27,661 nt of DNA, from positions 1-27,661 of IMG/VR virus record IMGVR_UViG_3300032323_001556, one strand, 5' to 3'. Both the position numbers and the translations under genes were made by a program. This document shows positions 1 to 27,661 of this stretch, piece by piece; within the stretch, counting starts at the first letter, position 1; every line of letters starts with the position of its first letter. The notes under the pieces are model-generated. The model saw nothing but the letters and a program-made list of their open reading frames with translations. It was not told where the DNA came from and did not search any database. The stretch is from a virus.

Positions 1-364
1 AACCAAGAATTTTACCATTAAAGTTCTCAAGAAACTCTCTATGACTATCTTTCAAACTATGACACTCATCTAGATAAACAATATCATATTCTCTTGGATC
101 ATGTTTGTTTAAACTAAGATAAGTAGTGAAAGTTGCATTTTCAAGTAGTTTTTCTTTACCAAACTTATGTGCATCATGTCTCCATGAAGCAAATATTGAA
201 ATCTTTGGTGCCACAATTAATATATTTAAAAGTGGTGAGTAATTTCTTTCAATATGGAGAAGACCAACACGAGTTTTACCAACTCCTGTTGCTAGGCCCA
301 ATCCACATTTTGTTAAGCCAAGAGTTGCAGTTAGTGCCTCTTGTTGTATTTCTTCTCTATTCAT
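1..364 (-). CDS. SF2 DNA/RNA helicase, N-terminal part (cut by window edge)
   Basis: Reading the minus strand from the ATG at 362-364 gives an open frame that continues past the left edge; 121 residues are visible. Residues 25-31 read ATGVGKT, a Walker A (motif I) loop. Residues 99-102 read DECH after the hydrophobic stretch DIVYL, a motif II/Walker B box. APK at 52-54 fits motif Ia. This is the N-terminal RecA-like domain of a superfamily 2 helicase (DEAD/DEAH or SNF2-like), an ATP-driven nucleic acid translocase. The domain begins almost at residue 1, so there is no long N-terminal extension. It follows the 377-715 gene by 12 bases and is probably co-transcribed with it. Its place in the early arm suggests a replication or recombination role (inference). 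Confidence 0.88.
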   Translation of the reverse strand, partial: MNREEIQQEALTATLGLTKCGLGLATGVGKTRVGLLHIERNYSPLLNILIVAPKISIFASWRHDAHKFGKEKLLENATFTTYLSLNKHDPREYDIVYLDECHSLKDSHREFLENFNGKILG

Positions 365-376
365 AATGTTTGTTTA

Positions 377-715
377 TTAATCTTGATTTTCTTCAATCTC
401 TGTTGTATAAAAATCAATCAATTTATCTAATTGTTGTGCAAAAATTTGTGGTGTGGACAGAAAATCTAAATATTTATATATCACACTATCCATAAAGATA
501 TATGATGTAGGACCTAAATCTTCTACCAATAACTTAAGTTTCTTATAGACTGGCATTAACCAATCCCAAGACTCAGTAAATTTAAGATTTTTAACTGAAC
601 AATTCCTAACCATAGATACTCTAGCATCCATTGATTCAATATCACCATTAAATAGTGCTATTCTTTTGTTTAGTTCAATCTTATCATTGATTTCTTTTTC
701 TTCTCTAGTCATCAT
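377..715 (-). CDS. hypothetical protein, mostly helical
   Basis: This 112-residue protein matches no family I recognise. It is charged at the N terminus (MMTREEKEIND) and looks alpha-helical. No Cys clusters, membrane segments or nucleotide-binding loop are visible. It overlaps the upstream 705-911 gene by 11 bases and lies 12 bases before the helicase start, so the three probably share a transcript. The second Met (residue 2) is an equally good start. Confidence 0.7.
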   Translation of the reverse strand: MMTREEKEINDKIELNKRIALFNGDIESMDARVSMVRNCSVKNLKFTESWDWLMPVYKKLKLLVEDLGPTSYIFMDSVIYKYLDFLSTPQIFAQQLDKLIDFYTTEIEENQD

Positions 716-911
716 CCATACTAATATAACCGGTTACTACACCAATTGGGAAAATAACAATACCAACACCTCTTATGACTTCAGTCTTAAAAGGCTGAGT
801 AAAATTGCATTGAGCTAATAAATATATGTTTCTTGCCCATCCAAAGATGATAAGAAAGTATATAAGTATTGGATAAAACTTAATAAGCATAAGTATTCCT
901 GATTTTTTCAT
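705..911 (-). CDS. small membrane protein
   Basis: A 68-residue protein with two hydrophobic segments, about residues 8-25 (LIKFYPILIYFLIIFGW) and 46-60 (GVGIVIFPIGVVTGY), separated by a short polar loop. It would sit in the cytoplasmic membrane with two passes. It ends inside the start of the next gene (11-base overlap) and starts 5 bases after the HNH gene. The role is unknown; small early-arm membrane proteins in phages are often exclusion or host-modifying factors, but nothing here proves that. Confidence 0.65.
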   Translation of the reverse strand: MKKSGILMLIKFYPILIYFLIIFGWARNIYLLAQCNFTQPFKTEVIRGVGIVIFPIGVVTGYISMDDD

Positions 912-916
912 AATTT

Positions 917-1318
917 TTATTTTAAATAACCTAATTCTCTTGCCTTTGCTGGGTTCTCATGAATCCAGTTATGGCATACACGACAAGTACCTTTCCAAGT
1001 ACTTTGCACCAAGTAAAATGCATCTCTATGAGCTCCAGCATATGTATGGTGAATATCCGTTGCATTATGCATACATCCGGATATTCTTATCACACACAAA
1101 GGATTCTCTGTTAAGTACCTTTCTCTTAGTTTAAGATACTCAGTATCTTTTTGTTTTCTTTTAGCAGAAACACGGGGGATCTCATTTTTTGGTTTCTGTG
1201 TGTTATCTTTGCTTTTGTGGCAACTCCAGCATTGTTGACATAACTTTAATCCCCCTGTTCCACTACTTTTCCAGATTGGTTTCTCTAAACCACATCCATC
1301 ACAAACTTTTAGCTTCAT
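917..1318 (-). CDS. zinc-finger/HNH-type nuclease-like protein
   Basis: This 133-residue protein has two Cys-rich parts. At the N terminus C6-x2-C9 and C27-x2-C30 (with C33) form a zinc-ribbon-like finger. At the C terminus C75 and C82, then IHH at 89-91, and later CRVCHNWIH at 112-120 resemble the beta-beta-alpha metal fold of HNH nucleases, including phage recombination endonucleases of the NinG/Rap kind. A basic linker (about residues 50-70) fits DNA binding. The visible histidines and cysteines support a metal-bound nucleic-acid protein; the nuclease activity is inferred. Its start overlaps the end of the 1299-1811 gene by 20 bases. Confidence 0.7.
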   Translation of the reverse strand: MKLKVCDGCGLEKPIWKSSGTGGLKLCQQCWSCHKSKDNTQKPKNEIPRVSAKRKQKDTEYLKLRERYLTENPLCVIRISGCMHNATDIHHTYAGAHRDAFYLVQSTWKGTCRVCHNWIHENPAKARELGYLK

Positions 1319-1811
1319 ATTTTGTCTTTACTGTTTGGTTAGGATTCTTCTCTAAACTTAAAAAGTTTTTAGGAAGCACTCCTTCAGCAATAAAGATACT
1401 AATAATTTGTTCTTTTGAGATGTTTAAATCTTTAAAAGTTAAATCATTTATAACTTTACCATCTGTTTCTGTTTCAGACAATAAGAACTCAGTTATTGGA
1501 CTTTTTGGAAACAATGTTTGAAAGATAAAATTGCTTTTGGCAATAGTAACCTCTTGCTTAAACTTATTAAGTATAGCTTGAGCTTTCTTGTAAACACTGA
1601 TTACTCTCTGTTTTTTCTTACCACACATTGCGGCAATCTCAGACTGAGTTAATGCATTAAGACCATACAATGCTCTTTTATACAAATAGTTTTGGTACTG
1701 TGAGTATCCATCAAATTCATACTGCATAACAGTAGGTCTTTGGTTTCTTAATTGATAGTTTTCAATTCTTCCTGAATACTCGAATTTTTGATTTCTGTTT
1801 GATTTTTCCAT
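1299..1811 (-). CDS. hypothetical protein with a helix-turn-helix-like segment
   Basis: This is a 170-residue protein. The segment at about 55-75 (LTQSEIAAMCGKKKQRVISV) has the spacing of a helix-turn-helix: a helix, a short turn at MCG, and a basic recognition helix. The N terminus (about 1-35) is polar and rich in Asn, Gln and Arg. The C-terminal half is not recognised. A DNA-binding regulator or replication accessory role is possible, but the full-length family is unknown to me. It is the first gene after a terminator (1838-1865) and overlaps the HNH gene. Confidence 0.65.
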   Translation of the reverse strand: MEKSNRNQKFEYSGRIENYQLRNQRPTVMQYEFDGYSQYQNYLYKRALYGLNALTQSEIAAMCGKKKQRVISVYKKAQAILNKFKQEVTIAKSNFIFQTLFPKSPITEFLLSETETDGKVINDLTFKDLNISKEQIISIFIAEGVLPKNFLSLEKNPNQTVKTKYEAKSL

Positions 1812-1837
1812 GATATATACAATTTACATTTAATAAA

Positions 1838-1865
1838 ATAAAAAAGGGAGAATTGCTCCTCCCTT
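1838..1865 (-). terminator. rho-independent terminator
   Basis: The minus strand carries a perfect 7-bp stem, AAGGGAG (1859-1865) with CTCCCTT (1844-1850), and an 8-base loop. It runs into a T-rich tail. It lies 20 bases past the stop of the 1885-2349 gene and before the 1811 start, so it would end or attenuate that transcript. Confidence 0.75.
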
Positions 1866-1884
1866 ACACTTTAAACAATTAACC

Positions 1885-2349
1885 TTATAGATTAAAATCA
1901 GCACTTGGCTTAATGGCAGACTCTTTCTTTTCTGCTGTATAAGCTTCAGTAATATCTTCACCATTTGTATGTTGAATCAATTGATCTTCTGCATCTGTAA
2001 ATACAGTATAGAAATGTTTTCTATAGATCTTTTTACCATCTTTGGTACATACAATTCCTGTTTGACCAGCAACTTTAAGGTCCAAATCAGGTTTTGACAC
2101 ATTGAACGGTTCTGTTTGTTCTACAATTACTACCTTACCAGGTAACTCAAGACCTTCATAGAAGCCTGCTTTCTTAAGATCTTCAATAGTACCAGGTATT
2201 AATGCTGATACATTCTTTCTTCTTAAGAAACCTTTGCTGTCAAATAAACTTCTTTCTTGTTCTACACGAATATAACCATATTCATCATTTTTTGAGGTAT
2301 GAATTACTCCTCCTGTGCTATTTCCAAGCACAATTGTTTTACCGTCCAT
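1885..2349 (-). CDS. hypothetical protein (possible ssDNA-binding-type protein)
   Basis: A 154-residue soluble protein that I do not firmly recognise. The first 120 residues look beta-rich (alternating hydrophobic strands with Gly turns, e.g. TIVLGNSTGGVIHT, YGYIRVEQ, GKVVIVEQ). They are followed by a charged linker and a C-terminal end SADFNL. A beta core plus a flexible tail ending in an acidic-aromatic motif resembles phage single-stranded-DNA-binding proteins, and the location beside helicase and nuclease genes fits, but this is only shape and context. A terminator follows. Confidence 0.6.
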   Translation of the reverse strand: MDGKTIVLGNSTGGVIHTSKNDEYGYIRVEQERSLFDSKGFLRRKNVSALIPGTIEDLKKAGFYEGLELPGKVVIVEQTEPFNVSKPDLDLKVAGQTGIVCTKDGKKIYRKHFYTVFTDAEDQLIQHTNGEDITEAYTAEKKESAIKPSADFNL

Positions 2350-2381
2350 AAAATTTTTAATTGATTGTTACTTTATTCTTC

Positions 2382-2651
2382 TTAGTCTTCTAAGGTATTT
2401 CCTAGATCAATGATTTCATCAAATGGAATATCATCATCTATACTTTTATCATAACTATCATCATCTACAAGATAATCAAAGTCATAATAGTGTTCTTTGC
2501 TGTTTTGAACAACAGCTGAATCTGTGAAAGGATTTGGTGCGTAATCACCTCCATCAATAGACATAAAGTATTGAATATCAAGGTCAGTTAATTCTAAAAA
2601 CTGATCTATTGTCAAATAAATTACTTTTCCATTTGGGAGTTGATACAACAT
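2382..2651 (-). CDS. small acidic hypothetical protein
   Basis: An 89-residue, very acidic protein. The N-terminal half (LPNGKVIYLTIDQFLELTDLDIQ) looks like a compact folded domain. The C-terminal half is rich in Asp (VDDDSYDKSIDDDIPFDEII) and probably extended. Similar short acidic proteins with an N-terminal L-P-N-G-K pattern seem familiar from Bacteroidota phages, but I cannot name a function. A roughly 90-base AT-rich leader separates it from the terminator upstream, so it may start its own transcript. Confidence 0.68.
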   Translation of the reverse strand: MLYQLPNGKVIYLTIDQFLELTDLDIQYFMSIDGGDYAPNPFTDSAVVQNSKEHYYDFDYLVDDDSYDKSIDDDIPFDEIIDLGNTLED

Positions 2652-2741
2652 TATAGATAAATAAAGTTTAGTAAATGTATAACATTATCTTTTATTTATC
2701 TTGTATACATTGATTAATTTTAACATTATATAGCTACGTAT

Positions 2742-2772
2742 GAAAAAAGGGATGAAATATCACCCCCTTTTC
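2742..2772 (-). terminator. rho-independent terminator
   Basis: On the minus strand the stem AAAAG-GGGTGA pairs with TCATCCC-TTTT (one G-U pair, one bulge) around a TATT loop and continues into TTTTTT. It lies about 40 bases past the stop of the 2812-3228 gene and closes the small-gene cluster running from about 4.09 kb. Confidence 0.75.
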
Positions 2773-2811
2773 TCATATCAGGAAAAAGCATATTCACAGA
2801 AATATACTACG

Positions 2812-3228
2812 TTAAAATTCTTCAAAAATTGTCAAGTGATCATGATGACAGTAACTTGTACCTGCTTCTTTTTTACCATTATTAACATTCTGAAATGATA
2901 TTGTATAGTTAGAATTTTCATGATAACCTCTGAAATCCATAACTGTTACAAGAACTAACCCATCATTTATTAAACCTGCTTCATTCATTCCTTTAATATC
3001 AGCAGTATATGAAAGATAAGTATAGTTTATATAACACAATGTACCATTTGGAATAGGCTCAAACAACTTGTTTCCTAAATGTAATTTAAATAAATGATTA
3101 CATGCAGGATATGATGAACCAACTTGATAAGTAAGCAGTTTTACAATTTCTTCTGCATTAGGATGAACTATTATCTGGGACAATAACCTTCCTATATCAG
3201 TTTCATCATAGTTTACAGATATATTCAT
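2812..3228 (-). CDS. hypothetical protein
   Basis: A 138-residue protein of unknown family. The composition is soluble and mixed alpha/beta. A cluster of His near the end (CHHDHLTIFEEF) could bind metal, but no known motif is complete. It starts two bases after the stop of the 3231-3467 gene and is followed by a terminator, so it is the last gene of a four-gene group (4091-3813, 3808-3467, 3467-3231, 3228-2812). Confidence 0.65.
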   Translation of the reverse strand: MNISVNYDETDIGRLLSQIIVHPNAEEIVKLLTYQVGSSYPACNHLFKLHLGNKLFEPIPNGTLCYINYTYLSYTADIKGMNEAGLINDGLVLVTVMDFRGYHENSNYTISFQNVNNGKKEAGTSYCHHDHLTIFEEF

Positions 3229-3230
3229 GA

Positions 3231-3467
3231 CTAATCATTTCTTTGCCTATAATCAAGCAATTTGTTAAACAACTCATGATTAAATGTTGTAAACCATTTA
3301 AAGTTACAACACTTAGCACCTATTTGTACTCTGCCTTCTGTATCATTTGGAAGACATGTAGATTTGATACCACCAGATAGAATTCTGGCAGTACCTTTCT
3401 CTTCTACTACAATGTCAGACTTTAAATCAAAGCCTAACACTGAACTGATGGTATACTGATCTTTCAT
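3231..3467 (-). CDS. small hypothetical protein
   Basis: A 78-residue protein, family unknown. It has two adjacent Cys (IGAKCCNFKW) and looks beta-rich for the first 60 residues. Its ATG overlaps the last base of the upstream stop (TAATG at 3467), an arrangement that suggests coupled translation with the 3467-3808 gene. Confidence 0.62.
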   Translation of the reverse strand: MKDQYTISSVLGFDLKSDIVVEEKGTARILSGGIKSTCLPNDTEGRVQIGAKCCNFKWFTTFNHELFNKLLDYRQRND

Positions 3468-3808
3468 TACTTTCCAAATAATTCTTTTAACATTCCTTCC
3501 ATGCCTGATCTACCAGCTTCCATTTTCTTTAGTTCAATAATTCTATGAAACATAAAGAAAACCATAGTAACTTCATTCATGTGTTTACAATGACCAAGTA
3601 TTTGTTGAATCATGTCTGTGACTTTATCTTTTTCATTCCATGACTCACTACATGCTTTAGCCAATTCTTCTGCTCTCTCATTGGTAATACCAAGAGTTTC
3701 GTGCATTAAATCTGTATCTTCATTGATGATACACAATTTAAACTCACCCTCTTGCGGGTAAGTTTTAACTTCTTTCTTTTTCTTGAATACTTTTCCTAAT
3801 AAATTCAT
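3467..3808 (-). CDS. hypothetical helical protein
   Basis: The chosen start is the ATG at 3806-3808 (MNLLGKVFKKKKEV), 4 bases past the upstream stop. An ATG at 3838 would add ten residues but overlap the previous gene by 26 bases. The 113-residue product has a basic N-terminal patch, then helical segments (ITNERAEELAKAC, VTDMIQQILGHCKHM) and a Met-rich hydrophobic helix (VTMVFFMFHRI). No family is recognised. The tight spacing puts it in the group ending at 2812. Confidence 0.65.
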   Translation of the reverse strand: MNLLGKVFKKKKEVKTYPQEGEFKLCIINEDTDLMHETLGITNERAEELAKACSESWNEKDKVTDMIQQILGHCKHMNEVTMVFFMFHRIIELKKMEAGRSGMEGMLKELFGK

Positions 3809-3812
3809 GATC

Positions 3813-4091
3813 TTAGTTTTTAAGTGATTTTTTAACACTTGGTTTACCCCACTGAGCTAACCATTTTGCAGCATTACCGGATCTGATCCACTCTACTCTT
3901 GCTTGAGCAACTTTCAATCTGTCTTCTGCTGTCTTAGCATAGATAGATTTATCCAAGTTTACTTTAGTATCTAAAGCATTTGTTTCTGCAAGTACTTTCA
4001 TTCTTTCTCCATGACCTGCACCTGCTCCATCATACTTTGGAGTTGTTCTTGTTACCACTCTTGTGGCAAAGTTTAAATTTAACTTTGACAT
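3813..4091 (-). CDS. small basic hypothetical protein
   Basis: A 92-residue protein rich in Lys, Arg and Ala and low in hydrophobics. It has a Gly-rich stretch (DGAGAGHGERMKV) and a likely C-terminal helix (AEDRLKVAQARVEWIRSGNAAKW). It may bind nucleic acid or another phage protein, but no family is recognised. It is the first gene of its group; the leader ends in the A-rich segment CAAATACAATG with a TAnnTTTG-like box at 4114-4121. Confidence 0.65.
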   Translation of the reverse strand: MSKLNLNFATRVVTRTTPKYDGAGAGHGERMKVLAETNALDTKVNLDKSIYAKTAEDRLKVAQARVEWIRSGNAAKWLAQWGKPSVKKSLKN

Positions 4092-4113
4092 TGTATTTGA
4101 TTTTAATTGTTTA

Positions 4114-4121
4114 CAAATTTA
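4114..4121 (-). promoter_or_regulatory. possible host-type -7 promoter box (TAAATTTG)
   Basis: The minus strand reads TAAATTTG, matching the Bacteroidota -7 consensus TAnnTTTG, 22 bases before the 4091 start. No TTTG or TTG sits at the usual 19-21 base spacing upstream, so this is a weak call. Confidence 0.35.
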
Positions 4122-4169
4122 TAAAAAATGCTGTCTTTCCAGCTGTCATCAATTCCATCACTGATTGGT

Positions 4170-4249
4170 AGTCAGAGTAAGTATCACCCTACTCTGACTT
4201 AGTACATGTCTAGCTCCATGTACTAGGGTTGAGTCCAAATTGAACCCTA
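4170..4249 (-). repeat. three contiguous perfect hairpins
   Basis: Three inverted repeats lie end to end without spacers. The first is AGTCAGAGTA (4170-4179) with TACTCTGACT (4190-4199), 10 bp with a 10-base loop. The second is TAGTACATG (4200-4208) with CATGTACTA (4217-4225), 9 bp with an 8-base loop. The third is TAGGGTT (4224-4230) with AACCCTA (4243-4249), whose outer two bases overlap the second. The last arm contains the stop codon of the 4247-4627 gene. No run of T follows any of them, so they do not look like simple terminators. They may be a structured 3' UTR, an RNA-stability or processing element, or a protein-binding site. Confidence 0.8.
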
Positions 4250-4627
4250 AGCTTTTTTGAACTTATTCTCAATGATTCTCTTTGTCAAAGATATAGAGTA
4301 TTCAACATCTTCTGCTGTCAAAGACCCTGTATTTCCATAAACTTGCTCACAATGATAAGTAATCATGTTTAAACATCTTTCTGTCTCTTTGGCAAGTTCT
4401 CTGAACTTATCTTCAGCTCTGATTGCTTTTTCTTCAGCTTCATTAGCTATTTGACGTGCTTCAATTTGTCCTGCAATTGCTGCAGTTGCTAATTCTGTTA
4501 ACTGTTCAACTTGTTGTTCTAAAACTTCTACTGATTTAGAAGATTCTTGTTCAGTTTTCACTTTTTTAGTGTACTGTCTTTTTGGTTTAACTTCTTCCTT
4601 GATGAAGTTTTTTCTTGGTCTACCCAT
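4247..4627 (-). CDS. coiled-coil protein with AT-hook-like N terminus
   Basis: A 126-residue protein. Residues 2-5 (GRPRK) match the core of an AT-hook, and the following 25 residues are strongly basic (KPKRQYTKKVK), so the N terminus probably contacts AT-rich DNA or RNA. Residues about 30-90 form a long amphipathic helix rich in Glu, Ala and Gln (VEQLTELATAAIAGQIEARQ), a likely coiled coil. Function unknown; a DNA-binding oligomer in the early arm is an inference. Its stop codon lies in the third of three tandem hairpins. Confidence 0.65.
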   Translation of the reverse strand: MGRPRKNFIKEEVKPKRQYTKKVKTEQESSKSVEVLEQQVEQLTELATAAIAGQIEARQIANEAEEKAIRAEDKFRELAKETERCLNMITYHCEQVYGNTGSLTAEDVEYSISLTKRIIENKFKKA

Positions 4628-4650
4628 TTTTACTTGTGTTTAATTAAAAC

Positions 4651-4920
4651 TTATTCTTCTGTGCCTAAACTTAGCCAGTAATTCTCTTCCCGCAACCAGA
4701 CTTCTCCAATAAAACCATCTGGTTTTAAAACAACTCTGACATTAGAAAATTCAATCTCAATTTGATCTTGAATCCTTCTAATATCAACCGGAGTTTCTTT
4801 ATGTGTTTTGATTACATTTTTTACATGTCTTCTTTCAGACCATGTAAATCCTTTCATGGACTGACCATAAAACTTACTAGTAAATCCTACTAGTAGCATA
4901 CTGAGTATTATCATCTTCAT
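4651..4920 (-). CDS. small exported protein with signal peptide
   Basis: An 89-residue protein starting with a typical signal peptide: Lys at position 2, a hydrophobic core (MIILSMLLVGFTSKFYG), and a likely cleavage site before QS at about 20-21. The mature part is about 70 residues, basic at first (WSERRHVKNVIKTHKE), then probably beta-strands. It would act in the periplasm. It overlaps the upstream membrane-anchored gene by four bases (ATGA), so the two are coupled and may work together across the inner membrane. Confidence 0.68.
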   Translation of the reverse strand: MKMIILSMLLVGFTSKFYGQSMKGFTWSERRHVKNVIKTHKETPVDIRRIQDQIEIEFSNVRVVLKPDGFIGEVWLREENYWLSLGTEE

Positions 4921-5168
4921 CTTGTTAATACTATATAGATAAATGCTCCTAAGATAACTGCACTAGCAGCATATAGAGTATATCGGAACCATAAAAGATT
5001 CTTCTCTATCTCTAATCTCTCTAAGAGTACCATGATTTCATACTCAGTATCATTTACTGCCTGAGTAACCATATCTGCATCTGTTGCAGGATGATTACTA
5101 TAGAGCATCTCATGCTTGTATTGCTCTAATTCCTTAATTTTCTGTGTGATTTTCTTTTTCTCTGACAT
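4917..5168 (-). CDS. coiled-coil protein with C-terminal membrane anchor
   Basis: The start at 5168 (MSEKKKITQK) is preferred because it follows the A-rich leader AAAACAAAATACA and clears the upstream stop; an ATG at 5186 would add six residues and overlap the previous gene. The product has 83 residues: a Lys/Glu-rich helix (about 1-60) and one membrane segment near the C terminus (YAASAVILGAFIYIVL) ending in TR. That is a tail-anchored layout with the coil in the cytoplasm. It overlaps the exported-protein gene by 4 bases. Function unknown. Confidence 0.66.
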   Translation of the reverse strand: MSEKKKITQKIKELEQYKHEMLYSNHPATDADMVTQAVNDTEYEIMVLLERLEIEKNLLWFRYTLYAASAVILGAFIYIVLTR

Positions 5169-5179
5169 TGTATTTTGTT

Positions 5180-6277
5180 TTAACATGCTAATACATGTTG
5201 ATTAATAAATAATGAGTTCTTTCCATATTCAGATTTTAACCATTGTTGAACATAATTTTTATGCTCTTGGTCAATTTGAGTATTTCTAGGACCATACATC
5301 TGATCTATTACAGGATAATATTCATGCATCTTTACTCCTACTGTAGCTCTAACACCTTCTCTATCATATTTAAAAACATAATAGTTTTTGTCTCTTACAC
5401 TTCTTTCATAGTTAGTATAAACACAGTGTTTCATTGTAGTACCTTCTTCAAACAACTCAATGTTACTTTTGATAAGACTAATACCTTCAGGTGTTTCAAT
5501 TTCAGGATAGTTGTAATCAACAGGTTGGATAGATTTTATAGCCATACCCATTAATTCTCTAGTCCATTCAGCATGAACTTCCTTCATTCTAGTCTCTGAC
5601 CACTTAAGATTTACTTTTCTATCAAGCATTTCAGCTTGAGTAAATAAATCTTCAAGTTCACCATTGTACCTAGTAGTTCTTTGTTTTGCTACATGTTCTA
5701 GACCTTCATTAGGATTAGTAGCATATAATATATACTTTTTAAATCCTTTTGGTGAATTAAATTCATTTTCCATGAATGTTTTGTAAAACAATTCAGGTGA
5801 TAAGTCTAGATTCTTGTAAGGACTAGTCTTAAGATATGCTTTAACATAATCTCTTGGATTAGTAATCTTACCCTTAATCATATTCTGAAGCATTGTCTTG
5901 TTTAACAATGTCTTTAATGAATATGACAAAGCATCAAACCAATCCAATTTAAAGAACTGAATAATATCAGGTAATATTGTACCTTCTAATATCTGAATAG
6001 AATTACCAAACCAAATCTTAATGGTTTTCTTTTCTTTGTCAAAGCTAACACCTGCTTTATTACTATTTAAGTAGAAAAGCCTGTTGTTTTCAAATCTCGG
6101 GACTCTATTACTGTTACACCAATAGACATGTGTATCAGTTTCTTTTCTATTTGTAGTAGAAAAACCATAGATTTCCCCTTTATAAAACAAATATCTCTGC
6201 ACTTCTACAGGCATTGCTTTATATTCTTCCATTTTTTCTAGAGTTAATTGCCCTGTAATAACTGTTTTAATTTCCAT
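5180..6277 (-). CDS. PcfJ-like domain protein
   Basis: The ATG at 6275-6277 is chosen (MEIKTVITG); the frame extends to 6325, but only from a TTG and through a probable leader. The product has 365 residues. Residues about 275-345 match the PcfJ-like pattern I know from plasmid and phage proteins: an acidic-Gly stretch and MKHCV (282-286), a Tyr/Lys segment, then a strand with DQMYGPRN (325-332) and a helix to the end. The N-terminal 270 residues are not recognised. PcfJ was first named in a conjugative plasmid and its biochemical role is not settled, so no activity is assigned. It ends 11 bases before the 5168 start. Confidence 0.72.
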   Translation of the reverse strand: MEIKTVITGQLTLEKMEEYKAMPVEVQRYLFYKGEIYGFSTTNRKETDTHVYWCNSNRVPRFENNRLFYLNSNKAGVSFDKEKKTIKIWFGNSIQILEGTILPDIIQFFKLDWFDALSYSLKTLLNKTMLQNMIKGKITNPRDYVKAYLKTSPYKNLDLSPELFYKTFMENEFNSPKGFKKYILYATNPNEGLEHVAKQRTTRYNGELEDLFTQAEMLDRKVNLKWSETRMKEVHAEWTRELMGMAIKSIQPVDYNYPEIETPEGISLIKSNIELFEEGTTMKHCVYTNYERSVRDKNYYVFKYDREGVRATVGVKMHEYYPVIDQMYGPRNTQIDQEHKNYVQQWLKSEYGKNSLFINQHVLAC

Positions 6278-6340
6278 TTTTAAGTATATTTTTAAGTGTA
6301 CAATAATAATTAGAGAGCCTTTCAACTCTCCAATATATAG

Positions 6341-6616
6341 CTAATATCCTTCACTGCATTGTTGACACATGTGAACTTCATCACACTGACATGTTAATGC
6401 CGGATCAATACTGTGTAACATTGCCATATCAGCATGTTCACTAGCAATATCTCCATGTACCTGAAATTTAGGTTTAGAGACCGGCTTAACTTTAATACTC
6501 TTAACAATTAACTTAAGAGTATTTCTTAGATGAGTGACATCCATATCATCAATGGATATTCTTTGACCATTTTTCATGGTCCAATAAACTGTTTCCATAT
6601 TTATAATTTTAGACAT
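6341..6616 (-). CDS. small protein with C-terminal Cys-rich motif
   Basis: A 91-residue protein. The N-terminal part (VYWTMKNGQRISIDDMDVTH) looks like a beta hairpin and helix; the last 16 residues carry CQCDEVHMCQQC, a pair of C-x-C and C-x2-C that could bind zinc. The start at 6616 follows the upstream stop directly; a second Met at residue 7 is also possible. Family unknown. Confidence 0.65.
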   Translation of the reverse strand: MSKIINMETVYWTMKNGQRISIDDMDVTHLRNTLKLIVKSIKVKPVSKPKFQVHGDIASEHADMAMLHSIDPALTCQCDEVHMCQQCSEGY

Positions 6617-6913
6617 TTATAATTTCCAATACGAAAAATGCTTATTGCATTTAGTACATTTATAAGGCATTGGTGTTAATTTTGGATCATTTGACACAGC
6701 ATCATTCTCTATAACATTATGTTCACAATCCCATTGGAACATCCATGTAATTGCACTTTGTAATGAGTCACATGCTACTCCATAACCATCATCATCCATT
6801 CTTCTTGGACTAAACAATCTGTTGTACTTTGATTCAGGATCCGGTCCTTCAATTACTTTTCTTGGTTCTCCATTAGGAAGTGTCACAAGATGTACTTTTG
6901 TTCCTCTGTTCAT
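6617..6913 (-). CDS. small protein with C-terminal zinc-ribbon half-site
   Basis: A 98-residue protein ending in YKCTKCNKHFSYWKL: C-x2-C followed by His, typical of one knuckle of a zinc ribbon. An earlier C-x-H (DCEHNVI, about residue 63) could complete the site. The first 40 residues are charged and rich in Pro and Arg. It is the first gene downstream of the 6914-7280 non-coding tract and abuts the 6616 gene. Function unknown. Confidence 0.66.
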   Translation of the reverse strand: MNRGTKVHLVTLPNGEPRKVIEGPDPESKYNRLFSPRRMDDDGYGVACDSLQSAITWMFQWDCEHNVIENDAVSNDPKLTPMPYKCTKCNKHFSYWKL

Positions 6914-7280
6914 AGTTTTAAGTTAATTAATTACTAGTAAAACAGTTGTAATAACAAATAGAACTTAAAGTCTATCACATTCTACCAAATACATGGTGTT
7001 ATCTGTGGCTATTACAATTGTTAAATACCCTTTGCACTCAGTTATAATACAGTTTTCACAAAACATGGTTTTACATAGTCACTATGACTATGAAGGTCTG
7101 CACCTCATGATGTTTGTCACTATTATTACAACTGCCTGACCTTGGGAATCAGGAATGGTGCATTACTATAATGTTGTAACTCTATTATACTCTAGGTGGC
7201 CATCCAGCTTCCTCCACTGTCACATGAGCATACAATAGTTTTCACAAGTTATTTAAGCTTGCTATTACAACATTAAATGG
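6914..7280 (-). ncRNA. 367-base non-coding tract with nested inverted repeats (RNA candidate)
   Basis: No open frame of useful length is present on either strand. Several inverted repeats are exact. TTATTACAACTG near 7122-7134 pairs with CAGTTGTAATAA at 6933-6944. AATGTTGTAA near 7171-7180 pairs with TTACAACATT near 7264-7273. CATAGTCA (7074-7081) and TGACTATG (7085-7092) form a perfect 8-bp stem with loop CTA. CCTGA (7135-7139) pairs with TCAGG (7149-7153). On the minus strand the block TTGTGAAAACT occurs twice (about 7051-7061 and 7231-7241). The layout suggests one or two large folded RNAs or a long structured leader for the 6913 gene. It has no tRNA features. Confidence 0.5.
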
Positions 7281-7688
7281 TTAATACTCTACTTTAATAC
7301 AAGATACTTGACTTACAAGTTCTAACTGTTCATCTGATAAACCATTTTTAAGTTCTTCAGCTGTAAAAGTGAACCATGTATTGTCAATATATTCTATTCC
7401 ATCGTATTCATGGATAGAATAATCTGCTCCATCTGGTACTTTAGAAATTGATAATTCTGCATGAATACCTGATGCTCTTTCAGAACCAATTTCTTCAAAT
7501 ACTTCTATAAGAACTTGGTCTTCTCTACTAAGTTGAAGATAAGTTTCTTCACCATTTATTAGATATTTACCTACACCAAATTTTTCTTCAAGAAGTTCAT
7601 AAGAAATTTCTTTTTTCTGAAGGTATAATTGTTCAGCTTCTAAGCTAATACCATATCCTCCATAGCAATCATTTACTAATATTTTCAT
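7281..7688 (-). CDS. conserved-type phage hypothetical protein (MKI-N-CYGG start)
   Basis: A 135-residue acidic protein starting MKILVNDCYGGYGIS. This opening (a strand, then N-x-CYGG-x-G) recurs in small phage and plasmid proteins of unknown function, which I recall without being able to name a domain. The rest is mixed helix and strand with many Glu. It stands alone between two non-coding tracts, so it probably has its own promoter in the 7689-8089 region. Confidence 0.68.
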   Translation of the reverse strand: MKILVNDCYGGYGISLEAEQLYLQKKEISYELLEEKFGVGKYLINGEETYLQLSREDQVLIEVFEEIGSERASGIHAELSISKVPDGADYSIHEYDGIEYIDNTWFTFTAEELKNGLSDEQLELVSQVSCIKVEY

Positions 7689-8089
7689 TTTATTTGTTTT
7701 AAAGATTTATTTAATTTGTGTTTTACACCTAAAACTTTCAACTTTCTTTAACGCTTTGAGCATCTATGCTTATTTATGTGCACTGCATAGACTCTAGGTT
7801 ACATAAACTTCAAGGATGTAAACCCATACACAAGTTCAATACCTTGTGTTTTGACTGGGCAATGATGTTCCTACATTATACGATTTACACGTACAGTATG
7901 ATAACTTGTTTACTCTGATTGAAAGAAACTGGTGTGCTCAACATCTTGCAAAGTTATTGAGTTTTTTTTGTGTATAGCATTATTGGTTAGCTATACAAAT
8001 TGTGACCAGGATTACTGCCTAGCTCCTTAATTGTTACATCAAGATTGATCTGTTCCTATCATTAGTTCAAGGATACTGATTAGTAATGT
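7689..8089 (-). ncRNA. 401-base non-coding tract with hairpins
   Basis: No plausible gene is seen. Clear hairpins are TGTATAGC / GCTATACA (about 7972-7999, 8 bp, 11-base loop), next to a run of eight T on the plus strand; ACACAAG / CTTGTGT (7833-7854, 8-base loop); TCTATGC / GCATAGA (7758-7793) with GAG/CTC flanks; and GGTTACAT / ATGTAAACC (7797-7827, one bulge). None has a T run on the minus strand directly after it, so they are not minus-strand terminators. The tract is either the long leader of the 7688 gene or a separate RNA. Confidence 0.45.
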
Positions 8090-8311
8090 TTACCAATGTG
8101 TGGCTATAGACTTTCCAGCTGTCCACTGATTGATAAAGTTTCTCTTCATTGTACCAATTTCCTTTAGATTATGCGGGATACCATCAAGGTATGCATATTT
8201 CTTACTGATATTAGTAACAACTACTAGTTCATTATCTATAGAGTATATATCTCCTAATGATGCTTTGTTAACACCTATATGAGCTAGTACTCTGAATTTC
8301 TTATTCTGCAT
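8090..8311 (-). CDS. small hypothetical protein
   Basis: A 73-residue basic protein. The first 50 residues look like a small beta-barrel (FRVLAHIGVNKASLGDIYSI, ELVVVTNISKKYAYL), followed by a basic tail. Family unknown. It is isolated, with a 463-base non-coding stretch upstream and 401 bases downstream. The nearest recognised promoter-like element lies 338 bases upstream, at 8649-8683. Confidence 0.6.
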   Translation of the reverse strand: MQNKKFRVLAHIGVNKASLGDIYSIDNELVVVTNISKKYAYLDGIPHNLKEIGTMKRNFINQWTAGKSIATHW

Positions 8312-8648
8312 GGTCTGTGTTTGAATTTGATTTATGTTTTTTGTTGGGAAACAGCTTGGTATATCACTAATGTGTGAATGGCCTGTGACTGGTAATCCGG
8401 AATCAATAAGTCTCTTTCTATATGTAGTAGTAATACTAATACTAATCCTATAGAGAGTAATAAGACTAAGAGTGTTTAGCTATAGTTAATATATTATTAT
8501 AGCATCTTGAGGAATCTCATTAAGTTATTTACTACCATTGTTATTTGGATAGTTTTACACTCCACTTGTTACTCTCTCACACTTAATTAGTTACAAATTA
8601 TTCTTTAAACCTTTAAGCCTTGTAACTATAACAAATATTACTTTAATC
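8312..8648 (-). ncRNA. non-coding transcript or long leader with inverted repeats
   Basis: The promoter-like element at 8649-8683 points into this region, which holds no convincing gene; the longest ATG frame noted is 13 codons. Inverted repeats are AGTTACAA (8589-8596) with TTGTAACT (8620-8627); GCTATA / TATAGC around 8478-8503; and a long nested stem with outer arms AGTCT near 8408 and AGACT near 8453 and inner arms TCTATA / TATAGA. It is either a separate RNA or a long 5' leader of the 8311 gene. A degenerate version of the AGT half of the element (TTGGGAAACAGC) lies near 8344. Confidence 0.45.
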
Positions 8649-8683
8649 TTAGTGTAAAAACAATGCAAAGAGGCACGCAGTGC
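8649..8683 (-). promoter_or_regulatory. hairpin element copy 1 (GCAC-GCA-GTGC)
   Basis: Stem GCAC/GTGC at 8673-8683 with loop GCA; the AGT motif at 8651-8653 lies 24 bases away, as in the other copies. It follows directly on the terminator of the 8775-9050 gene. Unlike the other copies no gene starts within 50 bases; the next start is 338 bases away. Confidence 0.75.
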
Positions 8684-8696
8684 AAGAGAATTACTA

Positions 8697-8730
8697 TAAA
8701 AAAAAATAACCTTATACTATATAAGATTAT
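8697..8730 (-). terminator. rho-independent terminator
   Basis: On the minus strand the stem ATAA-t-CTTATA pairs with TATAAG-g-TTAT around a TAG triloop (8706-8730), followed by nine T (8698-8706). It ends the 8775-9050 transcript and lies 14 bases before hairpin element copy 1. Confidence 0.8.
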
Positions 8731-8774
8731 CTTTTTAACTCTTTGAATCTTAAGGTATTGCTACCTACCCCTAA

Positions 8775-9050
8775 TTACTTAGGAGTAGAAGCAAATGCCA
8801 ATGTACTCTGTACATTAGATTCCCCAGTTGGGTGAATCATCCAGCTAGGTTCTCCATTATCTGGAGAGAAGTAACTGATTGACAAGTCATTGGACAATGC
8901 CGTTACCTTGTCAGATACTCTAAATGTAGTACCATTGCTGGCTACACCAAAGATTTTCCCGGTGTGTGGGTTCTCAACTAGGTCAATCTTTGTGATGCCA
9001 TTAGTCTGAGCAAATACCCCAATGCTCATAGTTTTAGTAAACAAACTCAT
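8775..9050 (-). CDS. hypothetical protein, paralogue of 9831-10094
   Basis: A 91-residue beta-rich protein. It aligns without gaps with the 87-residue product of 9831-10094: shared blocks include SIGVFAQTNGI, NGTTFRVS and the run from GEPSWMIHPTG to NVQSTL. Most of the differences are conservative, so the two arose by duplication. No known domain is recognised. The invariant W-M-I-H-P-T-G block may be the working surface. It has its own hairpin element (9090-9124), a 40-base leader and its own terminator. Confidence 0.75.
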   Translation of the reverse strand: MSLFTKTMSIGVFAQTNGITKIDLVENPHTGKIFGVASNGTTFRVSDKVTALSNDLSISYFSPDNGEPSWMIHPTGESNVQSTLAFASTPK

Positions 9051-9089
9051 AGTAATTATACTTAAGGATTAAACAAATATTTATTACAA

Positions 9090-9124
9090 GTAGTTGAAAA
9101 ACAGTGTAAAGCGGTGCGCAGCAC
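9090..9124 (-). promoter_or_regulatory. hairpin element copy 2 (GTGC-GCA-GCAC)
   Basis: Stem GTGC/GCAC at 9114-9124, loop GCA, AGT at 9092-9094. Compared with copy 1 the inner two stem pairs are swapped in a compensating way. It lies 40 bases before the 9050 start. A second hairpin, CACAG/CTGTG, overlaps its right side. Confidence 0.78.
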
Positions 9125-9270
9125 AGAGGATTTACTGTGTAATATACCACTAATAACCCTGAGCCTTTAGCCATTTAACTCTCGTTGATATACCCCTTTA
9201 ATCAAAAAACACATATTTTGTAACCCCTTAATAATCAGTGCTTGAGTCTACTTGTTACACACGGTGGAGA
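9125..9270. other. non-coding spacer
   Basis: 146 bases between the 9271-9299 terminator and hairpin element copy 2. No gene or strong secondary structure is seen. Related short strings (TATACC and TAACCCC variants) recur in it, which may be decayed repeat material. Confidence 0.4.
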
Positions 9271-9299
9271 CAAAAAAAATAAAGGATTACTCCTCTATT
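9271..9299 (-). terminator. rho-independent terminator
   Basis: On the minus strand AATAGAGGA pairs with TCCTTTATT (9 bp, one G-U) around a GTAA loop that contains the stop codon of the 9287-9454 gene, followed by eight T. Confidence 0.8.
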
Positions 9300-9454
9300 G
9301 TCTTTAGGATAGCCAGCATTTCTTTTAGTGCTGATCTATACCCTACATGCCAATGCCAATCTTCTGCAGTTGGTGCATGGTCTATCCAATAATCTGTATC
9401 TTCAATGTTCTCTTCTAAAGATATCATTAATCCTTTTAATTGTTTCTCACTCAT
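9287..9454 (-). CDS. small hypothetical protein (55 residues)
   Basis: The minus-strand ATG at 9452-9454 opens a 55-residue frame: an acidic helix (SEKQLKGLMISLEENIED), then a Trp/His segment (YWIDHAPTAEDWHWHVGYR) and a C-terminal helix (SALKEMLAILKTIEE). The case for a real gene is contextual: hairpin element copy 3 lies 19 bases upstream and a strong terminator spans its stop, the same cassette layout as its neighbours. The family is unknown. Confidence 0.72.
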   Translation of the reverse strand: MSEKQLKGLMISLEENIEDTDYWIDHAPTAEDWHWHVGYRSALKEMLAILKTIEE

Positions 9455-9472
9455 ACCTATTAATATTTGTTA

Positions 9473-9507
9473 TTAGTAATGAAATATTTTAATGTGGTCC
9501 AGAGGAC
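9473..9507 (-). promoter_or_regulatory. hairpin element copy 3 (GTCC-AGA-GGAC)
   Basis: Stem GTCC/GGAC at 9497-9507 with loop AGA; AGT at 9475-9477, 24 bases before the stem. It sits 19 bases before the 9454 start and abuts the terminator of the 9521-9727 gene. Confidence 0.78.
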
Positions 9508-9534
9508 AAAATGTAGAGACTTAATCTCCACATT
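9507..9534 (-). terminator. terminator overlapping the stop of 9521-9727
   Basis: On the minus strand a 10-bp stem (9525-9534 with 9510-9519, one G-U) and a 5-base loop lead into TTTTG. The stop codon lies in the loop, and hairpin element copy 3 begins within the tail. Confidence 0.65.
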
Positions 9535-9727
9535 CTATCTTAAACTGTTCAATCTCCTCCAATATCTTTCTAGTAGATACACTACTATAATATAATGGAA
9601 TAGATGTCTTGCCAAATTGATTCAGGAAACTCTCAAGTCTACCTACTCTCTTAATGCCGTAGATTCTAGCTACAGTACATAATCTAACAGTGAATCTTTG
9701 ATTGTTTATATTCTTGTGTTTATACAT
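9521..9727 (-). CDS. small basic hypothetical protein
   Basis: A 68-residue basic protein (MYKHKNINNQRFTVRLCTV). The segment VARIYGIKRVGRLESFLNQF could be a helix-turn-helix-like pair, but it is too short to assign. It is carried in its own unit: hairpin element copy 4, an 18-base leader, the gene, then a terminator overlapping the stop. Confidence 0.66.
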   Translation of the reverse strand: MYKHKNINNQRFTVRLCTVARIYGIKRVGRLESFLNQFGKTSIPLYYSSVSTRKILEEIEQFKIECGD

Positions 9728-9744
9728 GGTTCTTTATTTTAATT

Positions 9745-9779
9745 CTAGTTATAAAACATACTATAGCGGCCCGAAGGGC
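9745..9779 (-). promoter_or_regulatory. hairpin element copy 4 (GCCC-GAA-GGGC)
   Basis: Stem GCCC/GGGC at 9769-9779, loop GAA; AGT at 9747-9749. It lies 18 bases before the 9727 start. The T-to-C change in the left arm and A-to-G in the right arm, relative to GTCC/GGAC copies, keep the pairing. Confidence 0.8.
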
Positions 9780-9792
9780 AAAGGGAATAAGG

Positions 9793-9820
9793 AAAAAAGA
9801 ATATCCACCTAAGTGGATAT
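9793..9820 (-). terminator. rho-independent terminator
   Basis: A perfect 8-bp stem, ATATCCAC (9801-9808) with GTGGATAT (9813-9820), 4-base loop, then TTCTTTTTT on the minus strand. It lies 11 bases past the stop of the 9831-10094 gene. Confidence 0.85.
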
Positions 9821-9830
9821 GCTTTTGGAG

Positions 9831-10094
9831 TTATGCAAACTTCAAAGTACTTTGAACGTTGCTTTCTCCTGTTGGATGTATCATCCATGATGGTTCTCCA
9901 TCTTCAGGTGTGAAATAACTCACAGACAAATCTGCAGACAACCTTGTGATGTCTTTAGACACTCGGAATGTGGTACCATTATCGGCAACACCAAACATTT
10001 TGTCTGTATGTGGGTTAATAACTAAATCAATTTTATTGATTCCGTTTGTTTGTGCAAATACACCAATGCTAACTGTTTTACTAAATAAGCTCAT
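9831..10094 (-). CDS. hypothetical protein, paralogue of 8775-9050
   Basis: An 87-residue beta-rich protein, the sister of the 8775-9050 product. The blocks SIGVFAQTNGI, NPHT, NGTTFRVS and the C-terminal W-M-I-H-P-T-G are preserved; changes such as D/E, S/T and V/I dominate, so both copies look under selection. Function unknown. It is preceded by hairpin element copy 5 (25 bases upstream) and followed by a strong terminator. Confidence 0.75.
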   Translation of the reverse strand: MSLFSKTVSIGVFAQTNGINKIDLVINPHTDKMFGVADNGTTFRVSKDITRLSADLSVSYFTPEDGEPSWMIHPTGESNVQSTLKFA

Positions 10095-10118
10095 AATTAT
10101 AATATTAATTGTTTAATA

Positions 10119-10153
10119 GTAGTGGTAAAATAAAACAAAGCGGTCCAAAGGAC
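10119..10153 (-). promoter_or_regulatory. hairpin element copy 5 (GTCC-AAA-GGAC)
   Basis: Stem GTCC/GGAC at 10143-10153, loop AAA; AGT at 10121-10123, 24-base spacing. It lies 25 bases before the 10094 start. The T tract of the preceding terminator runs straight into the stem. Confidence 0.8.
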
Positions 10154-10178
10154 AAAAAAAGAACTACCAAGGTAGCTC
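10154..10178 (-). terminator. terminator overlapping the stop of 10164-10325
   Basis: On the minus strand GAGCTACC pairs with GGTAGTTC (one G-U) around a tight loop, followed by seven T that touch hairpin element copy 5. The stop codon lies within the stem. Confidence 0.78.
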
Positions 10179-10325
10179 TTCTGGTCTTTGACTAGAATCA
10201 AATATTTCATATTCTCTAAGTCTAAACTCTAAACGGAGTATATACTCTATTAGAACAGCTTTAGACTGTAACTCTAATTCTTCTTGATATGTAATATGAT
10301 CCATGTTATCTATTGATTCTTGCAT
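10164..10325 (-). CDS. small hypothetical protein (53 residues)
   Basis: The ATG at 10323-10325 (MQESIDNMDHITYQEE) is chosen because it follows hairpin element copy 6 by 17 bases and the leader AAAATTATTATT, the same as its neighbour. The frame stays open upstream to 10487, but that would translate the element and overlap the next gene. The product is acidic and mainly one helix (SKAVLIEYILRLEFRLREYE). Family unknown. Confidence 0.68.
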   Translation of the reverse strand: MQESIDNMDHITYQEELELQSKAVLIEYILRLEFRLREYEIFDSSQRPEELPW

Positions 10326-10341
10326 AATAATAATTTTGGAT

Positions 10342-10375
10342 ATAGTAATGAAATGATTAATGAGGTCCGAAGGAC
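10342..10375 (-). promoter_or_regulatory. hairpin element copy 6 (GTCC-GAA-GGAC)
   Basis: Stem GTCC/GGAC at 10365-10375, loop GAA; AGT at 10344-10346, with the spacing one base shorter (23) than in most copies. It is 17 bases before the 10325 start and abuts a terminator. Confidence 0.8.
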
Positions 10376-10400
10376 AAAAAAAAGGGATTACTCCCTTTTT
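10376..10400 (-). terminator. rho-independent terminator
   Basis: On the minus strand AAAAAGGG pairs with CCCTTTTT around a 6-base loop and runs on into eight T, directly against hairpin element copy 6. It starts two bases past the stop of the 10402-10701 gene. Confidence 0.85.
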
Positions 10401-10401
10401 A

Positions 10402-10701
10402 TCAACCACTAATCTCACATTTATCTGTGAATGGATTGTTAGTGAAGCTGACATGTAGATGTACATCAAGATCTTTAAGGATCTCATATGCTTCTGTCAT
10501 CTGCTCCTTTGCCTTAGCAATAAGGGCTCTGTTCATGTTATCATTGATGGCTGTCTCCAATTCTTCAAGACTCATCAAACTTGCAGGTTTCTCTGTAGTG
10601 ATATAGACCTTGCTGTTTGGATTCTCTGAATTTAATGGAGACATGCCACAATGTTCTTCATACATGTAAAGGATTCTGTTTACTCTTGTTGTGATAATCA
10701 T
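10402..10701 (-). CDS. hypothetical protein
   Basis: The ATG at 10699-10701 (MIITTRVNRILYMYEEHCG) is chosen; the frame opens further upstream only from a TTG inside the hairpin element. The 99-residue product has a Pro/Asn-rich loop (SPLNSENPNSK), a helix rich in Glu, Ala and Lys (LEELETAINDNMNRALIAK) and a short beta end (VHLHVSFTNNPFTD). No family is recognised. It is carried in its own cassette between hairpin element copy 7 and a terminator. Confidence 0.7.
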   Translation of the reverse strand: MIITTRVNRILYMYEEHCGMSPLNSENPNSKVYITTEKPASLMSLEELETAINDNMNRALIAKAKEQMTEAYEILKDLDVHLHVSFTNNPFTDKCEISG

Positions 10702-10717
10702 AATAATAATTTTAGGT

Positions 10718-10751
10718 ACAGTTGTGAAACAATTAAGGAGGCCCAAAGGGC
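10718..10751 (-). promoter_or_regulatory. hairpin element copy 7 (GCCC-AAA-GGGC)
   Basis: Stem GCCC/GGGC at 10741-10751, loop AAA; AGT at 10720-10722, 23-base spacing. It is 17 bases before the 10701 start. A seven-T tail from the preceding terminator abuts it. Confidence 0.8.
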
Positions 10752-10782
10752 AAAAAAAGAAAAGGGCAAAGCCCTATTCTTT
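10752..10782 (-). terminator. rho-independent terminator
   Basis: On the minus strand AAAGAA-t-AGGGC pairs with GCCCT-t-TTCTTT around a TTT loop, followed by a T run that abuts hairpin element copy 7. It overlaps the stop of the 10781-10966 gene. Confidence 0.8.
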
Positions 10783-10966
10783 ATTCCAATAATCCCTGAT
10801 ATTTCTGCAGTTTCATTTCTATATACTCTCTATCCATATCAATGTTTAGTTGATCTTCTTCTGAGTATGTAGCATATTCTTCCCAAGATAGATTCATTAT
10901 CCAATGATAATATTCCATTCTTCTTTTCTCTGCTTGTTCTTCTGTTTCTTGTAGTATGTTTATCAT
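10781..10966 (-). CDS. small acidic hypothetical protein
   Basis: A 61-residue acidic, Tyr/Glu-rich and probably all-helical protein (QAEKRRMEYYHWIMNLSWEE). It is the first gene of the leftward arm, 23 bases past hairpin element copy 8, and has its own terminator. First position in the early arm suggests early expression after infection (inference). Family unknown. Confidence 0.68.
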   Translation of the reverse strand: MINILQETEEQAEKRRMEYYHWIMNLSWEEYATYSEEDQLNIDMDREYIEMKLQKYQGLLE

Positions 10967-10988
10967 GATTTATATTTTTATGTTAAGA

Positions 10989-11023
10989 ATAGTGGTGATA
11001 CAATGTATAGCGGTCCGAAGGAC
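10989..11023 (-). promoter_or_regulatory. hairpin element copy 8 (GTCC-GAA-GGAC), first of the left arm
   Basis: Stem GTCC/GGAC at 11013-11023, loop GAA; AGT at 10991-10993, 24-base spacing. It is 23 bases before the 10966 start. No minus-strand gene lies upstream and no terminator abuts it, which fits a true promoter position rather than an intercistronic processing signal. Confidence 0.8.
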
Positions 11024-11235
11024 AATAATTTCAAAACATCCAATGTTTTTGGATTCACTGCACAGATTTCAAGGGGGTATACCACTCCTCCGCCAAAGGC
11101 GGGGGGTCTTTTGATAAGGAGTCACTATCTTCTCTTACATACAACATTTCTAAATTCCGTCATAAATTCCCAAGGGGGGAACCCAAGGAATAAAAAAGAC
11201 CCGGGGGATATTATTTAGTGTCAAGGGTATAGATA
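11024..11235. other. divergent intergenic region with G-runs and hairpins
   Basis: This is where the leftward and rightward arms part. It is far richer in G on the plus strand than its surroundings: five-G or longer runs near 11073, 11101, 11174 and 11202. Hairpins are ATCCAA / TTGGAT (11038-11054), a strong CTCCTCCGCC-AAA-GGCGG type stem at 11086-11106 followed by TCTTTT, and ATTCC / GGAAT (11166-11191) with an inner GGG/CCC. A plus-strand open frame crosses it, but its sequence does not look coding. It could be a replication or transcription control region (inference). Confidence 0.55.
11086..11112 (+). terminator. strong GC-rich hairpin with T tail (terminator-like)
   Basis: CCGCC (11090-11094), triloop AAA, GGCGG (11098-11102), extended by four more pairs including G-T, then TCTTTT. 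No plus-strand gene lies upstream, so it may serve as an insulator between the arms, or act as a DNA or RNA hairpin rather than a terminator. The AAA triloop recalls the hairpin elements of the left arm. Confidence 0.45.
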
Positions 11236-11258
11236 TTTTTTGTATATTATAATGTAAA
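11236..11258 (+). promoter_or_regulatory. candidate phage promoter block (T6-G-TATATTAT)
   Basis: A T run, then GTATATTAT and AATGTAAA, 14 bases before the 11272 start. The same T-run plus GTATATTAT block occurs at 15308-15330 before another unit, and a variant at 13781-13803. It lacks the host TAnnTTTG box. The repeated position before rightward units suggests a phage-specific promoter. Confidence 0.45.
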
Positions 11259-11271
11259 CAATCCTTAAGAC

Positions 11272-12132
11272 ATGGTAGAAAAATTAAGTAAGAATGTACA
11301 CAAGATATCTTTGTCTGGTACATACAATGAAATTGCTGTGCTCTCTGATTTGCATTGGGATAATCCTAAGTGTGATAGAGTGCTGCTAAAAAAACACCTG
11401 GATTATTGTTTAGATAAAAAGATTCCTGTAGTTATCACTGGGGATCTTTTTTGTTTAATGCAAGGCCGGGGAGATAACAGAAGAAACAAATCGGACATCT
11501 TACCTGAGCACAACAACTATAAATACTTAGACTCTATTGTAGAAACTGCAGTAGATTGGTTTACACCATATGCACATATTCTAACTGTTGTAGGTTATGG
11601 AAATCATGAGACTGGAATTATTAAATGGCAAGAGACTGATATCTTACAAAGATTTGTTGACTTGTTAAATCATACTACCGGGTCTAATGTTTATACTGGA
11701 GGATATGGTGGCTGGATTGTTTATGATGTTACCATCAGAACAAATGTAAAAACAAGTTTCAAGCACAAATACTTTCATGGATCCGGTGGTGGAGGTATTG
11801 TTACCAAAGGAGCTATCAACCTTACCAGAGCTTTAGAAACTTATGAAGGATTTGACTTGTTTTCTATGGGGCATATCCATGAGAACAGTTGCAGAAATGA
11901 TTCTAGAGAAATACTGTATATGAATACAACAGTAACTGAAATCAGACTAAAGCAAATACATCACTGTATTACCGGTACTTATAAAGAAGAATATGATGAT
12001 GGATCTAAAGGATGGCATGTTGAAAGAGGTGCTCCTCCAAAACCACTAGGTGGTAGAATAGTTATGATCTCTGCAAAACGTGAAAAAGATGTAGTAATAA
12101 AATCTATAGATAGTAAAGGTTTTCCTTTATAA
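11272..12132 (+). CDS. metallophosphoesterase (calcineurin-like)
   Basis: A 286-residue protein with the metal-binding motifs of the calcineurin-like phosphoesterase fold in order: D26-x-H28 (SDLHWD), G57-D58 (ITGDLF), G110-N111-H112-E113, H168 (YFHGSGGGG) and G199-H200-x-H202 (MGHIHEN). These place two divalent metals for hydrolysis of phosphodiester or phosphomonoester bonds. All key residues are present, so it should be active; the substrate (nucleic acid, cyclic nucleotide or phosphoprotein) cannot be read from sequence. It is cytosolic, with no signal peptide. It is the first gene of the rightward arm, 14 bases after a promoter-like block, and is followed by a structured RNA candidate. 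Confidence 0.88.
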   Translation: MVEKLSKNVHKISLSGTYNEIAVLSDLHWDNPKCDRVLLKKHLDYCLDKKIPVVITGDLFCLMQGRGDNRRNKSDILPEHNNYKYLDSIVETAVDWFTPYAHILTVVGYGNHETGIIKWQETDILQRFVDLLNHTTGSNVYTGGYGGWIVYDVTIRTNVKTSFKHKYFHGSGGGGIVTKGAINLTRALETYEGFDLFSMGHIHENSCRNDSREILYMNTTVTEIRLKQIHHCITGTYKEEYDDGSKGWHVERGAPPKPLGGRIVMISAKREKDVVIKSIDSKGFPL

Positions 12133-12136
12133 TATA

Positions 12137-12347
12137 TACTTTTGTAATACTACCTGTGGATAGTATCTGCAGGCCCAAGTACCAGGGGTGCATCCCGTAA
12201 GATCTGCATACTAGCCTTGGTCTTTTTCAGTTATTAGGAAAGAGAATCTGCTATGGCTCTGTCTGACGAGACCCAACCATTCAGCCTTATAACTAGTAAC
12301 ACCCCCAGGTAAGTTTCTCTGATCAAGAAATACTGCCTGGGTTTTTT
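12137..12347 (+). ncRNA. GC-richer structured RNA ending in a terminator (ncRNA or attenuator leader)
   Basis: This stretch is visibly richer in G and C than its surroundings and has no gene. A box TACTTTTG at 12137-12144 fits the host -7 consensus. Stem 1 is TAGTAT-ct-GCAG (12161-12172) with CTGCATACTA (12204-12213), holding GGGG-TGCA-TCCC (12185-12196). CCAAG (12175-12179) can pair with CTTGG (12216-12220) to form a pseudoknot. Stem 2 is ATGG (12253-12256) with CCAT (12277-12280), enclosing GTCT-GACG-AGAC (12261-12272). ACCTG (12152-12156) can pair with CAGGT (12306-12310), competing with the terminator arm CCCAGG (12304-12309). That is the layout of a riboswitch or attenuator. I recognise no known class. 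Confidence 0.6.
12304..12347 (+). terminator. terminator at the end of the structured RNA
   Basis: CCCAGG (12304-12309) pairs with CCTGGG (12336-12341), with an inner TTTCT/AGAAA stem, followed by six T. The next gene starts 16 bases later with no room for a promoter, so its expression would depend on readthrough. Confidence 0.75.
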
Positions 12348-12362
12348 GTTTATCTTTGTTGT

Positions 12363-12557
12363 ATGATATATGAACTAAAACAAGTTTTGTGGATTACTAC
12401 CCCACATGGTGTATGTCAAGTTTTATTTATAATTGACTACGGTCCACATCAAAATACTATATGGGTAGCAGCATCTGTTTCTGATGGATCTATTAGACAT
12501 TATGATAGCTCACAAATTAAACTAGATAAAAATTATACACTAAACATGAATGTGTAA
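12363..12557 (+). CDS. small conserved-type hypothetical protein
   Basis: A 64-residue, beta-rich protein (QVLWITTPHGVCQVLFIIDY, then a D-G-S-x-x-H-Y-D-S turn). The pattern W-I-T-x-P-H-G-x-x-Q-V-L-F-I-I-D-Y seems familiar from small proteins of Bacteroidota phages; no function is known to me. It lies directly behind the terminator of the structured RNA, which makes it the likely regulated gene if that RNA is an attenuator. Confidence 0.68.
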   Translation: MIYELKQVLWITTPHGVCQVLFIIDYGPHQNTIWVAASVSDGSIRHYDSSQIKLDKNYTLNMNV

Positions 12558-12566
12558 ATAAATTAT

Positions 12567-12574
12567 TATATTTG
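12567..12574 (+). promoter_or_regulatory. possible host-type -7 box (TATATTTG)
   Basis: TATATTTG matches TAnnTTTG and lies 20 bases before the 12594 ATG, a workable distance for a short leader. No TTTG is found at the expected spacing upstream, so the promoter is weakly supported. Confidence 0.35.
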
Positions 12575-12593
12575 CTCTACCAACAAACATGTA

Positions 12594-12785
12594 ATGAGTA
12601 AAGAAGACAAAGTAATCCTGTCTATCAAAGACACGGAAGATGGACTAGAGGTCCGAATCAATGAAGGTGCTTATGGTAATTTTGCCATAGTAGGTTTAAT
12701 AGAGAAAATCAAGTTAGATATTCTTAATGGAAATACTCCAGAAGCTGAGCAACCCGTGAAAATTAGTAAAACATACGATGCATAA
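12594..12785 (+). CDS. small hypothetical protein
   Basis: A 63-residue protein: a beta hairpin (KVILSIKDTEDGLEVRINEG), then a helix starting Y-G-N-F-A-I-V-G-L-I-E-K and an extended tail. The segment N-E-G-A-Y-G-N-F seems familiar from similar small phage proteins. Function unknown. It overlaps the next gene by 8 bases, so the two are probably made together; that partner is a predicted cyclic-nucleotide sponge. Confidence 0.66.
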   Translation: MSKEDKVILSIKDTEDGLEVRINEGAYGNFAIVGLIEKIKLDILNGNTPEAEQPVKISKTYDA

Positions 12786-13029
12786 TATGGAAGTGAAAGA
12801 AGTAAAAGTTCAGTCTTTTGGTGAACAGTTAGTGGGTTTAGACTTTAACCCATCAGGAAATGAAAAAGTACAAAAAGCTAAGGAGCTATGTGCTGAGTTG
12901 GCTAATCTTTTAAAAGATTCATATACTGAGTCTGAAAGAACACCAGTTAAAAGTTTGTTATTTGATCATGCAGTAGGAGAAATTCTTAATGCACAAATGA
13001 CTGTTGTAAAAGTAATAACATTAAAGTAA
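12778..13029 (+). CDS. Acb2/Tad1-type hairpin-domain protein (predicted cyclic-nucleotide sponge)
   Basis: An 83-residue protein whose core (G-L-D-F-N-P-S-G-N-x2-V-x2-A-K-E-L, then A-E-L-x-N-L-L and a second helix ending A-Q-M-T-V-V-K-V-I-T) matches the two-helix pattern I know for the Acb2/Tad1 hairpin domain (DUF7681). Studied members bind cyclic oligonucleotide signals made by CBASS, and some bind the Thoeris signal, shielding the phage from these defences. Length and the F-N-P-S-G-N motif fit well; ligand choice cannot be read here. The first ATG overlaps the previous gene; a second at 12787, one base past that stop, is also likely. It ends one base into the next start. Confidence 0.72.
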   Translation: MHNMEVKEVKVQSFGEQLVGLDFNPSGNEKVQKAKELCAELANLLKDSYTESERTPVKSLLFDHAVGEILNAQMTVVKVITLK

Positions 13030-13316
13030 TGGAAAAATTTATCTTAAAAGGGAAAAGAGTCTTGTTAGATGTCCCACAAAAAAAAGAATCAGCTATCCAA
13101 TTATCTGAAAAAGATGAAGAGCACATCATGAAGGAAACAATGAAGCTATGGACTAGGTTAAATGTATTTGCTGTAGGAGATACAGTAGAAGGATTTACAG
13201 CAGGTGCAAAAGTATATTGTACTACAAGTTCATTAGAGCATTCAGAAAAAGTAGAAATTGACGGATCAATGAAATTAATGGTTGGTCAAGGTGACATTGC
13301 TATAATTTGGGAATAA
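13029..13316 (+). CDS. GroES-like co-chaperonin-type protein
   Basis: A 95-residue protein with the outline of the 10-kDa chaperonin fold: an N-terminal strand (KGKRVLLDVPQKKES), a loop region with I-x-L-S where GroES has its mobile loop, then F-A-V-G-D-T-V-x-G-x2-A-G-A-K-V-Y in place of V-V-A-V-G and V-G-D-K-V, and a C-terminal V-E-I-D-G-x-M-K-L-M-V-x2-G-D-I-A-I-I-W like the end of GroES. Some phages carry such proteins to fit the host GroEL to their capsid protein. The match is by pattern only; identity is low. It starts where the sponge gene stops and shares a base with the next start. Confidence 0.6.
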   Translation: MEKFILKGKRVLLDVPQKKESAIQLSEKDEEHIMKETMKLWTRLNVFAVGDTVEGFTAGAKVYCTTSSLEHSEKVEIDGSMKLMVGQGDIAIIWE

Positions 13317-13681
13317 TGAATATTACAAGTGATAATAAATCATATGGAGAAATCTCCAAGGAAGATCTTCAAAAAAGAATCCAAATTGACAGTGAAATAT
13401 TAAGTAGAAGATTAACTGAACGTGAAAAAGCTGATGGATGGAAAAGTATTCCCATGGAAACCCTTACTCCGGTTAATGTTATTAGACCTTCTCATTACGG
13501 TGGTGAAGGTAATACTTATGAAGTTTTTAATGTATTAGAAGCTTGGGATATTGATAAAGATTTCTATTTAGGAAATGTAATTAAGTATGTTGCTAGAGCA
13601 GGAAAAAAAGATTCTTCAAAAATAAAGGAGGATTTAGAAAAAGCTTTAGTATATTTGCAAAGAAGAATTAGTACTTTGTGA
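13316..13681 (+). CDS. DUF3310 family protein
   Basis: The ATG at 13316 (MNITSDNKSYG) overlaps the previous stop as TAATG; the frame also opens 9 bases earlier with TTG, which is less likely. The 121-residue product ends in a segment typical of DUF3310: R-P-S-H-Y-G-G, Y-E-V, E-A-W-x-I-D-K-D-F-x-L-G-N-V-I-K-Y-V-A-R-A-G-K-K, then K-E-D-L-E-K-A-L-x-Y-L-Q. The family is common in phages; T7 gp1.7, a nucleotide-kinase-type protein, includes it. A role in nucleotide metabolism is plausible but not shown. It closes the accessory operon and is followed by a terminator. Confidence 0.82.
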   Translation: MNITSDNKSYGEISKEDLQKRIQIDSEILSRRLTEREKADGWKSIPMETLTPVNVIRPSHYGGEGNTYEVFNVLEAWDIDKDFYLGNVIKYVARAGKKDSSKIKEDLEKALVYLQRRISTL

Positions 13682-13737
13682 CCTAAAGTTTTATTTTTCT
13701 TTGTATCATAATAAAAATTTGCTCAGTTAGGTAAGGA

Positions 13738-13773
13738 AATCCTTGGGAATTAATTCTCAGGGATTTTGTTTTT
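13738..13773 (+). terminator. rho-independent terminator
   Basis: AATCCTTGGGAATT pairs with AATTCTCAGGGATT (two G-U pairs, 13738-13765), followed by TTGTTTTT. It ends the accessory operon 57 bases after the DUF3310 stop. A T-run/GTATCATAAT block at 13697-13716, resembling the candidate phage promoter, lies just before it. Confidence 0.8.
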
Positions 13774-13780
13774 ACAGATA

Positions 13781-13803
13781 TTTTGATTATATTATAGTAT
13801 AAT
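13781..13803 (+). promoter_or_regulatory. candidate promoter block, variant copy
   Basis: TTTTGATTATATTATAGTAT, 10 bases before the 13813 ATG, resembles the T-run plus TATATTAT block at 11236 and 15308. It sits between a terminator and the first fibre gene, where a promoter is needed. No host TAnnTTTG box is present. Confidence 0.4.
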
Positions 13804-13812
13804 TTATATGTT

Positions 13813-14739
13813 ATGTTAAACAATCTTACAAACTTCTATAGTATTATTAAAGGTAGAATGCTTAGAAAATCAACTACAGTTGCACCAACAGATATAATTC
13901 CATTAGGTGTTGTTAACCCTAATTATGATGGTGGCTATGCTCCATCTGCTATTACAGTTGAAGACCTTGCTATTGCATTCCAGCCAGATACACCTTCATT
14001 ACAAGAAGTGCTTGATAATAACCATGACTTAGTTGGTGAAAATAACTTTCAAGGTTCAAATGCTGGTACTGGTGTTGTAGAAGCTAGTGGTACTAATGTT
14101 AATGCTTTTGGTAGAGAGGCTGCTTCAACTACTGTTTTTGTTTCAGATGTAAATGCTCTTGGTTATTATGCAGCAAATAATAACCAATCTACCAATGTTA
14201 ATGCATTTGGTTATAGAGCTGCTGAAAATAATACAAAAGAATATGTAAATGCTATTGGTTATTTTGCAGCTTCAGAAAATGAAGGTGGTGATGTTAATGC
14301 AATTGGTGCTGAAGCTGCATCTGGAAATAAAGCTAATTATGTTATTGCTTTAGGAAAAGGAGCTGCAAGAGAAAATGAAGGTATTGAACTCATTGCCATT
14401 GGTACAAATGCTGCAGATGGTAATACTTCAAGAGGAGAAAATGTTGTAGCTATTGGATTTGCAGCAGGTGCTTCAAATGATGCTGGTAATGTTATATCAA
14501 TTGGTACAGAGGCAGGTAAATCAAACTTTGGTAGAGATACGATTATTTTAGGAAAAAATGCTGGTAATTCTAATCAATTAGATGGTCAGTTTATTATTTC
14601 TGCTAGTAGTTTACCTGTATTTGCTGATGAAGCTGCTGCCTTATTAGTAATAAACTTAAGTAATGGTGCATCAGCAGGTTCTGCATATTTATATTATGAT
14701 CAATCTACTAAATCAATTTCTGCTATATTCCCTGCATAA
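13813..14739 (+). CDS. tail-fibre/adhesin protein with YadA-head-like repeats
   Basis: A 308-residue protein in three parts. Residues 1-75 are an N-terminal domain whose pattern (I-x-P-L-G, then D-G-G-Y-A-P-x-A-I) also occurs in the next gene (L-P-I-G, D-D-G-Y-L-P-L-A-V), likely the virion anchor. Residues about 95-255 hold about nine imperfect repeats of 16-22 residues built on V-N-A-[IF]-G-x2-A-A-x2-N, the periodicity of the YadA/Hep-Hag trimeric beta-roll of bacterial adhesins. The last 50 residues form a small beta domain. A trimeric, receptor-binding or spacer fibre is the likely role. A terminator and promoter block precede it. Confidence 0.75.
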   Translation: MLNNLTNFYSIIKGRMLRKSTTVAPTDIIPLGVVNPNYDGGYAPSAITVEDLAIAFQPDTPSLQEVLDNNHDLVGENNFQGSNAGTGVVEASGTNVNAFGREAASTTVFVSDVNALGYYAANNNQSTNVNAFGYRAAENNTKEYVNAIGYFAASENEGGDVNAIGAEAASGNKANYVIALGKGAARENEGIELIAIGTNAADGNTSRGENVVAIGFAAGASNDAGNVISIGTEAGKSNFGRDTIILGKNAGNSNQLDGQFIISASSLPVFADEAAALLVINLSNGASAGSAYLYYDQSTKSISAIFPA

Positions 14740-14766
14740 TTAATAAACAAATAAAAACAAAATAAA

Positions 14767-15237
14767 ATGGATATCTTAAATTTTATATCTTGGATTAAAG
14801 CCGGTAACTACAGAGCTACCCTTCCTACAGATGTACCAAGCTTACTTCCTATTGGAGCAAAAGATGCTTCTCGTGATGATGGTTATTTACCACTTGCAGT
14901 AAATGCTGCACCTTTACAAACACTGTACAATACAGCTAATGTAACTCAAGGTACAAATATTACAACAGATGTTACAGTAGATGCCCTTAATGGTATTATT
15001 ACTACAGTATCTTCTACATTAGCAGCTAATGCTAAAACAAGTTTTACTGTAAATAATCCTAATGTAAAAGCAACATCTAAAGTTTTAGTTTCTTTACAAT
15101 ATGCAAATACAGCAGCAGGTATTCCTGTAGTAGGAGTTGCAAATGTTACAGATGGTAAATTTGGAATTTTATTAGCTAATGGTGGTAATGCTGCATTAAA
15201 TGATGTAGTTAAAATACATTACTTGGTTATTGCATAA
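14767..15237 (+). CDS. fibre or virion-decoration protein sharing the anchor domain
   Basis: A 156-residue protein. Its first 55 residues repeat the pattern of the preceding fibre (T-D-V-P-S-L-L-P-I-G and D-D-G-Y-L-P-L-A-V), so both probably dock to the same virion part. Residues about 60-156 are beta-rich (VLVSLQYANTAAG, VANVTDGKFGILLAN), like small phage head- or tail-fibre tip domains. It is followed at once by an 18-bp perfect palindrome and then a terminator. Confidence 0.68.
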   Translation: MDILNFISWIKAGNYRATLPTDVPSLLPIGAKDASRDDGYLPLAVNAAPLQTLYNTANVTQGTNITTDVTVDALNGIITTVSSTLAANAKTSFTVNNPNVKATSKVLVSLQYANTAAGIPVVGVANVTDGKFGILLANGGNAALNDVVKIHYLVIA

Positions 15238-15239
15238 AC

Positions 15240-15257
15240 TTTCTAACTAGTTAGAAA
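15240..15257. repeat. 18-bp perfect palindrome
   Basis: TTTCTAACTAGTTAGAAA begins 2 bases after the stop of the 14767-15237 gene and runs into the terminator. As DNA it has the form of a two-fold protein-binding site; as RNA it has no room for a loop. Confidence 0.7.
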
Positions 15258-15290
15258 AACCCTGGATTTAAAACATCTGGGGTTTTTTTG
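15256..15290 (+). terminator. rho-independent terminator
   Basis: AAAACCCTGGAT pairs with ATCTGGGGTTTT (two G-U pairs) around a 7-base loop, continued by T residues. It separates the 13813-15237 unit from the 15341 unit. Confidence 0.82.
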
Positions 15291-15307
15291 TTTGGTAGTC
15301 TTAATCT

Positions 15308-15330
15308 TTTTTTGTATATTATTATATAAA
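15308..15330 (+). promoter_or_regulatory. candidate phage promoter block (T7-G-TATATTAT)
   Basis: A T run, GTATATTAT and TATATAAA, 10 bases before the 15341 ATG and just after a terminator. It is near-identical over its first 15 bases to the block at 11236-11258. Confidence 0.45.
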
Positions 15331-15340
15331 TATTTATGTC

Positions 15341-15688
15341 ATGTCAATAGGAAATTTAAAAGATTACGGAAATAAAGGAAATAACTTTCCGTGGCAATTA
15401 AAAATGTTGCAAGGTATTGCAGAGTTAATTGCTGTTTCCGGAGGATCTTCATCAAGTACAAGAACTCCTACTATTACAAGAACATCTGCTTCAGGCACAA
15501 TTCCAGGAGAACCTATTAGTGTATCAATATCAAATGTAGGATCAGCAAATGGAACAGTAAATGGTCAAACATTAGCAGCAGGTGAAACAATTAATTTAGA
15601 TGCTGGTGGATTATCAAATAAATTTGCAGCAGGTAGTATTGTTTATAATTCAGCTTCTACTACATTCTTAATTGTTTATGTATCTTAA
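15341..15688 (+). CDS. small virion-associated-type protein
   Basis: A 115-residue protein. The opening M-S-I-G-N-L-K-D-Y-G-N-K-G-N-N-F-P-W-Q is of a kind seen at the start of small proteins in fibre regions of Flavobacteriia phages and prophages. It is followed by a Ser/Thr-rich linker and a beta-rich C-terminal domain (ISNVGSANGTVNGQTLAAGE). It probably decorates the tail or fibre; I cannot assign a defined function. It is the first gene of its unit, 12 bases before the large fibre gene. Confidence 0.65.
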   Translation: MSIGNLKDYGNKGNNFPWQLKMLQGIAELIAVSGGSSSSTRTPTITRTSASGTIPGEPISVSISNVGSANGTVNGQTLAAGETINLDAGGLSNKFAAGSIVYNSASTTFLIVYVS

Positions 15689-15700
15689 TATCAGTAGTTT

Positions 15701-17956
15701 ATGAGTACTCAAATTACAACACAGAAGATATTAGCATTTGATGAATATGCTGATTTTCCTTCTACAGGTATAGAGGGTTATGTCTATATAGATAAAACAG
15801 CAGCTGAAGCATATTTGTGGGACTCAACTGCAACACCTCCTGTATATGTACGTATTGGAGAAGATACACCAATTCCACCAGATCCAACACCATTAACATT
15901 TGTAGATGCTGCAACAGTTGGAGCATTGTCTTTTGCACCAAACTATAGCAATGGTACAGGAGGAGTAGGTGCAACATTAACAGCAACCCAAGTAGGTATG
16001 CTAAGAGATACTTCTGGTACTGGTAAAATAGATTCAAGTTATATACCTGTTGTAGGAGGAATTATACTTATAAAAAATCAAGTAGACCAAAAACAAAATG
16101 GTATTTATAGCATAACAACTGTGGGTTCACCAGATCCCGGAGGAACTCTTTATCAGTTAACAAGAGTTGTTGATTTTGATCAGTCAGCAGAATTATTTCC
16201 TCTTCAGGTAAATGTATTACAAGGTACAGCAAATGCTAATTTATATTTTAATCAAGCTACTAATCCTGTAACAGTAGGAACATCAAATATTGTATTTAAT
16301 CCAGCTAGTTATGTAAGTCCATCAGGTGTAATTGCTTTTGTTGATGTAGCTACAACTGCAGCTTTACCAACTTGTACATATGCCAATGGAACATTAAATC
16401 CATCTTTTCCTGGTTTAAATGCTACACTTACAGCAAATGCTGCAGGTAGTGTACTTACAGTTGATGGTTTAACAGCTTCTACATCAAATGTTCCATTAGG
16501 AACTTTTACTAGAGTACTTGTTAAAGATCAAGCAAACAAAGCACACAATGGAGATTACATTGTTGTAAATCCTGGGTCAGCTACTGTAAGATGGCAGTTA
16601 AGACGTATTAATTATTCAGCAAGTGGTTTTTACAGGTTTAGCAGATATTTTTTAGTATCAAATACACAAGCTAGTCTTGCTGGTAGAATTTATATAACAA
16701 AGCAACAAGATCCTGCTCTTTCTAATTTAGGAATTGGTACACAATTAATTGATTTAGTAGAGTATGGCGGTTCTTCTTCTGTAGGACCATTTGGTATTGC
16801 AAATTCATCTGGAGTTTATACTTATTATGCTACTATGACTTTGGCTATGGCTGCTGCAACAAGTGGTCAAACTATTGAAGTATTTGCAGATTATACTGAA
16901 AATACAGGTATATCAATTACTTTAAAAAATGGTGTAAATATTAATGGAAATGCACATACCTATACATTTAATCCTACAGGATCAGGTCAATTTGCATTTA
17001 TAACAGGAAGTGGTCTTTCTTTAACATGTAATATAAATAATTATACAATTGTAACTAGCTCTTCTGCAGGTTCGGGTTGTTTATATTTAGGTATAAATAC
17101 TTCAGGTGTGTTATCATTAACAGGGTCAATATTTAAAACAACTGGAGCAGGTGCAACATTATGTATGTCAACTGGTGCAAATGCAAATTTTGAAGTAATT
17201 GATTTTGTTGGTTTTGCTACTGGATCAGGAAATTGTATAACATGGGGTTCTTCTCCAACAGGTAGGTTAAGAAATGCATATTGTTCTGCAACAGGGGGAA
17301 ATGCTTATAATGGAAATGTTAGAGTTGATAATTCAATCTGTGTTTCAACGGGTAATATAGCTTTGTATAACTCAGGAGGAACTGTTAGTGATAGTATAGG
17401 AGTTTCAGCAGGTTCATATGGTATTCAATCTATAGGAGGTGTATTAAATAATTGCAAAGGTTATTCATCATCTAATGTAGGTATTTATATTTTATATTCA
17501 AATGCTTATAGCTGTTTTGGATATTCAACTGCTTCTTATGGTATTCAATTTGACAATGAACCTTGTAGAGGATATGATTGTTTTGGATATTCAACTGCAA
17601 ACAATGGTATTAGAATGTATAGATTTGGTACAGGTGCTGATGTAGAAATATATAATTCCATTGCACTTTCAACAGCTGCTATTGCTTTTTATTGGGAAGG
17701 TTTAGCAAGTAATATGACTTGTATATCAGAATATAACAATGCTGCAGGACATGCCGCTGAAGGAGCCAATAATGCAATTATTAATTCTTCTAGATTAACA
17801 GTTAAAAACACAAATGCAAACTGTTTATATAAAGGCAGTGCTGTAAATCAAAAATATGCTCAATGTACATTTAAAGGAGCAACTACTTCTGTTAATGCAA
17901 ATATTACTCAAGCAATGATTAACTTAGAAGATTTATTTGGAAATATAACAATATAA
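15701..17956 (+). CDS. large tail-fibre protein with beta-helix
   Basis: A 751-residue protein. After a 60-residue N-terminal domain come two tandem copies, about 66-205 and 211-355, of a fibre domain found in many phages: A-T-x2-A-L, Y-x-N-G-T, G-A-T-L-T-A, then I-L-I-K-N-Q or V-L-V-K-D-Q, N-G-x-Y and L-x-R. From about 365 the sequence turns to short Gly/Ser/Asn-rich strands with N-G-x-x-I-N-G-N and recurring Y-G-I-Q and G-Y-S-T motifs, which fits a right-handed parallel beta-helix like those of phage tailspikes. It probably binds or trims surface polysaccharide. No catalytic residues can be assigned. Confidence 0.78.
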   Translation: MSTQITTQKILAFDEYADFPSTGIEGYVYIDKTAAEAYLWDSTATPPVYVRIGEDTPIPPDPTPLTFVDAATVGALSFAPNYSNGTGGVGATLTATQVGMLRDTSGTGKIDSSYIPVVGGIILIKNQVDQKQNGIYSITTVGSPDPGGTLYQLTRVVDFDQSAELFPLQVNVLQGTANANLYFNQATNPVTVGTSNIVFNPASYVSPSGVIAFVDVATTAALPTCTYANGTLNPSFPGLNATLTANAAGSVLTVDGLTASTSNVPLGTFTRVLVKDQANKAHNGDYIVVNPGSATVRWQLRRINYSASGFYRFSRYFLVSNTQASLAGRIYITKQQDPALSNLGIGTQLIDLVEYGGSSSVGPFGIANSSGVYTYYATMTLAMAAATSGQTIEVFADYTENTGISITLKNGVNINGNAHTYTFNPTGSGQFAFITGSGLSLTCNINNYTIVTSSSAGSGCLYLGINTSGVLSLTGSIFKTTGAGATLCMSTGANANFEVIDFVGFATGSGNCITWGSSPTGRLRNAYCSATGGNAYNGNVRVDNSICVSTGNIALYNSGGTVSDSIGVSAGSYGIQSIGGVLNNCKGYSSSNVGIYILYSNAYSCFGYSTASYGIQFDNEPCRGYDCFGYSTANNGIRMYRFGTGADVEIYNSIALSTAAIAFYWEGLASNMTCISEYNNAAGHAAEGANNAIINSSRLTVKNTNANCLYKGSAVNQKYAQCTFKGATTSVNANITQAMINLEDLFGNITI

Positions 17957-17962
17957 TTAATT

Positions 17963-18142
17963 ATGGAAAATTTACAACAAATAGTAGTTCAGCTAACTAC
18001 TTCACCCGTTGAAAGAAGTTTAGCACAATATGGTGAAAACTTTATACCCGAAGTTCAAGTTGAAATAATTTATTCAGAATTAGATGAACAAGATCAAGCT
18101 GTTTGGGATGCTTTTATAGCAATGATTAAATCAAAAAACTAA
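17963..18142 (+). CDS. small hypothetical protein (59 residues)
   Basis: The ATG at 17963 opens a 59-residue frame ending TAA at 18142, filling the gap between the large fibre (6 bases upstream) and the next gene (5 bases downstream). The product is acidic: a helix-strand start (QQIVVQLTTSPVERSLAQYG) and a Glu/Asp-rich helix ending A-F-I-A-M-I-K. Its fit between two close neighbours supports a real gene. It may be a small fibre partner or assembly factor (inference). Confidence 0.7.
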   Translation: MENLQQIVVQLTTSPVERSLAQYGENFIPEVQVEIIYSELDEQDQAVWDAFIAMIKSKN

Positions 18143-18147
18143 TTCTA

Positions 18148-18813
18148 ATGAGTACACAGATATATACAAAGACAGTAGTTAAAGATGAGAGTTCATTAGT
18201 TCCATCTAACAATGTAATTAACTTTACAGGAGCTGGAGTATCTGTGTCTAATGTAGGAGGGGAAGCTACAGTAGTAATACCGGGAACTATACCTGCTACT
18301 AACTATGGATTGTTTACCCAAACTCAAAGTAGTACCCCTATAAGCGGAACAAACGTTGAAACATCACTTATATCTTCTGGAATTGGAACTTTAACGGTTC
18401 CTGCAAATAGTTTCAAAGTTGGAGATAGTTTTAATGCTATTTTAATAGGGCATTTATCTTGTGTTGGCACGGCAACTTTACATATTAGAATAAAAACTAG
18501 TTCAGGAATACTGTTAGCAGATACAGGAGTAATGGCAATGGAATCAACAACTACTAAACATTGGAAATTAGATATAGACTTTACAATTAGATCTTTGGGA
18601 GCCGCTACTGTAGCTTCAATAGCATCTGGTGGTTTATTTGCTTATACAAAAAATTCTGGGTTTAATTTTGAAGGTGTAAATTTTAGCATTGTAAACAATT
18701 TAGATTTTGACACTACTGTAGATAATACTATTGTTATTACTGCCCAATGGAACACTGCAAATACAAGTAATTCTATTTTTTCAGAAATTTTTACATTAAA
18801 CAAAACTTATTAA
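18148..18813 (+). CDS. fibre/appendage protein with C-terminal beta domain
   Basis: A 221-residue protein beginning M-S-T-Q-I, like the large fibre. The segment N-F-T-G-A-G-V-S-V-S-N-V-G-G-E-A-T-V is typical of phage fibre stalks. Residues about 65-221 form a beta-sandwich-like domain (F-K-V-G-D-S-F-N-A, then many strands) of the sort found at the tips of fibres. It is the last gene of the fibre block; the lysis genes follow. Confidence 0.68.
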   Translation: MSTQIYTKTVVKDESSLVPSNNVINFTGAGVSVSNVGGEATVVIPGTIPATNYGLFTQTQSSTPISGTNVETSLISSGIGTLTVPANSFKVGDSFNAILIGHLSCVGTATLHIRIKTSSGILLADTGVMAMESTTTKHWKLDIDFTIRSLGAATVASIASGGLFAYTKNSGFNFEGVNFSIVNNLDFDTTVDNTIVITAQWNTANTSNSIFSEIFTLNKTY

Positions 18814-18851
18814 AACAAAATTAAAAATAACAACTATTTATATATATAACA

Positions 18852-19151
18852 ATGGATACAACATCAATAACAATTTTATTATTTATAGCAGCTACAGTTC
18901 TGGGAATTTTTGGCTACTTTTTAAAGAGTGTTCACAAAGATGTGAAAGACTTTATTAATGAATCATCTGATAACAATAGAAGACTTACAGAAGAGTTAGG
19001 TAGATTAAAAGGAAAGATTGAACTAGTAGAACAAGAGTCAAGATTAAAGTATCAGGCTATTCAAGAGCAAACTCAGATAGAACTGAAGAACTTAGCTAAA
19101 AATGTTAATGATCTATCCCTTGCAGTTAAAGAATTAATTTTAAATAAATAA
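18852..19151 (+). CDS. membrane-anchored coiled-coil protein (lysis cassette)
   Basis: A 99-residue protein with one N-terminal membrane segment (ITILLFIAATVLGIFGYFL, about 6-24), followed by a long charged helix with heptad-like Leu/Ile spacing (about 27-97). It lies just ahead of a likely holin and the endolysin, with two bases between it and the next gene. Candidate roles are holin partner, antiholin or spanin-like protein; the single anchor plus coil fits a spanin-type inner-membrane component, but no outer-membrane partner is seen. Confidence 0.65.
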   Translation: MDTTSITILLFIAATVLGIFGYFLKSVHKDVKDFINESSDNNRRLTEELGRLKGKIELVEQESRLKYQAIQEQTQIELKNLAKNVNDLSLAVKELILNK

Positions 19152-19153
19152 GT

Positions 19154-19393
19154 ATGAAACATTTAAAAGAAAGATGGAAATCTCCAACTCCTAAGTTCTG
19201 GAAGAAAGTACAACGTATTGCTATTGTAGTTGGAGCAGTAGCTGGTACAATAATTGCAGCTCCTATTGCATTACCAGCAGCTGTTATTACTGCAGCAGGA
19301 TATGCAGTGGCTATCGGAACAGCAGTGGCTACAGTATCACAGTTTACAATAGAAGACAAACCAACCAACACAGAAGAAAATGTTAACAACTGA
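19154..19393 (+). CDS. putative holin
   Basis: A 79-residue protein: a basic N terminus ([20 protein letters not shown]), two adjacent hydrophobic stretches of Ala, Ile and Val (about 21-36 and 37-63, split by Pro), and a short acidic tail. Small size, two membrane passes, a charged start and overlap with the endolysin gene by 14 bases match the usual holin layout. It has no family signature I can name, so the call rests on topology and position. Confidence 0.62.
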
Positions 19394-19844
19394 AAAAACA
19401 ATTAAAAAATATGGAATTCCCAATGTTGAAGGTACATATCTTACAACGGTTACTCTACCTTATCCAATGCGTATTGCATGGGATACTAAGGTTACTACAA
19501 CTAAACTTAGATGTCATAAGTTAATTGCAGATAAAGTCTTAGCAGTATTTAAAGAAATCTTAGCAGTATATGGATTACCAAAGATCCAGGAATTAGGTAT
19601 TGACTTATTTGGAGGATGTTTTAATTTTAGAAAAATGAGAGGTGGGTCAGATTGGTCTAAACACTCATGGGGAATAGCTATTGATTTAGATCCTGCTAGA
19701 AATAAATTAAAAGAAACATCAAAGACTGCAAGATTTGCAAGACCTGAGTACAAACAAATGATTGATATCTTTGAAAAACATGGATTCCTTTCTCTAGGGA
19801 GATTGCACAACTATGACTGGATGCATTTTGAAATAAAAGAATAG
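19380..19844 (+). CDS. M15-type peptidoglycan peptidase (endolysin)
   Basis: A 154-residue protein with the zinc site of the M15 (D-Ala-D-Ala carboxypeptidase/VanY-like) family: H95 in [10 protein letters not shown]102 seven residues later, and H149 in D-W-M-H-F-E near the C terminus. A conserved upstream strand ([10 protein letters not shown]) carries an Arg before the site. It should cut peptide cross-bridges of peptidoglycan and cause lysis. There is no signal peptide, so export relies on the holin, whose gene it overlaps. The length is normal for a single-domain M15 lysin. Confidence 0.88.
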
Positions 19845-19847
19845 ACT

Positions 19848-20006
19848 ATGAAATTTAGAAATAATTGGAAAGTAAAGAACAAACAATGGGATAAGTTTGC
19901 TTTACGGCTTAGAATTAGTCATTTTGATATACTTACTATTGAAGTAGATATATCAAGAGAATTTTACATGTTGACTATTTTAAACTTTACACTTAAAAAT
20001 AGATAA
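19848..20006 (+). CDS. small basic hypothetical protein (52 residues)
   Basis: The ATG at 19848 opens a 52-residue frame, 3 bases after the endolysin stop, ending TAA at 20006. The product is strongly basic (KFRNNWKVKNKQWDKFALRLR) with a beta-like C-terminal half. It lies between the endolysin and a terminator, so it is the last gene of the lysis unit if real. Function unknown. Confidence 0.55.
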   Translation: MKFRNNWKVKNKQWDKFALRLRISHFDILTIEVDISREFYMLTILNFTLKNR

Positions 20007-20031
20007 TTTACAACAGTTATTAATAATACTT

Positions 20032-20065
20032 AACCCATGTTACTTTAAGTAATGTGGGTTTTTTG
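20032..20065 (+). terminator. rho-independent terminator
   Basis: AACCCATGTTACTT pairs with AAGTAATGTGGGTT (two G-U pairs) with a tight loop, followed by a T run. It separates the lysis unit from the packaging operon. Confidence 0.85.
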
Positions 20066-20072
20066 TTTAAAT

Positions 20073-20104
20073 TTTGTAAGTTTAAACTTTTTATTATACA
20101 TTTG
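20073..20104 (+). promoter_or_regulatory. Bacteroidota-type promoter (TTTG-N20-TACATTTG)
   Basis: TTTG at 20073-20076 and TACATTTG at 20097-20104 are 20 bases apart, an exact fit to the TTTG/TAnnTTTG promoter of this phylum. A start site a few bases downstream would leave a leader of about 15 bases before the 20125 ATG. It is the clearest host-type promoter in the window and would drive the packaging operon. Confidence 0.75.
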
Positions 20105-20124
20105 TGTAAATAAATAAATATATT

Positions 20125-20418
20125 ATGGAAAATTTAAACCAACAAATGCCAGAAATGGAGGACATGACTCCAGAACAAATTGCTGAAAGAAAAGCTGAGA
20201 TGTTAGCTTTTTACACAGATTCATTACCATATCTTCAAGCTCAATTTGAATATGAAAGTGTTCTTTCTAGAATTGATGAGGTAAGATTTAAAAGAGCAAG
20301 TATACAAATGCAATTTGCTATGATGATGAATGGTTCAAAAGAACAAGAAGAAAATGAAGAACCAGAAACTACGGACTCTCCAAATGCACCAAAGGAAAGA
20401 AAGTTAAAAAAATCTTAA
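20125..20418 (+). CDS. small helical protein of the packaging operon
   Basis: A 97-residue acidic protein. A Met/Glu-rich N terminus (about 1-30) is followed by helices (FEYESVLSRIDEVRFKRASI) and an acidic, Pro-rich tail ending in a basic patch (KERKLKKS). It looks helical and oligomeric, like a small assembly or scaffold-type protein, but no family is recognised. It is the first gene of the operon, four bases before the next. Confidence 0.68.
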   Translation: MENLNQQMPEMEDMTPEQIAERKAEMLAFYTDSLPYLQAQFEYESVLSRIDEVRFKRASIQMQFAMMMNGSKEQEENEEPETTDSPNAPKERKLKKS

Positions 20419-20421
20419 GTA

Positions 20422-20802
20422 ATGGCACTTGTAAATCAGGTACAAAAAAGAGTAAAAATGCCCAAATGGGAAATAGTTAAATTTCAGATCTTAACTCATT
20501 GTTATATTAACCGTATAGCAATGAGTGAATCTGACCTTAACTGTCTAACATTACTATGTTTTAATGAACCAATAGAGTTAACTCATTTCTGTTATGATGC
20601 TTCTTCTGAAGAAGACTGGATATTTAAATCTCCTCAAACAGTAAGAAATTGTATTAATAAAGCTGAGAAAAATAAATTAGTTATAAGAGATTCAGAAAAC
20701 AAAAAACTAATTATGGTTAATCCAGATTTAAAAATACAAACAGAAGGCACACTACTATTGGACTATAAATTTTTAGGAGATGACACCCAAAAAACCAATT
20801 AG
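20422..20802 (+). CDS. winged-helix-like protein
   Basis: A 126-residue basic protein. Residues about 75-120 fit a winged helix: a helix (SPQTVRNCINKAEKNKL) and a beta wing (VIRDSENKKLIMVNPDL). The N-terminal half carries further helices (ESDLNCLTLLCFNEP). It may bind DNA in packaging or transcription. It overlaps the IHF-like gene by 23 bases, so the two are translationally linked, and the pairing of a winged helix with an IHF-type protein suggests joint work on DNA (inference). Confidence 0.65.
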   Translation: MALVNQVQKRVKMPKWEIVKFQILTHCYINRIAMSESDLNCLTLLCFNEPIELTHFCYDASSEEDWIFKSPQTVRNCINKAEKNKLVIRDSENKKLIMVNPDLKIQTEGTLLLDYKFLGDDTQKTN

Positions 20803-21172
20803 TATTTATAAAGAAGTTTCAGAGTCATTAGACTGTAAAGAAGAACTTGTCCAAGATGTGATTGAGTTTTATTATAGTGAGCTCAGAAAAAGTTTAAGTG
20901 ACTTAAAACATCCTAGGATAAATATTGAAGGATTAGGGCATTTAGTTGCAAAAACAGGATATGTAAAAAAGATTATTCCAGTTATTCAATCAAAACTGGA
21001 AAAACATGATACATCTACTTATGGTGCATATTTTAATAAGAAGATGTTAGAAACAAAATTAGATTTACTTATTCAGTTGGAACAAAAAATTTTAATACAA
21101 GAAAAGAAAAAATTAGAATTTAAAACTAACAAAGATGAACAAGTTAAAAAGAATTTGGAAAGACCGGAATAA
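20780..21172 (+). CDS. IHF/HU-like DNA-bending protein
   Basis: A 130-residue protein whose first 100 residues match the IHF/HU fold: two N-terminal helices (ISIYKEVSESLDCKEELVQD, then IEFYYSELRKSL), then I-N-I-E-G-L-G-H-L-V-A, which replaces the usual hydrophobic-G-F-G-x-F strand, and a basic arm-like segment. A Lys-rich coiled tail (about 95-130) is extra. Members bind and sharply bend DNA as dimers. Only one such gene is in the window; crAss-like phages are known to carry IHF-like subunits in this block. It overlaps both neighbours. Confidence 0.75.
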   Translation: MTPKKPISIYKEVSESLDCKEELVQDVIEFYYSELRKSLSDLKHPRINIEGLGHLVAKTGYVKKIIPVIQSKLEKHDTSTYGAYFNKKMLETKLDLLIQLEQKILIQEKKKLEFKTNKDEQVKKNLERPE

Positions 21173-21431
21173 AATCATAGAGGGAATTACCAATACCCTT
21201 AGACGTGATGAATTTGTGGAAGATGTTGCAAAACACAGAATGGAAGTTTGTGATGCATGTACAAGCAAAGGTACAAAATGTGTTATGCGAGGAACAGCAC
21301 CTTGTTGTGATGAGTGTGGTTGTTCTTTAGCATTTAAAACAAGATCTTTATCATCTGAATGTCCATTAGGAAAATGGAAAGCTTTAATGTCTGAAGAAGA
21401 GGAAGACAAATTAGACAACCTTAAAGATTAA
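21135..21431 (+). CDS. Cys-rich zinc-binding-type protein
   Basis: A 98-residue protein with a basic helix at the N terminus (NKLKRIWKDRNKIIEGI) and a Cys cluster: C-D-A-C, then a lone C, then C-C-D-E-C-G-C and a final C in S-S-E-C-P-L-G-K-W. At least seven Cys fit a zinc knuckle or treble clef. The stretch from T-R-S-L-S-S to C-P-L-G-K-W is a signature I associate with small proteins next to packaging genes in Bacteroidota phages; function unknown. It overlaps the IHF-like gene by 38 bases. Confidence 0.7.
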   Translation: MNKLKRIWKDRNKIIEGITNTLRRDEFVEDVAKHRMEVCDACTSKGTKCVMRGTAPCCDECGCSLAFKTRSLSSECPLGKWKALMSEEEEDKLDNLKD

Positions 21432-21435
21432 TATT

Positions 21436-21753
21436 ATGTATGACCAAACACAACACATTCAAGGCATATATGTAGCAGATTCTACAAAAGTAATTAATAC
21501 AATTCCTACTACAGGTAATGGACTATGGGATCAACTTCAAGATAGTGTAATCCAGGAACCATATGTAAATCCTATGGAATCAATTTATACAAGACTAACT
21601 AAATTAGAAACTCAAAACAAGTTTTTAAAATTAAAAATTCTTGGAATGGAAGGTAAGTTTACACAAGAAGAAATAGTTAATATTAGAGCTATGCTTACAT
21701 CTAATGATGAAGCATCTATTACATTAGCTGATTCTATAATTGAGAATGCATGA
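21436..21753 (+). CDS. hypothetical protein with coiled-coil segment
   Basis: A 105-residue protein. The first 45 residues are extended (Thr, Asn, Pro); residues 55-75 (YTRLTKLETQNKFLKLKILG) form a short coiled coil, followed by a helix (TQEEIVNIRAMLTSNDEASI). It may be a structural or adaptor protein. It overlaps the next gene by four bases (ATGA), so their translation is coupled. Confidence 0.65.
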   Translation: MYDQTQHIQGIYVADSTKVINTIPTTGNGLWDQLQDSVIQEPYVNPMESIYTRLTKLETQNKFLKLKILGMEGKFTQEEIVNIRAMLTSNDEASITLADSIIENA

Positions 21754-22013
21754 ACTGGCCGGAATTGGAAACATTACTAACAGATGGTATTGCTCCTCAA
21801 GGAAAAAAAATTCATATATATACAGGTCTGAATGGTTTTGATATGGTTTCACATGCATTTGCTGTAGAAAATTCAATAGGATTTGTAGAATGGATGAGAG
21901 AAAGAGAAAGAATTGATTTTGATACAGCAGAAAATTTAATTAATATGCTTAGATCACCAGATAGAGAAAATTTTAACATTGCTATTTTAGCAATAGAACA
22001 TTTAAGACAATGA
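21750..22013 (+). CDS. small hypothetical protein
   Basis: An 87-residue acidic protein with two or three helices (AVENSIGFVEWMRERERIDF, then TAENLINMLRSPDRENFNIA). No family is recognised. ATGA overlaps at both ends place it firmly inside the operon, between the coiled-coil gene and the PD-(D/E)XK nuclease. Confidence 0.66.
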   Translation: MNWPELETLLTDGIAPQGKKIHIYTGLNGFDMVSHAFAVENSIGFVEWMRERERIDFDTAENLINMLRSPDRENFNIAILAIEHLRQ

Positions 22014-22843
22014 GTATAGTATTTAATAATGAAGACCATAGTTACAAAAGTATTGATGGTGACAATATTGATTGGGTTAGTGTAACTACATTAATCTCAA
22101 ATTTTAAAAAACCATTTGATGCAAAGGCTGTAGCTGCAAAGGTTACTAAGAATAAAAAATCAAAATGGTTTGGTATTGAGCCTGCAACTATTTTAAAAAT
22201 TTGGGATGATGAATCTCAAAGAGCTATGTCTTTAGGAACCTATTACCATAATCAAAGAGAAGCTGATATATGTTCTTTAGCTTCTATGGAAAGAGAAGGT
22301 GTAACTGTACCAGTTATTTCTCCATCTGGAGAACATGATGGTATTAGATTAGCACCTTCACAAAAATTAGATCCAGGTGTATATCCAGAACATATGGTAT
22401 ATCTTAAGTCTGCAGGTATATGTGGACAATCAGATTTAGTTGAAGTTGTTAATGGTAAAATATATATCATTGATTATAAAACTAATAAAGAAATTAAGAA
22501 AGAATCTTTTGTAAACTGGGAAGGTGTGTCTGATAAGTTATCATTTCCTATACATCATTTAGATGACTGTAATTTTAATCATTATGCACTACAATTGAGT
22601 ATATATATGTATATTATGTTAAAGCATAATCCTAAACTAAAACCGGGAGCAATGCATATACATCATATAGTATTTGAAGAAGATGATAAAGATGAGAATG
22701 GTTATCCTGTTACCAGGTATAATTTTGAGGGAGATCCTATTGTAAAAGAAGTTATTCCTATGGAAGTACCTTATTTAGAAGATGAAGTAAGATCTATTAT
22801 TCTTTGGCTATCTGATAATAAACATAAACTCAAAAAGAAATAA
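22010..22843 (+). CDS. PD-(D/E)XK nuclease (RecB/Cas4-like exonuclease)
   Basis: A 277-residue protein with the order of motifs typical of RecB/Cas4-like nucleases: S-V-T-T-L-I (25-30), a Gly-x-x-x-His helix (G76-T-Y-Y-H80), G139-Q-S-D142, the core I-I-D155-Y-K157 with two acids and a Lys for metal binding, and Q195-L-x-x-Y199 in the helix that closes the site. All catalytic residues are present. No Cys set for an iron-sulphur cluster is seen, unlike many Cas4 proteins. It may process DNA ends for recombination or packaging. It overlaps the previous gene by 4 bases. Confidence 0.83.
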   Translation: MSIVFNNEDHSYKSIDGDNIDWVSVTTLISNFKKPFDAKAVAAKVTKNKKSKWFGIEPATILKIWDDESQRAMSLGTYYHNQREADICSLASMEREGVTVPVISPSGEHDGIRLAPSQKLDPGVYPEHMVYLKSAGICGQSDLVEVVNGKIYIIDYKTNKEIKKESFVNWEGVSDKLSFPIHHLDDCNFNHYALQLSIYMYIMLKHNPKLKPGAMHIHHIVFEEDDKDENGYPVTRYNFEGDPIVKEVIPMEVPYLEDEVRSIILWLSDNKHKLKKK

Positions 22844-22844
22844 T

Positions 22845-23147
22845 ATGCAACTCTATGAAGTAAGACATTTTGATGCAAACTATCCAGGACGCACAAAAAT
22901 ATTAAAGTATAAAGCATTTGTAATATTTAAATATAAACGTAAGATGTTGGTTTATTTAAAACCATTAGAAGAAGAATCATATTATTTTAAAAATCCTGAT
23001 GATCCTGAAACATTTTTAGAAGGTTATATTGTGTGTAAAAATGATCATATTATAATGTATCCTTATCTTGCAACAGGTTTTATAAATGGGTTAAAAAAAC
23101 TATTCGAAATAAAAACAAAAGTTAAACCTATAAATCCATTTACATGA
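22845..23147 (+). CDS. hypothetical protein
   Basis: A 100-residue basic protein rich in Tyr and Lys, mostly beta (FVIFKYKRKMLVYLKPLEEE, then GYIVCKNDHIIMYPYL). The family is unknown. It is packed between the nuclease (1-base gap) and the next gene (ATGA overlap), so it belongs to the packaging operon. Confidence 0.65.
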   Translation: MQLYEVRHFDANYPGRTKILKYKAFVIFKYKRKMLVYLKPLEEESYYFKNPDDPETFLEGYIVCKNDHIIMYPYLATGFINGLKKLFEIKTKVKPINPFT

Positions 23148-23659
23148 TAGTTAAATTATTTGATATACAAAATGGAGTAGTTGTACCAACAGAACATTGT
23201 TATACTCTTAAGTCTTTGAAAGATATTATGGATAATTATCCAGAGGATCATTTAAAGATTTATCAGTACTTGTTTTACATGACATGTCCTAATCCAGATT
23301 TGAACCCGTTTTTTCATACTCCAGAAAATGATAAAGAAGATATAATACTTTCTGAAATCCAAGCAGAGTTTTCTACTGAGGATTCAGAAATATACAAAGC
23401 ATTATTGTTTTGTGAGAAGTTATATGAAACACCTACTTCTAGAGCATATAAGGGTATTAAATCTATGCTGGATAGATTGGGTAAGTATATGGAGACAACG
23501 TCCATTACAGATGGTAAAGATGGTAATTTAACAGCATTGGTTAATGCAGCTAAGAACTATGAATCAGTCAGAAACTCTTTTAAAGGAGTTTACAAAGACT
23601 TACAAGATGAACAACAGAGTAAAGTCCGTGGTGGAATTGGTATGGCATATGATCAATAA
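23144..23659 (+). CDS. hypothetical protein, candidate small terminase subunit
   Basis: A 171-residue protein directly before the large terminase. The N-terminal 45 residues are alpha/beta, the middle is helical (SEDSEIYKALLFCEKLYE-like), and residues 110-155 form a long helix pair (YKGIKSMLDRLGKYME, LVNAAKNYESVRNSFKGVY) of the sort used for oligomer rings. Small terminase subunits usually sit here and have helix pairs, but no helix-turn-helix is clear, so the call is by position and shape only. It overlaps the previous gene by 4 bases and ends 8 bases before terL. Confidence 0.55.
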   Translation: MIVKLFDIQNGVVVPTEHCYTLKSLKDIMDNYPEDHLKIYQYLFYMTCPNPDLNPFFHTPENDKEDIILSEIQAEFSTEDSEIYKALLFCEKLYETPTSRAYKGIKSMLDRLGKYMETTSITDGKDGNLTALVNAAKNYESVRNSFKGVYKDLQDEQQSKVRGGIGMAYDQ

Positions 23660-23667
23660 AAGAAATT

Positions 23668-25869
23668 ATGAGTGAGATTTATCAAGATATACCCTGTTGG
23701 GATAATGGTTCATGGACAACAGTATCCTTTAATTCAAGGGAGGAGTTTGCTGGTTCTATTGAAAGCATATTTTCTGAACCAGGTAAGTATGGTTTTGATG
23801 AAACCAGTTTACTTTTTAATGAACAAGCCTTAAAGTTTAAAGATCAAAATGTATATTGTGTTGCTCCTTTCAAGTCTAAGGATTTTGTGACTTATTGGGA
23901 TGATCAAAAACATAAATGTAGAAAAGGAGTCTTTTATATTAATGGTGATAAGAAATGGTATTTATCCAGAGATTATTACATGTGGTTAAACTTCCTACCA
24001 ATCTTTGATAAAGAACAACAAAAGTTTGACTTTGCTAAAATTAGAGATGCCCAATATCATATGGCATTATATGAGACTCTTGCTGAACTCACATATAAAC
24101 ATGTGGCAATTCTGAAAAAAAGACAGATTGCATCATCTTACTTTCATGCCGGTAAATTAATAAATCAGTTATGGTTTGAGGCCGGAGTTACTCTTAAGAT
24201 GGGAGCCAGTCTTAAAGATTACATAAATGAAAAAGGAACCTGGAAATTCTTAAATGAATATGCTGCCTTCTTAAATGAGCACACTGCTTGGTATAGACCT
24301 ATGTCTCCAGACAAAGTAATGATGTGGCAACAAAAGATTGAAGTAAGAAAAGCAGATAGAAAAACTGAAGTAGGTTTAAAAGGTACATTACAAGGAATGT
24401 CATTTGACAAAGATCCTACAAATGGTGTAGGGGGTCCTGTTAAATTTTTCTTTCATGAAGAGGCCGGAATTGCTCCTAAGATGGATCAGACTTTTGGTTA
24501 TATCAAACCTGCTTTAAAATCAGGTATGATTACAACAGGTATGTTTATAGCTGCAGGATCTGTTGGGGATTTAGCACAATGTGGTCCCTTAAAGGATATG
24601 ATAAATAACCCAGAGGGTAGTGATATTTATGCTGTAGAAACTAATCTGATTGATAGTAAAGGTACTATAGGTAAGACAGGTTTATTTATTCCAGAGCAAT
24701 GGTCTATGCCACCATGTATTGATGATTATGGTAATAGTCTTGTAGAAGAGGCATTAGAGTATTTAGAGAAATACTTTGCTGAATGTAAGGCAAACATGTC
24801 TCCAGAAGGTTATCAGCTTGAGTTATCTCAGCATCCAAGAAACATAGAAGAAGCATTTGCACACAGAACTGTATCTAAGTTTCCGCCTCATTTACTTGCA
24901 GCACAGCAAAGAAGAATAGAAGATAAAGAATATGCTTATGAATTTCTAGATATTAGTACTGATGAGAATGGTAAACCTACAGTTAAGCAATCTAATAAAC
25001 AACCTATAAAAGAATTTCCTATTACAAAGAAAACTGAAGATAAGACTGGTGTATTAGTTGTATGGGAAAGACCTATTAAAGATCCAACATTTGGACAGTA
25101 TTATGCTTCTATTGATCCCGTGTCAGAGGGTAAAACAACAACATCAGAATCATTGTGTTCAATATATATTATGAAAGCTCCTGTGGAAGTAACTAAAGTT
25201 ACAGGAACAGAAACAGAAACTTATATAGAACCTGATAAGATTGTAGCTACATGGTGTGGCCGATTTGATGATATTAATAAAACACATCAAAGATTAGAAC
25301 TAATTATAGAATGGTATAATGCATGGACAGTAATTGAGAACAACATCTCATTATTTATCCAGTACATGATCTCCAGGAAAAAACAAAAGTATTTGGTACC
25401 AAAAAGCCAAATATTATTCTTAAAAGATCTTGGTGCCAATGCTAACGTGTTCCAGGAGTACGGATGGAAAAATACAGGAACCTTATTTAAACAACATTTG
25501 CTTAGTTATGCAATTGAATATACCAAAGAAGAAATTGATGTTGAAACAAAAGCAGATGGAACTATTGTAAGAACTAAGTATGGTATTGAGAGAATACCTG
25601 ATCCAATGTTACTTACAGAAATGAGAGAATATGGGGATGGTGTCAATGTGGATAGATTGGTTTCTTTTGCAGCATTAGTTGCATTTATGAGAATTCAACA
25701 AGCAAATAGGGGTTATAGTAAAAGAGTTATTATGGATGATGCAGCTAAAAACTTGCAAAAGTCAGATAATTTGTTTAAATTAAATAGAAGCCCTTTCCGC
25801 CATATGGGGAGAGGTGCCGTATCAATGGGCCAGTCTTCAAAGAGATCACCATTTAAAAATTTAAAGTAA
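23668..25869 (+). CDS. terL: terminase large subunit
   Basis: A 733-residue packaging motor protein. The ATPase part shows an unusual Walker A-like stretch, L149-K-K-R-Q-I-A-S-S (a basic loop in place of the usual G-K-T), and a clear Walker B with catalytic acids, K-F-F-F-H-E264-E265-A-G. The C-terminal nuclease domain begins with a strand ending in a metal-binding Asp, A-S-I-D483-P-V-S-E-G, with a further acidic cluster (RFDDINK) downstream. Nonclassical Walker A loops are common in phage terminases. It pumps DNA into the prohead with the portal, whose gene starts 6 bases later. Confidence 0.9.
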   Translation: MSEIYQDIPCWDNGSWTTVSFNSREEFAGSIESIFSEPGKYGFDETSLLFNEQALKFKDQNVYCVAPFKSKDFVTYWDDQKHKCRKGVFYINGDKKWYLSRDYYMWLNFLPIFDKEQQKFDFAKIRDAQYHMALYETLAELTYKHVAILKKRQIASSYFHAGKLINQLWFEAGVTLKMGASLKDYINEKGTWKFLNEYAAFLNEHTAWYRPMSPDKVMMWQQKIEVRKADRKTEVGLKGTLQGMSFDKDPTNGVGGPVKFFFHEEAGIAPKMDQTFGYIKPALKSGMITTGMFIAAGSVGDLAQCGPLKDMINNPEGSDIYAVETNLIDSKGTIGKTGLFIPEQWSMPPCIDDYGNSLVEEALEYLEKYFAECKANMSPEGYQLELSQHPRNIEEAFAHRTVSKFPPHLLAAQQRRIEDKEYAYEFLDISTDENGKPTVKQSNKQPIKEFPITKKTEDKTGVLVVWERPIKDPTFGQYYASIDPVSEGKTTTSESLCSIYIMKAPVEVTKVTGTETETYIEPDKIVATWCGRFDDINKTHQRLELIIEWYNAWTVIENNISLFIQYMISRKKQKYLVPKSQILFLKDLGANANVFQEYGWKNTGTLFKQHLLSYAIEYTKEEIDVETKADGTIVRTKYGIERIPDPMLLTEMREYGDGVNVDRLVSFAALVAFMRIQQANRGYSKRVIMDDAAKNLQKSDNLFKLNRSPFRHMGRGAVSMGQSSKRSPFKNLK

Positions 25870-25875
25870 AAAGTT

Positions 25876-27661
25876 ATGCAAATTATAAATGCACTTCAAG
25901 CTAAAAAAGGTGTTAAGTCTACTCAAAATAGAATGGGTAGTATTACTCAACCATTGCAGTTTCTTCCTAAGAAAGAAAAAGATCAGCAATGGGCTGCTTG
26001 GAATTTAGATTGGTTAGAGTGGCAAGGACTAAAACAACTTAGAAGAAATGCCCGCAGGTTAATGAAGAACTATAAACTTGCAAAAGGTATTATTGATAAG
26101 ACTGACTACATAGTTGAAGAAGATAATGATTACAGAGACATTGTAGAAATACTAACTAAAGAAGATGTATCTGCACTTGAATTAAAGTTTTATCCAATTA
26201 TTCCAAATGTTATAAATGTTTTAGTTGGAGAGTTTGCAAAAAGAAGTACTAAACTTACTTATAGAGCTATTGATGACTTTTCATATAATGAAATGTTGGA
26301 ACAGAAAAGAGCTATGGTAGAAGAAACTTTACTATCAGATGCTCAAATGAAAATTACTCAGGCTTTAATTGCACAAGGTATGGATCCTGAGTCTCCAGAA
26401 TTTCAACAAGAAACCGCTCCTGATAAAGTAAAGTCATTACCTGAAATAGAAGGGTTCTTTAAAAAGGATTATAGATCTATGGTAGAACAATGGGCTTCTC
26501 ATCAACATCATGTTGATGTGGAAAGATTCCATATGGATGAGCTTGAAGAAAGAGCATTTAGAGATATGCTTATTACTGATAGAGAATTCTGGCATATGAA
26601 GATGATGGAGGATGATTATGATATTGAATTATGGAATCCAGCATTAACTTTTTATCACAAATCTCCAGATGCAAGATATATTTCTCAAGGTAACTGGGTT
26701 GGTAAAACAGATATGATGACTGTTTCAGATGTTATTGATAAATATGGATACATGTTAACTCAAGAACAACATGAAGCATTAGAGAATGTTTATCCTATTA
26801 GATCTGCAGGATATACTATTGGAGGTGTTCAGAATGATGGTTCTTTTTATGATGGTACTAAATCTCATGAATGGAATACTAATATGCCTTCATTAGCTTA
26901 TAGACAGTATACATCTGCTATGGCTGGAACTGTTCTAGATGGTGCAGACATAATTGCTCAAATACTAGCAGAAGGAGAAGACTACTATGACCAAGGTACA
27001 GCATATCTACTAAGAGTATCTACATGTTATTGGAAGTCTCAAAAGAAAGTAGGACACTTAACTAAGATTACAGATCTAGGAGAAGTAACAAATGAGATTG
27101 TAACAGAAGATTACATTATTACTGATAAACCTATTTATGATAATAGACTCTTTAAAAATAAAACCAAAGATACTTTGGTATATGGAGAACATATAGACTG
27201 GATATGGATTAATGAAGTATGGGGTGGTGTAAAAATTGGTCCAAATATTCCTTCATTCTGGGGTATGAATAATCCTGGCGGTTTCTCTCCTATTTATATT
27301 GGTATTGATAAAAACAATATGGGAGCACTTAAGTTTCAATTTAAAGGAGATAATACTCTTTATGGTTGTAAACTTCCTGTAGAAGGAGCTGTGTTCTCAG
27401 ATAGAAATACTAAGTCAACTGCATTGTTAGACTTAATGAAGCCATACCAAATTGGTTTTAATATTGTAAACAATCAGATTGCAGATATACTAGTAGATGA
27501 ATTAGGTACAGTAATTATGCTTGACCAAAACTCATTACCTAGACATTCATTAGGAGAAGACTGGGGGAAAGGTAACTTAGCTAAAGCTTATGTTGCTATG
27601 AAGAATTTCCAAATGCTTCCTCTTGATACTTCTATTACTAATACAGAGAATGCATTAAACT
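25876..27661 (+). CDS. portal protein (cut by window edge)
   Basis: The ATG at 25876 opens a frame that runs off the right edge; 595 residues are visible. It begins with a basic region (QLRRNARRLMKNYKLAKGII), followed by a helical domain with P-I-I-P-N-V-I-N-V-L-V-G-E-F-A-K-R, the start region typical of large portals in crAss-like and related phages. A long middle with Trp-rich strands (WIWINEVWGGVKIG) and a helix (IGFNIVNNQIADILVDEL) follow. Position directly after terL supports the call. It would form the 12-fold channel through which DNA enters the capsid. The length, already close to 600, is above that of most portals. Confidence 0.85.
   Translation, partial: MQIINALQAKKGVKSTQNRMGSITQPLQFLPKKEKDQQWAAWNLDWLEWQGLKQLRRNARRLMKNYKLAKGIIDKTDYIVEEDNDYRDIVEILTKEDVSALELKFYPIIPNVINVLVGEFAKRSTKLTYRAIDDFSYNEMLEQKRAMVEETLLSDAQMKITQALIAQGMDPESPEFQQETAPDKVKSLPEIEGFFKKDYRSMVEQWASHQHHVDVERFHMDELEERAFRDMLITDREFWHMKMMEDDYDIELWNPALTFYHKSPDARYISQGNWVGKTDMMTVSDVIDKYGYMLTQEQHEALENVYPIRSAGYTIGGVQNDGSFYDGTKSHEWNTNMPSLAYRQYTSAMAGTVLDGADIIAQILAEGEDYYDQGTAYLLRVSTCYWKSQKKVGHLTKITDLGEVTNEIVTEDYIITDKPIYDNRLFKNKTKDTLVYGEHIDWIWINEVWGGVKIGPNIPSFWGMNNPGGFSPIYIGIDKNNMGALKFQFKGDNTLYGCKLPVEGAVFSDRNTKSTALLDLMKPYQIGFNIVNNQIADILVDELGTVIMLDQNSLPRHSLGEDWGKGNLAKAYVAMKNFQMLPLDTSITNTENALN

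Follow-up and report, generated by a model that had tools for sequence, protein, structure and literature searches.

Candidate early promoters with an upstream template-strand mini-hairpin in a freshwater crAss-like phage

The DNA analyzed here, termed the window, comes from a freshwater crAss-like phage and spans 27,661 nucleotides. Its terminase large subunit points to this group, in agreement with the crAss-like phages named in the original prediction: it has matches in 136 phage records, and the best among those listed are crAss-like phages that share 24-25% identity with the query across about 85% of its length. Crassvirales count among the most abundant of all known phages, and the giant polymerase of their virions has a likeness to the RNA-interference polymerases of eukaryotes. 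In crAss-like phages, the giant RNA polymerase is believed to be delivered into the cell together with the DNA. The following minus-strand genes lie at the start of the early-gene arm.

10781..10966, minus strand, first early-arm gene, 61 aa, no known family
10402..10701, minus strand, early-arm gene, 99 aa, no known family
10164..10325, minus strand, early-arm gene, 53 aa, no known family
9831..10094, minus strand, early-arm gene, 87 aa, paralogue of 8775-9050 and marker of the hairpin clade
9521..9727, minus strand, early-arm gene, 68 aa, no known family
9287..9454, minus strand, early-arm gene, 55 aa, no known family
8775..9050, minus strand, early-arm gene, 91 aa, paralogue of 9831-10094

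When the early paralogue was modelled (pLDDT 71), the predicted fold had no confident match in the PDB. Eight elements are interspersed with these genes.

10990..11024, minus strand, Element 1, GTCC-TTC-GGAC + CGC + spacer + ACTA, before gene 10781-10966
10719..10752, minus strand, Element 2, GCCC-TTT-GGGC + CTC + spacer + ACTG, before gene 10402-10701
10343..10376, minus strand, Element 3, GTCC-TTC-GGAC + CTC + spacer + ACTA, before gene 10164-10325
10120..10154, minus strand, Element 4, GTCC-TTT-GGAC + CGC + spacer + ACTA, before gene 9831-10094, 10 nt from the upstream stop codon
9746..9780, minus strand, Element 5, GCCC-TTC-GGGC + CGC + spacer + ACTA, before gene 9521-9727
9474..9508, minus strand, Element 6, GTCC-TCT-GGAC + CAC + spacer + ACTA, before gene 9287-9454, 13 nt from the upstream stop codon
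9091..9125, minus strand, Element 7, GTGC-TGC-GCAC + CGC + spacer + ACTA, before gene 8775-9050
8650..8684, minus strand, Element 8, GCAC-TGC-GTGC + CTC + spacer + ACTA, followed by about 340 nt downstream without an ORF

A scan of the window recovered all eight elements with the architecture, stems, loops and spacing first described. The hairpins occupy positions 8673-8683, 9114-9124, 9497-9507, 9769-9779, 10143-10153, 10365-10375, 10741-10751 and 11013-11023. Read on the gene strand, each element consists of a T, the hairpin, three bases, a spacer and ACTA (ACTG in one element), and the hairpin is separated from this conserved core by 18-20 nt, a distance that varies by 3 nt in the lineage of the window. 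On the plus strand, AGT lies 21 or 22 bases ahead of the stem in 8/8 elements, as predicted; the bases directly ahead of the stem, given earlier as three to four, always number exactly three (GCG, GAG or GTG). The stems are GTCC/GGAC (four), GCCC/GGGC (two), GTGC/GCAC (one) and GCAC/GTGC (one), and the plus-strand loops are GAA (three), AAA (two), GCA (two) and AGA (one). The window contains 13 hairpins of the same size and GC content, eight of which have AGT at 21-22, while 300 dinucleotide shuffles yielded 0.15 such AGT-spaced hairpins on average and never more than 2. Moreover, shuffling the arms left all eight stems paired with P = 0.0012. An Rfam search returned no match.

To follow the stem in relatives, we used a profile of the flanks only, blind to the stem itself. 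Its top-ranked matches were 24 elements in five genomes, and 24/24 stems were paired, whereas lower-ranked matches had 0-3 pairs. When the profile was trained on the window alone, 14 top-ranked matches in relatives were all paired. Across the 24 elements, three of the four base pairs show double changes at 100% pairing, no slid register is comparable, and no G·U pair occurs. On either side of the hairpin, some bases are fixed; a T stands immediately 5' of it in 24/24 elements, preceded by a pyrimidine tract. The covariance-model search proposed earlier added nothing to these elements in 1.06 Mb of relatives; in one relative of 122.6 kb it gave only three copies, each of them where the early arm begins. 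These genomes were fetched with the early-arm paralogue as query. In an earlier set, fetched by the exonuclease gene, the nearest relatives (L082, L086) have only that gene in common with the window, and an AGT-hairpin scan of the set found no excess outside the window. Based on these comparisons, selection on the hairpin as a structure, which the original prediction had read from the window, is supported at the sequence level.

The genes behind the elements lie on the minus strand, so the plus strand, which carries the purine loop, is the template strand, as had been proposed. In the window, the template-strand loop is closed by C-G in 8/8 elements and reads GNA in 5/8 and ANA in 3/8. Among the 24 elements, the closing pair is C-G in 22/24 and the loop GNA in 20/24 and ANA in 4/24 (GCA 12, GAA 8, AAA 3, AGA 1), with C at the centre in 12/24. 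The gene-strand loop is always T-N-Y, and its centre is therefore asymmetric between the strands. This asymmetry bears on an operator, that is, a dyad-symmetric site for a phage or host regulator of the early genes. Inverted repeats upstream of several genes in one regulon are a typical operator arrangement, and here repeats stand before each gene. However, the half-sites GTCC, GCCC, GTGC and GCAC differ within one genome while pairing is retained, and a symmetric dimer site would not demand an asymmetric centre. We consider an operator distinctly unlikely, and a symmetric one was rejected because the stem varies and the loop is oriented.

Another explanation places the element in RNA: transcription would start upstream, and the hairpin at the 5' end of the early mRNA would protect it, be processed or bind a regulator. 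The strict orientation, the position nearly always upstream of a gene, and the pyrimidine tract with its adjacent T fit this explanation, and the CGC-TTTA 3' of the hairpin is loosely like boxA. Furthermore, the gene-strand RNA hairpin (-0.8 to -4.6 kcal/mol) is at least as stable as the DNA form, in which the four-bp stems are weak (-0.6 to -2.4 kcal/mol). In contrast, in four cases the distance from the stop codon of the upstream gene to the hairpin is 10-29 nt, with a terminator in between, which leaves no conserved upstream promoter; the 24 stems contain no wobble pair, and promoters of sister lineages retain the core without the hairpin. An RNA-level element is thus unlikely. Two specific forms were rejected: an RNA UNCG tetraloop, since the stems form pairs in no register other than the triloop one and the tetraloop is impossible on GTGC/GCAC or GTCC/GGAC stems, and boxA/boxB antitermination, suggested by the likeness of CGCTTTA to boxA, since the elements come after terminators with one gene each. 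For N4, extrusion of the hairpins requires a C-G closing pair and a G...A loop (PMC4496689), and the N4 P1 oligonucleotide contains GTTGC-GAA-GCAAC (PMC12633501). The N4-type loop and closing pair, together with the absence of G·U, favor a DNA rather than an RNA hairpin. DNA folding energies do not separate the two strands under a parameter set that has no bonus for the GNA loop, and the argument for strand-specific extrusion therefore rests on the published N4 work. We give a hairpin that works as DNA roughly even odds.

The position of the elements suggests what they do. Seven of the eight stand close to a start codon, as first noted, 18-41 nt (ACT to ATG) ahead of a minus-strand ORF; in these seven cases, the hairpin starts 50-74 nt upstream of the ATG, with one element per gene. 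The elements lie at the start of the early arm, in agreement with the early genes predicted behind them, and between an upstream terminator and the ATG. In two of them, the gap between the upstream stop codon and the hairpin is only 10-13 nt, which leaves no space for another promoter outside coding sequence. Several elements come straight after the T-run of an upstream terminator, which could also mean that the hairpin itself is a terminator or insulator that ends transcription of the upstream gene, with the ACTA core alone as the promoter; the optional hairpin of other lineages agrees with this. However, Element 1 lies in the divergent region and has no co-directed gene upstream, the genes upstream come with terminators of their own, the sequence directly after the hairpin is not a T-run, and the fixed bases flank it on both sides. 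We regard this role as very unlikely. Promoters of the host RNA polymerase with an incidental hairpin are highly improbable: late crAss-like genes are thought to use the host enzyme (PMC10136315), and TAnnTTTG boxes, the host type in Bacteroidota, do occur on the late-arm strand, but the minus strand lacks them between 7956 and 11748. Additionally, the hairpin is conserved and covarying, and the promoter class follows the phage polymerase (see below). A promoter role of the elements is likely; one element per gene in seven cases, placement after the previous terminator, and no host-type box speak for it. The divergent early/late layout also matches that of phi14:2, whose virion RNA polymerase transcribes its early genes (review PMC10136315).

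In other freshwater crAss-like phages, the layout is shared and each lineage has its own promoter core; these cores came to light when the strict element pattern had no match in four large relatives. The hairpin recurs ahead of several core types but is optional, and some early promoters of sister lineages have the core without a hairpin. Judged from these sequences, the hairpin is not universally needed; it appears to be one module of the promoter, placed upstream, and not the promoter as a whole, since it is optional while the core is constant. In a second lineage, the same loop type precedes another core, with 3-bp stems (GCC/GGC, GCT/AGC, ACC/GGT); the loop type occurs on one strand only (15 vs 0), and the distance from hairpin to TACARCTT varies from 3 to 13 nt. 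The phages that carry these elements are uncultured.

The window ends before the RNA polymerase gene, and a near-complete relative, G005, served as the polymerase reference. One of its ORFs, 4115 aa long and with the motif SGSDFDVDK, matches phi14:2 gp66 (BLASTP, 3e-09); a phmmer search of the whole ORF against the PDB gave nothing useful. PF00940 (T7-like RNA polymerase) matched neither the window nor G005 nor G001, and the control genomes were likewise without a match. The promoter class tracks polymerase identity (57-62%, 52-54%, 39-42%) and follows neither terminase identity (G001 85%, G002 84%) nor early-protein identity (69%, 70%). This co-variation ties the promoter to the phage polymerase, although the correlation could partly reflect shared ancestry. 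The elements are probably promoters from which the phage RNA polymerase transcribes early genes, each with a DNA mini-hairpin upstream on the template strand, and the hairpin promoter for a phage polymerase proposed originally is the best reading. The promoter would comprise the core ending in ACTA and, upstream, the 4-bp inverted repeat with its 3-base loop. Negative supercoiling would extrude the repeat as a small DNA hairpin, whose shape, together with a few fixed bases and not the stem sequence, would be read by the polymerase or a partner protein. Transcription would start at or near the ACTA core and would be carried out by the phage's own giant polymerase.

The virion polymerase promoters of N4 need gyrase supercoiling and host SSB. 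The promoters P1-P3 of this phage (Schitoviridae) likewise consist of a short inverted repeat around a 3-base loop and lie ahead of early genes; on the template strand, a C-G pair closes the loop, whose first base is G and last base A, the stem bases vary while pairing is kept, and the phage packages its own RNA polymerase (PMC4496689; PMC12633501). Thus, of the N4 likeness first proposed, the loop and closing-pair rule for extrusion holds in most copies, whereas the geometry is not supported. N4 hairpins lie at -17 to -5 with the start site about 5 nt away, a placement that would not fit here if ACT marks the start, since ACT is 18-20 nt from the hairpin. N4 recognises a purine at the loop centre (-11), where half of the present copies have C; the stems here have 4 bp, and there are eight copies against three. 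The N4 enzyme is T7-like, while the polymerase in the relative is of the DFDxD two-barrel type. With half of its loops lacking a central purine, another core spacing and, going by the relative, another polymerase family, the element is not an N4 promoter. In the N4-like Pseudomonas phages LUZ7, LIT1 and PEV2, hairpins have likewise been predicted ahead of early genes, with stems of 4-5 nt and loops of 3 nt (PMC3715699), but there are three per genome, and the phage family and polymerase are unrelated.

Closer in polymerase type, the crAss-like phi14:2 has the related DFDxD enzyme gp66 and the same divergent arms; inspection by eye found no such hairpin upstream of its early genes, and no promoter motif for it was found published in the literature searched. 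P23-45 vRNAP and nvRNAP are two-barrel single-chain polymerases with dedicated motifs before pre-early and early genes; these are AT-rich and GC-rich linear motifs, and a hairpin is never mentioned (PMC10770324). The literature searched contained no description of a promoter for the Crassvirales virion polymerase. The start signals for the injected crAss-like polymerase appear previously undescribed, and the elements are concrete candidates. Since the candidates cover several freshwater lineages and co-vary with the polymerase, promoter recognition can be tested directly. It is possible, at somewhat less than even odds, that DNA-hairpin promoters evolved a second time, with a DFDxD two-barrel vRNAP unrelated to the T7-like N4 enzyme reading a supercoil-extruded template-strand C(GNA)G mini-hairpin whose stem is free to drift and which is an optional upstream booster in sister phages. 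If the hairpin acts as DNA, promoters read by structure would have emerged twice independently, in polymerase families that are unrelated to each other but are alike in being injected with the genome and in acting on DNA just supercoiled by the host. Element 8 has orthologues in four other genomes, and a comparable ORF-free stretch lies downstream in relatives.

The terminase of the window matches crAss-like phage records over ~85% of the query at 24–25% identity, which bears out the original assignment to this group. Additionally, hundreds of metagenomic phage contigs match it, the best 80 at 78–94%; the phage is presumably a freshwater one, as we take such contig sets generally to be. Two divergent gene arms start from ~11.1 kb, with the minus-strand arm running from 11.0 kb down to 1 and the plus-strand arm from 11272 up through the terminase. 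Because the replication (early) arm of phi14:2, a known crAss-like phage, runs opposite to its terminase arm, the minus arm of the window is taken as the early arm, with the hairpin elements at its very start.

Features of the window
5180–6325, minus strand: early-arm protein of 381 aa with a PcfJ-like domain
8312–8649, minus strand: ~340 nt without an ORF, downstream of the element at 8650–8684
8649–11023: eight hairpin elements, seven of them before minus-strand genes
8775–9050 and 9831–10094: early paralogues
11272–12132: exonuclease-like gene
12351, 12567 and 20097, plus strand: TAnnTTTG boxes in intergenic gaps, on the late-arm strand
23668–25869: terminase

All eight elements are present as first described, except that the linker is a constant 3 bases and not 3–4. 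On the gene strand, a T and GNNC-TNY-GNNC are followed by C(G/T/A)C, a spacer rich in T, and ACT(A/G), the last lying 18–41 nt from the ATG in seven elements. An AGT at 21–22 bases combined with a hairpin was observed 8 times in the window, versus a mean of 0.15 and a maximum of 2 in 300 dinucleotide shuffles. Most elements follow a terminator or the stop of the upstream gene, and for two of them the gap between stop codon and hairpin is only 10–13 nt.

To find relatives, we used the protein behind two elements as the query. This protein comes as two paralogues (87–91 aa, 80% identical), every hairpin-clade genome carries two copies, and it belongs to no known family, with weak database matches only. 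Five further contigs were recovered, representing four distinct genomes (the elements of L163 and L166 are identical) and including the near-complete relative G005 (122.6-kb contig), and the element is present in all of them. A flank-only weight matrix, blind to stem and loop, was scanned over the window and the relatives' contigs, G005 in full; the top 24 matches all have a perfect 4-bp stem and 3-base loop, and lower-ranked ones have 0–3 pairs. Since this matrix had been trained on nearly all copies, the scan was repeated with window-only training, and the first 14 matches in relatives were all paired (14/14). The 24 stems are GTCC/GGAC (9), GCAC/GTGC (6), GTGC/GCAC (4), GCCC/GGGC (3) and GTCT/AGAC (2). 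As originally noted, the stems differ yet always pair, and they do so in relatives too (100%); shuffling arms between copies left a mean of 6/24 paired and never more than 14, and no slid register was comparable. Double changes occur at three of the four pairs, although within-genome copies and between-genome orthologues are not independent, so the covariation events are fewer than the counted cells. The covariance-model search proposed with the prediction returned the 24 copies and nothing else from 1.06 Mb and, from a further 0.79 Mb, copies only in contigs already known. The three elements of G005 all fall in the first few kilobases of its early arm. The relatives' first early gene has a variant (TTCC-TGC/TAC-GGAA or TCCC-TGC-GGGA) that escaped the model. 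The elements are genuine, and their structure is under selection.

Of the 24 template-strand loops, 12 read GCA, 8 GAA, 3 AAA and 1 AGA; C-G closes 22 of them, and no stem contains a G·U pair. For phage N4, according to a review, hairpin extrusion at promoters needs a template-strand C-G closing pair and a loop with 5′ G and 3′ A, and non-conserved stem bases are free provided that pairing holds (PMC4496689); GTTGC-GAA-GCAAC is contained in the N4 P1 oligonucleotide (PMC12633501). An RNA UNCG tetraloop, hinted at by CUNCGG, was rejected because stems like GTGC/GCAC pair in the triloop register only, and calculated folding energies did not separate the strands.

With a conserved early protein, 80 early arms of relatives were fetched, which share a recurrent layout of terminator, short lineage-specific motif, 20–50 nt and ATG.

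Motif classes in the early arms
ACARCTY...ACT
YAACCCT
AACTTTTATT
CTTTATAAG
TCTTTAATAA

In a second lineage (G001/L212, L202, L206, L207, L209, L216, L234, L243, L250), the core is TACARCTT..ACT, and the hairpin upstream of it is GCC-TNC-GGC, or GCT-TTC-AGC once. L260 and L267 contain ACC-TAC-GGT and ACC-TTC-GGT hairpins. Nearly all of these template loops are GNA, and a related scan found the hairpin 15 times on the gene strand and 0 times on the other. Some early promoters of L234 and L260 have the core without a hairpin, and G002 has the core alone at most early promoters, with hairpins at distal ones. As some sister promoters have the core alone, the hairpin appears to be an add-on module lying upstream of the promoter core; it is present in every copy found within the window's clade. 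Where only some promoters have one (L234, L260, L172/L198, L238), it tends toward those farther from the divergence point.

The loop rule, pairing and strand asymmetry are best read, short of proof, as a hairpin that works as extruded template-strand DNA, a reading to which we give about an even chance; if so, it would share this feature with N4. The original comparison with N4 promoter geometry is otherwise not supported: the elements are not N4 promoters, as the loop centre differs, so does the polymerase type seen in a relative, and the spacing between hairpin and conserved core would be wrong for N4 if the core marks the start.

G005 contains a 4115-residue ORF with SGSDFDVDK, which aligns around this DFDxD polymerase motif to phi14:2 gp66, a virion RNA polymerase (3e-09). 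Over 500 residues around the motif, identity to G005 is 57–62% in class-A or hairpin-promoter genomes, 52–54% in YAACCCT genomes and 39–42% in AACTTTTATT, CTTTATAAG or TCTTTAATAA genomes. Terminase identity, with the window and not G005 as reference, gives no sorting (G001 85%, G002 84%, G022 78%, G010 76%), nor does early-protein identity by promoter class (G001 69%, G002 70%, G022 57%). Simple linkage is unlikely because the polymerase gene (25.4–37.8 kb) and the elements (108.4–109.3 kb) are far apart in G005. From these sequences, promoter class appears to correlate with the polymerase, over a modest number of lineages and without a reconciled tree. Most likely, the elements belong to early promoters that the phage polymerase uses. 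No published promoter for crAss-like virion RNA polymerases was found in the literature searched, which excluded the primary phi14:2 paper.

The late-arm TAnnTTTG boxes would be in keeping with host-polymerase transcription of late genes. The exonuclease-like gene is ~85% identical in L082 and L086, whose neighbouring genes otherwise differ, which suggests exchange between phage groups. The ORF-less stretch has no Rfam match, resembles a stretch in four relatives, and contains the conserved blocks AATATAGCTAA and TTCCGGATT..CAGTCA; it is possibly an early non-coding RNA or long leader. Furthermore, the conserved blocks CTCTCATCCAAGCAGGTA...GGTTGCAACCTTGTGAGAG and AACTGAGTGCAGAGGG recur between relatives' early genes (L172 8350–8470, L183 9970–10090, L173 9750–9850 and other early arms) and look like structured RNAs; those in L172 and L183 match no Rfam family and no tRNA. 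Finally, the early arm of phi14:2 (4031–4500 of L188) carries an ARAGORN-predicted, phage-encoded tmRNA with the tag GSSVQKLAMVA.
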